Of a DNA stretch of 64,000 nucleotides, positions 1 to 64,000 are shown piece after piece (positions within the stretch are counted from its first letter, which is position 1; the number at the start of each line of letters is the position of its first letter). The notes under the pieces were generated by a model. The model had not been told where the DNA came from. It saw only the letters and a list, made by a program, of their open reading frames with translations, and did no database searches. Made by a program: the position numbers and the translations under genes. This DNA is from Pirellulaceae bacterium. Lineage in GTDB: Bacteria > Planctomycetota > Planctomycetia > Pirellulales > Pirellulaceae. The stretch lies in contig JAQWSU010000006.1 of the NCBI GenBank assembly GCA_029243025.1, positions 124,001 through 188,000 of the forward strand, in the 5' to 3' direction.

Positions 1-386
1 TGCATCGCGACTTGCTCACGATGCAATTGAGCCAATTGCCATTGCTCCGTCCCGCCTACGATCGGCTCTTCTGAGACCGCTTCGCTCACCGGGACGGAAA
101 CTTGCCTCGCCTCGACTAATTCCTGTTCGAGCGCTGCACAACGTTCGCAGGCCTCCGCGGGCGTCTCCCGACTCACGGGAGCGATTCCCACGGGACTGGC
201 CGCTTCAGAAGTTGCGGCCGCGGAGAATGGAATCGTGGCAACTTCGCCGCGGTAGTTTTCGCCTCGTAAGTTTGCCAACTGCCGTTGAACAATCTCATAT
301 TGTGCCTTGTATCGATACGTCACCAAGTAGCCAATTGCAACACCGATACCAAGTCCGATCAGCGCGGCCACAATCGGGGCAATCAT
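1..386 (-). CDS. Membrane-anchored protein, 3' end cut by window
   Basis: An open reading frame starts with ATG at 386 and runs off the window edge, giving 128 visible residues. Residues about 4-24 form one hydrophobic segment (IVAALIGLGIGVAIGYLV) followed by basic residues, so this is an N-terminal signal anchor with the rest cytoplasmic. Then come a low-complexity Ala/Ser/Pro stretch and a charged, Glu-rich part that may be the start of a coiled coil. It has the layout of RmuC or RNase Y type proteins, but no domain is visible, so I do not assign it. It is the last visible gene of the polysaccharide operon, 83 bp after the methyltransferase gene. Confidence 0.6.
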   Translation of the reverse strand, partial: MIAPIVAALIGLGIGVAIGYLVTYRYKAQYEIVQRQLANLRGENYRGEVATIPFSAAATSEAASPVGIAPVSRETPAEACERCAALEQELVEARQVSVPVSEAVSEEPIVGGTEQWQLAQLHREQVAM

Positions 387-400
387 AGTTTCACCTTACA

Positions 401-442
401 ACAGCTACAGTCTTCGTGAATACAGCTACAGTCTTCGTGAAT
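401..442. repeat. Two-copy 21-bp tandem repeat
   Basis: The unit acagctacagtcttcgtgaa plus t occurs twice in perfect tandem at 401-421 and 422-442. It sits between the methyltransferase stop and the start of the cut-off membrane protein gene, both on the minus strand, so it lies in the leader of the latter. The unit has no obvious dyad symmetry. It may be replication slippage or a duplicated binding site. Confidence 0.8.
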
Positions 443-469
443 TGTGCGGAGGTGTCCCAGTCGCTGGTT

Positions 470-1282
470 TTACACCTGGATCCCCATTCGTTGAATGGCG
501 GGTAACCAAACGGGAATCAGTCCAGACGGACGACAGAGTTCATCAACGGCTTTTCCCACTCCTGGCCAGCGTTCGGTTTCGTGCAACTCGTCGAATACGA
601 TCCACGATCCACTTTCCATCCTGGGTAGGCATGCTTGCAAACAGTCTCGTGTCGATTCATAGAGATCTGCATCAAGATGCAAAAAGCAAATACGATCCGG
701 CAAATTTGCTTCCAAAGTCCGATCGAAATAGCCGGGAATGAGTTGCAACCGGTCCAGATCGTTCGGGGTGCAGAACGCCGCCCCACGTGCGAGCGTCTCG
801 ATGGTGTCACGTACCGTTTGCAACGTCGAATCGGCCCAACCGTCAATCTCTCCAACCTTCTCAACCCGATCACCAATGTCGTGCTCACTCGCGGGCGGAA
901 AGCCCGTAAACGAGTCAAATCCAATCACCTTTCGATTCAGCGAATAATAGGCGTTTGCGAAGAGAAAGACACTCAGAAATTGTCCCCGCCCCACACCGCA
1001 CTCGACAATCTCGCCAGGCACCTCTTTGAGCTGTGAAAATAAATCGAAAAAGCCGTGGACCCGCAGATCAAATTCGGCCGTCGCAGTCGGCATTTTCTTG
1101 AGAAATCGATACCAAATTCGCTTTCGTAAACGGTAGGCCTCTTCACACGGAGCATCGCTGACTTCATGCTCTAGTTGGTTCAATAGAAAATTACGCCTGG
1201 TACCGGCACTCCGCGTCGAGAGTAACGCCTGCAACAGTTTGGTATAGATAAAACTCGATGGCTCTCGCTGGGTCGATTTCAT
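470..1282 (-). CDS. TylF/macrocin-type SAM-dependent O-methyltransferase
   Basis: The 270-residue product resembles the TylF family of SAM-dependent sugar or peptide O-methyltransferases. The SAM-binding motif I is visible as IVECGVGRGQFLS, followed by GFDSFTGFPP, and a late HLDADLYESTRDCL motif that in this family contributes metal or acceptor binding. Its place after glycosyltransferases and a CMP-sugar synthetase suggests it methylates a surface sugar (inference). The ATG at 1282 is chosen because a purine-rich gaagaagagag precedes it and it lies 37 bp after the upstream stop. A longer frame to 1492 would run deep into the upstream gene. Confidence 0.8.
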   Translation of the reverse strand: MKSTQREPSSFIYTKLLQALLSTRSAGTRRNFLLNQLEHEVSDAPCEEAYRLRKRIWYRFLKKMPTATAEFDLRVHGFFDLFSQLKEVPGEIVECGVGRGQFLSVFLFANAYYSLNRKVIGFDSFTGFPPASEHDIGDRVEKVGEIDGWADSTLQTVRDTIETLARGAAFCTPNDLDRLQLIPGYFDRTLEANLPDRICFLHLDADLYESTRDCLQACLPRMESGSWIVFDELHETERWPGVGKAVDELCRPSGLIPVWLPAIQRMGIQV

Positions 1283-1319
1283 CGATCTCTCTTCTTCAAG
1301 ACATCGCCTGGGACAACGA

Positions 1320-2558
1320 TCAACGGCACTTATCGATGCGACTGCCAGAACGGGAAACGGAATGATCCTCTGTGAATCGATGGAGAAGTAATTCACAAAT
1401 TTCGCGAACCGCACCCTGCCCTGCTGAAGCGGTAAGCACCACGCTGGCTGCCGCCTTGGCATCCGGTAAAGCGTCCGCCGCGGCCAAACCACAACCGACT
1501 CGAGTCAAGCTGTCCAGATCGTCCTGGCCATTTCCAAAATAGGCCGCTTGTTCGGGCAAAATGTCGTTCTGCGACAACCATTCCAACAATGTGGGCGAGT
1601 TAACTTTCGATTTATCAATGACGTCTAACCCAAGATCCCTGCACCATGCCGAGACGACCGGGTTCATCTCCGGCAACAATACCAGCAATTCCAGACCGAG
1701 CGAGCGAAGTTGCTTCACATCAAGCCCGTTCAATAGATCAGTATTCACGGTCTCATGCGAAAGACTCGAGAGACTATCATTCGTCAATAGTCGATCACCA
1801 TCAAAAGCGATCGCTTTCAAATTTTCGGGAATTAGTTCGCGCTTGTGCTCATGCGGTTGCTCATGCGGTTGCTCATGCGGTTGCAGTTGCTTGGCCAACA
1901 TGACTTGCGCTACTTCCAAATCAACCAACTCGTTGACGTCCAAATGACGATTTCGCGGAACGACAAACATGGACGTGCGACCAAAAAAACGATGGCGATG
2001 GGTTCGAAACCCATCTGTCTTCATAACGTAGACCGATCCACATTCAACATAAGTCGGATCCAACTGCTGTCTCATGAGTCGTTTCGACTTATCGTGGTTG
2101 ACACCAACCCCGTCGCCATTTTGTTGCTTCCAGACAAATTCATGAAAATGGGTCACGGCCAGCGCGCTATCAGATTCTTCTAACAGCAGCGAATGGACCA
2201 CATCGTCGATGTCCCCACCTGTCGTCAACGGAGCCGTGCATTGCAAGAACACTGTCAAATCAGGCTGATAGTTCTCGGACGCGTCCAGCGTCTCCAGCAC
2301 GTGCAACAAGGCCAACTCTGACGAATCAAAATCGCCGCTTAATGCGGCCGGTCGCCAAACCACCTCTGCTCCATGCTCCTCGGCAACTTGACCGATGTCG
2401 GCGTCGTCCGTACTGACCACCACACGATCGATATGACAACTGGATTTGGCCGCTTCAATCATCCAAACGATCAGCGGTCTGCCACATAAGGGCGCAAGAT
2501 TCTTGCGTGGAATGGCCTTCGAACCACCGCGTGCAGGAATGATGGCAAGCACTTCCAT
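1320..2558 (-). CDS. CMP-sugar synthetase (NeuA-like) fused to HAD phosphatase-like domain
   Basis: Residues 1 to about 230 are a cytidylyltransferase of the acylneuraminate/Kdo type, with the nucleotide-binding IIPARGGSKAIPRKN and VVSTDD motifs. Such enzymes activate nonulosonic acids as CMP-sugars. After a linker carrying three PHEQ repeats, residues about 250-395 form a HAD domain (KdsC/Kdn-phosphatase-like). Its motif I reads FDGDRLLTND, keeping both aspartates. The late metal-binding motif reads GNGQDD, where an Asp is more usual at the second position. The fusion order matches animal CMAS proteins, whose HAD part is structural. The exact sugar cannot be told from sequence. Ordinary length for a fusion of this kind. 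Confidence 0.85.
   Translation of the reverse strand: MEVLAIIPARGGSKAIPRKNLAPLCGRPLIVWMIEAAKSSCHIDRVVVSTDDADIGQVAEEHGAEVVWRPAALSGDFDSSELALLHVLETLDASENYQPDLTVFLQCTAPLTTGGDIDDVVHSLLLEESDSALAVTHFHEFVWKQQNGDGVGVNHDKSKRLMRQQLDPTYVECGSVYVMKTDGFRTHRHRFFGRTSMFVVPRNRHLDVNELVDLEVAQVMLAKQLQPHEQPHEQPHEHKRELIPENLKAIAFDGDRLLTNDSLSSLSHETVNTDLLNGLDVKQLRSLGLELLVLLPEMNPVVSAWCRDLGLDVIDKSKVNSPTLLEWLSQNDILPEQAAYFGNGQDDLDSLTRVGCGLAAADALPDAKAAASVVLTASAGQGAVREICELLLHRFTEDHSVSRSGSRIDKCR
1847..1882. repeat. 12-bp tandem repeat, three copies, inside CMP-sugar synthetase linker
   Basis: Three perfect copies of gctcatgcggtt run from 1847 to 1882. On the coding (minus) strand they encode PHEQ repeats in the linker between the cytidylyltransferase and HAD domains. 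The unit length is a multiple of three, so copy-number change would lengthen or shorten the linker without a frameshift. Confidence 0.9.
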
Positions 2559-2707
2559 GTGTTACCTCCGGGTTGTTTGGCATCGGACCTTCGCCGACGC
2601 AAGCGTCCATGGTGATAATCCATGGTCTGATTTGCGGTCAACAGCGATTGGTGCTAGCGTCGCGGAATTTACGAACAATTGCCGGGGTCAAATGGCATCT
2701 CAGATCG

Positions 2708-4165
2708 CTAAGCAGAGATTTTCCGCGACCACGCGGGCGACTTGGGCAGCATTTGGGAAGGCCAGACCTTGGCAAGACGAGACCGCATCCAGGTCTTCAG
2801 ACCCGGCTGAAGACCGCCCCCATTGAACCGTCCCTGATAGTCGGCGGCTGGCTGGTAGTAGCGATAGGGCTCTCCGAAGGTGGCCTGATAGTAGCCATAT
2901 TGGAGTGCCGGCAGGATATCTTGAGGCGCCAAACGGCGCGACAGCAAGGCGATCAATTGATCATGACTGCCGGGATTGAAGGTCGCATTTAACTCTCGGT
3001 AGAGTGCAATCCCAGCCAAGACCGACGGTTTCCGCCAATAGGCCGCTTCGATACCGACAGTCGATCCGAAAGTCAGCACCGTATCCGATGCACGTATCAA
3101 CGCGTAAGTGCTCACCGAATCTTCTGCTGGAATCACGGTCAGATTATTTCCGACCAAATGGTGAACGGCGCGGGTTTGTGGATTATTCACCCCTTTCAAA
3201 TTGGGATGCACGCGGATGTAGAGATGCGTTTGTTCGCATGCCTTCATCGCATGGACGATTTGCTGCAACCCATCCAGTTGACTTTTGTAGAGGGGATTTT
3301 TCCAGCTTTCGCCAATCGCTGCGAATTCATCTTCCGAGGAGGTAAAGATGGCGACGTTGCGTTTCGTCGGCGACCATTGTCCTGGAAGTTGTCCATTGTT
3401 CTGGGAATCAACGAAGCAGCGTCCCGATCGCACCCTTCCGCTTGCCCGCTCGTCGAACCAGCGTTCGGCCTGCAACTCTCGATCGGCTTCACCCTGCTCC
3501 CAGGTTTGCTGGACCGTCTTTGCACAGGCCAAGTGATCATGCGGCAAACGATTTTCATAGATTGAGTAGTAAGAATGGTCCTGGCCGACGTCATGAATCC
3601 GACAGTCGATCCCCTCAGCTTGGCAGGCGCGAAAGGCGGCTCGCAACGGTGCATAGCGACCATTGAAGACATAAACGCGATCCACGGTTTGTTCACGAAG
3701 TCGTGCTCGAAGCGAATAATAGACGCTCCAAGCCGCTCGCATCAGACCCGCCAATTCAAATGCATGGGCTCGTAAATCCACTTCGGAATCCCGATGTCGC
3801 GTAATCAATGACGACAAGACCGCCCAGCCAATATCAAAATTCTCTACGTGAAACGACTGCATGTGCTCGCGATCCAAAAACTCGGTCGGTAGTTCCTGGA
3901 GTTGCTGTTCCTGCTGGTCCGTCAAACGATAGTAGGTTGCAACCTGAAAGGGACCACGGATCCGCCGCAACCCAAGTTGACTGCGGCCAATACAGCGAAC
4001 ACATCGGGAAGCTTGTTGACGCGGATTATTGTCACAGGCCTGCATCTCACCGCGGCAGGTCAGCACCGTAACGTCGTCACCTGCATCAACGTGTTTCTGG
4101 ATCAACTCAAGATCGGTGACATGCAATTTCCAGTGTGCATAAGGTGCAAAGACAACGACGCGCAT
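2708..4165 (-). CDS. Capsule-type glycosyltransferase-like protein, paralogue B
   Basis: A 485-residue protein with a GT-B-like layout, paralogous along its length to the 5185-6648 product. The N-terminal beta strand (MRVVVFAPYAHWKLH) and the C-terminal half, with RVHPN, then FGSTVGIEAAYWRKPSVLAG, resemble the donor-binding domain of capsular polysaccharide synthesis proteins. Near residues 37-60 lie conserved cysteines ending in CVRC. There is no signal peptide or membrane segment, so it is probably cytoplasmic and may act at the membrane face. The ATG at 4165 has an upstream AGGA and lies 20 bp after the GT2 stop. Acceptor and donor are unknown. Confidence 0.7.
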   Translation of the reverse strand: MRVVVFAPYAHWKLHVTDLELIQKHVDAGDDVTVLTCRGEMQACDNNPRQQASRCVRCIGRSQLGLRRIRGPFQVATYYRLTDQQEQQLQELPTEFLDREHMQSFHVENFDIGWAVLSSLITRHRDSEVDLRAHAFELAGLMRAAWSVYYSLRARLREQTVDRVYVFNGRYAPLRAAFRACQAEGIDCRIHDVGQDHSYYSIYENRLPHDHLACAKTVQQTWEQGEADRELQAERWFDERASGRVRSGRCFVDSQNNGQLPGQWSPTKRNVAIFTSSEDEFAAIGESWKNPLYKSQLDGLQQIVHAMKACEQTHLYIRVHPNLKGVNNPQTRAVHHLVGNNLTVIPAEDSVSTYALIRASDTVLTFGSTVGIEAAYWRKPSVLAGIALYRELNATFNPGSHDQLIALLSRRLAPQDILPALQYGYYQATFGEPYRYYQPAADYQGRFNGGGLQPGLKTWMRSRLAKVWPSQMLPKSPAWSRKISA

Positions 4166-4185
4166 GATTCCGATCCTGAAGGCAA

Positions 4186-5166
4186 TTATGACACAGAAAC
4201 GCCAACTGTCGGTTGCCTGCTTTGAGCAGCCGCAACCGACACGTGCGGTTTCCGAGGGGCGGGGATTCGACGCTGATCGATGGCATGACCTGTCAGGGCA
4301 AAGGATTGGCGAATACGCATCGAGAACGGGGTTCTTTGTCGCCAGACCAAACCGAAATAATCAGCCCATTCGCGGAATGATGGACGTTCGATGGTTCGAA
4401 ACTCACGATGCAGTAACGGCGGTAAACGATTGGTATCGAAGCCCATAAACCGAGCATACCAAGCGATGAGCTGATTCACGGCCAACGAATAGTGCATTTG
4501 CTGAACGGCCGTGAAATGCTGTCCAGCAAAATAATTACGACCGTGCAAGCGATACTCGATGAGCGGTTCACCTAAATAGTACTTGTGTGCACCCAAAATT
4601 GACGATCCAAACACCAGCACATCGTCAGCCCGAGTGCGCCATTCTGATTCCAAAGCACAAGGAAGAATTCGCTTCGCCAACGCCGTACGCATGGACAGAC
4701 TGGAAGTAACGCCACCGATCCATTTTCGGTCGAGTAGAGTTGCGAGCGTCGATAGCCCCAAGTCTCGCGTGGGTAACGAGGAAGGTGGAGATGCTGTTGG
4801 ACCGGTCTGTTGATCGGCAACCGTGAGAAAATCAACCGTGGGATGTCGCTCAAAAACAGACATAGCACGCATCACATAGTCCGGACGGTATCGATCATCC
4901 GCATCCAAAAAGAACACCACATCTCCCGAAATTTCTCGCATTCCGCGATTAAAACAAGACAATTGGCCCGCATTACTTTTTCGAATCAGAAGCACGCGGT
5001 CCAGACTGCCAAACTCAGCCTCAATCCGCGCACAGGATCGGTCCGTCGAGCCATCATCGACAACAACAATTTGGTCAACCAACTGGGTTTGGTCCAAGAC
5101 GCTCTGAATCGCGTCACAAACGTAGTCGGCATAATTGAAGTTATTGATTAAGCAGGAGGTCTTCAT
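4186..5166 (-). CDS. Family 2 (GT-A) glycosyltransferase
   Basis: The 326-residue product begins KTSCLINNFNYADY, the usual opening of GT2 enzymes. It continues with QIVVVDDGSTDRS (nucleotide binding) and DVVFFLDADDRY, which carries the metal-binding DxD. It has no membrane segments. The start is set at ATG 5166 because GGTGGAGG lies 8 nt upstream. An in-frame GTG at 5181 would absorb this ribosome binding site into the protein. Flanked on both sides by paralogous capsule-type proteins in one operon, it likely adds a sugar to the same surface glycan (inference). Confidence 0.88.
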   Translation of the reverse strand: MKTSCLINNFNYADYVCDAIQSVLDQTQLVDQIVVVDDGSTDRSCARIEAEFGSLDRVLLIRKSNAGQLSCFNRGMREISGDVVFFLDADDRYRPDYVMRAMSVFERHPTVDFLTVADQQTGPTASPPSSLPTRDLGLSTLATLLDRKWIGGVTSSLSMRTALAKRILPCALESEWRTRADDVLVFGSSILGAHKYYLGEPLIEYRLHGRNYFAGQHFTAVQQMHYSLAVNQLIAWYARFMGFDTNRLPPLLHREFRTIERPSFREWADYFGLVWRQRTPFSMRIRQSFALTGHAIDQRRIPAPRKPHVSVAAAQSRQPTVGVSVS

Positions 5167-5184
5167 CGTTGGATCCTCCACCGT

Positions 5185-6648
5185 TCAGGCAGCTTTCCGA
5201 GGTTTCAGACGTTTAATGCGCTTTTGAGCACTGCCGTAGAGTTTGACAAAGCGGGACTTCACCCAGGAACTACGAGTTGGTTTCACCCATTCACCGCGAA
5301 ACCGACCTTCGTAGCGAGTTTCCGGTAAATAGTGCTCGTATTCGATTCCAAAGGTCGCCATGTAGTGGCCATATTTGATGGCGGGCAGTTGGGGCCTCGG
5401 TTCAAGTTGTTGATGCAGCAAATCCATCAACTGCTGATGACTTGTCGGATTATAAGTCGCACCCATTTCACGGTAGAATGACATTCCGGCCAGAATCGAA
5501 GGGCGCTGCCAATAAGCCGCCTCAATTCCCATGGTCGAACCAAACGTCAATACTTTCTCACAACCCAACAGTAACGAATAACTACAAATCGGGTCATCGG
5601 CTGGGATCACCGTGACGCGCGGTGACTTGAGTTCAGCCAGACCGCGTGTCTGCTGATTGTGCACAAAACACAGGTTCGGATGAACGCGAATGTAAAGATG
5701 CAAATCAGTATCAATTGACTCCAACGAATCAATCATCTTCTGCAGGCCATCCAGTTGACTTTCGTAGAGCGGGTTTTTCCAACTGTCGCCAATCGCTACG
5801 AATTCGTTTTCCGAAGAGACAAATACTGCGACGTTACGCCGCTGAGCATCCCAATTCTCGGGCAACTGTCCCTGCTGTTGCCCTTGAATGAAAGAAACAC
5901 CCACCTGCTCCACGCCCTGCGAGCGATCCTGAAACCAACCAGCCCCCAAGCCCTCGGCTTCCTCCTGGACGGTGGACGCTTCCCATGCCGCCTCCGCTTG
6001 CTCAACAAAGTAATCACAATCGTGGGGCATCGCGTTACGGTAGAGTTCGTAATGACGAAAATCATTTCCCCGTTCATGGAGCAGACATTCGACGCCCTCA
6101 GCTTGACACGCACGAAATGCGGCACGCATGGGAGCATGCCGACCATTAAAAACGTACATTCGATCCACGGACTGCTCCCGTAAACGACGTCGAACCGAGT
6201 GGTAGACTGACCACGCCGACCGCAGCAGCCCGTCAAGTTGATCTGCATTGGCTCGCAAATCCACATACGGATCGCGGTGAATGCTCACAATCGAAGACAG
6301 TGCGGCCCAACCAATGTCAAAGTTATCAACCCGAAGCTGTGACAAGGATTCGTGATCGAAGATATCGGTCTTCAATTCTCGCAGCTGCTGCTCTTCGTGA
6401 TCGCTCAAATGATAAAATGGTTCACAAGTTACATCACCTTCAAGCAAGCTTAAACCGTGAGCACTCCGGCCCATGCAACGCACACAGACATACTGCCTCT
6501 GCTGCTTCATGTCGCACTCAGGCATCTTGGCTTGGCAGGTCAACACGGTGACTTCGTCACCCGCATCGAGATGCTTTTGTGCCAATTCCAATTCCGTTTC
6601 GAAGTAACGCAACTTGTAGGCATAAGGTGCGTATACGATGATTCGCAT
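5185..6648 (-). CDS. Capsule-type glycosyltransferase-like protein, paralogue A
   Basis: First visible gene of the minus-strand polysaccharide operon, 487 residues. It aligns end to end by eye with the 2708-4165 product: same MRIIVYAPYAYKL start, same CVRC cysteine pair, YVFNGRHAPMRAAFRACQ versus YVFNGRYAPLRAAFRACQ, the same RVHPN and FGSTMGIEAAYWQRPSILAG motifs. DNA stretches are also closely alike (around 3280-3365 and 5752-5838). I chose ATG 6648 over ATG 6663 because GGAG sits 9 nt upstream and the paralogue starts at the same residue. It probably makes or extends surface polysaccharide. The precise activity is unknown. Confidence 0.7.
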   Translation of the reverse strand: MRIIVYAPYAYKLRYFETELELAQKHLDAGDEVTVLTCQAKMPECDMKQQRQYVCVRCMGRSAHGLSLLEGDVTCEPFYHLSDHEEQQLRELKTDIFDHESLSQLRVDNFDIGWAALSSIVSIHRDPYVDLRANADQLDGLLRSAWSVYHSVRRRLREQSVDRMYVFNGRHAPMRAAFRACQAEGVECLLHERGNDFRHYELYRNAMPHDCDYFVEQAEAAWEASTVQEEAEGLGAGWFQDRSQGVEQVGVSFIQGQQQGQLPENWDAQRRNVAVFVSSENEFVAIGDSWKNPLYESQLDGLQKMIDSLESIDTDLHLYIRVHPNLCFVHNQQTRGLAELKSPRVTVIPADDPICSYSLLLGCEKVLTFGSTMGIEAAYWQRPSILAGMSFYREMGATYNPTSHQQLMDLLHQQLEPRPQLPAIKYGHYMATFGIEYEHYLPETRYEGRFRGEWVKPTRSSWVKSRFVKLYGSAQKRIKRLKPRKAA

Positions 6649-6749
6649 GCTACCGGACTCCATTCGCGGCAGATTCCCAATCCGTCAGTAAGTATCCCCT
6701 GCGTCGCGGCGGGCAGGGATGCAGCGGGCGGGGATTTTCTCGGGCAGAC

Positions 6750-6777
6750 AGTATCAGCCGTTCTAGCATGCTGTCAA
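6750..6777 (-). promoter_or_regulatory. Promoter of the polysaccharide operon
   Basis: Read on the minus strand, TTGACA (6777-6772) is followed after 16 nt by GATACT (6755-6750). That is a perfect sigma-70 -35 box and a four-of-six -10 box. Transcription would start near 6743, giving a leader of about 95 nt before the ATG at 6648. It lies in the divergent gap shared with the ABC exporter gene. Confidence 0.6.
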
Positions 6778-6902
6778 CGTCACTCCCTGCCAGCAAGCCC
6801 TGAAATGCGCCTTGATCTTGGAGAGCGCCGAACAATCTGTTACAAGCGTCGCCCGGATCGATCCACTCTGTTTCGCTTTGGCACCCCCGCAACGTCGCCA
6901 TT

Positions 6903-8894
6903 ATGAAAAACTTCCTGCGAGCCGCTCGTCATGCTCTGCGCTATCGGCTCACGCTTGCTAGCGTCGTCGCGACAGCAATCTTGGTCGGACTCCTGTGGGG
7001 CATCAATATCGGGGCAGTTTATCCGTTTGTAGAAGTCATTTTCCGTGGGCAATCGTTACATGGTTGGGTCGACGAAGAAATCCAGTCGGTCGACACCCGC
7101 GTCGACGAACTGGAAGCAAAGCTGTTCTCACTCGAAGATCAAAGCAAAGCTCAACCGCATGATCCGGTGATTACCTCCGAAATTCGTTTGCAGCAGACTC
7201 GACTGGAAGCCGAACGGCAAGCGAAACACCGCTACGAGCAACTCGCGCCCTGGATTCGTCGATACGCACCCGACGACCCATTTCAAACATTGGTCTGGAT
7301 CGTCGCCGCCCTCGGACTCGGCACGGTACTGAAAAATGTCGCAGTATCGATCAACTCGATTCTCGTCGCCAGACTCTCGCACCTAACCGTATTCGGCCTG
7401 CGAAATCAACTTTATCGACGCACGTTAGCGAGCGATCTTTCCACGTTTAGCAAACGTCATAATAGCGTTGTGGTCAGCCATTTCACAAACGACGTCAACA
7501 AACTGAATGCAGGTTTAAGCAGCATTTTCGGCAAGGCCATGCTGGAACCATTCAAGATGTTCTTTTGCCTCGTTGGTGCCTGTTTGATCAGCTGGCAATT
7601 GGTGCTATTGTCGCTGATCATCACCCCACCAGCCTTGGTCCTGATGCGTTCTCTCGCGAAATCGATCAAACGAGCCAACCATCGCGCTATGGAAGAAATG
7701 TCTCAGATCTATCGAGTCATCAGTGAGACCTTGAACGGCATCCACACGGTGAAGGCGTTCACCACTGAAAGGTGGGAGCGGCTTCGTTTCCACAAAGCGT
7801 TGAAACGCTATCTTCGAACAGTGATGAAAATCGTGATCTACAACGCGTTCGCGCGTCCCATGACGGAACTCTTGGGCATCGGAGTTATTTCGCTGTCGCT
7901 TGTGGCGGGTGCCTACTTGGTCATTGAGCAGCAAACGCACTTGTGGGGCATTCGGATGTCGAGCCGTCCGCTGGGGCTGGCGTCGTTGCTGCTGTTTTAC
8001 GGATTTTTGGCGGGAGCCAGTGGACCCGCACGCAAGTTGTCAGGACTTTTAGTATCTCTGCAAGGCGGCTTTGCCGCCGCCGACCGCGTCTACGAATTGA
8101 TGGATCGCGAAACGACAATCACAAACAAGAAAACCGCAGTCACGATGCAAGAGCCGATCCATCGACTAGAACTAAACAACGTGAGCTTCGCGTATCAAGA
8201 GTCCGACTTGGTCCTGGAACAGGTCAATCTCCAAATCAAAGCAGGCGAAACGTTGGCGATCGTTGGCTCCAATGGTAGCGGAAAAAGCACACTCATCAAT
8301 CTATTGCTGCGATTTTACGATCCGACCGAAGGATCAGTCTCGATGAACGGCATCGATCTGCGAGAACTTCGCGTCCGCGCCTTGCGGCAGCGAATCAGCC
8401 TTGTCACCCAGCAACCCCACTTGTTTGATGACACAGTGATTAACAATATCCGTTATGGTTCGCCCACTGCGACCGATGCCGAAGTCGTAGATGCCTCTCA
8501 ACGAGCTCACGCACACGACTTCATCGTCAATGACTTGACGAATGGCTACGAATCATCGGTTGGTCAGCGCGGCAGTTGCCTCTCGGGTGGACAGCGTCAA
8601 AGAATCGCCCTGGCCCGCGCAATTCTCCGCAATCCAGACTTACTGATTCTCGATGAAGCGACCAGCCAGATTGACATTGAGAGCGAACAATCGATCCATC
8701 GCGCACTTGAATCATTCGTTCAAGGTCGAACAGCGATCATGGTTACGCATCGCTTATCGACGCTCCGGTTAGCGAGTCGCGTGGTCGTGATGGATGCCGG
8801 CCGCATCAATGATGTCGGTAGCCACGAAGAGTTAATCCGTCGCTGCGAAATCTATCAGCGGCTGCACGAAATCCATTTCCGCCGAGCGGCCTGA
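6903..8894 (+). CDS. MsbA-type ABC exporter, fused membrane and ATPase domains
   Basis: A 663-residue half-transporter. The first membrane helix (about residues 16-42) is followed by a hydrophilic, coiled-coil-rich segment of about 75 residues (50-125) before the second helix, much longer than usual. The remaining helices reach to about residue 380. The ATPase domain has Walker A (VGSNGSGKST), signature LSGGQRQRIALARA and Walker B (LLILDEATSQID) with the catalytic Glu. Such homodimers flip lipid A, lipid-linked glycans or peptides. Divergent orientation beside the glycosyltransferase operon suggests glycolipid export (inference). It is convergent with the next gene, 39 bp away. Confidence 0.88.
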   Translation: MKNFLRAARHALRYRLTLASVVATAILVGLLWGINIGAVYPFVEVIFRGQSLHGWVDEEIQSVDTRVDELEAKLFSLEDQSKAQPHDPVITSEIRLQQTRLEAERQAKHRYEQLAPWIRRYAPDDPFQTLVWIVAALGLGTVLKNVAVSINSILVARLSHLTVFGLRNQLYRRTLASDLSTFSKRHNSVVVSHFTNDVNKLNAGLSSIFGKAMLEPFKMFFCLVGACLISWQLVLLSLIITPPALVLMRSLAKSIKRANHRAMEEMSQIYRVISETLNGIHTVKAFTTERWERLRFHKALKRYLRTVMKIVIYNAFARPMTELLGIGVISLSLVAGAYLVIEQQTHLWGIRMSSRPLGLASLLLFYGFLAGASGPARKLSGLLVSLQGGFAAADRVYELMDRETTITNKKTAVTMQEPIHRLELNNVSFAYQESDLVLEQVNLQIKAGETLAIVGSNGSGKSTLINLLLRFYDPTEGSVSMNGIDLRELRVRALRQRISLVTQQPHLFDDTVINNIRYGSPTATDAEVVDASQRAHAHDFIVNDLTNGYESSVGQRGSCLSGGQRQRIALARAILRNPDLLILDEATSQIDIESEQSIHRALESFVQGRTAIMVTHRLSTLRLASRVVVMDAGRINDVGSHEELIRRCEIYQRLHEIHFRRAA

Positions 8895-8933
8895 CCCACT
8901 TCGCTGCTCCGCTGGAAAGTTCGCGAGAGCCGT

Positions 8934-10199
8934 TCATTCTTTCGGCGAAAGTCGCCACTTGGTCAGCGTTTGATCATCCTTGATCAAGATACTGTCTTGC
9001 CAAAGCACGGGCGGTGCCCAGGTGGAAGTCTGCGACACTTGATAGCTTGCCACAGTATCAAGCTGGTCATCTTTGGCGGCTATTACCTGCAATTGACCAT
9101 CGTTGATCAAAGCTACCACATATCCCGGAACAGATAAGAACATCACATTGTCGCCTGTGCGACCAGGCCCTTGCCATTTGATTTGTCCGGTCTTGGTATC
9201 GAGACAGAAAAACCGACCACTCCCATAATGCGAAAAACCAAACAGCAGATCGCCGTTGATCACAGCCGAACTCATGTCGAGTGCCACACCCTCTTGATAC
9301 CAGGCCTCCTTGACCGTCCATTGATCGCCGTCGCGAGTCGGTCGCAGGCTCAGTAAGCCGCGATTTTCGCCACCAAGCAAAATATGTCCCCGATGAAATA
9401 CAGGTGTCGGCATGTTTTGGTTGTGACCTTCGTGCGGAAATTCATATTCCCAGAGCAAGCGACCGGTTGCACTCTCGACACCCAACAGGGCACGGTGGTT
9501 CCATTCCACGATCTGCCGCACACCATCAATTTCAACCACAAGCGGAGAGGAATAGGAAGCGCCATCTTGGCCCTGAGTCCAAATTTCCTTCCCGCTCGTG
9601 GCGTCCAAAGCCACCAACTGCCCGTCTTCATCATTGCCAAAGTGAACGATCACATGGTTGCCATCGACCAACGGCGATGTCGCTACGCCCCAGTAGGGAT
9701 GAGTCTTCTCAAACCGCGAACTGTAATCGCGTCGCCACAATAACTCACCACTCGTTGCATCCCAGGCAGAAAGAACTCCCGTGATGCTGAGCGTAAATAT
9801 TTTCCCATCCACCAGCGTCGGAGATGCCTTGGGCCCCTTGCCATGCTTCTCACCACCGCCACCCATTTGGAAAGGAGCCGGGTAACTCTTTCGCCAAATC
9901 ACAGCGCCAGTCTTCAGATCCAAACACCACACCACTTCTTGTTCGCCTTGTCGCGCGTGTTGGTAAACTCGATCACCCGACACGAGCGGAGAACCATAGC
10001 CACTCCCTACCTCGACCTGCCAGCTTTTCTCGAGTTTCTTGGGCCAAACAGTCGGCGGCTGGAACCCACTCACCCAGCCATCACGCTGGGGACCCAGCCA
10101 ACCTGACCAATCAAGCTGGTCTGCACAGGCCTGCTGCCAAGCGCTCGAGTCGAACAGACAAGTCAACAGAATCAGCGGGATGGCAATCAAACGCAACAT
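8934..10199 (-). CDS. Secreted PQQ-type beta-propeller protein
   Basis: A 421-residue protein with an N-terminal signal peptide (hydrophobic to about residue 26) and repeated propeller blades of the PQQ/BamB kind, seen as recurring units such as ALDATSGKEIWTQ, CLDTKTGQIKWQG and GVESATGRLLWEYE. These blades do not by themselves show PQQ binding, and no dehydrogenase catalytic residues are evident. Proteins of this kind are abundant in planctomycetes, where their role is mostly unknown. The gene stands alone, convergent to the ABC exporter, with a long gene-free region upstream. Confidence 0.85.
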   Translation of the reverse strand: MLRLIAIPLILLTCLFDSSAWQQACADQLDWSGWLGPQRDGWVSGFQPPTVWPKKLEKSWQVEVGSGYGSPLVSGDRVYQHARQGEQEVVWCLDLKTGAVIWRKSYPAPFQMGGGGEKHGKGPKASPTLVDGKIFTLSITGVLSAWDATSGELLWRRDYSSRFEKTHPYWGVATSPLVDGNHVIVHFGNDEDGQLVALDATSGKEIWTQGQDGASYSSPLVVEIDGVRQIVEWNHRALLGVESATGRLLWEYEFPHEGHNQNMPTPVFHRGHILLGGENRGLLSLRPTRDGDQWTVKEAWYQEGVALDMSSAVINGDLLFGFSHYGSGRFFCLDTKTGQIKWQGPGRTGDNVMFLSVPGYVVALINDGQLQVIAAKDDQLDTVASYQVSQTSTWAPPVLWQDSILIKDDQTLTKWRLSPKE

Positions 10200-10852
10200 T
10201 GGATTTGACTCCTTTTTTCTGCGGTGAATAGGTTTCAGTCGATGTTAGCCAATCAACCAGATACAAAAGACGAACCTGGCATTTGCCAATCTGACTCTTG
10301 GGACCGTCTGGGCAAATATCCCTCTGCACCGTACTGGCAATCCAGACACAAGTGGTGCGTTGATTGCTCACGATTCGGCACCAAGCAACAGTCTGAATGG
10401 TACGACAAAACGACTTGTCAAAGCAAATAAAAAGAATACCACGAATGTCTGGACAAAAGCAGACAACGCCATCAGGGATGCTGCGCCACAATGGGTAATC
10501 CGACAAGCATCACCGATGAGGATTCACCCTCATGCGTGATCGAGGGGGAGCGGCAAAAAAGCGGCGGCGTTCGAGAAAAACACTCGATCAGCCTCGCCGC
10601 AAGCGGGTCGCATGTCGACCCTCATCGGCAGTTCGGAAAAGAGCCGAAAATTTGTCCACGTAATCCTCCAAGACTGGCACCAACTCACAGCGACCCGCGA
10701 GGTGACAGCGACCATGCTGAACAGTGTTTCAGCGATTATCCACGACAATTCGTGAGCTAAAGTTAAAGAGGCCATAAGTGACTCGAAGCGGATTCTCTTC
10801 CTACCAACTGATCTCTGCGTGGTGATTTCACCACGCCCCAGGAGCGTGTTAG
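10200..10852. other. 653-bp gap without a convincing gene
   Basis: Short frames occur on both strands (for example 10491-10760 and 10530-10775), but they overlap each other, lack good ribosome binding sites and have no recognisable motif. The region separates the PQQ protein gene from the ABC ATPase gene and must hold the promoters of both. The only strong structure seen is the palindrome at 10817-10836. Confidence 0.6.
10817..10836. promoter_or_regulatory. 20-bp palindrome upstream of the ABC-2 transporter genes
   Basis: The arms gcgtggtga and tcaccacgc are perfect 9-bp inverted repeats separated by tt. The element ends only 3 bp before the AGGAG ribosome binding site of the ATPase gene. 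Because there is no T run after it, it looks more like a dimeric repressor operator, or a hairpin masking the ribosome binding site, than a terminator. Confidence 0.55.
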
Positions 10853-11599
10853 GTGATTTGCGTCAAAGAATTTCATAAAGCCTACAATCAAACTATCGCC
10901 GTCGCCGGAATATCGTTCCAGGTCGAGCCGGGTCAAATCCTAGGCCTGATTGGCCCAAACGGCGCTGGTAAGACAACGACTCTTCGAGCGTTGTGTGGCA
11001 TCATCCCGATCAGTCAAGGGAAAATGGCGGTGGGCGGCTTCGATCTTAGAGACGAACCGTTGGAAGCAAAACGGCGCCTCGCCTACATCCCGGATGAACC
11101 TCAACTTTTCGAAGATCTTTCGGTGTCGCAACATCTGGCTTTCACGGCTGCTTCATATCAAGTCGAAGATGCGTCTCTTCGAATCGGAGCCTTATTAGAT
11201 GCTTTCGAATTAGCATCCAAAGCGAACACACCCGTCGGTGATCTGTCGCGCGGCATGAAGCAGAAACTTGCCGTGTGCTGTGGCTATCTTCATGAACCCA
11301 CGGCGATCCTCTTTGACGAACCCCTCACAGGTCTTGATCCTCGCGGAATCCGTGCGTTGAAAGAATCAATCATCCAACGTGCGAATGATGGAGCAGCGAT
11401 CATCATTAGCTCCCACCTACTGGCGATGGTCGAAGACATTTGCAGTTACACACTAATTTTGGATCATGGAAGCCAGCGTTACTTCGGTCCGCTTTCCGAG
11501 GTCAAAACGGAATTTGCCAGCCATCTGACCGCCGCGTCACTCGAAGAGATCTTTTTCCATGCCACCACAAGCGGTCCCACAGTGGCCAACGGTCATTAA
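10853..11599 (+). CDS. ABC transporter ATP-binding protein
   Basis: The 248-residue ATPase has Walker A (GPNGAGKTT), signature LSRGMKQKLAV, Walker B (ILFDEPLTGLD) and a switch histidine (IIISSHLL). This is the pattern of the ABC-2/drug and polysaccharide exporter class. Translation starts at GTG 10853, supported by AGGAG 8 nt upstream. The next gene encodes the membrane partner and starts within about 30-105 bp, so the two form one operon. The substrate is unknown. Confidence 0.9.
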   Translation: MICVKEFHKAYNQTIAVAGISFQVEPGQILGLIGPNGAGKTTTLRALCGIIPISQGKMAVGGFDLRDEPLEAKRRLAYIPDEPQLFEDLSVSQHLAFTAASYQVEDASLRIGALLDAFELASKANTPVGDLSRGMKQKLAVCCGYLHEPTAILFDEPLTGLDPRGIRALKESIIQRANDGAAIIISSHLLAMVEDICSYTLILDHGSQRYFGPLSEVKTEFASHLTAASLEEIFFHATTSGPTVANGH

Positions 11600-11628
11600 A
11601 TGATGCATTTGATCTTGCTGAGGACAAC

Positions 11629-13314
11629 TTGATAAATTCATCCCCCCTCAATCCGGGCATTGGGCGACTCATACAATTTCAGGCCAGCGCAAAATGTCGA
11701 CGTATGCTACGAGGCTTCACCAATCCTCGACGCGTGATCTGGTCCATTATCGGCTTGATGCTCGCGATCCTGTGGTTTAGCAATGCGTTGACGATCGTGT
11801 TTCGCCAATCTGCCGACATCGAACAATTTCGAAAATGGGTTCCTTTAGGATTACTGGCCTACGCATTATGGCACGTTATCAAAGTAGCATTCCAACGTCC
11901 CGAGGAAGCGATTGAATGGACGCCGGCTGAACGTGAACTGCTATCTGGCGGACCCTTTCAACGCTGGGAGTTGATCATCTATCGACTGGCGGGCGTCGCG
12001 AGTGCGGGTCTCGTTAAATCGCTGCTGTTCACCGTGCTCATGCTACCGGAACTGAGTCTCTTTTTAGCCGCATTTGCGGGGACATTTCTGGCACTAATGT
12101 TTCTGGATTTGATCCGATTGGGTGTGGAGGTGACGACGCATGGAATGTCGAAAATCGCCTACCTGACCTTCCGGTGGACGACGACCTTGATCATTTTGGT
12201 GATCGGCGTTTTTTCACTGGTCATCGCTGCCAACACCCCCGTTTCATTGGCAACCAACACGGTGGGCTTGTCCTTGGGATTGATTGGTCACGTCTTCAAA
12301 TCAAGCGCCAGTTTAGTCGAGACGCCGTTTGGAGAGACGTTGATCGCGCCATTCCAAGTCTTTAGCCAACTGATTACCGCCACTTCGTATTCGGCAACGA
12401 CTTTTGGCTGGCTAACCATTGCAGTCGCAATGGTGGGCGGATCATTGGTGATTTTGATTCGCCTGGATCGATATTTTTCAGAGGCGATTCAGCAGCGCGA
12501 AGAAGACGCCTATCCTCCCCAACAGCCGATGAAGCAGAATTATCCCCAAAAAACAGCAACTACCCCACGCCTCGCGCGCATCCCTCAATGGCACGGTGGC
12601 GGCCCTATCGCCTGGAGACAGATCGTTGGTGCTTTCAAACAACGCAGCAGTTTGACCTTCGCGTTGGCCTTGCCGGGCGGACTTGCCTGCCTCCCCCTCT
12701 ACGTCTACGCGGATGGGACACAAGCAGTCCTTAGTGTGGCAGCGGCGCTTGTGTTTTACACATTCTTGCTGCTTCCCTCCGCGCTGAAATTTGACTTCCG
12801 GCGAGACATACGCCGAATGATCGTACTCAAGACGCTTCCGATCCGCCCTATCTTTCTCGTGATCGGACAAATCACCGCACCCGTCGCACTCGCCTTTCTG
12901 TTTCAACTTAGCGTGTTAATCATCACCATGGCCGTGCGGCCCTATCCCATCTGGATCATGACAACTATCCTCGCGCTGCTGATCCCCCTCAATATTCTGA
13001 TTTTCGCGTTGGACAATCTTGTCTACTTGCTCTACCCGTACCGACTTAACCAGGAAGGAATCGAGATCCTGTTACGGACAACGTTGACGTTCACAGCAAA
13101 AGGACTTTTGTTCGCGATGGCATTGGGGATAACCTTTGCCTGGGGTTTCATTGCCAACTTTCTCTCACGATCACTCCTGAGCACTTCCTCACACTCAGCA
13201 ACGATCTTTGTCATCGGAATGGGGCTGATGTTGTGCGGAGCTTCGGGCCTGCTATTGCACGGATTGAGTCTCGCCTTTCTGCGTTTCGATCCCAGTCAAG
13301 ACACGCCTGCTTAG
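11629..13314 (+). CDS. ABC-2-like membrane permease
   Basis: A strongly hydrophobic protein with about twelve predicted membrane helices in two halves, split by a hydrophilic loop (roughly residues 285-330) rich in Gln and Pro. It is the evident partner of the ATPase encoded just upstream. The start is uncertain. TTG 11629 has GAGGA 4 nt upstream and gives 561 residues, keeping an N-terminal FQASAKCRRMLRGF helix that is often seen in such permeases. ATG 11704 would give 536 residues but lacks a good ribosome binding site. No family name is certain. Large permeases of this type are common in planctomycetes. Confidence 0.75.
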   Translation: MINSSPLNPGIGRLIQFQASAKCRRMLRGFTNPRRVIWSIIGLMLAILWFSNALTIVFRQSADIEQFRKWVPLGLLAYALWHVIKVAFQRPEEAIEWTPAERELLSGGPFQRWELIIYRLAGVASAGLVKSLLFTVLMLPELSLFLAAFAGTFLALMFLDLIRLGVEVTTHGMSKIAYLTFRWTTTLIILVIGVFSLVIAANTPVSLATNTVGLSLGLIGHVFKSSASLVETPFGETLIAPFQVFSQLITATSYSATTFGWLTIAVAMVGGSLVILIRLDRYFSEAIQQREEDAYPPQQPMKQNYPQKTATTPRLARIPQWHGGGPIAWRQIVGAFKQRSSLTFALALPGGLACLPLYVYADGTQAVLSVAAALVFYTFLLLPSALKFDFRRDIRRMIVLKTLPIRPIFLVIGQITAPVALAFLFQLSVLIITMAVRPYPIWIMTTILALLIPLNILIFALDNLVYLLYPYRLNQEGIEILLRTTLTFTAKGLLFAMALGITFAWGFIANFLSRSLLSTSSHSATIFVIGMGLMLCGASGLLLHGLSLAFLRFDPSQDTPA

Positions 13315-13552
13315 CCTTTGATTGAAGTCGTTGTTCAAACGAAGATGTTACACTCCGCTCGAACCCGCGACGAAGGACAACCCATCTTCGGACACTTCAG
13401 GTCGCAAAAGCGGCGGTCGCTTGCATTCGCAAACCACAACTCGAATGCCATCGCAAAAGAGCGGGGAGAACCATTAGCGCGCAAAAAAGCCGGAGCAAAG
13501 GCTAGCCCGCACATTGCTCCGACTCACAAATTCCGATCGACCAATGAAGCGA

Positions 13553-15796
13553 TTATCGAGTTGTTGTTTCCTTCTCAACTCGTGCCATCATCTCAGCAAA
13601 GTGGGTGGCTCGGTTACCATTCCCCAAATGCTTGTGCATGGAGGCCAGGTTCCCGTAAGGCACGGTTAAGGCGGCCAAATCAAGCGTTCCGACTTGAACA
13701 GCCTGCTGCATCAAATCGGCACCGGCCTGAGTCAATTCAACCGCTTTCTCTCGTTCACCCACGGTCCAGTAGGATACGCCCATGCTGACAAACAGATCGC
13801 CAAAACTGCTACTATCGACCAGGTTCGATAGCGACTCATCAGAGAACATTGGCTTCGCACGCTCATACCAACTCACGGCTTCCCGATGGTCGTCACGCGT
13901 CGTTGCATACAACGAGCCAACCAAGAAGTACAGCTGACCCTCCATCATTTCATCAAACAACGAAGGCTGACGCTCTGCCTGTTGACTGTTCAGCAAAGCG
14001 ACTGCGTTGCTCGCGTAATTCATTGCTTCCTCAGCACGACCACGTCGCTGCTCAACGACCGCCGCATACAACAAGGCTTCTGAGAGTTCTCGCTCGATAC
14101 GTGCCTGATAAAGTTTGTCGTCGGCAGAAGCGATCAATCGCTTGCCTTCCCTCAATGCCTCTTCCGTCGCGACCGAAGCATTAAAACTTCCATCCAACAC
14201 CGAGTAGATAGCCAAAGTCGTTCGATAGATTTCCATCCGAATCGTCTCATCACCCCCATCTTGAGAGATATAGTCCTCACCAATCTGGGCAGCACGAGTC
14301 AACCATTTGGGTACAACTTCGGACTGACGCTGAAAATTACCAAGAGCCACGTCTTGAGCGACCGCAAGGTGGGCATCAACCAACACATCCTTCGCCATTC
14401 GACGCATGGACTCTGTGTCATCATTCACATGCTTCACTGCCAGATCGATCGCTTTAAGATGATGCGCCATCGCATCCTCAAAGGTTGGATCAGGCCCGGA
14501 GGTAAGCAAATTACCAATTTGGTATTCGGCTCTTGCTCGCACAATTGTGCTCACATCAGGATCGTCAATGACTGCCTGTGTGTCGCTCACACCCGACTCC
14601 AACTGTCCGTCAGCCGCGTTCAGTCGAGCCAATGTCAATCGATAAAGAGGATTCGTCGGATCCAATCGCAATGCGGATTGGCAATTTTCGATCGCATCCT
14701 TGCTTCGTCCAACGCGTGAAAGTAACTCAGCTCTCAACCAAAATGCGTGATCATCCTGATCATCCAACTCGGTCGCTGCCTCAAGATCCGCCAAACTGTC
14801 AGCGATCTGATGTTTTTCGTCGCTCTCGGCTCGCATGCGAAACATCTCGCCCTGAATCGGGCCGAGTGAAATCTGAGCCACGAGACGGCTCTCCGCTGAA
14901 TCGGCCAAAGTCAGCAATACGCCTCGCTCTGGAAAACCATGCGCGAGTGGCGTGCCTGCATCGTCAGATATTTCAACGGGCTGGAGATCCACCAAATCCA
15001 ACTGTTCGTGAATCTCGTCACTTTCCGTCGGCTTCGCAAGATGGACCAAAATCGACTGGACCAACAGTCCGTCGGCATCGGCATACACGTCAATCTGCCG
15101 GAAGCCGGGAAAGGCGTAAACCAGCACGTCACCTTCTTCCGAATCAATGTATTTCCCCGGCTCACCCCAGCTGTCCCGTAGCACCTCCACGGTGGTTGTG
15201 CCCGGCTCGATTTGGTTGAAACGGAGAGGCTCGTAGCCATGACTATTCGATGGAGAAGGTGCACTTAACGGCTCAGCCTTCGCAGTTCGAAATGAAAGAA
15301 ACGGATCGATCGACTCAAGCTCTGATCCTTGGAGCTCATCGGATTCCAGCTCCTTCGATACGACAGCATCAGCGTTGGCCGCAGCTTCCTCGCTCTCGAT
15401 CGTTCTTGCTACCCCATCAGCTGTATCTTCCTCAACGACCGTTTTCGGACCGTCCGTCGAAGGAACTACTGGCTCCTTTGCCTTGACGTGGCTCTCTGTC
15501 TTCTTAACGATTTCTTCTTTGGCCGGAGACTCTTCCTTGGCCGGAGACTCTTCCTTGGCCGGAGACTCTTCTTTGGCCGGAGACTCTTCTTTGGCCGGAG
15601 ATTCTTCCTTGGCCGGAGATTCTACGTTCGGTGGCACAAATGGCTCTGTCGTCGGCACCAGTTCGGCCGCCGCGGAACCATCCGAATGGCCAGGCGAAAT
15701 CTCGCGGAACTGCGCAGATGCCGTTGGCACCCACGAAACTACAAGAGTCAAGGACAGGACCTGAATGATCGTTCGCGAATGACTGGGACAACGCAT
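13553..15796 (-). CDS. Secreted TPR protein with SPAKEE hexapeptide repeats
   Basis: The 747-residue product has a signal peptide ending near residue 28 (VPTASA). About six SPAKEE hexapeptides follow at residues 59-95, then a charged linker. Around residues 190-330 is a small domain whose opening (FNQIEPGTTTVEVLRDSWG) recalls BamE/SmpA-like folds. The rest is helical TPR repeats (for example AIENCQSALRLDPTNPLYRL). It is likely periplasmic or in the planctomycete outer compartment and a scaffold. ATG 15796 is preceded by AAGGAGAGG, better than a longer non-ATG start at 15817. The function is unknown. Confidence 0.75.
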   Translation of the reverse strand: MRCPSHSRTIIQVLSLTLVVSWVPTASAQFREISPGHSDGSAAAELVPTTEPFVPPNVESPAKEESPAKEESPAKEESPAKEESPAKEESPAKEEIVKKTESHVKAKEPVVPSTDGPKTVVEEDTADGVARTIESEEAAANADAVVSKELESDELQGSELESIDPFLSFRTAKAEPLSAPSPSNSHGYEPLRFNQIEPGTTTVEVLRDSWGEPGKYIDSEEGDVLVYAFPGFRQIDVYADADGLLVQSILVHLAKPTESDEIHEQLDLVDLQPVEISDDAGTPLAHGFPERGVLLTLADSAESRLVAQISLGPIQGEMFRMRAESDEKHQIADSLADLEAATELDDQDDHAFWLRAELLSRVGRSKDAIENCQSALRLDPTNPLYRLTLARLNAADGQLESGVSDTQAVIDDPDVSTIVRARAEYQIGNLLTSGPDPTFEDAMAHHLKAIDLAVKHVNDDTESMRRMAKDVLVDAHLAVAQDVALGNFQRQSEVVPKWLTRAAQIGEDYISQDGGDETIRMEIYRTTLAIYSVLDGSFNASVATEEALREGKRLIASADDKLYQARIERELSEALLYAAVVEQRRGRAEEAMNYASNAVALLNSQQAERQPSLFDEMMEGQLYFLVGSLYATTRDDHREAVSWYERAKPMFSDESLSNLVDSSSFGDLFVSMGVSYWTVGEREKAVELTQAGADLMQQAVQVGTLDLAALTVPYGNLASMHKHLGNGNRATHFAEMMARVEKETTTR
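15521..15625. repeat. 18-bp tandem repeat, about six copies, in the TPR protein gene
   Basis: Units of ggccggagactcttcctt repeat at 15521, 15539, 15557, 15575, 15593 and (partly) 15611, with only t/c third-position changes between copies. They encode SPAKEE. The near-identity of copies points to recent slippage or expansion, and length variation between strains would be expected. Confidence 0.9.
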
Positions 15797-16125
15797 AACA
15801 CCTCTCCTTCGATTCAACGCGATCCAGACGACGGTGTATCAAGAACACCGGCGGACCCTCCGCGTCGCAAAATCCGTTATGTCAACTCAGATCGGAAAAT
15901 CCGCACCGTGAGTACAGTTTGTTAGGTCAGATTCTTTGTATCGGCACCGCATCAGCCATTTGCTAGCGAGGTCCGGCGAAGCTAGGCAAAGTAGCAAGAC
16001 CTCTCCTTGCGTTGGTTCAATGGTTGGATGAATCGATTGCGAGTCGCAAAAGTTGGCAGCAGAAAATGACAAAACAGAGAACGCCGAATCTGTTCGGACG
16101 ATCGACCCACTCGCCTTTTCGCCCA
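15797..16125. other. 329-bp gap upstream of the TPR protein gene
   Basis: This stretch lies between the stop of the MnmE-like gene and the start of the TPR protein gene, both on the minus strand. A minus-strand frame at 15887-16126 has no ribosome binding site or recognisable sequence. I see no convincing gene, terminator or RNA. It presumably carries the promoter of the TPR gene. Confidence 0.5.
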
Positions 16126-17274
16126 CTAAGAATCGAAGATTGGCGCGACATCCACAAGACGTGCGAGAGACTGATTGGCCGCCTCGAATTCACCATCTTC
16201 CATGGCTAAGGAGATCCGATCCAGTTCGGCATATTGCCGTTCGGTAAAGGGCACGGCAGCTCCTGACGGGGGGGATTGAGGCACAAGCCGAGAGCCGATT
16301 TCGCCAAGTAAATGCTCCACTCCCTCACCGGTCAAAGCACTGGTCAGAATTGAATCGGCCGGAATCGGTAGGGCCATAGACGGCTGTTGATCAATCTTAT
16401 TGAAGACGGAGAGCACCTTGGTTAGGTCACCCAGCTGTTCGCGGGGTAGTTGCGGCGATGCCGCATCGAGTACCTGCACGATTAGATCGGCATCCCTCAA
16501 GCAGTCAACCGACTGCTGCACTCCTGCGGCTTCGACTGGCTCATCCGTTTGACGTATTCCGGCCGTATCGGCAAACTCGACGAGCCAACCGTCGATGACG
16601 GTCTGAGCGGTCACCACATCGCGAGTGGTGCCTGGCTGGTCGTAGACGATAGCTCGTTGAAATCCAACAAGCGAGTTAATCAGACTGCTTTTTCCGACAT
16701 TCGGCGCGCCGGCCAGAACCACTCGCCATGGTTTTGTAAGATGTAACCCGAGCGAACGAAATCCTCCCAAAATAGTCACCTGCCTCCGCGCCTCGGCAAC
16801 ATTTCCATCTGCAAGCGATTGTTGGATCTCCTGAAACGCACGGTGCAATGCGCCACGATGCTGATCGAGTAAAATTGTGGCGACGGTTGCTGTGCGTGCA
16901 TCCGCAAGCGCTACAACGCACTCCCGCTGGATTGAATCGGCTCCTGCGAGCAACGCCCATTCCACCAGCTGACAACCCGCCGATTGCAAGCCGCTTACGA
17001 TCGAATCAGCAGCAGCCTGACCTCCATGACAATTCAATTCGACCGCATCATCGGAAGTTCGACAGAGGACCACTCCCTCTTTTGAATTTTCACGGGCAGA
17101 CCAAGCCCCATAGACGATACGATTCAGGGGCAAATCACGCAGTTGCTTAGATCCGCACGGTTCAAAATGCCTTTCGAGGCTTGTAATCGCAATCGGACCG
17201 CGAACAAGAATCGTGGCAATTGCCGCTCGTCCCGCAGGGGTCAAACGAGTCACAAAGGTGGGTGCACCACTCAT
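16126..17274 (-). CDS. MnmE/TrmE-like GTPase lacking the C-terminal cysteine motif
   Basis: A 382-residue protein with the MnmE layout: an N-terminal folate-type domain (TRLTPAGRAAIATILVRGP), a helical domain, then a G domain with VVLAGAPNVGKSSLINSL, YDQPGTTRDVV, DTAG and FNKID. MnmE proteins, about 450 residues, modify U34 of certain tRNAs and end in a catalytic C[IVL]GK. This one ends VDVAPIFDS with no such cysteine, and the second helical part is short. It may be a divergent MnmE with changed chemistry or a paralogue. It starts at ATG 17274, overlapping the coaX stop as ATGA. Confidence 0.75.
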   Translation of the reverse strand: MSGAPTFVTRLTPAGRAAIATILVRGPIAITSLERHFEPCGSKQLRDLPLNRIVYGAWSARENSKEGVVLCRTSDDAVELNCHGGQAAADSIVSGLQSAGCQLVEWALLAGADSIQRECVVALADARTATVATILLDQHRGALHRAFQEIQQSLADGNVAEARRQVTILGGFRSLGLHLTKPWRVVLAGAPNVGKSSLINSLVGFQRAIVYDQPGTTRDVVTAQTVIDGWLVEFADTAGIRQTDEPVEAAGVQQSVDCLRDADLIVQVLDAASPQLPREQLGDLTKVLSVFNKIDQQPSMALPIPADSILTSALTGEGVEHLLGEIGSRLVPQSPPSGAAVPFTERQYAELDRISLAMEDGEFEAANQSLARLVDVAPIFDS

Positions 17275-18065
17275 GCGAAACTCGTTTGAGAGCGAGCCGC
17301 GAGAGCAATGCCCGACAGAACAAGATGCGGCATGTATTGAGCATTAGGGGCCAGATGAGGCGCGAGTCGACGCATGTCGCCACCGGTCAAAAAGATCTCG
17401 CTAGCGGAACCGACGTGTACCTGCATGCGTTCAACAATTTCACGAATGCTACCGACCGCACCCCAGAAGACACCACTGCGAATGGCAGAATCGGTAGCCG
17501 CTCCCACTACCTCGGGTGGGTCATCCATCCGGTAGGTACTGATCACTGGCAACAAGTCGGTGCCTGATGACAAGGCGAGGGCTGAAGCCTGTTGACCCGC
17601 GAGAATCGCTCCACCCAAGAAGCAACCTGCCGCAGAAATCAAATCCACCGTGATAGCGGAACCGGCGTCGACAACAATTGCCGAACTTTCTGACGACTTG
17701 GCCCATCGTGCTGCCACCGCGTTCGCTAATCGATCCTGACCAACGCGATCAGGATGATCCACCTGAATAGGGATTTGAAAATCGCTGTGCTGCAGTTGAT
17801 GCACTCGACGAATCGACGGAATAGTACGCATCCAGTCGACAATCTCTTCGGCCGCCTGCCGATAAACGCTCGCCATGCAGCAAGTGAACGGATCAGCGGG
17901 CAACCAAGCACGCAGTTCATCAAAATTAGGAGACCTCGCATCCAGTCGAATCACATCGATCGGGAACGGAGAGGACGGATGATCCGCACCGTGAAAACGT
18001 CCCACCTTGATGGCAGTATTACCGACATCAATGGCCAGCAACGAAGATTCAGACGAACAGTTCAT
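17271..18065 (-). CDS. coaX: Type III pantothenate kinase
   Basis: The 264-residue product phosphorylates pantothenate, the first step of coenzyme A synthesis. Visible family motifs are the N-terminal phosphate loop LLAIDVGNTAIKVG, the central VVDAGSAITVDLIS carrying the catalytic-site Asp, and FLGGAILAG. Length fits CoaX (about 255-265). It sits upstream of and overlaps the MnmE-like gene by 4 bp, so the two are probably translationally coupled. Type III enzymes are not inhibited by CoA and need a monovalent cation (family knowledge). Confidence 0.9.
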   Translation of the reverse strand: MNCSSESSLLAIDVGNTAIKVGRFHGADHPSSPFPIDVIRLDARSPNFDELRAWLPADPFTCCMASVYRQAAEEIVDWMRTIPSIRRVHQLQHSDFQIPIQVDHPDRVGQDRLANAVAARWAKSSESSAIVVDAGSAITVDLISAAGCFLGGAILAGQQASALALSSGTDLLPVISTYRMDDPPEVVGAATDSAIRSGVFWGAVGSIREIVERMQVHVGSASEIFLTGGDMRRLAPHLAPNAQYMPHLVLSGIALAARSQTSFA

Positions 18066-18098
18066 GAATTACCCGCGAGGTATCATGTGACTCGAATT

Positions 18099-19112
18099 TC
18101 AACCTTCTTTATCATCACTTTCTGATAGCTCATCCAGATGAGCTGTAATCGTGTGAATCAGTTGATGCAGATTTTGTCCGGTAACCGCCGAAATGAGAAG
18201 TACCGGTACGTCGAGTTCGGACTTGAATTGAGCGTGGATTTCCGTGGCCTCCGGCAACTCGGCCTTCGTCAACGCCACCACCTCAGCACGATTTGCTAAC
18301 TGGGAATCATAGGCTGCCAATTCAGCACGAATCGCATGATAGTTTTCCATCGGGTCAGTCCCATCCATCGGTGTGGGCTCAACCAAGTGCACAAGCACAC
18401 GGGTGCGTTCCACATGACGTAGGAACTCATGCCCCAGACCAACACCTTGATGGGCCCCATCTATCAGCCCAGGAATATCCGCCATAATGAACGATCGATC
18501 GAGGTCGATCTTCACCCGACCTAGGTTTGGCGTTTTGGTCGTGAACGGATAATCTGCAATCTCCGGTCTGGCATGAGACAATCGGCTAAGAAGAGTGCTC
18601 TTGCCTGCGTTCGGGCGCCCGATCAGGCCGACGTCCGCAATGGTCTTAAGCTCCAAAAGCAATCGGCGAGATTCACCCGATTCCCCCGAAGTATGCATTC
18701 TGGGAGCGCGATTGGTGGAACTCTTAAAGTGCGTGTTCCCCTTGCCACCACGACCCCCTTGGGCGGCAGTCACCCGATCACCCTCCTTGGCCAGATCCTT
18801 GATCACAAATCCATTCTTGGCATCGACCACAACCGTACCCGGGGGGACAGGAACAAGCAGATCCTCACCACTCCTCCCCTGACGATTGCTGCCCTCGCCG
18901 TGGCGACCTCGCTTAGCTTTCCAGAGCTTGCGGTGCGCCACAGATGATAATTGATTGACACCGGTCTGTGCTTCCAGAATCACGCTGCCGCCATCGCCGC
19001 CATCACCCCCGTCCGGACCTCCTCGCGGGACAAATCGCTCGCGTCGGAAACTGCAGCATCCGCTACCACCATCACCCGCCTGCACGTCGATTTGAACGCG
19101 ATCAACAAACAC
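18099..19112 (-). CDS. obg: Obg family GTPase
   Basis: A 337-residue GTPase acting in large-subunit ribosome assembly and stress control. The glycine-rich Obg domain (residues 1 to about 158) opens FVDRVQIDVQAGDGGSG. The G domain has IGRPNAGKSTLLSRL, FTTKTPNLG, DIPGLI, a diverged LTKAE in place of NKxD, and SAVTG. The C-terminal OCT domain is missing, which is common outside Firmicutes. I choose GTG 19112 because AGGGGA lies 8 nt upstream and this is where Obg proteins begin. The frame extends to 19178 without support. It follows rpmA as in most bacteria. Confidence 0.92.
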   Translation of the reverse strand: MFVDRVQIDVQAGDGGSGCCSFRRERFVPRGGPDGGDGGDGGSVILEAQTGVNQLSSVAHRKLWKAKRGRHGEGSNRQGRSGEDLLVPVPPGTVVVDAKNGFVIKDLAKEGDRVTAAQGGRGGKGNTHFKSSTNRAPRMHTSGESGESRRLLLELKTIADVGLIGRPNAGKSTLLSRLSHARPEIADYPFTTKTPNLGRVKIDLDRSFIMADIPGLIDGAHQGVGLGHEFLRHVERTRVLVHLVEPTPMDGTDPMENYHAIRAELAAYDSQLANRAEVVALTKAELPEATEIHAQFKSELDVPVLLISAVTGQNLHQLIHTITAHLDELSESDDKEG

Positions 19113-19237
19113 GACTCGATCCCCTACGCTCGACCGCTCGCTTCTATCCGCGAGTGCCCTATGAAAATCTGTGTACAAACAAAAAACGCGACCCTGAAGG
19201 CGGGGTCGCGATGATGATGGACTCTTTGGACCAGAGG

Positions 19238-19486
19238 TCAGGCCGCGGGAACAACGTTAATGCGGCGCCCTTTGCGGTCAAAATTAACAACCCCATCCAC
19301 CAAAGCGAACAGCGTGTAATCCTTCCCTTGGCCAACGTTTGAGCCTGGGTGAAAGCGGTTGCCTACTTGCCGGACCAGAATATTTCCAGCTCGTACGCTC
19401 TCACCGCCATATTTTTTAACTCCGCGTCGTTGCGCGTTGGAGTCACGTCCATTACGACTGGATCCTTGACCCTTCTTATGTGCCAT
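19238..19486 (-). CDS. rpmA: 50S ribosomal protein L27
   Basis: An 82-residue L27, beginning [20 protein letters not shown] with no leader peptide to be cleaved. The basic N-terminal tail reaches towards the peptidyl transferase centre. The body motifs ([24 protein letters not shown]) are typical. It is the first gene of an rpmA-obg pair. The usual upstream neighbour rplU (L21) is not here. The gene before it encodes an unrelated secreted protein. A good purine-rich AAGGAGCG ribosome binding site precedes the start. Confidence 0.96.
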
Positions 19487-19527
19487 GGCAATCGCTCCTT
19501 AGAAACCGGATCGGCGAATCCCTATTT

Positions 19528-20538
19528 CTACCGGTAGACCCACTGGTAATCAACCCGTTCTTTCAGGCCATAGAGCTTAAGAATATCGTCTTCGGTCTTG
19601 CCAGCGGGTACTTGAGACTGATTCGGCACCCCAAAACGGAACTCGCTCTCCGTCGGATTGATCGCGTCGCCCGGTCGCCAAAAGTTGAGCTGCAGCGTCT
19701 TAAACAGGAATCTACGGCCCGTTCCAGGCGAATCTCCGGCCTTGAAGCCATCGGCCGGATCCTGCCATTGATAGGCATTGGTCAGCCCTCGTACGTAAAT
19801 CGAAAAGAAATCGCTGCGAGGATCGACATTCACCCACGTCGCGACTCCCCAAACGCTTTTATCCTCAAGCTCGCTGCTAATCGGAATGTTCACATCGCTG
19901 ATCGATACTGAGTTGTAGAGCTTTCTATTCGGATCTTCCCGCTGGCGAATCGCAGCCACCGCAGTTGGCATCACTTTATCCAAATAAACCCGATCGACGT
20001 CGTGACACTGCAGCAAGAAATTGGGGAAAAATCGGATCGTGTGATCCACCGGCTCGACCGCATAGGTGTTCCGACCCGACTCATCCGGCACGGGTGACGG
20101 ACTCAGATGCTTCCCATTGTTCCGGACGTTGTAGACCAAATACCAAACCGTCTGCGGCTTCACCGTGCCATCTGGCTGTTCGAGATCGACCTGAATCATA
20201 CTGAGCGGTTTGAAGCTGAACTCAAGTGCCCAAATATTACGACGAAAAATGGTCGTTTTGACGCGGGCCAGCAATGTTTCACTCTCGGCAGAGAGGTTCG
20301 GTTGCCAACTGAGTTGCGGAGCACCTACCGACAGCTCTACGATTTCTCGTGGCCCGCTGAAAGTTTCGTCATCCTGGACCTCGGAAGGGATCGTGGTCAT
20401 CACGCCCGGCGCCAACTTGCGCGTCCCTGTCTTTGCCGCTCGCCGTTGGGCAGGAGCAAAGTCGACATCCACCACGAAAACCATCACGGCAGGAAGGAAG
20501 AGAGCGATAAAGAATCGAGTGTTAAGCATTGCAAGCAT
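19528..20538 (-). CDS. Secreted protein of unknown function
   Basis: About 336 residues, with a signal peptide (LNTRFFIALFLPAVMVFVVDV) ending before residue 30. The mature part has no catalytic motif I recognise. It contains alternating beta-strand-like segments, such as IWALEFSFKPLSMIQVDL and VWYLVYNVRNNGKHL, and ends KERVDYQWVYR. It resembles conserved planctomycete secreted proteins without known role. ATG 20538 and the in-frame ATG 20529 are both possible. Neither has a strong ribosome binding site. It lies 41 bp upstream of rpmA on the same strand and may share its transcript. Confidence 0.65.
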   Translation of the reverse strand: MLAMLNTRFFIALFLPAVMVFVVDVDFAPAQRRAAKTGTRKLAPGVMTTIPSEVQDDETFSGPREIVELSVGAPQLSWQPNLSAESETLLARVKTTIFRRNIWALEFSFKPLSMIQVDLEQPDGTVKPQTVWYLVYNVRNNGKHLSPSPVPDESGRNTYAVEPVDHTIRFFPNFLLQCHDVDRVYLDKVMPTAVAAIRQREDPNRKLYNSVSISDVNIPISSELEDKSVWGVATWVNVDPRSDFFSIYVRGLTNAYQWQDPADGFKAGDSPGTGRRFLFKTLQLNFWRPGDAINPTESEFRFGVPNQSQVPAGKTEDDILKLYGLKERVDYQWVYR

Positions 20539-20670
20539 GAGTAAAAAAACGTCGAGCAAGGAGGAACTAAAGAGGGAATAGCGACTGCTAGACGCATATC
20601 GACGGATCCAACTAACAGTATAGCTGGCCTGCGCAAACTGGGTCAAATTCCAATTCAGCCGGAATCCAAT

Positions 20671-21426
20671 TTATTCGCACGCACGAAACTTCCAAACGAG
20701 CTCATGATCAACCGCTGCTTGTTTCATTTGCTTAGCCGAACTGTATTTTGTTGCGGGTATTCGAAGCGCAGGAACCGCAAGGGTGATTTCCACCACCGTC
20801 AGAGGCCAGGGAACAATGGAGTAAACCGACTCATCTGTTTGTACGAGCTCCAGGTCGGGTCCTGAGGGTTGCGACAATTGAACTGCCATCCGATTCAAAC
20901 AAAGCAGTAAGCTCAGCTTGTCGAAGAATTGCAGATAATCCACCGCCAAATCAGCCAGCGCTCGATCCGGTTCAGCCTTGCCCCGCTCGAATGTCCATCG
21001 CCGCAGCCAACGCTCGGATTCGGCTTCAAACCGCTCCACAAACTTGCAGGTCGAATCACTGGTGTCTTCCGGAGTAAAGAGTTGCCTCATCCGCAAGAAA
21101 TGCTGAGCCACAATGTAAGCCGTCAGCGGCCCCATCGCGGCTGCTGACAGAATGGATTCCGTCCAGATGGCATTGCTTTCTGCGATCGCCATTTCATTGA
21201 ACGCTCGCGGTGCCCCCGATTCGGGGTCTCCGTTCGACTGCAGATCGCATTCGCGCCAACCATCGTCGTGATGCAGGATTGCCGCGAGCAAGGCCTCCCG
21301 ATCCTGCCAGCTTCCAAAATCGACCATGGCCTGCCAGCATGCGGCGAACCCGGCTGACAAACGTGCGTGATCCACTTGGTGGATCAAAAGCCAGTCAGAG
21401 CCGTCAGCGGTCGAACGGCGAATCAT
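20671..21426 (-). CDS. DUF3891 family protein
   Basis: A 251-residue soluble protein resembling the DUF3891 family. Visible hallmarks are an N-terminal HQVDHARLSAGFA, then LLAAILHHDDGWRE with a His-His-Asp-Asp cluster that could bind metal, and later AYIVAQHF. The pattern of conserved His and Asp recalls the HD-domain hydrolase fold, but that is inference. No signal peptide. It stands between two secreted proteins on the same strand and its role is unknown. Confidence 0.7.
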   Translation of the reverse strand: MIRRSTADGSDWLLIHQVDHARLSAGFAACWQAMVDFGSWQDREALLAAILHHDDGWRECDLQSNGDPESGAPRAFNEMAIAESNAIWTESILSAAAMGPLTAYIVAQHFLRMRQLFTPEDTSDSTCKFVERFEAESERWLRRWTFERGKAEPDRALADLAVDYLQFFDKLSLLLCLNRMAVQLSQPSGPDLELVQTDESVYSIVPWPLTVVEITLAVPALRIPATKYSSAKQMKQAAVDHELVWKFRACE

Positions 21427-21537
21427 GGTTCAGCCCGGTTCGCAGAAGGTTTATCACAAAAATTCGAACACGAAGTCGGGAGGATCAAGCTTGACCGCTT
21501 CGGCTTCAGTTCACCACGACCGATGACCCTCTGGCGA

Positions 21538-22929
21538 TCACCGAACCGTTTCGTCTAAGGCTGCCGTCGCATCATGGTCAAATTCTTCTTGGGGAAGATC
21601 CAGGAATCGAATGCTACTGGTCAAGGCAAGATCTTCGCCGCCAAATTGCTCGACATCCGTCGCACCCATCGTAAAAACGCAAGAAACTCGACGACCATCC
21701 GTGTGAGTCACATGATAGTAAATCCACAAGATGGGTGCCTGATCGACAGTCCCCGCCGCAACCACCCGGAGTATCTTCTGCCCTTTTTTGTTCGTCGATT
21801 TTTTGGCATCAACAATCTGTGTCACTGAATCACCCAAAACCATGCTGATATCTTGCTGAAACTTATGCATCGTCAGCGGCTTTTTCTTGCTGACCGGTGG
21901 CAAGGCGCTGATGTTACATTGGGCCAGCATGCGGCCATCGTCCACACATCGAAACACCGTAATCGTCGGACTCTCGGAAAAAACGTGCCAGCGGCGGTTA
22001 TGAAGGACCGCATAACCAGCCTCATCGTTGACATGCTCAAGCAAGCCGCCTTGAACGCCATGCCGCAGATCGAAAGCTGCGATGGCCTGATCATGGAGAT
22101 GTTTCGGCTGCTTAACAGGTCCGCGCACCATTCGCAGACGGGCCTTAACGTTGAGACCTGGCGTTGAGGCACCAATTTCGCGCTGTTCCTCAATCGTGAT
22201 CGCAACCCAGTTGATCAAAGCAGATTGAACATCGAAGTTGTACTTGCCCGTGAGTTTGACCTCGGTGACAACTCCTTTGACGGTGCCGATTATACTCCCC
22301 TCAAGGGTCATATAAGCGGTGCCATCCTCAAGCTTTACCAGCTCGCTTTGTACAGCGTTGACGGTCACCGCATCCAGATTGAAAAGTAGAGCCAACAGGG
22401 TGTCGTCATGCTTCCACGTGTCGTTCAGCTCCTGTTCGGATTGAGGCAGCAGCCGTTCGATCAAACTACTCAAACCCGGAAATTCAATCAGTTCCAGTTC
22501 CTGTCGGCTGAGTGCGCCCGTTGGACAAACAAACATATCTTCGAGTTCGTTCGGATCGACCACGATCCATCGTGACGCGTCCCGCAGCTGCGAAGAATTG
22601 CCGCGACCATCCACCTGGAAATCGGATTTGGCCTCCTCGAAGTAGCGAACACTCCGGCCCGTCTGTTGATCGAGCACTCGTTCCTCGTAGAGAAAATTAC
22701 CAATCGCCTTCAACGGATGTTCTTTTGGCTTGTTCTTCCCGCCACGCTGGGAAAAAAGCCGGCCAGACACTTCGTAAGCAACTTTCACCTGTCGAGTTCC
22801 CCTCGCCGCTGACGGCGTAAGGTCAACGCTATCTGGCGCTGCCTGAAGGGAAACGCTCGAAAGGAGTACCAACCCGCCAATAACTCGGGAAAGATACGAA
22901 CACAAAGTTCTGGAAAATCTATGAAACAT
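21538..22929 (-). CDS. Secreted protein of unknown function
   Basis: A 463-residue product with a signal peptide ending near residue 31 (VSLQAAP). The mature chain is rich in beta strands and has no motif I can name. It starts at ATG 22929 with a strong GGAGGTGG 5 nt upstream. Composition and architecture fit the many secreted proteins peculiar to planctomycetes. It is divergent from the sigma factor gene across a 535-bp gap that holds an inverted repeat. Confidence 0.65.
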   Translation of the reverse strand: MFHRFSRTLCSYLSRVIGGLVLLSSVSLQAAPDSVDLTPSAARGTRQVKVAYEVSGRLFSQRGGKNKPKEHPLKAIGNFLYEERVLDQQTGRSVRYFEEAKSDFQVDGRGNSSQLRDASRWIVVDPNELEDMFVCPTGALSRQELELIEFPGLSSLIERLLPQSEQELNDTWKHDDTLLALLFNLDAVTVNAVQSELVKLEDGTAYMTLEGSIIGTVKGVVTEVKLTGKYNFDVQSALINWVAITIEEQREIGASTPGLNVKARLRMVRGPVKQPKHLHDQAIAAFDLRHGVQGGLLEHVNDEAGYAVLHNRRWHVFSESPTITVFRCVDDGRMLAQCNISALPPVSKKKPLTMHKFQQDISMVLGDSVTQIVDAKKSTNKKGQKILRVVAAGTVDQAPILWIYYHVTHTDGRRVSCVFTMGATDVEQFGGEDLALTSSIRFLDLPQEEFDHDATAALDETVR

Positions 22930-23464
22930 CAGTCCACCTCCGGGCCGTCTGGGCGTTTTCGTTCCTCATAGAGATAGATCGACTGACCCGTGGGGCGAAC
23001 TTTGGCGTCAAGTGTCCAATACATGCGCGTCAGTTATCTTCGTCGACATCCGCGAAACGAGGGTTGGGTTGACTCTGGGGATCCGCTTGCTACGGAATAA
23101 TCCGACCACCCAAAAAAGAACCTAAGTCATTACTAAAAAATGACTTAACGAGTGCTGTCCCAAATCGATTCGGGCAAAACCGCGAACATTCCCCGATCAT
23201 TTGCGACTGTTTGCACGTAAACCGCTATAAAGAAGTTGTTATCGGAAATCACTTGGCTCTTGACCATTTGTTTTGCAAGATTCGCAGGCTTTTCGGCAAC
23301 TTGGATACACTCGACTGCAACATTCGGCCTCATTGGACGAATAGCTGGTCGGGACGAGCGGCTTGGGGAACAACCGCCAGTCCATTTTTCGGATTATTTG
23401 TCGGGCGATGGGAATCGCATGGAACACCGACTCGAATCCGCAAACGGAGAGAACGAGGTGGGTG
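22930..23464. other. 535-bp divergent intergenic region
   Basis: The region separates the minus-strand secreted protein gene from the plus-strand sigma factor gene. Short frames here have no support. It should hold both promoters, though I could not pick a convincing -35/-10 pair. The clearest element is the inverted repeat at 23123-23147. A long leader for the sigma factor transcript is possible. Confidence 0.5.
23123..23147. promoter_or_regulatory. 9-bp inverted repeat in the sigma factor upstream region
   Basis: The arms taagtcatt (23123-23131) and aatgactta (23139-23147) are perfect inverted repeats with a 7-nt A-rich spacer. There is no T run beyond, so it is not a standard terminator. 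It could be an operator controlling either divergent gene. Confidence 0.4.
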
Positions 23465-25129
23465 ATGCATTCGGAATATCGAAATCAAATCCTGAAGCAA
23501 TTGCGCGATCAACAGGTCCGGTACGCACCGCGCGATAAGAAGCTGGAGCAGGTCAGCAATGCTGAGGCCCTTCTCCACGAGGTTTCTGGGGACAAAACCT
23601 ATCCCTACGAATTCCTCTGCTATCGTATCACGGGCTATCGTCCCGAATCGTCCCCACATTTGACCGTGGCAGGCGAAGAGCTCGGACACGACTTGAGACT
23701 CTTCATCGAAGATGTCTCGGACGCTGCGGATGTGAACGTTCAAGAAGCGGGACAACCCGTCTATACGGTCGAAGATTTGAGCAAGCTGTTCAACGTTTCC
23801 ACCAAGACAATCTCGCGATGGCGTCAACAAGGGTTGGTCAGTCGTCGCTTTTTGTTCAACGGTCGTAAACGAGTCGGTTTTTTGCAGCAGAGCGTTGATC
23901 GGTTCGTCACCAACAATCGCGAGCGAGTGAAACGGGGAGAACGCTTCAGTCAATTGACGAGTCAGGAGCGTGGCGAGATTGTTCAGCGGGCACGACGACT
24001 CGCCAGAGCCGGTGGAACACCTTCCGAAGTCACCCGTCGCATCGCGAAACAGATGAATCGGAGTATCGAAACAATTCGCTACACGCTGAAACATTTCGAC
24101 AGCAAGCACCCTGAACTGGCAATTTTCCCCGATCGCACGGGGCCACTCACGGTGGAAGCAAAGGAAGCGATTTATCGTCAGTACCGTCGCGGCACCACCG
24201 TTGACGAGCTGGCCAAACGCCACTGCCGTACCAAGACCAGCATTTACCGAGTGGTCAACGAGATGCGGGCCGAGCGGATCATGGAGCTCCCACTCGATTT
24301 CATCGGTAACGAATGCTTTGAACAACGTCATGCGGAAAAAGTCATCCTGACACCGATGCCTGAGAGTGACAAAAAGGCACGAGCGGCTCGCTCGCCAAGT
24401 GGTTTACCTCCTTACCTGGCGTCCCTGTATGACGTCCCGCTGCTGAATCGAGAGCAAGAAGGACATCTATTCAGAAAACTTAACTTCCTCAAGTTCAAGG
24501 CAGCTCAACTGCGAGAATCGATTGACTTGGTCAACGCAAAGAGCACGGTCATGGACGAAATCGAAAAGCTGTATGACCAGGCGGTCGACGTGAAAAACCA
24601 GATCGTGCAAGCGAACCTGCGGCTGGTCGTTTCGATTGCCAAGCGACACGTAACCCAATCCGAGGAGTTTTTCGGGCTGGTCAGTGATGGAAACATGTCC
24701 CTGATTCGTGCCGCGGAAAAGTTCGACTACGCTCGAGGCAACAAGTTCAGCACCTACGCCAGTTGGGCCATTATGAAGAACTTTGCTCGCACAATCCCGC
24801 AGGAATTCAAGCAGCGTGATCGATTCCGCACCAGTAGCGAAGAAATGTTCGTTTCCACGGAAGATTTCCGAAAGGGCCTCTACGAGCAAGAGAGTGCTCA
24901 ACAGTTACGTGAGTCCCAAGTGGACCAAATCCTGTCGAGTCTTGATGATCGTGAACAAAAGATCATCATCAGCCGATTTGGCTTGGACCACAAAAATGAG
25001 CCTCAAACCCTCAAAGAGGTCGGAGCTCAAATGGGTGTCACAAAGGAGCGAATTCGTCAGATCGAAGCCAGAGCCCTCACCAAGCTCCGCTTGGCGGCTC
25101 AGGAGGAAAAGATCGAAATTCCCGAGTAA
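23465..25129 (+). CDS. Sigma-70 family factor with N-terminal helix-turn-helix extension
   Basis: A 554-residue sigma factor whose C-terminal half is a normal core. It has region 1.2-like residues 313-345, region 2 at 371-447 (NLRLVVSIAKRH, DGNMSLIRAAEKFDY, GNKFSTYASWAI) and region 4 at 486-545 (LDDREQKIIISRFGL, GVTKERIRQIEARAL). Region 3 is reduced. The first 310 residues replace region 1.1 and hold an excisionase/MerR-like helix-turn-helix (99-145, YTVEDLSKLFNVSTKTISRW) plus two further helix-turn-helix-like units (about 163-212, 228-270). ATG 23465 is preceded by GAGGTGGG. It may be the primary or an alternative sigma factor. Confidence 0.88.
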   Translation: MHSEYRNQILKQLRDQQVRYAPRDKKLEQVSNAEALLHEVSGDKTYPYEFLCYRITGYRPESSPHLTVAGEELGHDLRLFIEDVSDAADVNVQEAGQPVYTVEDLSKLFNVSTKTISRWRQQGLVSRRFLFNGRKRVGFLQQSVDRFVTNNRERVKRGERFSQLTSQERGEIVQRARRLARAGGTPSEVTRRIAKQMNRSIETIRYTLKHFDSKHPELAIFPDRTGPLTVEAKEAIYRQYRRGTTVDELAKRHCRTKTSIYRVVNEMRAERIMELPLDFIGNECFEQRHAEKVILTPMPESDKKARAARSPSGLPPYLASLYDVPLLNREQEGHLFRKLNFLKFKAAQLRESIDLVNAKSTVMDEIEKLYDQAVDVKNQIVQANLRLVVSIAKRHVTQSEEFFGLVSDGNMSLIRAAEKFDYARGNKFSTYASWAIMKNFARTIPQEFKQRDRFRTSSEEMFVSTEDFRKGLYEQESAQQLRESQVDQILSSLDDREQKIIISRFGLDHKNEPQTLKEVGAQMGVTKERIRQIEARALTKLRLAAQEEKIEIPE

Positions 25130-25166
25130 CTGACACAAGGGCCGACAACAACCGGTCGATGATGAG

Positions 25167-25198
25167 AGGCGTTCGTGGATTCACGGACGCCTTTTTTT
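25167..25198 (+). terminator. Rho-independent terminator of the sigma factor gene
   Basis: The stem ggcgttcgtg / cacggacgcc (one G-U pair, plus an outer A-T) closes a gatt loop and is followed by seven T residues. It begins 38 bp after the sigma factor stop and separates that gene from the tRNA/tuf operon. Confidence 0.9.
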
Positions 25199-25220
25199 GC
25201 CCATGCGAGCCGTCGACGAG

Positions 25221-25253
25221 CCACCGCAAACCCACCGCAAACCCACCGCAAAC
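25221..25253. repeat. 11-bp tandem repeat, three copies
   Basis: Three perfect copies of ccaccgcaaac lie between the sigma factor terminator and the tRNA promoter. They are non-coding. No function is evident. Confidence 0.75.
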
Positions 25254-25386
25254 CACGATCCGCACAATCCACCAAGCCTCGCCATTCCCAAAGAACACAC
25301 CCAGCCACCAAGGGGCTCCAAAAATCATTTTGCGAACTTCCACAGTTGGGCTAGCGGAACACGCCATGATTTTCTACTATTCCGTA

Positions 25387-25414
25387 TTGCACCGTGCGCC
25401 AAGGTCAGTATAGT
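25387..25414 (+). promoter_or_regulatory. Promoter of the tRNA-tuf operon
   Basis: TTGCAC (25387-25392), a 16-nt spacer and TATAGT (25409-25414) form a near-consensus sigma-70 promoter. Transcription would begin near 25421, about 23 nt before the first tRNA. The position fits a strong growth-linked promoter for the tRNA and tuf genes. Confidence 0.65.
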
Positions 25415-25443
25415 GACTGGTTTTCATGGAACTTGAACTCAGC

Positions 25444-25516
25444 GCTAGCGTAGCTCAATTGGCAGAGCAGCTGATTTGTAATCAGCAGGTTGTGGGTTCA
25501 AGTCCCTCCGCTAGCT
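25444..25516 (+). tRNA. tRNA-Thr (anticodon TGT)
   Basis: A 73-nt cloverleaf. The acceptor arms gctagcg and cgctagc pair perfectly, and the anticodon stem ctgat/atcag encloses a TGT anticodon. The T arm loop reads gttcaag. The 3' CCA is not encoded. It is the first of four clustered tRNAs ahead of tuf. Confidence 0.96.
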
Positions 25517-25611
25517 CTCGGGATAAACTCCGAAGCGATCGGAAAGAAAGGGTAACGGGCCTTCGTTCCGTTGAGATAAAAGGATTGCGAGCACATCCGG
25601 CGGCGGCCAAC

Positions 25612-25693
25612 GGGGGGTTTCCCGAGCGGTCAAAGGGGTCAGACTGTAAATCTGATGGCAATGCCTTCGCAGGTTCGAATCCTGCACCCCCCA
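25612..25693 (+). tRNA. tRNA-Tyr (anticodon GTA)
   Basis: An 82-nt type II tRNA with a long variable arm. The acceptor stem ggggggt pairs with acccccc, and the anticodon loop reads ctgtaaa with GTA at its centre. The T loop is gttcgaat. The CCA is not encoded. Confidence 0.96.
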
Positions 25694-25775
25694 TTAACCA
25701 AGAAATGGGGCGGCCAAAGTCGATAAATGGGTTCGAACTGGAGGGTCTATTTAATTCCGGATATTTTTGCTTGCT

Positions 25776-25846
25776 GCGGGTGTAGCTCAACGGTAGAGCC
25801 ATAGCCTTCCAAGCTAAAGACGAGGGTTCGACTCCCTTCACCCGCT
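25776..25846 (+). tRNA. tRNA-Gly (anticodon TCC)
   Basis: A 71-nt tRNA with acceptor arms gcgggtg and cacccgc and anticodon loop cttccaa (TCC). The outermost anticodon-stem position looks like an A-A mismatch, a small oddity that may be tolerated or marks the stem end. It is followed directly by a short T run. Confidence 0.94.
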
Positions 25847-26006
25847 TTTTGCGGCACTCAGTTTTGAATAGTCGGTAAATCGTGGTAAATGCGAGAATCA
25901 GACAGGTTTTCAAAACCGCAGAGCCACTAGAGAGAAACGAGAGCTGCAAGCATGACGGATAATTTTGGAGCCGGTCCAACGGCAGTCCTGAGGAACCAAA
26001 AACCTT

Positions 26007-26080
<74 letters not shown>

Positions 26081-26161
26081 CTGAATTTTTTTATACGGTA
26101 ATCGTGGTGTGTGGCCCCGATTCGTAGTCAGCTTTGCACTGGTAATTGTTAGGTAGAGAGC

Positions 26162-27358
26162 ATGGCCAAGGAGACATTTGAACGCACAAAACCGCATGTA
26201 AACGTAGGCACCATCGGCCACATTGACCACGGTAAGACGACGCTGACCGGTGCTATTCTTGCGGTTCAAGCAGCGAAGGGATTGGCTGAACACAAGTCGT
26301 ACGCGGAGATCGCCAAAGGCGGTACGGTTCGTGACGAGACGAAGACAGTAACGATTGCTGTCGCCCACGTTGAATACGAGACGGCGGAGCGCCATTACGC
26401 GCATATCGACTGTCCCGGCCATGCCGACTTTATCAAGAACATGATCACCGGTGCCGCCCAAATGGACGGTGCCATCCTGGTCGTGTCGGCTGCCGACGGT
26501 CCAATGCCGCAAACGAAAGAGCATGTCCTACTGGCTCGTCAGGTTGACGTGCCTGCAATCGTGGTTTTCCTCAACAAAATCGACTTGGTCGACGACGAAG
26601 AGTTGCTCGATCTGGTTGAATTGGAAGTTCGCGAATTGCTGTCCAAGTACGACTTCCCCGGCGACGACATTCCGGTGGTTCGTGGATCCGCTCTGCCTGC
26701 TTACCAAGAACCGGCGGACGACACAAAGAACGCCTGCATCGGCGCTTTGATGGACGCTATCGACGCCTATATCCCACAGCCCGCGCGAGAAGAAGATCGT
26801 CCATTCCTCATGGCGATCGAAGACGTCTTCTCGATCGAAGGTCGCGGAACGGTTGCCACCGGTCGTATTGAACGGGGCGTAATCAAAGTCGGCGAAGAAG
26901 TAGAAATCGTCGGCCTGTCGAGCGAACCGACAAAAACCACCTGCACAGGCGTGGAAATGTTCCGCAAACTACTGGACGAAGGTCGCGCTGGCGACAACGT
27001 CGGTTGCCTGCTGCGTGGCGTGAAACGTGACGATATCGAGCGTGGCCAAGTTTTGGCAAAGCCCGGTTCAATCACGCCTCACACCAAGTTCGAGGCCGAA
27101 GTGTACTGCCTGTCGAAAGATGAAGGCGGCCGTCATACGCCGTTTTTCAGCGGTTATCGACCGCAGTTCTACTTCCGAACGACGGATGTTACCGGCACGG
27201 CAGACTTGGTAGGTGCAGAAATGTGCATGCCAGGCGACAACGTCCGTGTCACAGTCGAATTGCACAAGGCGATCGCCATGGATGACGGCGTCCGCTTTGC
27301 CATCCGCGAGGGTGGTCGAACCGTGGGTTCCGGAGTTGTTACCAAGATTATTGAGTAG
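26162..27358 (+). CDS. tuf: Elongation factor Tu
   Basis: A 398-residue EF-Tu that delivers aminoacyl-tRNA to the ribosome. The P-loop reads [14 protein letters not shown], followed by [16 protein letters not shown] and SAL in the G domain, then normal domains 2 and 3 ending SGVVTKIIE. Switch I is unusual. Where most bacteria have a segment ending RGITINTAHVEYET, this protein has [22 protein letters not shown] in two parts: GGTVRDETK, then [13 protein letters not shown]. The threonine that contacts magnesium is kept. It is transcribed with the tRNA cluster and lies in the tufB position, not after fusA. Confidence 0.97.
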
Positions 27359-27373
27359 ATCGAACCGAGATAT

Positions 27374-27446
27374 AGGGGCGTAGCTCAATTGGCAGAGCAC
27401 CGGTCTCCAAAACCGGGGGTTGCGAGTTCGACTCCCGCCGCCCCTG
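27374..27446 (+). tRNA. tRNA-Trp (anticodon CCA)
   Basis: A 73-nt tRNA with acceptor arms aggggcg and cgcccct, discriminator G and anticodon loop ctccaaa (CCA). It lies between tuf and secE, a placement also known in several other bacterial phyla. Confidence 0.96.
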
Positions 27447-27460
27447 CCACACAGGATCAT

Positions 27461-27497
27461 CGTACCGAGAGGCGACCAAAAAACGCCTCTCGGTACG
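27461..27497 (+). terminator. Strong hairpin between tRNA-Trp and secE
   Basis: A perfect 14-bp stem, cgtaccgagaggcg with cgcctctcggtacg, encloses a 9-nt A-rich loop. Only a short T-rich tail (gtttt) follows. It may end the tRNA/tuf transcript fully or in part, or act as a processing site before the secE operon. Confidence 0.6.
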
Positions 27498-27636
27498 ACT
27501 GTTTTCGGACGCAGAGAAAAATGTTACGCTAGGTGGAATCGCGACACTCGAATAAGGCGTCCCGTCGAGTTGTCCCACCTGTTATTTAGTTTGTCAGCGT
27601 GTTGCATCGCATTCCTCCTGCCGTCGGTTGGATCGC

Positions 27637-28089
27637 ATGGCTAAAGAAAAAAATGTCGCCGCAGTATCCTTTTTGCGGGATCTGTTCACTTTTGGTGTCT
27701 ATAAGCGCAGTCAGGGCCGTGTCGTTCGGCAAGTAACACTTGCTGCAATGGGCATCACGTTCCTGGTAGGGGCCTGGCAGCTCCATCGCTTCATGGTAAA
27801 TCCATCGCAGGAGTCTTGGTATGTGCATACTGGGCTGGATTACATCCTGCCAGGGTTGATCGCGATGGGCGGCTTATGGATCAGCTACCGAAGCGTGAAT
27901 TACCCGAAATTTGCAGATTTCTTGATCGCAGTCGAAGCAGAAATGAGCAAAGTGTCGTGGCCAAGCAAACAGGAACTCATTCGCAGCTCCATTGTGGTCA
28001 TTATCTTGATGTTCTTTCTCGCCGGCAGCCTGTTCTTCTTCGATGTAATCTGGCGTGAATTATTTAAGCTAATTGGAATTGGAATTTAG
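27637..28089 (+). CDS. secE: Preprotein translocase subunit SecE
   Basis: A 150-residue membrane protein. The conserved C-terminal part, EAEMSKVSWPSKQELIRSS followed by one membrane helix, is the SecE core that clamps SecY. Two extra N-terminal helices (about residues 31-50 and 68-85) make it three-helical like E. coli SecE rather than the short form of many bacteria. ATG 27637 begins MAKEKN and is preferred over a codon 9 nt upstream. nusG follows 71 bp later, as is usual. Confidence 0.92.
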   Translation: MAKEKNVAAVSFLRDLFTFGVYKRSQGRVVRQVTLAAMGITFLVGAWQLHRFMVNPSQESWYVHTGLDYILPGLIAMGGLWISYRSVNYPKFADFLIAVEAEMSKVSWPSKQELIRSSIVVIILMFFLAGSLFFFDVIWRELFKLIGIGI

Positions 28090-28160
28090 TCTTTCACCCA
28101 GCAGCACTTGGACTCCATCACGACGAGCACGTGGGCAAGACCGCGGTTTATAAGAAGACG

Positions 28161-28940
28161 ATGAACACAAACGACCAACCCACTCAACCTGTTCCCGCCG
28201 AAGGCGACTCGAATCAAGATGATGCGGTTCGAGAAGCTGGGCCCGAGGTGTCGGACGAGATGACGGCCGCCGAAACGCTCACGCCAAGTGATAGCGATAC
28301 GGACGATACGACCGCAGCCGAACAAGTCGAGGTAGAACCGGTTAAGAAAGATCGCGATCCGGACGCCCCCCTGGAAGAGTCCTCAGGAATTGATCCCGAC
28401 GCCATGAAGATGGATTGGTACATCCTGAAGGTGCAAAGCAATCGGGAGAGCTCGATTTGCGATGGCCTCAAACGCAGGGTAGCTGTTGCCGGTCTGGATG
28501 ATTTCTTTGGTGACATTTTGGTGCCAACCGAAGACGTCGCAGAATTCAAAAATGGCAAACGTCGTATCGTGAAGCGGAAACTGTACCCGGGCTACATTGT
28601 TGTCCATATGGCGATCAACGATGACACCTGGTTTTTAGTACGTGAAACACCCGGCATTGGCGACTTCACCGGAGCAGCCGGTAAGCCAACGCCAATGTTG
28701 AAGCACGAGGTAGAAAGGATTGTCAAATCAGTTCGGCCCACGGATGAAGCCGAACCGATCAAGACGGCAATCCCATTCAAGGTTGGCGATCGCGTGCGAA
28801 TCAAGGAAGGTACCTTCGAAAACTTTGAGGGTGACGTCGACGTGATTGATGAGGCTAATGGCCGAGTCACCGTCATGATCAACATTTTTGGACGCTCGAC
28901 GCCTGTCGAACTCGAACATTGGCAGATCGAGGCGGTCTAA
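28161..28940 (+). CDS. nusG: Transcription antitermination factor NusG
   Basis: A 259-residue NusG that binds RNA polymerase and couples it to Rho or the ribosome. The NGN domain (from about residue 78, MDWYILKVQSNRESSICDG, with YPGYIVVHM) is followed by the KOW domain (FKVGDRVRIKEGTFENFEG). The first 75 residues are an acidic, Asp/Glu/Thr-rich extension absent from E. coli NusG (181 residues). ATG 28161 is used. A longer frame to 28131 uses GTG and lacks support. Confidence 0.92.
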   Translation: MNTNDQPTQPVPAEGDSNQDDAVREAGPEVSDEMTAAETLTPSDSDTDDTTAAEQVEVEPVKKDRDPDAPLEESSGIDPDAMKMDWYILKVQSNRESSICDGLKRRVAVAGLDDFFGDILVPTEDVAEFKNGKRRIVKRKLYPGYIVVHMAINDDTWFLVRETPGIGDFTGAAGKPTPMLKHEVERIVKSVRPTDEAEPIKTAIPFKVGDRVRIKEGTFENFEGDVDVIDEANGRVTVMINIFGRSTPVELEHWQIEAV

Positions 28941-28995
28941 ATCCTTTCGTTAAATCCCAGCCCGTTACTCTAGTCTCGAAATATCCAGACCTGTT

Positions 28996-29424
28996 ATGGC
29001 TAAACAACTCGTAGGCTCCGCCAAATTCCAAGTTCCGGGCGGTCAAGCAACCCCAGCACCGCCAGTCGGTACTTCCCTGGGTAAGTTTGGAATCAACCTG
29101 GGCCAATTCGTCCAACAATTCAATGATCGCACCAAGGAATATGGTGGCACACCGATTCCTGTGGTCGTCAGCGTCTACAACGATCGAAGTTTCGATTTCA
29201 TTACCAAGAGCCCACCCGCGGCCGCGCTTCTCAAAAAGGCTGCAGGTATCGCCAAGGGTTCAGGGGTCCCTAACAAGGAAAAGGTAGGACAGGTCAGCCG
29301 GCCGCAGATCGACGAGATCTGTAACCAGAAGATGGCTGATCTGAACGCCAGGGATCTCGAACATGCTCGTGCGTTGATCGAGGGAACGGCCCGAAGTATG
29401 GGCATTGAAGTCATCGACGGGTAA
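28996..29424 (+). CDS. rplK: 50S ribosomal protein L11
   Basis: A 142-residue L11 forming the GTPase-associated stalk base with 23S rRNA. The N-terminal domain has PAPPVGTSLGKFGINLGQFV, with the proline-rich hinge. The C-terminal RNA-binding domain ends ARSMGIEVIDG. Length is standard. It is followed 21 bp later by rplA, and the two normally form an autogenously controlled pair through L1. Confidence 0.97.
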   Translation: MAKQLVGSAKFQVPGGQATPAPPVGTSLGKFGINLGQFVQQFNDRTKEYGGTPIPVVVSVYNDRSFDFITKSPPAAALLKKAAGIAKGSGVPNKEKVGQVSRPQIDEICNQKMADLNARDLEHARALIEGTARSMGIEVIDG

Positions 29425-29445
29425 ATAGTTTCAAGGACAACGCGC

Positions 29446-30126
29446 ATGGCAAAGCAATCCAAACGATTTCGGTCCCTGGCCGAAAAGACCAATTCCGATG
29501 AGGCACTATCGATGGACAAAGCCGTCGAAACCCTCAAAGGATTCGATAACACCAAATTTGACCAGACGGTTGAAGTTGCCATCCGCTTGGGGATCGACTC
29601 CAAGCAGGCGGATCAGCTTGTGCGTGGATCAATCGTGCTCCCGCACGGAATTGGCAAGACACAGCGTGTCGTCGTCTTTGCAAAGGGCGACCTGGCAGAA
29701 GCGGCCAAAGCCGCCGGCGCCGATGAGGTCGGTCAAGACGATTTAGCAAAACGAATCAAGGATGGTTGGCTCGAGTTCGACGCCTGCATCGCTTCGCCCG
29801 ACATGATGGGGCTTGTCGGACCACTCGGTCGTGTACTCGGGCCACGCGGCCTGATGCCGTCACCACGAGCCGGTACCGTTACTGCTGACGTCGCGACGGT
29901 AGTGCAGGAATACAAGGCCGGTAAGGTCGAATTCCGTAATGACGCTTCTGGCATCGTCCACGCCGTCGTCGGAAAACTGAGCTTCGATCAGCAAAAGTTG
30001 CTGGAAAATGTCGAAGCCTTCGTCAATCACATTCAAAACCTTAAACCCGCAGCCGTCAAAGGCACTTACATGAAGGGGCTTAGCATTAGCGCAACCATGA
30101 GCCCTAGCGTGCGAATCGCGGCCTAG
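29446..30126 (+). CDS. rplA: 50S ribosomal protein L1
   Basis: A 226-residue L1, the mobile stalk near the E site. Characteristic motifs are [20 protein letters not shown] and [20 protein letters not shown], with SPSVRIA at the end. In many bacteria L1 also represses the rplK-rplA messenger. The start has AAGGA nearby. Length is normal. Confidence 0.97.
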
Positions 30127-30146
30127 TTGAGCGGAGTTCGACCCCA

Positions 30147-30671
30147 ATGAGTAAACGCATTAAAAACCTTTTAGCCGATCAATTCTCTCAGCGACTAGCG
30201 GGCGTTGACGATGCTCTGTTGGTCAATGTCGTCGGACTCGATGCCAACCAAAGTGTCGGCCTAAGACGTCAACTGCGAGAGAAGAAGATCGAGTTAATGG
30301 TCGTCAAAAACGGCCTCGCAAGACGAGCAACCGAAGGCACCTCCCTGGCACCAGCCATGGAAGGCGCACAAGGCAGCTTGGCGTTCGTCTGGGGAGCCGA
30401 AGACTTCGTGTCCTTGGTCAAGGAAGTCAACAAGCTAGACGAAGACGATGATTTCGAAGCATTTAAGACGCGTGGCGGCGTCATGGACGGCGAACAGCTC
30501 ACGCCAGAGCGAGTCAAGGAAATTAGCAAATGGCCGAACCGGGCCGAACAGCTAAGCATCTTGTCGGGCCAAGTCTGCGGACCTGGCAGCGAACTCGCCG
30601 GTGCGATCGTAGGACCTGGCGGTAACATTGCCAGTCAGATTAAGCAAAAATCCGAAGAGGAAGCCGAATAG
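30147..30671 (+). CDS. rplJ: 50S ribosomal protein L10
   Basis: A 174-residue L10, which anchors L7/L12 dimers on the ribosome stalk. The N-terminal RNA-binding part includes VVGLDANQSVGLRRQLREKK and VVKNGLARRA. The C-terminal helix that holds L12 ends KQKSEEEAE. Only 20 bp separate it from rplA. Confidence 0.95.
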   Translation: MSKRIKNLLADQFSQRLAGVDDALLVNVVGLDANQSVGLRRQLREKKIELMVVKNGLARRATEGTSLAPAMEGAQGSLAFVWGAEDFVSLVKEVNKLDEDDDFEAFKTRGGVMDGEQLTPERVKEISKWPNRAEQLSILSGQVCGPGSELAGAIVGPGGNIASQIKQKSEEEAE

Positions 30672-30808
30672 CCTGGTCACTCCGCAAACTCCGGTGACAT
30701 TTTCAATAACCGTCCAATTGACCCAATCAAGCAATTTGGATGATGACAATTCAGTGGCGACCCAACGGCCACGTTTTGCACATCCGTTAAGAAAGGATCC
30801 TGTCCACT

Positions 30809-31222
30809 ATGTCCGAAGAAACCGCAACCCTAGAAGTCTCAGCCGAAATCAAAACGATTGGCGATCAGATTGCTGACTTGACGCTTAAGCAAGCCAAAGA
30901 GTTGAGCGATTACCTAGAAAACGAGTATGACATCAAGCCCGCCGCTGGTGGAGCTATTGTCGCCATGGCACCAGGCGGTGCCGGCGGAGACGCAGGTGCT
31001 GCTGCCGAGCAGACCGAATTCGATGTCGTGCTCACTAGCTTTGGTGAAAAGAAAATCGGCGTGATCAAGGAAGTTCGTAGCATCACAGGCCTCGGCCTGA
31101 AGGAAGCTAAGGAAGTCGTCGAAAGCGTACCCAGCAAGGTCAAAGAAGGCGTCTCCAAAGAAGATGCCGAAGAGGCCAAGAAGAAGCTGGAAGAGGCCGG
31201 AGCCTCCGTCGAAATCAAATAG
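30809..31222 (+). CDS. rplL: 50S ribosomal protein L7/L12
   Basis: A 137-residue L7/L12. An N-terminal dimerisation helix is followed by an Ala/Gly-rich hinge ([13 protein letters not shown]). The C-terminal factor-binding domain contains [20 protein letters not shown] and [25 protein letters not shown] lies upstream. The 137-bp gap after rplJ and the 290-bp gap before rpoB allow the extra expression and separate control that L12 needs. Confidence 0.97.
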
Positions 31223-31242
31223 TTCGCGTTGTCCCATCAACC

Positions 31243-31293
31243 TCAAGCCGATCGTTTCCCAAAAGATGCGGTCGGCAGGTAGGATCGGCTTGA
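31243..31293 (+). promoter_or_regulatory. 11-bp inverted repeat in the rplL-rpoB gap
   Basis: The arms tcaagccgatc (31243-31253) and gatcggcttga (31283-31293) are perfect inverted repeats around a 29-nt loop, starting 21 bp after the rplL stop. No T run follows. In E. coli the same gap holds an attenuator and an RNase III site, so this may be a processing or attenuation hairpin. That is inference. Confidence 0.5.
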
Positions 31294-31512
31294 TTCTCGC
31301 GTACTCGTCGCTTCGCTTGCTGTCGAAGCTGGCTTTCGCTTGTGCGGAAGCTAGCGTAGGGGAAGGTGTGCGCCGAATTCGGGCGTTTCTGCCTCACCCA
31401 GGGCTCTCTCGGATGACAGGCGGATTCGTAAAGCAACTGTTGGGTAGATCTAGATCCTTTTCAACTTGTGGAAGCAGCTGAATCTCTCAGTTCCTAAGGA
31501 GTATCTGCACGT

Positions 31513-34500
31513 ATGGCCATTTCAGCTCAACGACGTCTCAATCACACGCAAGTTCGTCGTTTCGGTAGCGGTCGCGATCAGTACTACACATCTGATTTAA
31601 CGGAAATTCAAACTCTCAGCTACGGCGATTTCTTACAGACCGAAGCCGATTCCGAAAAACGCAAGGATCAAGGAATCGAAAGCGTCTTGCGAGAAATCTT
31701 TCCAATTGAAAGTTACGACAAGCAACTGTCATTGGAATATCTCAAATATGAGCTGGGCAAACCGCGATATACTCCTGAGGAATGTCGACAACTGCGGCTG
31801 ACTTATGGGCGTCCCTTTCGCGTTTGGCTTCGTCTCAACAAAGACGAACCCATTGAAGAAGAAGTCTATCTGGGTGACATGCCGATCATGCTGGGCGGTG
31901 GTGAGTTCATCATCAACGGAGCCGAGCGCGTTGTCGTTAGCCAGTTGCACCGCAGCCCTGGCGTCGACTTCGTAATGGAAGCCGATACGACCTCCGATCG
32001 TAAATTGCCAAGCTGCCGAATCATTCCGGAACGGGGCAGTTGGATCGAAGTCAACGTCACCAAGAAAGACAGCCTAACGGTTCGCATCGACCAGAGCGGC
32101 AAGTTTTCGGCCATGACGTTATTGCGAGCGATGGACCCGCGTTACGGAAACGACTCGGATCTCATTCGCGCCTTCTACGATACGAGCAGCGAAAAGATCG
32201 TTGATGGCCGAAGTGTCACCAAGATTGAAGGCAAGATTGCCGTCGATGATGTAGTTTATCCGAGCGGCAGTGACCGAGCGGGTGAGATCATCGTCGAAGC
32301 CGGTCACAAAGTGACAAAGAACGCGGCCGAGATCATCTGCACCGCCGGCGTCAAGTCGATGGAAGTGATGACACCTCCCAAAGTGCCACTGGTCTTCAGT
32401 GCCCTTGCCGATGACACGACTTCCAGTCACGAAGAGGCACTGTTGCGAATCTATCAACGGCTGCGTCCGGGCAATCCGCCTCAATTGGAAAAGGCACGGC
32501 AGCTGTTCCAAGAAAAGTTCTACGATGTCAACCGCTACCGCCTCGGCCGTGTTGGACGCTTCCGCATCAATCGCAAATTGGATTTGGGCGTCTCTGAAAA
32601 GGAAATGACACTGCGACCGGATGACATGATCGCAGCAATCGCTTACCTGCTCGATCTCGCATCGGTCGGTGGCGAATCGCAAATCGACGATATTGATCAC
32701 CTCGGTAACCGTCGTTTACGCACCATCTGTGAGCTGGCCTGCGATGAACTTCGCAAAGGATTCCTGAAACTCCGCCGCACGGTGCAGGAACGGATGAGCC
32801 TGAAGGATGTCGAGGACATGACGCCTCGCAGCCTGATTAACCCGAAGAGCATCTCCGCCGCCATCGAGTACTTCTTCGGACGGGGCGAGTTATCTCAAGT
32901 CGTCGACCAGACCAATCCGCTCTCCATGCTGACCCATGAACGTCGTCTGTCAGCGTTGGGGCCAGGTGGTCTTAACCGGAAACGAGCGGGCTTCGAAGTT
33001 CGAGATGTGCATATTTCTCACTATGGACGTATTTGTCCGATTGAGACTCCGGAAGGTACGAACATCGGCTTGATCTCCAGTTTGGCGATTTACGCGGGTG
33101 TCGACGACTACGGTTTTCTCGTGACGCCTTATCGAGTCGTCAAGAAAGGAAAACTGACGGACGAAGTGATTTGGCTGCGAGCCGATGAAGAGTCCGACGC
33201 ATTCGTGGCTCCCGCCGATGCGGCCGTGACTGACGGCAACCTCACGGGGACGAACATCGTTGCCCGCTACCGTTCGGACTTCCATTTGGTCAATCCAGAA
33301 GAAATCAATTACATTGACATCTCCCCCAGCCAGATGGTCGGTGTCTCCGCCGGATTGATCCCGTTCCTGGAGCACGATGACGCCAACCGCGCGTTGATGG
33401 GCTCCAACATGCAACGCCAAGCGGTCCCATTGTTGATCACCGAACCGCCGGTGGTGGCGACTGGCATGGAATTGGATGTGGCCCGCAACTCAAGCATGGT
33501 CGTGCGAGCCAAACGGGCTGGCAAGATCTCGTACGTCGATGCCAACCGCATCGAGATCGGCGGCGACAAGTACCCTCTCAAAAAGTTCCAAGGTCTGAAT
33601 GAGCGGACTTCCTTGAACCAAAAACCGGTAGTCGTTCCAGAACAGAAAGTGGAAAAGGGCGAAGTGATCGCCGATGGGGCCGCCACCTTCCAAGGCGAGT
33701 TGGCCCTCGGGCGGAATGTACTCGTCGGCTTTATGTCATTCGATGGCTTCAATTTTGAAGACGCGATCATCATTAGCGAAGAACTTGTCCAACGCGATGT
33801 TTATACCTCGATTCACATCGAGGAATTCGACATCGAAATCCGCGAAACGAAGTTGGGGCGTGAAGAGTTCACCCGTGACATTCCAAATGTCAGTGAGAAA
33901 GCTCTACGCAACTTGGATGAAAGCGGGATTGTCCAAATCGGAACCTATGTTCGCCCGGGAGACATCCTAGTTGGGAAAGTCTCGCCAAAGTCAAAAACCG
34001 AACTCACGCCGGAAGAAAAACTGCTCCATGCGATCTTCGGACGGGCCGGTGAAGACGTTAAGAACGATTCGCTGGAAGTTTCATCGGGAATCGAAGGCAT
34101 CGTCATCAACACGCAAAAGTTCTCGCGTCGCATGAGTCTCACCGAAGACGAACGAAAGACGTTTGAAAAAGAGCTAAAGCAGGTTGAGACGGAAGGCAAC
34201 GAGGAAATCTCGAAGAGCTTTGGCGACATGGTGTCGCAAATCGAAGCGGTGATCGGACGCGCTCTGAATGATGAGGATGGTACACCGCTCATCGCCGATC
34301 AGGATGCGAAATATGTTTCCGAGCGAGCCCAACAGTTCCGCTTAAATTCCGTGACAGGTGGCCTTCGAAGTGCGGAAAAAATTTCGCAGATTGAAGCGAT
34401 TTACAAAACTTGCTGGCCGAACGTGGAACAAGCACTCGATGATCGAGATCGACGCTTGAACAGCATGAAACGAGGTGACGAACTACGCAGCGGCGTACTC

Positions 34501-35232
34501 CAAATGGTCAAAGTGTACATCGCCACGAAACGAGTCATCTCGGTCGGGGACAAGATGGCCGGACGACATGGTAACAAGGGTGTGATCGCCAAGATCCTGC
34601 CCGTGGAAGACATGCCGTTCCTGCCGGATGGTACGCCGATCCAAATCATGCTGAACCCGCTTGGTGTCCCCAGTCGTATGAACGTCGGTCAGATCCTCGA
34701 AACCCACCTGGGCTGGGCGGGAGCGAAACTTGGCTTTCAAGCCGTGACTCCCGTTTTTGACGGAGCAACCGAAGAGGACATCAATGACGCCCTCGAAGAA
34801 GCCGGCTTGCCCCGTCATGGTAAAGCGACGCTGATCGATGGACGGACCGGTGAGCCAATGCGACAAGAAACGACCGTCGGTTACATCTATATGTTGAAAC
34901 TGCATCACCTTGTCGATGAGAAGGTTCACGCTCGCAGCACGGGCCCGTATTCACTCATTACGCAACAACCACTCGGCGGAAAAGCCCGCTTCGGTGGTCA
35001 ACGGTTCGGAGAGATGGAAGTCTGGGCGTTGGAAGCTTACGGAGCAGCCTACATCTTGCAGGAATTGCTCACCGTCAAGAGTGACGATGTGGAAGGCCGA
35101 ACCAAGATTTATGAATCCATGGTGAAGGGCGAAAATACGCTAGAGGCTGGAACGCCCGCCAGTTTCGACGTGCTGACCAACGAAATTCGTGGTCTCGCAC
35201 TGAACATGCAGTTGGAAAAACGACGCGTCTAA
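31513..35232 (+). CDS. rpoB: RNA polymerase beta subunit
   Basis: A 1239-residue beta subunit. The rifampicin-pocket region reads [19 protein letters not shown] then LSALGPGGL. Also seen are [38 protein letters not shown], the [12 protein letters not shown] catalytic-region motif, and a C-terminal [20 protein letters not shown] clamp-binding end. It is shorter than E. coli RpoB because lineage-specific insertions are missing. Ribosome binding site AAGGAG lies 11 nt before ATG 31513. Confidence 0.98.
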
Positions 35233-35341
35233 CTCGACGTCCCATGATGACCGACCACCCGCCGTGGCCGGTCACACCAGATGCCAAAACTACATACCAA
35301 CGACACCGAATTTGGTGAACCCGATACAGGAGCACAGGCAG

Positions 35342-38300
35342 ATGACGATCGGCGAAAGTTCCTACGACCGAATCAACGATTACGCTTCCGTCAAAATCAG
35401 CCTGGCCCGACCGCACGACATTCGCAGTTGGTCGTTCGGAGAGGTCAAGAAACCCGAAACCATTAATTACCGAACCTACCGTCCCGAAAAAGATGGTTTG
35501 TTCTGTGAGCGAATTTTTGGTCCGGAAAAAGACTGGGAGTGTGCCTGCGGTAAATACCGCGGAATGAAGTACAAGGGCATGATCTGTGATCGCTGTGGTG
35601 TAAAGGTCACCCACAGTCGTGTACGACGTAAACGTATGGGACATATCGAGCTGGCCGCACCCGTCGTGCATATCTGGTTTTTTAAAGCCATGCCCAGCCG
35701 ACTCGGCAACCTACTGAACATGAAGACCACCAGCCTGGAAAAGGTGATTTACTTTCAGGATTACGTCGTCATCGATCCGGGCGGAACCGATCTCGAACGA
35801 CAACAATTGCTCACCGAAGAAGAGTATCGAGCGGCGCGTGAACAGTGGGGTGACGGAAGCTTCGATGCCGACATGGGCGCCGAAGCCGTTCGTAAGTTGC
35901 TCGGCAATCTCGATCTGGTCACTCTTTCTGAACGACTGCGAACCGAATTGGCTGAGACCAATTCCAAGCAGAAGAAAAAAGACTTAATCAATCGCTTGAA
36001 AATCGTCGAAGCGATTCGCGACAGCGACAATAAGCCCGAGTGGATGGTGCTGGACGTCATTCCGGTAATTCCACCCGACCTGCGTCCACTCGTGCTACTT
36101 GACTCCGGAAACTTCGCCACCAGCGATCTGAACGACCTGTACCGACGTATCATCAATCGGAACAATCGCCTACGAAAGCTGGTCGATCTAAACGCGCCGG
36201 AAGTGATCATTCGTAACGAAAAACGAATGTTGCAACAGTCCGTCGACGCCCTCTTCGACAACAATCGTTGCAAGCGCCCCGTGCTGGGCAGCAGCAACCG
36301 CCCCCTGAAATCCCTCACCGACATGATCAAGGGAAAGCAAGGTCGGTTCCGCGAAAACTTGCTGGGTAAACGAGTTGATTATTCCGCTCGAAGTGTGATT
36401 GTCGTTGGACCGAAACTGCGACTTCACCAATGTGGTCTTCCCAAGAAGATCGCCCTGGAGCTCTACCAGCCCTTTATCATCCGCAAGCTCAAAGAGATGG
36501 GCCATGCCGATACGATCAAGAGCGCTAAGAAGATGCTCGAGCGGAAAGACGAAGAGGTCTGGGACATCTTGGAAGCGGTGATTCAGAACCACCCCGTCAT
36601 GTTGAATCGTGCTCCCACTTTGCACCGCATGGGAATCATGGCCTTCGAACCTGTGCTTGTCGAAGGCAACGCCATTCACTTGCATCCGTTAGCCTGCAAA
36701 GGTTTCAACGCTGACTTCGATGGCGACCAGATGGCAGTTCACCTGCCGCTCTCGATCGAAGCTCAAGTCGAAGCTCATACCTTGATGATGTCGACCAATA
36801 ACATCTTCGGACCTGCCAATGGTCGGCCGACGATGAGTCCGTCGCAAGACATCGTGATGGGTTGCTATTTCATCTCAATGTTGCTCCCGGGCATCCAGGG
36901 TGAAGGGATGGTCTTCGCCGGCGAAGAGGAAGCCGATCTGGCTTACTCACTCAACGTGGTCGGACTCCACGCCAAAATTAAAATCAAGTTGCCCGCGGGT
37001 CGAATCGTTCGAACCGAGAACGACACACGCGAGCAAATGGACATGGTCGAGACAACTTGCGGTCGCATTATGTTCAACATGATGCTGCCCGACGGCATGG
37101 ATTTTTACAACATCCCCCTGCGGTCCAGCGAATTGTCGATGGTCATCTCCGATTGCTACCAAGTGCTTGGACGGCGAGCAACCATTCAACTGCTCGACGA
37201 TATGAATCAGCTCGGTTTCCGCGAAAGCACAAGCAGTGGCCTCTCGTTCGCCACCGACGACTTGGTTACTCCGGATACGAAAACCAAGATCATCGGTGAA
37301 GCCGAAAAAACAGTATTGAAATACAAGAAGCTCTACGATCGGGGTATCATCACCGACGTCGAACGTTACAACCAGGTTCTCGATGCTTGGACACATGCTC
37401 GAGAACGCATTACGGCCGAGATGATGTCGGCCATGGAATCCGATATCCGCGGTGACACCGGATATATCAACCCGGTTTTCCTCATGGCACACTCCGGTGC
37501 TCGTGGTGGTGTCGAACAGATTCGACAGCTGGCCGGCATGCGAGGCCTCATGGCCAAGCCGTCCGGTGAAATCATCGAAACACCCATTAAAGCCAACTTC
37601 CGCGAAGGCTTGTCGGTATTGGAATACTTCAGTTCCACACACGGTGCTCGAAAAGGCTTGGCCGATACGGCTCTCAAAACGGCCGACTCCGGTTACCTGA
37701 CTCGTAAGTTGGCCGATGTAGCTCAAAACGTCGTGGTCACCATGGATGACTGCGGAACCACCCAGGGTGTGACCAAAGGAGTTATCTACCGAGGTGAAAA
37801 GGTGGAAGTTCGTTTGGCGGATGCGGTCAATGGTCGTGTTAGCCGTCAAAACATCGTCAATCCGGTTACGGATGAAGTGATCGTTGCCGAAAACGAAATG
37901 ATCAGCAATGAAATCGCTCGCCGGATCGAAGAAATGGGGCTCGAAAGAATCCAAGTTCGTAGCCCGATGACCTGCGAAGCTCCACTGGGAGTCTGTCGAA
38001 CCTGCTACGGAATGGACATGTCCAGCGGTTCACAAGTCGAAGAAGGCATGGCGGTTGGTATTATCGCAGCCCAAAGTATTGGTGAGCCGGGCACCCAGTT
38101 GACCATGCGGACCTTCCACATCGGTGGTGTGGCTGGTACCGATGTCGAAGAAAGCGAAACCAAGGCGAAAAAAGGTGGTATTGTCAAATTCGTTCGCATG
38201 CGTTCCGTGACCAGTGAAGAAGGTCAAACGATCGTCTTGACCCGCAATGGCGAGATCTCCATCTTGGACCCCAAGGGCCGAGAACTGGAGAAATTCGAGG

Positions 38301-39835
38301 TACCCACTGGTGCCGTCCTCATGGTTGAAGAAAACCAAGAAGTCAAAGCCGGCACCGTGCTGTGCCAATGGGATCCGCACAGTATTCCCATTCTTGGTGA
38401 AGTCGGCGGGCGCGTTCGCTTCGAGGATGTTGTCGAAGGCGACACGATGAGAATTGAAAAAGATCCAAGTGGTCACGAACGGCGAATTATTGCTGACCAC
38501 AAAGGCGATCTTCACCCGCAGATCGTGCTGGAAGACAACGACGGAAAGCCGCTGGATGTCTACTATCTACCCGAACGGGCTCACATTGAGGTCGATGAAG
38601 GAGCACAGGTCGCAGCCGGAACCATCGTCGCCAAGACACCCCGTGAAGCGTCTGGAATTAAGGACATCACCGGTGGTCTACCACGAGTCACCGAGATCTT
38701 TGAAGCTCGGAAACCGAAAGATCCTTCCGTCATCGCGGAAGTCGATGGTGTCGTCGAAATCCTTGGCGAAAAACGACGCGGCAAACGAACCATCGTCGTG
38801 AGAAGTGAAAGTGGCTTGGAACGAGAACATTTGGTTCCTCATGGTAAACGATTCCTGGTGCACTCGGGTGACCAAGTCCGCGCCGGCCAAGCGCTGGTCG
38901 ACGGTCCCTTGGTTCCCCATGACATCCTCAGAATTTCTGGCGAAGAGGCTGTCCAGCAGTATCTGCTGCACGAAATCCAGGGCGTTTATCGCAGCCAACG
39001 TGTAGAAATCAACGATAAACACTGCGAAATCATCATCGCCCGCATGCTGCGAAAGGTGAAGATTGAGAATCCGGGTGACTCCAACTTGCTACCCGGCAGC
39101 GTGATGGACCGCTTTGATTTCCGCCAGGCAAACGAAAACCTGGTGAAATGCCTGAAGATCAGCCAAAAGGGCGATAGCGACTTTGAAGACGGGACAATCG
39201 TACCCCGCGATGCGTTGGATACGGTCAATGCCCAAATCGAGGCGCTCGGTGGAACGCCTGCTAAGGGGACGCGACCCAAGCCGTCAACCGCCAGCACGCA
39301 GTTGCTCGGCATCACCAAAGCAGCCGTTCAAAGCTCCAGCTTTATCTCGGCAGCCAGTTTCCAAGAAACGACCAAGGTGCTGACGGAAGCCGCTCTGGCA
39401 GGCAAAACGGACCGACTCGTTGGGCTGAAAGAAAACGTGATTCTGGGTCACTTGATTCCAGCGGGAACCGGCTTCCGGACCTTCCAAGAAGCCGAAGTGC
39501 GAATTCGGCCAGAAGCTTTGGCCTCGATGGCCGCAGAAAAAGACCGAGCCTTGGTCGACAGCTTCCCGCTGCTCGAAGCCGATTCAGCTTCCGCCGACGG
39601 CAACGGATCGTCAATCGAATCCCCCTCCCTCGAAAGCTCCGAACCGGCTGCCGTTTCACCCCCAGAGCTTACACCGTCCGAGTTTGCATCACTGGGAATC
39701 ACACCCCCCGATGGCCTCACGCCTCCCGAAGCGCCGCCAGCCGAACCGGGAGCTGATGCACTGGATAAGCTGTTTGGTAGCGGCAGCGACAACGAAGAAT
39801 CGCCCGAAGATTCACCTAACCCGCCGAGTCCGTAA
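35342..39835 (+). CDS. rpoC: RNA polymerase beta' subunit
   Basis: About 1497 residues. The zinc-binding N-terminus ([20 protein letters not shown]), the active-site [16 protein letters not shown] with three magnesium-binding aspartates, and the second zinc site ([15 protein letters not shown]) are all present. The final 85 or so residues, after the conserved end, are a Ser/Pro/Glu-rich tail that is probably disordered. ATG 35342 is chosen because AGGAG lies 9 nt upstream and the product then starts [13 protein letters not shown]. The frame reaches back to 35264 without support. Confidence 0.97.
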
Positions 39836-39977
39836 AGTCGCGGTGGGTGGTGAGGGCATCAGCCCAAAAAGCCGAGGGAATCGCCCCTTGAACAGCGACC
39901 CCGGCTTGACGCAGTTTGACAAATTGGTACCTTGGTAGGCTTCCCCTTAGGTAATTATTCATCCAAAGGCGCTGTCG

Positions 39978-40346
39978 ATGCCCACGATAAATCAACTCGT
40001 TCGCCGCAGACGAAAGTCGAAACGGAGCCAAAGCAAGGCACCGGTCTTGGATCAATGCCCGCAAAAGCGTGGTGTGTGCCTGCAGGTGCGAACGATGACG
40101 CCCAAGAAGCCGAATTCGGCGCTGCGGAAAATTACCCGCGTCCGGCTTTCGAACGGTAAAGAAGTGACCGTCTATATCCCGGGTGAAGGCCACAGCCTTC
40201 AGGAACACTCGATTGTGCTCGTCCGCGGCGGACGAGTTCGCGATCTGCCGGGAGTACGATACCAAGTTGTACGTGGTGCGTTGGATACGCTCGGCGTCGA
40301 CGGACGCAAACGTTCTCGTAGCCGATATGGCGCTAAGAAATCCTAA
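39978..40346 (+). CDS. rpsL: 30S ribosomal protein S12
   Basis: A 122-residue S12 of the decoding centre. Conserved features are [12 protein letters not shown], the [11 protein letters not shown] loop holding the lysine linked to streptomycin response, and [14 protein letters not shown]. First gene of the str cluster, 142 bp after rpoC. That gap has TTGACG and TTGACA hexamers near 39906 and 39913 but no convincing -10 at the right distance. Confidence 0.97.
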
Positions 40347-40370
40347 GAGAGATTTGGATAAACTAGAAAC

Positions 40371-40841
40371 ATGGGAAAGATTACTGCCAGCCGAAGTCAA
40401 CTCAAAGGTGACCCTCGCCATAACTCCCTGCTCGTCAGCAAATTCGTGAATTGCCTGATGTGGGACGGCAAAAAGTCAATCGCCTTGAATGTGTTCTATG
40501 ACTCCCTGGAACTCATCAAAGAAAAGATGCCAAACGAAGAGCCGATTGATGTGTTTAATCAGGCACTCGATAACATCAAACCTCAGATCGAAGTCCGCAG
40601 CAAGCGAGTCGGTGGTGCCGCCTACCAGGTTCCCATGCAGGTTAACAAGAACCGTCAGCAATCGCTCGCCATTCGCTGGCTACTCCTAGCCGTCCGCGAG
40701 AAAAAGGGACGCCCAACCGCGAGCAAACTCGCCGAGGAACTGCTCGCAGCCTACAAGCGTGAAGGCGCTGCGATGACGCGACGCGATAACGTCCACCGAA
40801 TGGCCGATGCGAACAAAGCATTCGCTCACTTCGCCTGGTAG
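40371..40841 (+). CDS. rpsG: 30S ribosomal protein S7
   Basis: A 156-residue S7, the primary assembly protein of the 30S head. Seen are [31 protein letters not shown] and the C-terminal [10 protein letters not shown]. It lies 24 bp after rpsL and upstream of fusA. In E. coli S7 represses this operon, but no such site can be claimed here. Confidence 0.97.
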
Positions 40842-40932
40842 ACAGCCCGAATCAACGAAATGCCGTGGTCAGATGCCCAACATCGCACGGCGTTTCTTAT
40901 GCGCGGACCAAACAAACAGGAACAAATCCACG

Positions 40933-43011
40933 ATGCCGCGTCGCCTACAGGATCTTCGTAATATCGGGATCATCGCACATATTGATGCCGGAAAAACGAC
41001 GGTCACCGAACGGATGCTGTTTTGCAGCGGAGCCACCCATCGAATTGGACAAGTCGACAAAGGAACGGCCGAAACAGATTTCGACGAGGAAGAGCAGCAG
41101 CGGGGGATCACAATCTACTCGGCCTGCGTCACCTTCGAGTGGAAGAATTCGCATATCAATCTGCTCGATACGCCCGGACACGTCGACTTCACTGCCGAGG
41201 TGGAACGCTGCCTACGAGTTCTCGATGGGGGCGTTGTCGTCTTCAGTGCCCGCGAGGGCGTCGAAGCACAAAGCGAAACAGTTTGGCGGCAAGCCAACAA
41301 ATACAGCGTCCCACGAATCGCCTTCATCAATAAACTGGACCGAGAAGGCGCGAGCTTCCAGGGAACGCTCAATGAAATCCGGGATCGACTGGAAGCAAAT
41401 CCGATTATCCTCCAACTGCCAATTGGCGAAGGTCCCCCACACCTGGACCATGCATTTCGTGGGATCATCGACCTGATCGAAATGAAAATGCTCACCTTCT
41501 CCGAAAAAGGAGATCAGGTCAGCACCGCGGAAATCCCGGCTGAACTGGCAGATGATGCCGAATTGTCACGCCAAGAACTGCTCGAAGAATTGTCGAAACA
41601 TAGCGACGAACTGATCGAATTACTCCTGGAAGAAAATACGAACATTCCAACTCAACTGATTCGAAAAGTTATTCGCGAAGCCACCACCCAACAACTCATC
41701 CAACCCGTCCTTTGTGGCTCTGCCCTCGACGGCATCGGCATCCAACCGCTACTGGACGCAGTCGCCTGGTACCTGCCAAGCCCTGCCGATATGCCTCCCG
41801 TGCAAGGCACTGCCGTTCGCAAGAAACAAGAGACCCGGGAAAGCCGCCAACCCGAACCGTCAGAGCCATTCTGCGGCTTGGTTTTCAAGGTCCTGCCAGC
41901 CAAAACAGGCGATCTCTCCTGGGTCCGAGTCTATTCCGGACAGCTCAAAACCAACACGCGAGTCCTCAATCCGGGCCGCGAAAAAAAGGAAAACGTCGCA
42001 CAATTGTGGCGAATGCAAGCTTCTCGGCGCGAACAGGTCGACCTGGTTGAGACGGGCGATATTGCCGGCATCATCGGCCTGCGACACTCGGTCACCGGCG
42101 ACACACTCTGCGAACCCAAAGAACCTATCCTGCTCGAGAGCATCGAATTCCCGGAAACTGTCATGTCGATGGCCATCGAACCCGAGACCACTGCAGAACG
42201 CAAAAAATTGGGGGATACGCTCGATCTCATGCGACGTCAGGACCCCACGTTTCGCGCTATCGAAAACGAAGACACGGGCCAAACGCTGATCAGCGGGATG
42301 GGAGAATTGCACCTGGAGGTGATTCGTAATCGACTGCTACGCGACTTCAACCTGCAAGTAAAAGTCCACAAGCCCCGAGTAAGCTATCGCGAAACAATCC
42401 GACAGACCATCGAAGTCGAAGGCATTTGCCATCGCCAAATGGGCGGACAACAGCTGTTTGCCGAGCTGAAGCTTCGCCTAGAGCCAAATTCAAACAGCTC
42501 CTCGCCGGTCACAGTCACCAGCCGCTGCTCGCCAGAAGATCTGCCAGGCGAACTGCTGGGCGTCGCAATTGACGAATTGCGAGCCCGCGGCGAAGGAGGC
42601 GGGATCCTCGGAGGTTTTCCGCTGATGGGGCTCAAAGCGACCGTGTTGTCGGCAAAAAACAACGAGCAAACCAACGAAATTGCCGTCCGCATCGCTGCTG
42701 GCGATGCGTTCGAGACCGGACTACGAGCAGCAGGACCCGTCCTACTGGAACCGGTCATGAGGCTCGATATCACGACTCCCGACCAATATCTGGGCGATTT
42801 CGTCGGCGACCTGCAGCAACGACGAGCCGTCATTCACCGCACCGATAACCGCGGAAAACTGGCCGTTCTCGAGGCCCACGCCCCGCTGGCAGAACTCTTC
42901 GGTTATTCCAGTGCCATGCGCAGCCTCAGCAAAGGGCTGGCAGGATGCTCCATGGAACCCCTGGAATACCAGCCCGCACCGCCCGAAGTCGCTCAACAAT
43001 TCGAAATGTGA
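40933..43011 (+). CDS. fusA: Elongation factor G
   Basis: A 692-residue EF-G with the full five-domain length. The P-loop (GIIAHIDAGKTTVTERML), switch I (QQRGITIYSACVTF), DTPGHVDFTAEV and NKLD are intact, and domain III-IV motifs such as ISGMGELHLEVI follow. The product is more divergent than the neighbouring ribosomal proteins. Planctomycetes, spirochaetes and mitochondria have two specialised EF-Gs, one for translocation and one for ribosome recycling, so this may be either. ATG 40933 (MPRRLQDLRNIGI) is preferred. The frame extends upstream into rpsG. Confidence 0.92.
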   Translation: MPRRLQDLRNIGIIAHIDAGKTTVTERMLFCSGATHRIGQVDKGTAETDFDEEEQQRGITIYSACVTFEWKNSHINLLDTPGHVDFTAEVERCLRVLDGGVVVFSAREGVEAQSETVWRQANKYSVPRIAFINKLDREGASFQGTLNEIRDRLEANPIILQLPIGEGPPHLDHAFRGIIDLIEMKMLTFSEKGDQVSTAEIPAELADDAELSRQELLEELSKHSDELIELLLEENTNIPTQLIRKVIREATTQQLIQPVLCGSALDGIGIQPLLDAVAWYLPSPADMPPVQGTAVRKKQETRESRQPEPSEPFCGLVFKVLPAKTGDLSWVRVYSGQLKTNTRVLNPGREKKENVAQLWRMQASRREQVDLVETGDIAGIIGLRHSVTGDTLCEPKEPILLESIEFPETVMSMAIEPETTAERKKLGDTLDLMRRQDPTFRAIENEDTGQTLISGMGELHLEVIRNRLLRDFNLQVKVHKPRVSYRETIRQTIEVEGICHRQMGGQQLFAELKLRLEPNSNSSSPVTVTSRCSPEDLPGELLGVAIDELRARGEGGGILGGFPLMGLKATVLSAKNNEQTNEIAVRIAAGDAFETGLRAAGPVLLEPVMRLDITTPDQYLGDFVGDLQQRRAVIHRTDNRGKLAVLEAHAPLAELFGYSSAMRSLSKGLAGCSMEPLEYQPAPPEVAQQFEM

Positions 43012-43336
43012 TTCCTCGGCAGGCACTCGATCAATCCAGCCCAAACCACCTGATCACTACGGCCAAACAGCGGCGTTCGCTCAAAACCCCAGTCTTACGT
43101 GGCACGAGCAAACCACAATTTCACCGGGGTCGCCGCAGGCCACACCACCCTCCTGGGCCGCCACTGAAATCCTCTGTCTTCTCGTTTCCTGACCGACTTA
43201 GGTGTTGACGGACGCTGTCGACATCTCTAAATTAGTGAGCTTCCCCATGAGCGAATTGGCTCAGCGGGGTTCGTTATCGCAACGGATCGATCATTGAAAT
43301 TTAGTTGGCTGGATTAATTCAGCGGGAGTCGCGTTC
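43012..43336. other. 325-bp gap between fusA and rpsJ
   Basis: No gene is supported here. The stretch contains a near-consensus promoter at 43205-43233 that would start the S10 operon, and roughly 100 nt of leader before rpsJ that could carry autoregulatory structure. tuf, which often follows fusA, is absent. Confidence 0.6.
43205..43233 (+). promoter_or_regulatory. Promoter of the S10 operon
   Basis: TTGACG (43205-43210), an ideal 17-nt spacer and TAAATT (43228-43233) give a good sigma-70 promoter. Transcription would begin near 43240, about 97 nt before the rpsJ start codon. Confidence 0.6.
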
Positions 43337-43663
43337 GTGGTCACACCGACACACGAGGTCATTCGGATTCGAATGGAAGCCTACGATCACCTGATCTTGG
43401 ATCAGAGTGCAAAAGAAATTGTCGAGACGGCAAAGCGAACTAACTCAGAGGTCCACGGACCGATACCGCTGCCTACTCGAATCGAACGCTATACGGTGCT
43501 ATCGGGACCGCACGTCGACAAGAAGGCCAGACAACAGTTTGAAATCCGCACCCATAAGCGGGTGATCGATATCGTGCAAGCGACAGCAAAGACGATCGAG
43601 GCTTTAAATAAGCTCAGTCTTCCAGCTGGCGTCGACATCAAAATCAAGGCATCCACTAAGTAA
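43337..43663 (+). CDS. rpsJ: 30S ribosomal protein S10
   Basis: A 108-residue S10 starting at GTG 43337, with conserved [40 protein letters not shown] and THKRVIDI. It binds 16S rRNA and, as NusE, joins the antitermination complex. First gene of the S10 operon. rplC follows after 113 bp. Confidence 0.96.
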
Positions 43664-43776
43664 CGGAAAGTTCGACCTCCACTCGCAGGTCTTCTCTCTA
43701 TGAATTGGAAGCCAGCTGGGTAATCGTGAGTTTGACTCACCGATCCCCGCCGGCAACAACCGCAGGGAATAAAACG

Positions 43777-44466
43777 ATGGGCAAGGGAATTCTTGGCCGT
43801 AAGGTCGGTATGACCCAGATCTACGACGAAAAAGGGCAGATTGTCCCGGTGACCGTGATCCAAGCGGGCCCGTGCCACGTTTTGCAACTGCGGACTCTTG
43901 AAAGGGACGGCTACGAAGCCGTTCAGCTCGGCTTTGAAGATAAGCCGCGTCGTCTAGCCAGCCGCAGTGAGCGTGGGCGTGTCGGCAAGCTGACCAGCAA
44001 GCGAAGCAAAAAGCTGGCCGCCGCCGGGGTTGAGGTGACGACCAAGGCAGATTGCGAGCCACAGCGATTCGTTCGTGAATTACGTGGGTCAACGGACGGC
44101 TACGAAGTTGGGCAGGAGTTCAACATCGAAGCACTTGGGGAAGTGAAGTCCGTCGACGTGGTTGGCACGAGCAAGGGCCGTGGCTACGCGGGTGTGATGA
44201 AGCGACACAATTTTTCTGGGCAACGAGCGACTCACGGTGTCAAAAAAGTACATCGTCATGCGGGTGGTACCGGTTGCAGTGCATCCCCGAGTCGTGTGTT
44301 CAAAGGCCGTCGCATGTCCGGTCAGTATGGAGATGCTCAGGTAACCACACGCAACCTGAAGGTTGTCAATGTGGACGCCGATAATCACCTGTTGGTCATC
44401 AGGGGTGCGGTTCCAGGCCCAAATGGTGGCTTGGTGGTCGTCCGCGAGACCAATAAATTAGGCTAA
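43777..44466 (+). CDS. rplC: 50S ribosomal protein L3
   Basis: A 229-residue L3. The start [20 protein letters not shown] fits the family, with CAGGGA upstream of ATG 43777. The extended loop near the peptidyl transferase centre ([28 protein letters not shown]) and [20 protein letters not shown] are conserved. The frame starting at 43705 is an unsupported extension. Confidence 0.96.
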
Positions 44467-44500
44467 CCTTGGATCCAAAGAAACGCAGGCAAGAACGGCG

Positions 44501-45151
44501 ATGGCAAGCTTAACCGTATTTGATCGACAGGGCAAAGAAGTCGGTACGTATGAGATCGAACCGACCGATTTGTCTCCGCGGATCAACAAGCAGTTACTGC
44601 ACGATGTGGTCGTGATGTATCAGGCCAATCAGCGACTCGGATCCAGCAAGACAAAGTCGCGTGCTGAAGTTGCTGGCTCAACCAAAAAGATGTATCGCCA
44701 AAAAGGGACCGGTAACGCTCGTGCCGGCTCGCGGCGCAGTGGTGTTCGGCGTGGGGGTGGTCATATTTTTGCCAAAACACCTCGAGACTATTCGTACCGC
44801 CTACCGCGCAAGGCTGTCCAACTTGCGACACGCATGGCGATCGCCTCCAAAATTCGCGACAACGAAATAATTGTGCTCGATGATCTCAGCTTTGATGCTC
44901 CGGCCACCAAAGAGATGGCAAGCGTGCTCAAAGCACTTGGGCTCCAAGGCGTGAGCACTCTGATCACAACAGCCGAACATGACTCCAACGTATACAAGAG
45001 TGCCCGGAATATTGACCGGGTCGATACCTCACCTGTTTCTGACCTCAATGCACTCAATGTTTTGAAGCCTCATCGCCTGTTGATCACCCGACAGGCGTTG
45101 GATGCGATTAAAGAACGTGCATCGGCCTCAAGTAAGGAATCAGGCGAATAG
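44501..45151 (+). CDS. rplD: 50S ribosomal protein L4
   Basis: A 216-residue L4 lining the exit tunnel. The tunnel loop motif KMYRQKGTGNARAGSRRSGV and GGHIFAKTPRDYSYRLPRK are typical. In E. coli L4 represses the S10 operon. Whether it does so here is unknown. It lies 34 bp after rplC. Confidence 0.96.
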   Translation: MASLTVFDRQGKEVGTYEIEPTDLSPRINKQLLHDVVVMYQANQRLGSSKTKSRAEVAGSTKKMYRQKGTGNARAGSRRSGVRRGGGHIFAKTPRDYSYRLPRKAVQLATRMAIASKIRDNEIIVLDDLSFDAPATKEMASVLKALGLQGVSTLITTAEHDSNVYKSARNIDRVDTSPVSDLNALNVLKPHRLLITRQALDAIKERASASSKESGE

Positions 45152-45199
45152 CGTTGCTGCCAGGTTGCAAATGCACCCCTGCAAGACGGATGAACAAGC

Positions 45200-45523
45200 A
45201 TGTCGAACATTAAACCCCCAACCACCACGCCTTCGAAGATTAAGCTGGAGCCGCACCAGATCGTGTTGCGTCCTCTGGTAACCGAAAAAGGGATGCATCG
45301 CTCGACACGCGACAATCAGTATGCGTTTGAAGTCAACCCGCTGGCGAACAAGGAGTTGATCAAATCCGCTGTTCAGGAATTGTTTGACGTCACGGTGACG
45401 AAGGTTCGCACGCAGAATCGTAAAGGAAAGCCGCGTCGTTATCGGTTTCGTTACGGTTCGACCAAGTCGTGGAAGAAAGCGATCGTCACCTTGGACTCCG
45501 AAGACCGAATAGAATTCTTCTAA
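45200..45523 (+). CDS. rplW: 50S ribosomal protein L23
   Basis: A 107-residue L23 at the tunnel exit, docking site for trigger factor and SRP. Conserved parts are VLRPLVTEKGMH, YAFEVNPLANKELIKSAVQE and VRTQNRKGKPRR. The first 20 residues, rich in Pro and Thr, are a modest extension over E. coli L23. Confidence 0.95.
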   Translation: MSNIKPPTTTPSKIKLEPHQIVLRPLVTEKGMHRSTRDNQYAFEVNPLANKELIKSAVQELFDVTVTKVRTQNRKGKPRRYRFRYGSTKSWKKAIVTLDSEDRIEFF

Positions 45524-45561
45524 ACCAAGAAATGATCCCGCATTAGTCGAAAGACGTTTTT

Positions 45562-46416
45562 ATGGGTATTCGCAAATATAAACCGACCTCAGCCGGGCGA
45601 CGCAACGCCAGCGTGAGTGACTTTGCTGACCTAAGCAAAGACGCTCAGCCCGAAAAGAAATTGTTAAAGCCAATCCACAAAAAGGGTGGGCGTAACAATC
45701 AGGGTAAAATCACTTGTCGTCACCGAGGTGGCGGTCACAAGCGACGTTATCGTGTGATTGATTTCGCTCGCAAAAAAGATGGCGTTCCCGCCAATGTGGC
45801 GTCGATTCAGTACGATCCAAATCGCAGTGCCCGAGTCGCGTTGCTCCACTACGTCGATGGCGAAAAGCGATACATTCTCGCTCCCGATGGACTCAAGCCA
45901 GGCGACCGCGTCGAAAGTGGGGCGGAAGCACCGCCCTCGCTGGGAAATACGCTGCCGCTGAAACGAATTCCGCTCGGCACGACATTACACAATATAGAAA
46001 TGCAGCCCGGCCGAGGCGGCGTACTTTGTCGCAGTGCCGGGTCAAGCGCCACACTGATGGCACGCGAAGCAGATTGGGCTCAGATTAACCTACCGAGCGG
46101 TGAAATCCGGCGTGTCCCCTCCACTTGCCGAGCAACGATCGGCAAAGTGGGTAATACCGATCATATGAATATCACCTTGGGTAAAGCCGGACGTAAACGC
46201 TGGCTCGGTCGCCGACCGCATGTCCGAGGTACTGCGATGAATCCGATCGATCATCCGCATGGTGGTGGTGAAGGCCGTACCAAAGGTGGTCGTCACCCTG
46301 TGAGTCCTTCGGGCGTTCCAGCAAAGGGCGGTTCCACTCGCAAAAAGAGGAAGCCGTCGAATGCCGCAATCGTACGAAGACGTCGATCGCGTCGTTATGG
46401 CCAATTGAAGAAATAG
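45562..46416 (+). CDS. rplB: 50S ribosomal protein L2
   Basis: A 284-residue L2 needed for peptidyl transferase activity and subunit joining. Conserved parts are [30 protein letters not shown] and the [19 protein letters not shown] segment with the essential histidine. The basic C-terminus ends [13 protein letters not shown]. rpsS follows 19 bp later. Confidence 0.97.
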
Positions 46417-46435
46417 GATTGCGAGTACAAGTTAA

Positions 46436-46705
46436 ATGGGTAGATCATTAAAAAAAGGTCCGTTTGTCGATCCGCGGCTGTATGGAAAAGTCCAGGGTCA
46501 GCAGGAATCAGGCAATTCAGAACCCATCAAGACTTGGGCCCGCGCCTGTACGATCGTCCCGGAATTCGTGGGCGTGACATTTATGGTGCACAATGGCAGA
46601 CAGCACCTGAAGGTACTGGTGACTGAAGACATGGTCGGCCACAAGTTAGGTGAATTCGCACCAACGCGAACGTTTCGTGGCCACGGTGGTAAAGGCAAGC
46701 GTTAG
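46436..46705 (+). CDS. rpsS: 30S ribosomal protein S19
   Basis: An 89-residue S19 in the 30S head, beginning [20 protein letters not shown] and containing [34 protein letters not shown]. Normal length. It forms a complex with S13, encoded in the alpha operon downstream. Confidence 0.97.
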
Positions 46706-46753
46706 GCAGCCGCAATCCAACTCGCAAAGGGCGAGTGGATGCAGGAGTGAACG

Positions 46754-47107
46754 ATGGCATATAAATCAAGTATCCGCTACGCGAGAATTAGCGCGACAAA
46801 GGTACGCCCCTTGGCAAACCTCATTCGCGGAAAGTTCGCGGATGAAGCTCTGGAGATTTTGCGATTCCAGCCTCATCGCGGAGCACGCATGCTCGAAAAA
46901 GCACTCAAGAGTGCGCTAGGGAATGCACAGGATCCCGATAATCCACAGAACCGCGGTCGAAATGTCGACGTGGACTCGCTCGTCGTGAGTGATGCACATG
47001 TTGATGGAGGCCCCATGTTCAAACGGATTCGTCCGCGTGCCCGAGGTATGGCGTTTATGATTCGCAAACGTTTTTCGCACATCCATGTCACGCTCGAGGA
47101 ACTGTAA
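46754..47107 (+). CDS. rplV: 50S ribosomal protein L22
   Basis: A 117-residue L22. The helical N-terminal part reads IRYARISATKVRPLANLIRG and the extended tunnel hairpin is in PMFKRIRPRARGMAFMIRKR. GCAGGAG lies before the ATG. It has the standard order rpsS-rplV-rpsC. Confidence 0.97.
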   Translation: MAYKSSIRYARISATKVRPLANLIRGKFADEALEILRFQPHRGARMLEKALKSALGNAQDPDNPQNRGRNVDVDSLVVSDAHVDGGPMFKRIRPRARGMAFMIRKRFSHIHVTLEEL

Positions 47108-47161
47108 CCACACGTTACGACAGGTGGCTCGACCAAAAAGGTCGCAGGAGAAATAAAAGCG

Positions 47162-47875
47162 ATGGGTCAAAAAGTTAATCCAATTGGGTTTCGAACCGGC
47201 GTCATGGTGACGTGGAAGAGCCGATGGTATGCGTCCAAGCAAGAATTCTCCTCGCTACTGTTGGAAGATTTCAAGATTCGTGACTTCATCAAGAACCATC
47301 CGCAAAAATCACAATACCGCCATGCGGGTATTGACCGCATCGAGATTGAGCGCACTCGGGATGAAGTGAAAGTTGTCCTACACGCCGCTCGACCCGGTTT
47401 GATTATCGGGAAAAAAGGGTCGGAAATCGAACTTCTCCAGGGCGAATTGCAGGACAAGATCGGTCGAAGAGTCAATTTAAAAATCGAAGAAGTGTCGCGA
47501 CCAGAAATCCAGGCCCAGTTGGTGGCCGAGGACATTGGCGAACAGCTCCGAAAACGCTCCAGTTTCCGCCGCACGATTAAACGTGCCATGGAACAAACCA
47601 TGGATGCCGGAGCCAAAGGAATCAAAATACAGCTCGCGGGACGACTCGGTGGTGCCGAAATGGCACGACGCGAAAAGCAGATCTCCGGATCAATTCCGCT
47701 TAGCACTTTGCGAGCCAAGATCGACTACGGATTTTTTGAAGCGAAGACCCCGCAGGGGCATATCGGAATACAAGTTTGGGTTAATCAAGGCTTTTACAGA
47801 GGGGATGAAGACGATGGCGATGATGCCGAAGCGGGTCAAGCATCGCAAAAGCCAAAGAGGACGTATAAAAGGTAA
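47162..47875 (+). CDS. rpsC: 30S ribosomal protein S3
   Basis: A 237-residue S3 at the mRNA entry channel. MGQKVNPIGFRTGVMVTWKS, the KH motif GLIIGKKGSEIELLQ and RRTIKRAMEQ are conserved. After the usual end (IGIQVWVNQG) comes a charged tail, RGDEDDGDDAEAGQ and a basic KRTYKR terminus. This tail is encoded by DNA that is also the 5' end of rplP in another frame. Confidence 0.96.
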   Translation: MGQKVNPIGFRTGVMVTWKSRWYASKQEFSSLLLEDFKIRDFIKNHPQKSQYRHAGIDRIEIERTRDEVKVVLHAARPGLIIGKKGSEIELLQGELQDKIGRRVNLKIEEVSRPEIQAQLVAEDIGEQLRKRSSFRRTIKRAMEQTMDAGAKGIKIQLAGRLGGAEMARREKQISGSIPLSTLRAKIDYGFFEAKTPQGHIGIQVWVNQGFYRGDEDDGDDAEAGQASQKPKRTYKR

Positions 47876-48230
47876 CGCGACACGCGGTAACCGAGTCGTC
47901 TTTGGCGACTTTGGACTGCAAGCGTTAGAAGGCGGTTGGATTAAGGCCCAAACCATTGAAGCGGGCCGTATCGCCGCTCAACAATACGTACGTGGCGAAG
48001 GACGGCTGTATGTGCGGCTGTTTCCGCACAAGTCCGTCACCTCGACGCCTTTGGAAACGCGAATGGGTAAAGGTAAAGGTGAGCCAGATTTTTGGGCCGC
48101 CGTTGTGAAACCCGGCACGATACTTTACGAGTTAAGTGGTGTGACCGAAGAACAGGCTCGAATCTGCTTCGCACGGTTGGCCCACAAAATGCCAATCCAG
48201 GTTCGCTTAGTCAAACGGCGTGCTATTTAG
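47814..48230 (+). CDS. rplP: 50S ribosomal protein L16
   Basis: A 138-residue L16 beginning MAMMPKRVKHRKSQRGRIKG and containing FGDFGLQALEGGWI and MGKGKGEPDFWAAVVKPGTI. ATG 47814 is favoured because GAGGGG ends 9 nt upstream. ATG 47805, 47820 and 47823 are alternatives. Any of these starts lies inside rpsC, so the two genes overlap by 53-71 bp in different frames, unusually long for this pair and likely to couple their translation. Confidence 0.93.
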   Translation: MAMMPKRVKHRKSQRGRIKGNATRGNRVVFGDFGLQALEGGWIKAQTIEAGRIAAQQYVRGEGRLYVRLFPHKSVTSTPLETRMGKGKGEPDFWAAVVKPGTILYELSGVTEEQARICFARLAHKMPIQVRLVKRRAI

Positions 48231-48298
48231 TAAATCGACTGGCCCCGAAAATCGGCGCCGATTAGGTACGGTCCCGATGAGGACTGAGGAGACGATTG

Positions 48299-48511
48299 AT
48301 GAGATCCGCGGAACTTCGAGAAATGAGCGATGAGCAGCTAGGGCTGACATTGACGGAAACGGCCGAAACCTATTTTCGGTTGCGAATTCAGGCTCAGACC
48401 GAACGTTTGGACGCTCCGAGCGAACTTCGTCGTCATCGCCGATTAATCGCCCGCGTCAAAACAATCCAACGACAGCGGGAAATTGAAAAAACTAAGCAGG
48501 ACGCGTCATAG
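48299..48511 (+). CDS. rpmC: 50S ribosomal protein L29
   Basis: A 70-residue helical L29, MRSAELREMSDEQLGLTL and IARVKTIQRQREI. ATG 48299 has GAGGAG about 8 nt upstream. An adjoining TTG at 48296 is less likely. It sits at the tunnel exit beside L23. Confidence 0.93.
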   Translation: MRSAELREMSDEQLGLTLTETAETYFRLRIQAQTERLDAPSELRRHRRLIARVKTIQRQREIEKTKQDAS

Positions 48512-48601
48512 CGACAGCGAAACAACGGATTTTTACCGAAAACAGTGGTTCAGTTAGCATTCCGCACAGGTCCCGCCAACTGACGCGACAGGACGACAAA
48601 G

Positions 48602-48895
48602 ATGCCAAAACGAGTAGTTGTTGGTGTAGTCACAAGTGACAAGATGACCAAGACTCGGCGAGTCGAAATCCCTCGCTTAGTCAAACATCCGAAATACGGA
48701 AAATACGTGCGACGTAAAACGGTCTGCTATGTCCATGACGAAGACGAGCAGTCCGGCGCAGGCGATACGGTCGAGATCATCGAGTCGCGACCGCTATCCA
48801 AACTGAAGCGATGGGATTTAGTGAAGGTCGTACGGAAGAGTACAGCAGTCGACGTCGTCGCGTTACGTGCGGCCGCGAAAGAAGAACAGCAGTAG
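48602..48895 (+). CDS. rpsQ: 30S ribosomal protein S17
   Basis: A 97-residue S17, an early 16S-binding protein. Conserved are [39 protein letters not shown] and [17 protein letters not shown]. It has a slightly longer C-terminus than E. coli S17. Last gene of the classic S10 set. Confidence 0.96.
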
Positions 48896-48944
48896 GTTAG
48901 AGACTCCAACCGCTTCTGCCGAAGCGATGAGACGAGGACCGGTC

Positions 48945-49313
48945 ATGATACAACAAGAAAGTCGCCTTTCCGTGGCAGACAATACGGGAGCGAAAGAGGT
49001 CAAGTGCATCAAAGTGCTTGGCGGATCTCGTCGACGCTTCGCACATATCGGCGATATTATCGTCTGCAGTGTGAGAAGTGTGATTCCTGGTAGCGAAGTT
49101 AAAAAGAAGTCAGTCGTGCGTGCCGTCATCGTGCGGTGTAAGCAACCAACGCGACGTGCCGATGGTAGCTACATCCGATTCGATAGTAACGCAGTCGTAC
49201 TGATCGATGGCGACAACAACCCACGCGGTACTCGCATCTTCGGTGCGGTTGCTCGTGAACTGCGAGAGCGAAATTTCATGAAGATTGTTAGCCTCGCCAA
49301 TGAGGTGGTTTAA
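48945..49313 (+). CDS. rplN: 50S ribosomal protein L14
   Basis: A 122-residue L14, with [20 protein letters not shown] at the start and the conserved [20 protein letters not shown] near the end. ATG 48945 follows a GAGGA site. The frame extends to 48867 without support. Its stop codon overlaps the start of rplX by one base (TAATG). Confidence 0.97.
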
Positions 49314-49657
49314 TGCATATTCGAGTTAACGACACGGTCGAAATTTCTGTCGGTGATGATCGGGGAACACGAGGCAAGGTTCTCAGCGTTAATCATCAAA
49401 ATGGCAAACTGATCGTTGAAGGTGTCAATCGCGTCTATAAGCACGTGAAACGCAGTCAACGCAATCCCCAAGGGGGCCGTTTGTCAAAAGAAATGCCCGT
49501 CCAGATGTCGAACGTCAAATTGGTCTGTGAGGCTTGCGGTAACGCCAGTCGCACCGGTGCTCGCTACTTGGACGATGGGAGTAAAGAACGCTTCTGCAAG
49601 AAATGCGGTAAAAGTCAGGGACAAATAGCCCCAGCGAAAGCCCATTATGCCAAGTAG
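49313..49657 (+). CDS. rplX: 50S ribosomal protein L24
   Basis: A 114-residue L24 with an N-terminal KOW motif (VGDDRGTRGKVLSVNHQNGK) and a C-terminal zinc-ribbon-like pair of CxxC motifs (CEAC and CKKC). E. coli L24 has lost these. Its start is coupled to the end of rplN. It initiates 50S assembly. Confidence 0.96.
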   Translation: MHIRVNDTVEISVGDDRGTRGKVLSVNHQNGKLIVEGVNRVYKHVKRSQRNPQGGRLSKEMPVQMSNVKLVCEACGNASRTGARYLDDGSKERFCKKCGKSQGQIAPAKAHYAK

Positions 49658-49776
49658 GCCGTTTGAGATCCGACCAGCGACGAAGAGCCAATCGTAGAGA
49701 TCAAAAGTACGAAAAATAGAAACTAGTAACCTCAACCTGAGTCGCTTTTGAAACGGCGGCTTCCCGTGAGTGAATC

Positions 49777-50349
49777 ATGGCCCCACGATTGCAGGAAAAA
49801 TTTGAATCGGAAGTGCTGACAAGCCTCAAGCAGGATCTGGGTCGCGACAACCGTTTGTCGCTGCCACAGTTGCAAAAGATCGTTGTGAATATGGGCGTTG
49901 GCAGTGCAATTACCGAAAAGAAACACATGGAGGATTCCGTAGCAGCCCTCACACAGATTACCGGTCAAAAGCCGGTGGTGACGATTGCTCGGAAAGCGAT
50001 CGCCGGTTTCCGGCTCAGAGAAGGAATGCCCATTGGCTGTAAGGTCACGCTCCGTCGTAAACGAATGTGGGAGTTCCTCGACCGACTCGTGTCGTTGGCG
50101 ATTCCTCGTGTTCGTGACTTTCGCGGACTGAATCCTGCAGCGTTTGACGGAAATGGCAACTACAGTTTGGGACTGGTCGAACAGCTCGTCTTTCCCGAAC
50201 TCAATCCAGATAAATTCACCCGAGTGCAAGGGATGAACATCACTTTTGTGACCTCAACCTCGAGCAATGACGAGGCGTTTCTTTTACTGAAACACCTCGG
50301 CATGCCCTTCCAACGGGACGAATCCGAGACAGCGGCGGGCGCGGCCTGA
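49777..50349 (+). CDS. rplE: 50S ribosomal protein L5
   Basis: A 190-residue L5 that binds 5S rRNA. Conserved are [32 protein letters not shown] and [21 protein letters not shown] short Ala-rich C-terminal extension follows the usual end. A 119-bp gap separates it from rplX. Confidence 0.96.
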
Positions 50350-50398
50350 CGCACGACTAATCATCACCTGTCATTTCAATTTAAGAAGTGGGCTACCG

Positions 50399-50584
50399 GT
50401 GGCAAGTAAATCAAAAATAGCGAAAGCCAATCGCGAACCGAAGTTCTCGAGCCGTCAAGAACGACGGTGTGGGATGTGTGGACGGCCCCGAGCTGTCTAC
50501 CGGAAGTTTGGGATCTGTCGGATCTGTTTCCGCAAACTAGCAGATCAAGGTGTCATTCCCGGTGTTCGCAAGGCGAGTTGGTAG
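50399..50584 (+). CDS. rpsN: 30S ribosomal protein S14, zinc type
   Basis: A 61-residue short S14 starting at GTG 50399. It has two CxxC motifs (CGMC and CRIC) that bind zinc, the ancestral form rather than the long zinc-free S14 of E. coli. The C-terminus [11 protein letters not shown] is typical. rpsH follows 16 bp later. Confidence 0.95.
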
Positions 50585-50600
50585 AGGGAACCAGACTGAT

Positions 50601-50996
50601 ATGATGACTGACCCGATCGCCGATATGTTGACTCGTATCCGCAATGCGGTACGTGTCGAACGGCCAAATGTCATGATTCCGATGTCGAAAGTCAAACGCG
50701 GTTTGGCCGAAGTGCTAAAACGTGAGGGCTACATTTGGGATTGGAAAGAAGTTGAGAGCGAGCCGTTTGCACATTTGCAAATCGACTTGAAGTACGGCCC
50801 CAACGGTGAACGAGTAATTAGCACCGTGCGTCGCGTCAGTAAACCTGGCCGCCGAATTTACAGTCGTGCCAAAGACCTGCGACCGGTTCTCAATGGGCTC
50901 GGTATTTCAGTGCTGAGCACCAGTCGCGGAGTGGTCAGTGACCGCGAAGCACGCCAACGAAACCTGGGTGGAGAGGTCTTATGCGAAATTTGGTAG
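50601..50996 (+). CDS. rpsH: 30S ribosomal protein S8
   Basis: A 131-residue S8 with MTDPIADMLTRIRNAVRVER, SKPGRRIYS and the end REARQRNLGGEVLCEIW. The family start is at ATG 50601 or the adjacent ATG 50604. In E. coli S8 represses the spc operon. A similar site cannot be claimed here. Confidence 0.96.
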   Translation: MMTDPIADMLTRIRNAVRVERPNVMIPMSKVKRGLAEVLKREGYIWDWKEVESEPFAHLQIDLKYGPNGERVISTVRRVSKPGRRIYSRAKDLRPVLNGLGISVLSTSRGVVSDREARQRNLGGEVLCEIW

Positions 50997-51069
50997 GATC
51001 CAAATTCGCCGACTCGTCAGCACCGAGACGTCAGACCAAGACTCAAGTTGAAGAAAGAATTTAGCCGAC

Positions 51070-51612
51070 ATGTCCCGAATCGGTAAAAAACCCGTCGTCA
51101 TACCGAGCAACGTGAAAGTTGCCGTGAATGGTCAAAATGTTGCCGTTGAGGGCCCGAAGGGCAAGCTTGAACGTGACTTTCGACCTGAGGTAAACATTAA
51201 ACTCGACGATGACAGCAAGCAAATAGTCGTCAGCGTTGACTCCTCCGAACGTGAAGTTCGTGCCTTCCACGGACTGACGCGATCCCTGTTGCAAAACATG
51301 GTGGTCGGCGTACTCGAGGGCTACGAAAAGAAACTCGAAGTCGTCGGCGTTGGCTACTTGGCGGCAATCGAGGGAGACGTGCTCACCCTCCGGGTTGGTT
51401 ACGCGAATGAAATCAAAAAGAAGATCCCCGGCAGCCTGAATGTCACCTGCCCCGATCAAAATCACATCGTCGTCCAGGGTTGTGATAAGCAATTGGTTGG
51501 ACAATTTGCTGCCGAAGTACGTGCCGCACGTAAACCAGAACCTTACAAAGGCAAGGGCGTGCGTTACGACGGTGAACAAGTCAAGATTAAACCGGGTAAA
51601 GCGGCGACCTAA
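51070..51612 (+). CDS. rplF: 50S ribosomal protein L6
   Basis: A 180-residue L6 of two similar domains. MSRIGKKPVVIPSNVKV begins it, and the C-terminal RNA-binding motif reads RKPEPYKGKGVRYDGEQV. The length is standard, and L18 follows after 28 bp. Confidence 0.97.
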   Translation: MSRIGKKPVVIPSNVKVAVNGQNVAVEGPKGKLERDFRPEVNIKLDDDSKQIVVSVDSSEREVRAFHGLTRSLLQNMVVGVLEGYEKKLEVVGVGYLAAIEGDVLTLRVGYANEIKKKIPGSLNVTCPDQNHIVVQGCDKQLVGQFAAEVRAARKPEPYKGKGVRYDGEQVKIKPGKAAT

Positions 51613-51640
51613 TCCCGCTCCGATAACAAGGATCCGAACC

Positions 51641-52009
51641 GTGAACCATCGAAAGTCCGTTGGACAACAGCGAGTTCGCCGACGCTTTCGCGTCCGTAAA
51701 AAGCTGCGTGGCAATCAAGAACGGCCGCGCTTAACGGTGAGCCGAACGCTGAAGCACATTTATTGTCAAGTTATCAACGACTTTGACGGAAAAACCATCG
51801 CCTCAGCCAGTACGCTGGATAAGGATTTGCGGGGCGAAATCAAGAATGGTGGAAACCAAGAAGCGGCCAAACTGATCGGCAAGGCAATTGCCGAGCGAGC
51901 ACTCGCAGCAGGTGTGAAAGCTGTTTGCCTCGATCGAGGCAGTTGCAAGTACTTGGGTCGTGTTGCCGCATTGACCGACGCCGTGCGTGAAGCAGGCGTT
52001 TCGGTATAA
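51641..52009 (+). CDS. rplR: 50S ribosomal protein L18
   Basis: A 122-residue L18, which with L5 binds 5S r[23 protein letters not shown] and [20 protein letters not shown] are diagnostic. Translation starts at GTG 51641 with AAGGA 9 nt upstream. The frame extends into rplF without support. Confidence 0.95.
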
Positions 52010-52073
52010 AACCGTACGGCCGGATTCGGCCGGGAAGCATACAAAACGATTACTAGTATTCGGAGTTAATGCC

Positions 52074-52592
52074 GTGGCATCCAGCGGTGGCCGAAAGCCG
52101 AAAAGACAAGACGAAGATAAGACACGGGGCGCCTACGAAGAGCGCGTCGTGAAGATCAAAAGATGTGCGGCGGTTGTCAAAGGTGGTCGACGCTTTAGCT
52201 TCGCAGCCATGGTCGTCGTCGGCGATAAGGAAGGCCGAGTTGGCTGGGGCTACGGAAAAGCTAACGAAGTTCCGCCTAGCGTGGAAAAAGCCGTGAAACA
52301 GGCAACCCGCAATATGACCAAAGTCCCGATCGAAGAGGGAACAATTCCCCATAAGATCCAAGGACGTTGTGGGGCTGCAAAAGTACTACTAGTTCCCGCC
52401 GGTCCAGGTACGGGAGTTATTGCTGGCGATGCTGTGCGAGCCGTTTGCGAAGCAGCTGGTATCCATGACATTTTGACGAAGAGCATGGGGTCCAACAACT
52501 CAGTCTTGTTGGTGAAAGCCACCCTGAATGCCTTGCAAGAACTCAGGACGAAACAAGAAGTCGAAGTCCTGCGCGGAGTTTCGTTGACATGA
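52074..52592 (+). CDS. rpsE: 30S ribosomal protein S5
   Basis: A 172-residue S5 important for decoding accuracy. [40 protein letters not shown] and [16 protein letters not shown] are conserved. GTG 52074 is chosen because GGAG lies 8 nt upstream. The end overlaps rplO by 4 bp (ATGA). The rpmD (L30) gene usual between them is missing. Confidence 0.94.
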
Positions 52593-53089
52593 GACTAGAT
52601 GAAGTCCATCAGGGCGTTACAAAAAACAAAAAACGTCGACGCGTTGGTCGTGGACCGGGATCCGGTCACGGTAAAACCAGCGGTCGAGGTCACAAGGGGC
52701 AAGGATCTCGTGCCGGTTGGTCGCAACATCCGACCTTTCAGGGCGGAGCCATGCCACTGGTTCGACGAGTCCCCAAACGGGGCTTTAACAACAAGTGGGG
52801 CAAACGGGTCGTGATCGTCAACGTCGGAGATCTCGAAAATACCTTCCAGGCTGGCGATGAGGTGTCACCAGAGATTCTGGAAAACACTCCGCTGCTCGGA
52901 CATACGTTCGATGAACTCAAGGTTCTGGGCAATGGCGAACTGACCAAGAAGCTCACTGTTTCCGCCCATCGCTTTAGCCAATCAGCGGCTGAAAAGATCG
53001 AAAAGGCGGGCGGTAAAGTTGTTCGATTGCTCGGGCCGACTCCTGTCGAAGAAAAGAAAAAACAGGCCAAGGCCAAGGCCAAGGATTAG
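52589..53089 (+). CDS. rplO: 50S ribosomal protein L15
   Basis: A 166-residue L15 with the glycine-rich N-terminal extension ([38 protein letters not shown]) followed by the globular domain. A lysine/alanine-rich tail of about 15 residues ends it. It starts at the overlap with rpsE, so translational coupling is likely. Confidence 0.96.
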
Positions 53090-53116
53090 GCTGCCTTCTC
53101 GTAAGGAAAAACAGGT

Positions 53117-54487
53117 ATGTTTGAAAAGCTGAGAATCGTTTTCTCGATCCCCGAGTTGCGACAAAAGATTCTGCTGACCCTGTTCCTGCTCGCCATCTAT
53201 CGTATTGGCTGGCAGATCACATTGCCGATGATTAATCAAGCCGCCATTAATCCAACTGGTGGCGAAGGCAGTGGCGGCGGTCTTGAGAGTATGATCGAGT
53301 ATGCGGCTGTGTTCAGCGCTAGTAATCTCCAACAGGCCACCATCTTTGGCCTAGGCATCATGCCTTATATTTCCGCCTCGATTATCTTCCAATTGCTCGG
53401 CAGCGTTTGGAAACCGATCGAAGAGCTGCAAAAAGAAGGTGAATCCGGACGCAAGAAGATCAACGAGTACACGCGCTATGTGACCGTGATCCTTTGCCTG
53501 ATTCAAAGTTGGTTTTACGTCAAGCTCTATGTCATGGGCGTGAACAGCGATGGCGTCGCCTCCTTAGTTCACCCTGACTTTATGAATGCTGCGGGAACCA
53601 ATCTCTACTTCGGCTGGCAAATTTGCGCCGTGCTGACGATGACCTGCGGAACAATCTTCTTAATGTGGCTTGGCGAGCAAATCGACGAATATGGTATCGG
53701 TAACGGTATCAGCCTGCTCATCATGGCCGGTATTCTGGCTCAAATGCCAGGTGCTGCTTGGAGTCTCTACAGTGAATCGACGAAAGAATTGACCGGATTC
53801 GGTACCGGCCAACACGGCATCGAGACGCTCGTAGTCCTCGCCTTCCTGTTCGTCGCTGTCGTGTGTGGCGTCGTATTCATCACACTTGGACAACGTCGAA
53901 TTCCCACGCAGAGCGCGAAGCACGTTCGCGGTCGTCGCGTCTACGGAGGCACTCGACAGTACCTGCCGCTTCGCATCAATCAGGCCGGTGTGATGCCGAT
54001 CATCTTCGCCAGCAGTCTCTTGATGTTTCCACAAATCATCTTCGGCATGCTGTCGCGATTCGGCAGTGTGTTCGGTGACTTAGAGACGGCCTTTTCCAGC
54101 GGGCAGTTCCTCTACAGCTTGCTGTATGTGGCGATGATTTATTTCTTCTGCTACTTCTGGACGGCAATTACCTTCAACCCCAAGGATATGGCAGATAACC
54201 TGAAGAATTACGGCACGTTCATCCCAGGTTATCGACCGGGCAAACGAACGGCAGATTATTTGGAACGGGTCATGGTGCGAATCACCTACGTGGGAGCCGG
54301 CTTCCTTGCCTTGGTCGCCATCATTCCAACCATGATTTCCAGCTCCTTAAATGTTTCCTTCATGGTTGCTAGTTTCTACGGAGGCACCGGGTTGCTAATT
54401 GCCGTGAGCGTCGCATTTGACTTAGTCCAAAAAATCGACAGTCATTTGGTCATGCGAAACTATCCTGGCTTGCTCGAATCGTCCTAG
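53117..54487 (+). CDS. secY: Preprotein translocase subunit SecY
   Basis: A 456-residue membrane protein with ten helices that forms the protein-conducting channel with SecE. Conserved parts are IMPYISASIIFQLL, GNGISLLIMAGI, RRIPTQ and IPGYRPGKRT. AAGGAAA lies before ATG 53117. It is part of the spc operon as in most bacteria. Confidence 0.97.
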   Translation: MFEKLRIVFSIPELRQKILLTLFLLAIYRIGWQITLPMINQAAINPTGGEGSGGGLESMIEYAAVFSASNLQQATIFGLGIMPYISASIIFQLLGSVWKPIEELQKEGESGRKKINEYTRYVTVILCLIQSWFYVKLYVMGVNSDGVASLVHPDFMNAAGTNLYFGWQICAVLTMTCGTIFLMWLGEQIDEYGIGNGISLLIMAGILAQMPGAAWSLYSESTKELTGFGTGQHGIETLVVLAFLFVAVVCGVVFITLGQRRIPTQSAKHVRGRRVYGGTRQYLPLRINQAGVMPIIFASSLLMFPQIIFGMLSRFGSVFGDLETAFSSGQFLYSLLYVAMIYFFCYFWTAITFNPKDMADNLKNYGTFIPGYRPGKRTADYLERVMVRITYVGAGFLALVAIIPTMISSSLNVSFMVASFYGGTGLLIAVSVAFDLVQKIDSHLVMRNYPGLLESS

Positions 54488-54528
54488 AGGCAAGACTAGA
54501 CGTTTCACCGCAGCAGACAAGCCTCGCC

Positions 54529-55095
54529 ATGTTGGTCATCTTTGTGGGTCCGCCGGGAGCTGGAAAAGGGACTCAGTCGAAACGGCTCGTTCGACACCTG
54601 AACGCCGTGCATCTGTCTACCGGCGACCTGTTGCGAACGGCCATTGAGGAAGAGTCGGACCTGGGCCAAATAGCAAAAGAATTTATCCATCACGGCCAAT
54701 TCGTACCGTGCGAAACAATGATCGGATTGATCGCCGATCAGCTTCAACAAACAGCTCGAGATCGAGACTTGTTGCTCGATGGCTTCCCCCGCACCCTGCA
54801 TCAGGCGGAAGAATTAGATCGGTTGTTGGTCAAACTGGGTCACACCATCGGGCACGTTTTGGCGTTGGACACTGACCGAGAGGAATTACGACGACGATTA
54901 CTCGAACGCTCCTTCATCGAGGGACGGTTCGATGACAATCCTGCCACGATTCGGAAACGACTTGAAATCTACGACGCAAGGACGGCACCGCTAATTGATT
55001 ACTATCGAAAAAAATCGCTCCTGAGAGCCGTGAACGGTACGGGAAGTACCGACGAAGTCTTCTGCCGTATCCAACACGCCTTGCTGGAAAGGTGA
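54529..55095 (+). CDS. adk: Adenylate kinase, short form
   Basis: A 188-residue adenylate kinase that interconverts ATP, AMP and ADP. The P-loop GPPGAGKGTQ, HLSTGDLLR, LLDGFPRT and RFDDNPATIRKRLEIY motifs are all present. The LID is the short type without a zinc insert. The secY-adk-map order is common to many bacteria. Confidence 0.96.
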   Translation: MLVIFVGPPGAGKGTQSKRLVRHLNAVHLSTGDLLRTAIEEESDLGQIAKEFIHHGQFVPCETMIGLIADQLQQTARDRDLLLDGFPRTLHQAEELDRLLVKLGHTIGHVLALDTDREELRRRLLERSFIEGRFDDNPATIRKRLEIYDARTAPLIDYYRKKSLLRAVNGTGSTDEVFCRIQHALLER

Positions 55096-55149
55096 ACCCG
55101 CGGAAAAGAAATCTCTCCCATCCATCCGCTTCTTCCCCTGGCAAAAACC

Positions 55150-55944
55150 ATGCTGAACCTCAGATCCAACCGTGAAATCAAGCAGATGCGGCAAGCCGGT
55201 TTAGTTGTCTGGCAAGCACATCAAGCCGTCGCAGAGCGAGTCGTCAACGGCGCGACCACCGCTGAATTGGACGCCGCCGTCGAAGCAGTCTTCGCACGGG
55301 TGAACGCCATTCCATTATTCAAGGGCGTTCCCGGAACAACGCCCTTTCCAGCGGCCACCTGCACCTCGGTCAACGAAGAAATCGTGCACGGAATCCCCGG
55401 AGATCGCATCCTCGTGTCGGGCGATATCGTGAGCGTTGACACGGGCTGCAAGGTCAATGGATGGTGTGGTGATTCGGCTCAGACTTACCCGGTCGGTCAA
55501 ATCGACCCGACCAGCCAGCAGTTGCTGGAAGTCACCTCGGGCGTGCTGGACTTGGCCATCGAACTGTTGACCAAGGAACCCACCTGGAGCCGGATTGCCC
55601 GACAAATGCAAGACTATGTGGAATCAGCCGGCCTTTCAGTGGTCAAAGAGTTCGTGGGCCATGGAATCGGTCGAGAGCTGCACGAACCGCCTCAAGTGCC
55701 CAACTTTTGGAACAAAGACACCTCAAAAAGCGAGGACTTTCGGCTGACCACCGGCTTAGTCTTAGCTATTGAACCGATGGTCAATCTGGGCAGTGGAAAG
55801 AGCCACTGCTTGGCCGACCACTGGACGCAAGCGACCCTGGACGGCCAGCGGAGCGCCCACTTTGAGCACACAGTGGCGCTGACCTCGGATGGCCCCTTGC
55901 GACTCACCGGACCCCCCGTAGCCGGAGAAGAGCTTCCAGCCTAA
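55150..55944 (+). CDS. map: Methionine aminopeptidase, type I
   Basis: A 264-residue peptidase that removes the first methionine from new proteins. The metal ligands are visible in VDTGCKVNGWCGDSAQT (two Asp), FVGHGIGRELHEPP (His), AIEPMV (Glu) and HFEHTVAL (Glu). It lacks the N-terminal zinc extension of some type I enzymes. infA, often next, is absent. Confidence 0.95.
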   Translation: MLNLRSNREIKQMRQAGLVVWQAHQAVAERVVNGATTAELDAAVEAVFARVNAIPLFKGVPGTTPFPAATCTSVNEEIVHGIPGDRILVSGDIVSVDTGCKVNGWCGDSAQTYPVGQIDPTSQQLLEVTSGVLDLAIELLTKEPTWSRIARQMQDYVESAGLSVVKEFVGHGIGRELHEPPQVPNFWNKDTSKSEDFRLTTGLVLAIEPMVNLGSGKSHCLADHWTQATLDGQRSAHFEHTVALTSDGPLRLTGPPVAGEELPA

Positions 55945-56101
55945 TTGGTGAACTGGCCGGGAAGTTCTCCTAATCGTCAAGAACCCGGCAACAACAGGCA
56001 AACCGGGTAACGAATCGCGATTTTTCGGGTTGCGAATTCGAGTTGTAAAAATGGTAAGGGCAATCGGGCCAAAGGGGGTTTTCGCTGATTCGAGAATTCT
56101 C

Positions 56102-56107
56102 TATACT
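56102..56107 (+). promoter_or_regulatory. Possible -10 element upstream of rpmJ
   Basis: TATACT lies 48 nt before the rpmJ start, inside a 211-bp gap after map. The -35 region (ttttcg about 17 nt upstream) is poor, so this is only a tentative internal promoter for rpmJ and the alpha operon. Confidence 0.35.
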
Positions 56108-56155
56108 GACGTGCTTCTAATCGACGGAAATCGAGATTCATAGCAGGACCTCGCC

Positions 56156-56269
56156 ATGAAAGTTCGTGCCAGCGTAAAACGGATCTGCGAAAACTGCAAA
56201 GTCGTGCGGCGTCGCGGACGCGTGTACGTGATTTGCAACAATCCGCGCCATAAGCAGCGTCAAGGCTAG
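56156..56269 (+). CDS. rpmJ: 50S ribosomal protein L36, zinc type
   Basis: A 37-residue L36, [20 protein letters not shown] at the start. The zinc ligands CxxC, then a later Cys and His ([13 protein letters not shown]), are intact. It lies between map and rpsM, its normal site. AGGAC precedes the ATG. Confidence 0.96.
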
Positions 56270-56379
56270 TGTTGCCCGATCGCTGGACGGCTGTTGTCCT
56301 GCGCGAAGGTTCACTTAGTAAACTTGATTACATAGATTCCTAAGATACCGAAACCCGACTGTATGGAGTCGTAAGACAG

Positions 56380-56763
56380 ATGCCTCGTATCCTTGGTGTT
56401 GACATTCCTAACGACCGCGCTATCTCGGTATCGCTGACCTATTTGTACGGGGTTGGGCCGAAGACAGCTCGAGAACTTTGCCACAAGGCAGGGATCGGAC
56501 CCAATAAGCCGGCTCGCGAAATCGCGGAAGATGAGCTGGGGCGGCTTGCTGCATTGCTGGAACGAGACTACGTAGTAGAAGGCCCACTGCGTCGTCAGTT
56601 AGCTCAAAACGTTTCGCGTCTGCGTGACATCGGTTGCTACCGAGGCATACGCCACCGACGCGGACTCCCCGTTCGTGGACAGCGAACTCGCACAAATGCT
56701 CGGACGCGCAAGGGCCCGAAAAAGACAGTCGCCGGCAAGAAGGGCGTGAAGGATCTTCGATAG
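56380..56763 (+). CDS. rpsM: 30S ribosomal protein S13
   Basis: A 127-residue S13 that contacts the P-site tRNA and the 50S subunit. MPRILGVDIPNDRAISVSLT, YLYGVGPKTA and IRHRRGLPVRGQRTRTNART are diagnostic. First gene of the alpha operon. rpsK follows. Confidence 0.97.
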   Translation: MPRILGVDIPNDRAISVSLTYLYGVGPKTARELCHKAGIGPNKPAREIAEDELGRLAALLERDYVVEGPLRRQLAQNVSRLRDIGCYRGIRHRRGLPVRGQRTRTNARTRKGPKKTVAGKKGVKDLR

Positions 56764-56836
56764 TTCCCCGTCGGTTCCCCAATTAAACAAACAAGACACC
56801 CGTTACCTCGGCTAGGTCCTTGGAGGTCATTTCGCA

Positions 56837-57217
56837 GTGGCAAAGAGCAAGAAGCGTCGAGCGCGTCGCAACGTTACGGTCGCAGTCGCATTTATCAAAT
56901 CAACGTTCAACAACACAACAGTGACGATCACCGATACCAAGGGCGATACACTGTGTTGGGCAAGTGCCGGTACATGTGGTTTCAAGGGAAGCCGCAAGAG
57001 CACTCCGTTTGCCGGACAGTGTGCTGCACAGCAAGCAGCGGAAAAAGCAATTAAGTTTGGCGTGAAGGACATTGATGTTCGAGTAAAGGGGCCCGGCTCT
57101 GGACGTGAAAGTGCCATTACCGCTCTCCAATCGGCTGGCCTCAACGTCAAGTCGATGGAAGATTGTACTCCCATCCCTCACAATGGCTGCCGCCCACCCA
57201 AGAAGCGTCGAGTCTAA
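56837..57217 (+). CDS. rpsK: 30S ribosomal protein S11
   Basis: A 126-residue S11 of the 30S platform, beginning at GTG 56837 with GGAGGT about 9 nt upstream. [40 protein letters not shown] and the end [11 protein letters not shown] are typical. The S4 gene rpsD, usually next, is missing here. Confidence 0.97.
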
Positions 57218-57329
57218 TTCGATCTGCCTTGGAGACGTGGTAGTCACAGGCAGACAAATTTAGCGACGTTTCTCAGCGTATTTAACAAAATTCAATCGCC
57301 CAGCTGATGCGATTTAAACGGAGGCTACA

Positions 57330-58310
57330 ATGCATATTCGGTGGCGTGGTCTGGAATTGCCCAGTGTCGTAAATTGCGACAAAGAAACACTCACTCGCAC
57401 CTACGGAAAATTTTGTGCCGAGCCATTCGAACGTGGCTTTGGTTCCACGATCGGAAACAGCCTGCGACGCATCTTGCTTTCCAGCTTGGAAGGCAGTGCC
57501 GTCACGCAAATCAAGATTCGTGGTGCTCAGCACGAATTCACCAATATTCCGGGCGTCCTCGAAGATGTCACGGATATCGTTCTCAACGTCAAATCGTTAG
57601 TGGTGAAAAAGTTCACGCCGGAAACACGTGTCATCACAATCGACAAATCAACAGCCGGTCCCATTACGGGCGCTGATGTGCAAGTAGATGCAGACATCGA
57701 CGTGATCAGCCAAGATCTCGTGATCGCTACCCTCACCGACAACGTGCCATTCTTCATGGAAATGGTCGTGGAAAATGGTCGCGGCTATGTTCCCGCAAGC
57801 GAACACAGCACAACTGAGCATGAAATTGGCGTGATCCCAATCGATGCCGTCTACAGTCCGATCACTCGCGTGCGATATGAAGTCGAAGAAACACGTGTTG
57901 GACAGAAGACAAACTACGACCGGCTCACCATCGAGATCTGGAGCAACGGTTCGGTGACTCCCGACATGGCGATTGTCGAGGCATCTAAGATTCTCCGTAA
58001 GCACCTGAATCCCTTCATCCAATACTCGCAACTCGGCGACCGCGTTCACTCGCCTAATCGAGGCACGGGTGGGACGGATGTCGTGCTGGAATCGAAGCTG
58101 AATATGAGCTTGGCTGAATTAAAACTCTCCGTTCGAGCCAGTAATTGCTTGGAATCTGAGGGAATTAATTCGGTTCGTGACCTCGTACAACTGACTGAAG
58201 ACCAGTTGCTGGAAGTTCGCAATTTTGGCGATACAACTCTCAACGAAGTGCGTGAACGACTGACCGAGATGGGTTTACATCTTGGCATGCGAGTTCCGGC
58301 TAATAGCTAA
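57330..58310 (+). CDS. rpoA: RNA polymerase alpha subunit
   Basis: A 326-residue alpha subunit. The N-terminal assembly domain contains [20 protein letters not shown] and IKSIRG-like [10 protein letters not shown]. The C-terminal domain, which touches UP elements and activators, has [16 protein letters not shown] and [15 protein letters not shown]. Ribosome binding site GGAGG lies before ATG 57330. Confidence 0.98.
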
Positions 58311-58345
58311 CAACCAATCACCACGTTTTAGTAGCGGATAGATCG

Positions 58346-58996
58346 ATGCGTCACCGAAGAAAAGGTCGTCGACTGGGAAGATCCTCGAGCCATCGGAAGG
58401 CGATGATGAAGAATCTGGCCAGCAGCCTGTTCCTAACAGAGCGAGATGCTGAGTTAGATGACAATGCCCCGAAGGTAAAAGGGCGAGTGATCACCACGGT
58501 CGAAAAGGCCAAGGAAGTTCGACCGCTGGTCGAACGGTGCATTACGATTGCTCGTCGCTCCTTGCAGCACACCGAAGCTGCCCAGGCGTTCGCGACCGAT
58601 GCGGATCGCGGCACAGAACAGTGGAGAGCTTGGCGAGGCAGTGAACAGTGGCGCAAATGGAACGAGGCAATTGCCCCTGTGGTTGCCGCACGCCGACGTG
58701 CCATCCAATTGCTGGGAGACAAACAGGCAGTGGGCATCCTGTTCGATGACATTGCACCTCGTTTTTCCGACCGCGATGGCGGATACACTCGCATTCTTAA
58801 GATCGCTCAACCACGTCTGGGTGACGCAGGAAAGCAAGCTATTCTCGAATTTGTCGGCGTGAATGACCGCGTCGCACAAGTTAGCCAAAAGCCAGCCTTC
58901 GAAGATGGTAGTAACGACGAAGCTGCAAGCGAATCGACGGAATCAGCTCAAGCGACCAGCGAAGAAGCGGCTGATGAGAAGGCCAAAGACGAGTAA
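58346..58996 (+). CDS. rplQ: 50S ribosomal protein L17 with large insertion and acidic tail
   Basis: A 216-residue L17, where most are about 115-130. The start MRHRRKGRRLGRSSSHRKAM and the GYTRILKIAQPRLGDAGKQA region are conserved. Between them, residues about 80-125 hold a Trp-rich extra segment (EQWRAWRGSEQWRKWNEA). After about residue 178 comes an acidic Ser/Ala/Glu-rich tail. It closes the alpha operon and is followed by a GC-rich hairpin. Confidence 0.93.
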   Translation: MRHRRKGRRLGRSSSHRKAMMKNLASSLFLTERDAELDDNAPKVKGRVITTVEKAKEVRPLVERCITIARRSLQHTEAAQAFATDADRGTEQWRAWRGSEQWRKWNEAIAPVVAARRRAIQLLGDKQAVGILFDDIAPRFSDRDGGYTRILKIAQPRLGDAGKQAILEFVGVNDRVAQVSQKPAFEDGSNDEAASESTESAQATSEEAADEKAKDE

Positions 58997-59009
58997 TCTC
59001 GCTCAATCG

Positions 59010-59040
59010 GGGGACGCTCCGCTCGCTGGATCGCGTCCCC
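59010..59040 (+). terminator. Hairpin at the end of the alpha operon
   Basis: The arms ggggacgc (59010-59017) and gcgtcccc (59033-59040) are perfect inverted repeats with a 15-nt loop, 13 bp after the rplQ stop. Only two T residues follow, so termination may be weak or Rho-aided. The hairpin ends 24 bp before the next gene. Confidence 0.55.
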
Positions 59041-59064
59041 TTCCCTGAGCCAAGGTTCTCCAGC

Positions 59065-59643
59065 ATGGATGCTCGCGGAATCAACTTCACGTCACAAATT
59101 CGTGTCGTTATCGACGACATGATTGCTCGCTTACCTGAACTTCAACACATCGATCTCAATCGAGTCGCAATCGCGTTCGCACAGGCGAGGAATCGCTCCC
59201 GCTATGGAACTCATGCGACCCTAACTCCCATGCGATTTCTCGATGGATCGCTCACCATGCAACAAGGCCGTCGCACCTATACCGTGCAACGAATCTACGA
59301 TGATCGTGGTGCCGAACTGCTTTACATTCTGACGTTGTACCTGCCTCGCTTCATGGACGTTGACTTTCATGAAAAACTGGTAACTCTGCTACACGAACTC
59401 TGGCACATTAACCCCGAATTCAATGGCGATATTCGCCGCCATGCGGGTCGCTGTTATGCCCACACGCACTCCCAAAAAGAGTACGACGCTCGCATGGAAA
59501 TACTCGCCAATCGCTGGCTCGCGACACAACCGCGCGACGAATTGCTGAACTTTTTAAAACTTAACTTTTCCGAGCTCAGCAAGGCTTACGGAAGCGTGTT
59601 CGGCACGCGCCTTCCAACCCCAAAATTGATTGCCGTCGCCTAG
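59065..59643 (+). CDS. Putative HExxH metallopeptidase-like protein
   Basis: A 192-residue soluble protein with HELWH at residues 110-114, the zinc-binding signature of many metallopeptidases. A following GDIRRHAGRCYAHTHSQ offers further histidines that may be the third ligand. There is no signal peptide. It resembles small predicted metallopeptidases sometimes found in phages and in planctomycetes. The substrate is unknown. It lies 68 bp downstream of rplQ on the same strand and could be read through from the alpha operon. Confidence 0.65.
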   Translation: MDARGINFTSQIRVVIDDMIARLPELQHIDLNRVAIAFAQARNRSRYGTHATLTPMRFLDGSLTMQQGRRTYTVQRIYDDRGAELLYILTLYLPRFMDVDFHEKLVTLLHELWHINPEFNGDIRRHAGRCYAHTHSQKEYDARMEILANRWLATQPRDELLNFLKLNFSELSKAYGSVFGTRLPTPKLIAVA

Positions 59644-59969
59644 GCTGAGTTACTTGACCAAGCTTCAATTCGCAAGCAATTACCGCCAAACGACTTTTCC
59701 TCTTCGAAACTCGCGGTTAAATGTCACGAAAACCTGCGTCATCTGGCAGCGTATCGACTGCGTTTTGCTGAGCCACAACCAAGTCATTAAGAAAAATGAA
59801 CACGAAAACCGATCGCCGACCGTGTTCTCCAGACATGATTAAAATAATATTTGTAGCACTTTCACTTAATCGCACAAAATCACCGGGTGCGCTGTGAATG
59901 ACTTCCCTTTAAAATGCTAGCAATTGATATTTCAGCAAACCCATCAATGGCCAAAAGAAGACCTGTTCA
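59644..59969. other. 326-bp AT-rich gap
   Basis: A noticeably AT-rich stretch (for example around 59838-59860) between the HExxH gene and the dockerin protein gene. A frame at 59630-59842 has no support. Its base composition fits a promoter region, with TTAAAAT near 59910 as a possible -10, but no matching -35 is clear. Confidence 0.5.
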
Positions 59970-61166
59970 ATGATCGGCAACTCAGTTAAGCCATCGCTTT
60001 GGATCGCGGCAATTTGCGTTTACTTTCTTCTTAATCAAGTTTCCCACGCTGATACACTCGTCTATGGATTCGACGATGGAACCTTGGGAGATTGGCAATT
60101 GATAGGCGTGGATGGCGAAGCACTTCCGCAAGAGAGCGTGACCTGGATTCCGTCAAACGAGACAATCGAATTTAAGTTTCCGTTCAACGGATTCAATCTC
60201 TTGCCAGCAACTTCGGCTGATTACCGAATCATTCCTACCCCTTGGGAGAAGCGTGAATGTCTGATGGGCGTCGTCTGCCACACACACATTTTACGATCTC
60301 CTGAATTCTTGCTAGACAGCTCGGGCGATCTTTCGATTGACATGATGGGCGGTTGTGGGAACAGCAAAGATTCTTGCGTTTTCGACGTCGACGATCCACC
60401 CGGATCACCGGATGAATTGCCGATCCTCCAAACCTACTCAAATACCGATTTACAGGGCTATGCCCTGCTCGATGTCGAGACGAACCAATACGTTCTTCAC
60501 GCATTTCCAAGTTTTTATAACGATGGCATACATCGCCCAGGAAATCCGTTCGACGCCGAAACGCGTGACGAATGGGAAACGGTTTCAATTTCGCAAGCAG
60601 ACCTTGCATCGTACGCAAACAACGACAAGGCATATCGCATCGACATCTATGATTCGTACCGTGGTCCTAATAGCTGGATTGGCTTTGACACGGTCACAAT
60701 CCCTGGTCATCCAGTGGAGGGTGGCGGCAGTATCCCGGGCGACGTGAACAGTGACGGCGCCGTCAATGACGTGGACATGGACGAGCTCAGCGCGGCATTC
60801 AAAGCAGGCGACTCGGAAACCCGCTTCGACGTCAACAACGACGGAGCAGTCAACAGTAATGATCGCGTTTTTTGGATCGAATCGATCAACAATAGCTACT
60901 TTGGCGATGCCAATCTTGACGGCGAGTTCAACAGCAGCGACCTCGTTACAGTATTCAGTGCCGGCAAATATGAGAGCGGTGAAATGGCTGGTTGGGCAGA
61001 AGGCGACTGGGATGGCGACATGACGTTCGGCAGCGGCGATCTGGTCATCGCATTCCGATCGGGCGGATACGAACAAGGCCCTCGTGCTGCTGTAGCTGCC
61101 GTTCCAGAACCCTCGAGCGTTGTCCTGCTCTTGATCGGCTTAGTCGCACTCCTGCGACGACGCTAA
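59970..61166 (+). CDS. Secreted PEP-CTERM protein with dockerin-type repeats
   Basis: A 398-residue exported protein. A signal peptide ends near residue 28 (VSHA). The first 250 residues look like a beta-sandwich carbohydrate- or surface-binding domain with a CGNSKDSC pair. Residues 256-370 carry calcium-loop repeats of the dockerin type (GDVNSDGAVNDVDMDEL, DVNNDGAVNSNDRVF, GDANLDGEFNSSDLVTVF, GDWDGDMTFGSGDLV). The end, VPEPSSVVLLLIGLVALL then RRR, is a PEP-CTERM sorting signal, cut by an exosortase. It is probably attached to the cell surface or released. Confidence 0.85.
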   Translation: MIGNSVKPSLWIAAICVYFLLNQVSHADTLVYGFDDGTLGDWQLIGVDGEALPQESVTWIPSNETIEFKFPFNGFNLLPATSADYRIIPTPWEKRECLMGVVCHTHILRSPEFLLDSSGDLSIDMMGGCGNSKDSCVFDVDDPPGSPDELPILQTYSNTDLQGYALLDVETNQYVLHAFPSFYNDGIHRPGNPFDAETRDEWETVSISQADLASYANNDKAYRIDIYDSYRGPNSWIGFDTVTIPGHPVEGGGSIPGDVNSDGAVNDVDMDELSAAFKAGDSETRFDVNNDGAVNSNDRVFWIESINNSYFGDANLDGEFNSSDLVTVFSAGKYESGEMAGWAEGDWDGDMTFGSGDLVIAFRSGGYEQGPRAAVAAVPEPSSVVLLLIGLVALLRRR

Positions 61167-61215
61167 TCCATCAGGGCGATGAAAGTCGTCAAACATAGTC
61201 AGAGGTGATGTCGCT

Positions 61216-62223
61216 TCAATTCGTCTCGACCACAAAGCGAACCCAACCCTTTCTCACTTGGCCGGGCGGACAAATCTGCAAGTGAGCCTCCCGGTTTTTT
61301 CCTGCACTAGCAAGATTGTGGGCGTCCGTAGAACAAGTTTGATTTTCAACACAAAAGAAGGGTTGATTCGGCGTGTAGACGACGAGGTGAGTAAATGCCT
61401 CATCACTTTCCAACACCAATCGACGTTTCATATCGCGGAACTCAACAACCACAGGCTTATCAGGTTGCATCCCAAAGAACACGTCATCCAGTTTCAGTTG
61501 GCCAAACGAAATCGGCTTTCGCAGATCGAACGGAGTTTGTCCGAGTGGAACCAACTCACCTAAAGGCAGTCGCTTTTCGGATTTCATCCAATGAGTCGCT
61601 GGCACCGTCAAAAATGTTTTAGCACGATCACCCTGATAGAGAAAATATGGATGCAGGGCAAAACCAAACGGCACGGGCGTCGTTCCTTCAGAATTGTCAA
61701 CCGAATACACCCAACGAACCGAACCTGAGGCAACCGTGATCGACAAACCGATGCGATGGCGAAGTGGAAATTTGTCGAATCCTTTCATTTTTGCATCGAA
61801 CACCAATTCAGCATTCAGTGTCGCCTGCTCGTCATTAACCGACGAGCCTGTGACGCGCCAAGGAACGCTGTGCACCAATCCATGAATGAAGTTTCCCGCC
61901 GAGTTGGGCGGAAAACGAAATCTTCGTCCCTGAAAACTGAATTGAGCACCGCGCACTCGGTTCGGAGTCGGATAAAGAATCGGAGTTCCAAATCCAACGC
62001 CTGGAACCCGACTCAATTCATCAGGTACACGCAAATATTCCACATCCTCCACGCAAAATGAAAACAGATTGCAGCCAGCTTCGGGAATCACTTTCGCGGT
62101 CGTCTTTGCCTGAGTCAGCGTATAAACCTGCCAATTGGTTTTCGGGTCTCGCTCAACTTCAACTGTCCCAGCACGAGCAACCGTAGCAGTCAGCAAACAA
62201 AAAAGAATCACATGAAGCTTCAT
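61216..62223 (-). CDS. Secreted aldose 1-epimerase family protein
   Basis: A 335-residue protein with a signal peptide (KLHVILFCLLTATVARA). The mutarotase fold is shown by NRVRGAQFSFQGRRF, the catalytic-site HGLVHSVPW and HPYF histidines, and the ENQTCSTDAHN segment carrying the general-base Glu. It interconverts sugar anomers, here probably outside the cytoplasm. ATG 62223 has GGGGAG 7 nt upstream and lies 4 bp after the sulfatase stop, so the pair is one operon. The longer frame to 62382 overlaps the sulfatase. Confidence 0.85.
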   Translation of the reverse strand: MKLHVILFCLLTATVARAGTVEVERDPKTNWQVYTLTQAKTTAKVIPEAGCNLFSFCVEDVEYLRVPDELSRVPGVGFGTPILYPTPNRVRGAQFSFQGRRFRFPPNSAGNFIHGLVHSVPWRVTGSSVNDEQATLNAELVFDAKMKGFDKFPLRHRIGLSITVASGSVRWVYSVDNSEGTTPVPFGFALHPYFLYQGDRAKTFLTVPATHWMKSEKRLPLGELVPLGQTPFDLRKPISFGQLKLDDVFFGMQPDKPVVVEFRDMKRRLVLESDEAFTHLVVYTPNQPFFCVENQTCSTDAHNLASAGKNREAHLQICPPGQVRKGWVRFVVETN

Positions 62224-62227
62224 CAGG

Positions 62228-63661
62228 TCACTCCCCAGCCGGATTCTGAACGGGTTCTGAGAACGAAGACGGTTCGAACTTCTGCCACGGAACGGCTCCA
62301 CCACGTTGGATATGGGCTCGCAACACAGCAGACATCTTGCGAAAGACGGCTGATTCATCCACGGCTCGATCGCTGGCTTCAAGGGGATCCGTTTCTAAAT
62401 CGTAGAGCTCCAGCGGAGAAAACGGACTATTTTGTAACAGCTTCCACTTGCCCTGTCGCAAGGCCTGAATCGTGAGACCGCCATATCGATCTCCCCCTTC
62501 TCGGCGATGAAAGAACAGATCTCGATTCCCAGTCACTTGCGGCTTACCCATCAGCGTAGGAACGAGCGATATCCCATCGATGGAATGCTTCAATTCCACA
62601 CCCGCGATTTCGCAAAGAGTCGGCAACAGATCCATGGTGAGGCCAATGTTATCGGTGCGTGTTCCTGCTTGAATCTGCCCCGGCCAGACGACACAGGTTG
62701 GCACTTTCAGTCCACCCTCATACATACTCTGTTTGCCATCCCGATGATTACCATTTTGGGCACCAACATTCAGTTGCCCGCCATTGTCAGAAGTGAATAC
62801 GATCAGCGTGTCATTAGACAACCCGCATTCTTCCAAACACCCTAATACCTTCCCGATTGATTGATCCATGTGTTCAATTAAGGCGACAAGCTTGGCTCGC
62901 TTGGGATCAATCCCTGCTTCTCGTGATTTCACACGTTGTAACCAATCAGCAGGAGGCTGGATCGGTGTATGCGGGGCGTTATAGGCGAGATAAAGACAGA
63001 AGGGTCGATCTTCACCCTCACGAGATCGCAAATAATCACAAGACCACTGCGTGAACAAATCCGTGGCGTGTCCCGAAGGATCGATCTCTTCTTCATTACA
63101 TCGCATGTAATTAATTCCGTGTCGACGGTGCGTGTAATAATCGTCCATCATGTCCCCCAGGTATCCGTGGAACAGATCAAATCCACGATCCCGAGGACGA
63201 TTGGGCGCTTCTAAACCCAAATGCCATTTGCCGATAATCGCCGTGTCGTAGCCAACCGACTTCAATAACTCTGGCAACAGTATCGCATTGGGGCTCATAT
63301 ATCCCCAGCTATTTGCGGCGCGCGTTCGAATGACACCCGGCACCCCTACAAGCTCCGGATAACATCCCGTCAACAGCGAGGCACGGGTCGGAGAGCAAAC
63401 CGGACAGTTCGCATAAAAATTGTCAAATCTCAATCCACGCTTCATCAATCGGTCGATCTGGGGTGATTGAAGATCCTTGGCCCCGTAGGAACTCAAATCT
63501 CCATATCCCAAATCATCGACCAAAATCACGAGCATGTTTGGCCGTTCGGGTGCTGCCCCCACCGAAGATGCACAAGAGATGACGGTCAGCAACAGCGCAA
63601 CCCGAGAAGACCATCGAAATAAGGGACGCTCGCATGCAACGCGATATGATTTTTTAATCAT
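62228..63661 (-). CDS. Secreted sulfatase (formylglycine type)
   Basis: A 477-residue sulfatase with a signal peptide (WSSRVALLLTVISCASSVGA). Catalytic features are NMLVILVDDLGYGDLSSYG (metal aspartates), CSPTRASLLTG whose Cys becomes formylglycine, GKWHLG and DNGG. Such enzymes remove sulfate from algal polysaccharides and are abundant in marine planctomycetes. A sulfatase maturase is needed but not seen in the window. ATG 63661 gives the proper signal peptide. It is followed by the epimerase gene. Confidence 0.92.
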   Translation of the reverse strand: MIKKSYRVACERPLFRWSSRVALLLTVISCASSVGAAPERPNMLVILVDDLGYGDLSSYGAKDLQSPQIDRLMKRGLRFDNFYANCPVCSPTRASLLTGCYPELVGVPGVIRTRAANSWGYMSPNAILLPELLKSVGYDTAIIGKWHLGLEAPNRPRDRGFDLFHGYLGDMMDDYYTHRRHGINYMRCNEEEIDPSGHATDLFTQWSCDYLRSREGEDRPFCLYLAYNAPHTPIQPPADWLQRVKSREAGIDPKRAKLVALIEHMDQSIGKVLGCLEECGLSNDTLIVFTSDNGGQLNVGAQNGNHRDGKQSMYEGGLKVPTCVVWPGQIQAGTRTDNIGLTMDLLPTLCEIAGVELKHSIDGISLVPTLMGKPQVTGNRDLFFHRREGGDRYGGLTIQALRQGKWKLLQNSPFSPLELYDLETDPLEASDRAVDESAVFRKMSAVLRAHIQRGGAVPWQKFEPSSFSEPVQNPAGE

Positions 63662-63830
63662 GGTTGACTTCAGATTCTTGATACTTAGCAGATGAAGCAA
63701 GTCGGCAAGCCAGGTTTTCCCCGAATGCCACGGCAGGCCGATTGTACTGCCTGGCGAATACCGAGACAATTAATTGCAATTCACAGACCGATTCCATTCA
63801 AATACGAATTCGAACCGACGAGGCCGATGA

Positions 63831-64000
63831 ATGTCATTAGCGGGAAAAACATTGTTTATTACCGGAGCAAGCCGGGGCATTGGTAAGGCCATCGCATTAC
63901 GAGCTGCCAGAGATGGTGCAAACGTCATCGTTGCCGCCAAGACAGATAAGCCACACCCTCGGCTACCTGGGACGGTCCATTCAGCCGTCGACGAAATCGA
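63831..64000 (+). CDS. Short-chain dehydrogenase/reductase, 3' end cut by window
   Basis: The first 56 residues are visible. MSLAGKTLFITGASRGIGKA holds the TGxxxGxG nucleotide-binding motif, and the following VIVAAKTDKPHPRLPGTVHS is close to hydroxysteroid dehydrogenase-like 2 (HSDL2) proteins. GAGG lies 8 nt before the ATG. It is divergent from the sulfatase. The substrate cannot be told from this part. Confidence 0.85.
   Translation, partial: MSLAGKTLFITGASRGIGKAIALRAARDGANVIVAAKTDKPHPRLPGTVHSAVDEI

Follow-up and report, generated by a model that had tools for sequence, protein, structure and literature searches.

The locus at positions 23465..25129 (+ strand) of the 64,000-nt stretch analysed here (the window) raises the question of whether one protein chain can serve at once as sigma factor and activator, since in bacteria the choice of promoter usually falls to a sigma factor together with activators that are proteins of their own. 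The open reading frame encodes 554 amino acids, and the initial annotation read the product as sigma regions 2 and 4 behind a long N-terminal extension, a description borne out by Pfam matches over cut-off to Sigma70_r2 and Sigma70_r4. Among the best 80 of 531 named loci, 77 encode proteins that match all 554 residues end to end at 59–88% identity, giving an alignment of 78 rows with the window protein; the loci left out are two whose match runs off a contig end (L101, L104) and one with a stop after 289 aa (L108). Most of these relatives bear the title Planctomycetota or Pirellulales, and four just 'bacterium', which would place the window in Pirellulales. A hairpin followed by a T run downstream of the gene (25164..25195, + strand; −22 kcal/mol, z −5.87) is a likely terminator and is absent from the listing of the consensus scan.

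Domain 2 (regions 2.1–2.3, residues 373–446, 24581..24802, + strand) matches Sigma70_r2 at 6.2e-13 and 48.8 bits (cut-off 24) over residues 380–438, covering profile positions 1–59 of 71, and an RpoD-like domain 4 (residues 481–547, 24905..25105, + strand) matches Sigma70_r4 at 1.6e-18 and 66.4 bits (cut-off 24.1) over residues 490–542. Both profiles are found in 26 of 26 family members at E up to 0.01. While these two regions had been read correctly, region 1.2 (residues 311–340, 24395..24484, + strand) had been overlooked; it is recovered in a profile match to SigA and HrdB chains, and 14 of its 30 residues are invariant across the 78 rows. Against the PDB, the family profile fits SigA, HrdB and RpoD chains best (E 3e-45, over 294–450 and 481–546), and nothing among those chains matched between 450 and 481. 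Region 3 had been called reduced, but next to the three RpoD-like sigma proteins of the same genome (L111–L113) domain 3 is absent outright and the end of region 2.4 is gone as well, their place being taken by a linker of ∼34 residues (447–480, 24803..24904, + strand) in which residues 447–468 have an AlphaFold2 pLDDT under 50. The absence of region 1.1 holds up, in that neither a region 1.1 nor a region 3 family is among the Pfam matches listed for the window protein (25 of 28 families).

The protein thus shares region 1.2, regions 2.1–2.3 and domain 4 with the RpoD/SigA proteins of groups 1 and 2 and differs from them in having no region 1.1 match, no domain 3, no end of region 2.4 and three added helix-turn-helix (HTH) units. 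It differs also in region 2.3, where L111–L113 read WW and the HTH-bearing family reads WA (W434 in 24 and A435 in 25 of 26 phylum-wide rows), and this pair and the residues that follow it presumably point towards the −10 element at its upstream edge. The RpoD equivalog TIGR02393 scores 141 bits against a cut-off of 354 (NCBIfam), and the domain 3 expected of an RpoD (group 1) protein is lacking. We infer that core RNA polymerase would be joined via domains 2 and 4.

The first part of the protein, residues 1–96 (23465..23752, + strand), is modelled by AlphaFold2 as a small alpha/beta domain of net charge −6. The first HTH unit (HTH1, residues 97–160, 23753..23944, + strand, charge +10) is winged, with helices at 102–109 and 113–121, strands at 127–131 and 134–140 and a further helix at 141–150. 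In Pfam its residues 100–122 match HTH_23 (3.2e-6) and HTH_28 (6.3e-6) over cut-off, and residues 99–151 match HTH_17 at 2.1e-5 with 25.2 bits, below the cut-off of 27. Its structural matches in VIA include 7lwr (Z 7.0), the Xis protein 4j2n (Z 6.3) and BldC 6ama (Z 6.2, rmsd 2.6 over 54 residues), a range of Z that may reflect merely a common arrangement. A likeness to the winged HTHs of MerR, BldC and excisionases extends through the family, in which HTH_17 is matched in 23 of 26 members (E up to 0.01); HTH1 differs from those proteins in being fused to a sigma factor. At the same threshold HTH_23 is matched in 24 members and HTH_29 in 21. The second unit (HTH2, residues 161–216, 23945..24112, + strand, net charge +7) has helices at 166–181, 186–197 and 201–214, and its assignment rests on these AlphaFold2 helices because Pfam gives nothing above cut-off there (FliG_M, 0.0013). 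The third (HTH3, residues 226–275, 24140..24289, + strand, net charge +4) matches HTH_29 (1.7e-6) and HTH_38 (3.1e-6) over cut-off at residues 228–272; the two three-helix units are modelled as spanning 166–214 and 230–274.

The full-protein model has a mean pLDDT of 84.5 and a pTM of 0.50 (78 rows), and the mutual placement of the domains is not fixed at this pTM, nor at the 0.62 obtained for residues 1–300 alone (mean pLDDT 88.2; 68 of the 78 rows). These residues were modelled and searched separately because the 50 listed VIA rows for the whole model spanned about 309–554. The separate model gave no Foldseek match at E up to 0.001, VIA matches of Z 6.0–7.0 mostly to single HTH units, and no known fold for residues 1–96 in either search. 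A further candidate, HTH2–HTH3 as a copy of sigma domains 3–4, was rejected: VIA pairs residues 163–283 at Z about 6.2, with an rmsd of about 20 over about 105 residues. The claim of three HTH units N-terminal to the sigma core had been tied beforehand to a structural test, namely whether the N-terminal part folds into HTHs; AlphaFold2 predicts all three folds, and the claim stands. By these models the window protein is a sigma-70-family member carrying three predicted HTH units before its sigma core.

Conservation within the module is uneven. Mean identity to the window protein over 77 rows is 75% for HTH1, 65% for HTH2 and 59% for HTH3, with 84% for domain 2 and 74% for domain 4, which makes HTH1 about as conserved as domain 4. 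Residues of the recognition helices are kept across the 26 phylum-wide rows, both in HTH1 (K114 in 24; T115, R118 and R120 in 25 each) and farther along (E202, R205 and R262 in 24 each). Against L031, dN/dS is 0.043 for residues 1–96 and 0.016 for residues 97–160, rough values given a dS above 2.6; these two parts alone were computable, synonymous sites being saturated elsewhere. It might be supposed from its place in the chain that the module is mainly autoinhibitory or signal-sensing, with the role of a region 1.1 or a fused anti-sigma domain, and keeps domains 2 and 4 covered until it is displaced by a ligand, a protein or a DNA site. The module does occupy the position of RpoD's region 1.1, residues 1–96 are acidic and free of HTHs, and N-terminal extensions control ECF factors, planctomycetes included, according to the accessible part of a review (PMC8103513). 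However, three basic HTHs with kept recognition-helix residues would be unexpected of a pure mask; a double role is compatible with the HTH evidence, and we consider masking as the main function unlikely, if well worth entertaining.

That similar proteins may exist across planctomycetes had been conjectured, and searches covering the phylum Planctomycetota agree. The whole-protein query matches 51 of 294 phylum genomes at E up to 1e-30, among them its own and 20 others of the class, and many of the matches outside the class span the sigma part only. A search with the N-terminal module alone finds it in 88 of 392 phylum genomes, of which 40 belong to the class (the window's own included) and 48 do not, a class count to be read knowing that class members may also sit among 284 unlisted misses. 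In a class-only draw the module is present in 145 of 148 genomes and 90 of 91 genera, one of these genomes (G499, 81% complete) matching over HTH3 only; the class genomes without a match are G480 (99% complete), G493 (92%) and G495 (68%). Because the module is matched in nearly the whole of this draw, and usually once per genome, the window protein is, on the evidence of genome sequences, a conserved core regulator of the class. Exceptions to the single copy are fragments in G344 and G473 and extra partial matches in G471, G487 and G491, which where listed lie over HTH3 in shorter frames. Among plasmids, none of 192 matching records covers 80% of the query, and two unannotated matches (L257, L258) are RpoD proteins with domain 3; 13 pattern matches on viral contigs include no relative of the N-terminal module. 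The surroundings are partly conserved, with tuf downstream in 37 of the 80 named loci within the flanking DNA examined and tRNA genes of the same cluster as in the window at 29 of 41 loci scanned; neither occurs at loci with long flanks such as L045, L070 and L105, and at many others the flanking DNA is short. A divergent gene (21538–22929, − strand) that encodes a 463-aa protein is often kept beside the sigma gene, and its product has no Pfam match.

Among its kin are shorter sigma proteins of 243–376 aa in phylum genomes, of which 19 were read (L114, L150–L167). Like the window protein they have region 1.2, an MNYLKYRA-like segment and domains 2 and 4 with domain 3 absent; unlike it they are missing HTH1 and HTH2, and L114 has no leader RNA match of the kind described below. 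A tree of 51 proteins, from which L006, L009 and L016 were left out and which carries a long-branch warning and no ECF reference set, places the short and HTH-bearing forms together against three RpoD-like proteins and one group-2-like protein (100/98). Since the HTH-bearing and short forms each take two changes on this tree, gain or loss of the module may have happened repeatedly, unless the tree is distorted by long branches. A likeness to MzaA, the sigma-like protein of the MZA defence system, is confined to the sigma domains: the score of 157 bits against the NCBIfam equivalog NF041931 is far below its cut-off of 800, the PADLOC match is 7.8e-33, and the HTH module is not common to both.

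There is reason to think, with about an even chance of being right, that the protein is an alternative sigma-70-family factor whose tethered HTH module adds promoter selectivity now that domain 3 is gone. Chiefly by means of HTH1 and HTH2, the module would hold the holoenzyme at particular DNA sites and compensate for the promoter contacts lost along with domain 3 and region 2.4, so that one chain would be sigma factor and cis-acting activator. Counting for this reading are the module fold, the class-wide spread, the conservation of HTH1, the basic charges and the loss of domain 3, together with the leader covariation, the promoter motif and the CsrA-family genes taken up below. Against it, the short paralogues lack HTH1, HTH2 and domain 3 alike, which means that the short clade manages without the module as a stand-in for domain 3; the pTM values are low, no regulon emerged from the motif searches, and the window's own gene is without the promoter found before its orthologues.

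Of 76 upstream regions from Pirellulales (76 of the 78 alignment rows had enough upstream DNA), 48 contain that promoter motif, GAAC-N16/17-CGT[AC], with a mean of 1.5 and a maximum of 4 in 50 shuffles. Around 77 loci (−4 to +5 kb), 44 of 62 matches to GAAC-N16/17-CGTA lie within 400 nt upstream of the sigma start on its strand, and with gaps of 15–18 allowed the motif is found at 15 of 21 class loci and one of nine others. Genes for short paralogues, RpoD-like and other sigma factors are preceded by it in four of 24 cases, with a looser gap. Upstream of the window's own sigma gene there is no GAAC-N16/17-CGT promoter; a GCGAAC ... CGTA arrangement with 28 bases between GAAC and CGTA (23182..23219, + strand) is a possible degenerate or different promoter element. 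It overlaps a conserved block, GCGCGAAC(T)T, which lies at 23182–23187 in the window and some 319 nt ahead of the orthologues, and which 50 of the 76 upstream regions share. No TTGACA/TATAAT-type site was found within 22900–25450. A regulon search with GAACTTTTN{12,13}CGTC in 29 class genomes returned 104 matches, whereas the reversed control gave 43; of 20 inspected, 14 fell within open frames 450 nt or more in length, with no common target. AAC and CGT boxes and positive autoregulation are ECF features in the accessible part of PMC8103513. The ECF-like promoter of the orthologues might be driven by the protein itself or by an ECF factor; the RpoD-like domain 4 disfavours autoregulation.

Closer to the gene, a motif finder recovered, in 47 of the 76 upstream regions, a block that sits about 63 nt ahead of the start codon. 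In the window it corresponds to a putative structured leader RNA of 40 nt (23396..23435, + strand; model match 50.9 bits) that ends 29 nt before the start codon; its outer stem encloses a hairpin, and a bulge carries ANGGA. Across 17 sequences that align without gaps, the structure has a 9-bp outer stem, a 5-bp hairpin and an 8-nt bulge, and 84.5% of cells are paired against 32–48% with slid partners, a control biased in favour of the structure because it was derived from the same 17 sequences. The set contains 35 double-changed cells against 13.6 in shuffles (none of 500 as high) and eight pairs changed on both sides against 6.9 (156 of 500 as high), so that the latter count is not above shuffles. 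Over 36 covariance-model matches, of which 17 are the model builders and all are fitted to the model, 87.7% of cells are paired against 33–49%, with 71 double changes against 22.4. The z-scores of folding energy are weak, at −1.39 for the element in the window and between +0.11 and −2.40 for eight longer pieces, RNAalifold found no pairs in a first, poorly aligned set of 35, and the case for the leader RNA rests on covariation. The 19 non-builder matches end 19–58 nt before the start codon, and, judged by eye, the majority of them but not every one adopts the bulged hairpin when folded singly.

The element appears specific to this gene. The 8.35-Mb genome holds one significant match (E 1.2e-10; next 2.84, with 150 of 4235 candidates scored), and among 81 sources, namely the window and 80 named loci, 36 have a match with E no higher than 1 (31 of them no higher than 0.01), one in each of the 36 and always on the sigma strand. 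Among 33 other sources an in-place match occurs for L003 only, a same-family orthologue (E 3.7e-6); three others of the same family or order (L002, L004, L007) have no match in place. Rfam gave no match up to E 10 in 22900–23520. ANGGA is found in the bulge of every one of the 17 rows, and most loops read GGGA; we take the ANGGA bulge and GGA loop to resemble CsrA sites. The window's genome has eight CsrA-family genes over cut-off, a high number for one genome. This would be a so far undescribed leader RNA dedicated to the sigma gene, and a candidate target of a CsrA-family protein, for which the bulge and loop are candidate sites. Synthesis of the sigma factor would probably be set at two points: the ECF-like GAAC/CGT promoter, for the majority of the Pirellulales orthologues examined, and the leader RNA.

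These upstream elements could also be read as the module's only DNA targets, such that it would bind for autoregulation alone and sigma activity elsewhere would be independent of it. Conserved blocks do lie upstream of the sigma gene, and a wider regulon was not found in the motif searches. However, the most prominent of these blocks forms an RNA structure, and its outer stem varies in sequence as a protein operator would not, while a sigma factor would need no HTHs to read the other block, an ECF-type promoter; we therefore hold autoregulation alone to be improbable. We also think it improbable that the protein is simply a group 4 (ECF) factor extended at its N terminus. Domains 2 and 4 joined by a linker of ∼34 residues, below the 50 of the ECF layout and with domain 3 absent, and the AAC/CGT-type promoter ahead of most of the Pirellulales orthologues examined are ECF features (accessible part of PMC8103513), but region 1.2 is kept, HTHs are present besides, and domains 2 and 4 fit RpoD/SigA-type profiles and chains best. 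For the ECF factors, among them planctomycete ones with N-terminal extensions (ECF87–89 of an older scheme), the comparison covered domains 2 and 4, the linker and the promoter type.

Planctomycete ECF factors are mentioned in the accessible parts of PMC8103513 and PMC8999054, the former stating that those with N-terminal extensions have had no experimental study so far. A search for planctomycete sigma factors with HTHs or N-terminal extensions, with most subscription papers outside it, found no published description of the window protein in the texts accessible. In Rhodopirellula baltica the 567-aa sigma factor RB12251 is repressed by heat, cold and salt and is listed next to ribosomal protein genes among the repressed genes (PMC2754498, as far as accessible); its length would make it a candidate member of the HTH-bearing family, although RpoD-like proteins are similarly long. 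Among essential genes of Planctopirus limnophila, the housekeeping sigma factor alone is named in the accessible part of PMC10632474.

Returning to the reading of a sigma factor with a tethered activator module, its fullest form has a class-wide core sigma factor that gave up domain 3 and part of its −10 reading surface, reads DNA via three HTHs as sigma factor and activator in one chain, and has its synthesis set by a dedicated, undescribed leader RNA; we hold this form tentatively, at somewhat less than an even chance. A second element, open to testing independently of the protein, is the leader RNA, which is gene-specific and bears GGA motifs in a genome with eight CsrA-family genes. If the reading is true, the protein would be a natural merger of the sigma and activator roles, kept in nearly all class genomes sampled, and would offer a direct handle on planctomycete gene regulation.
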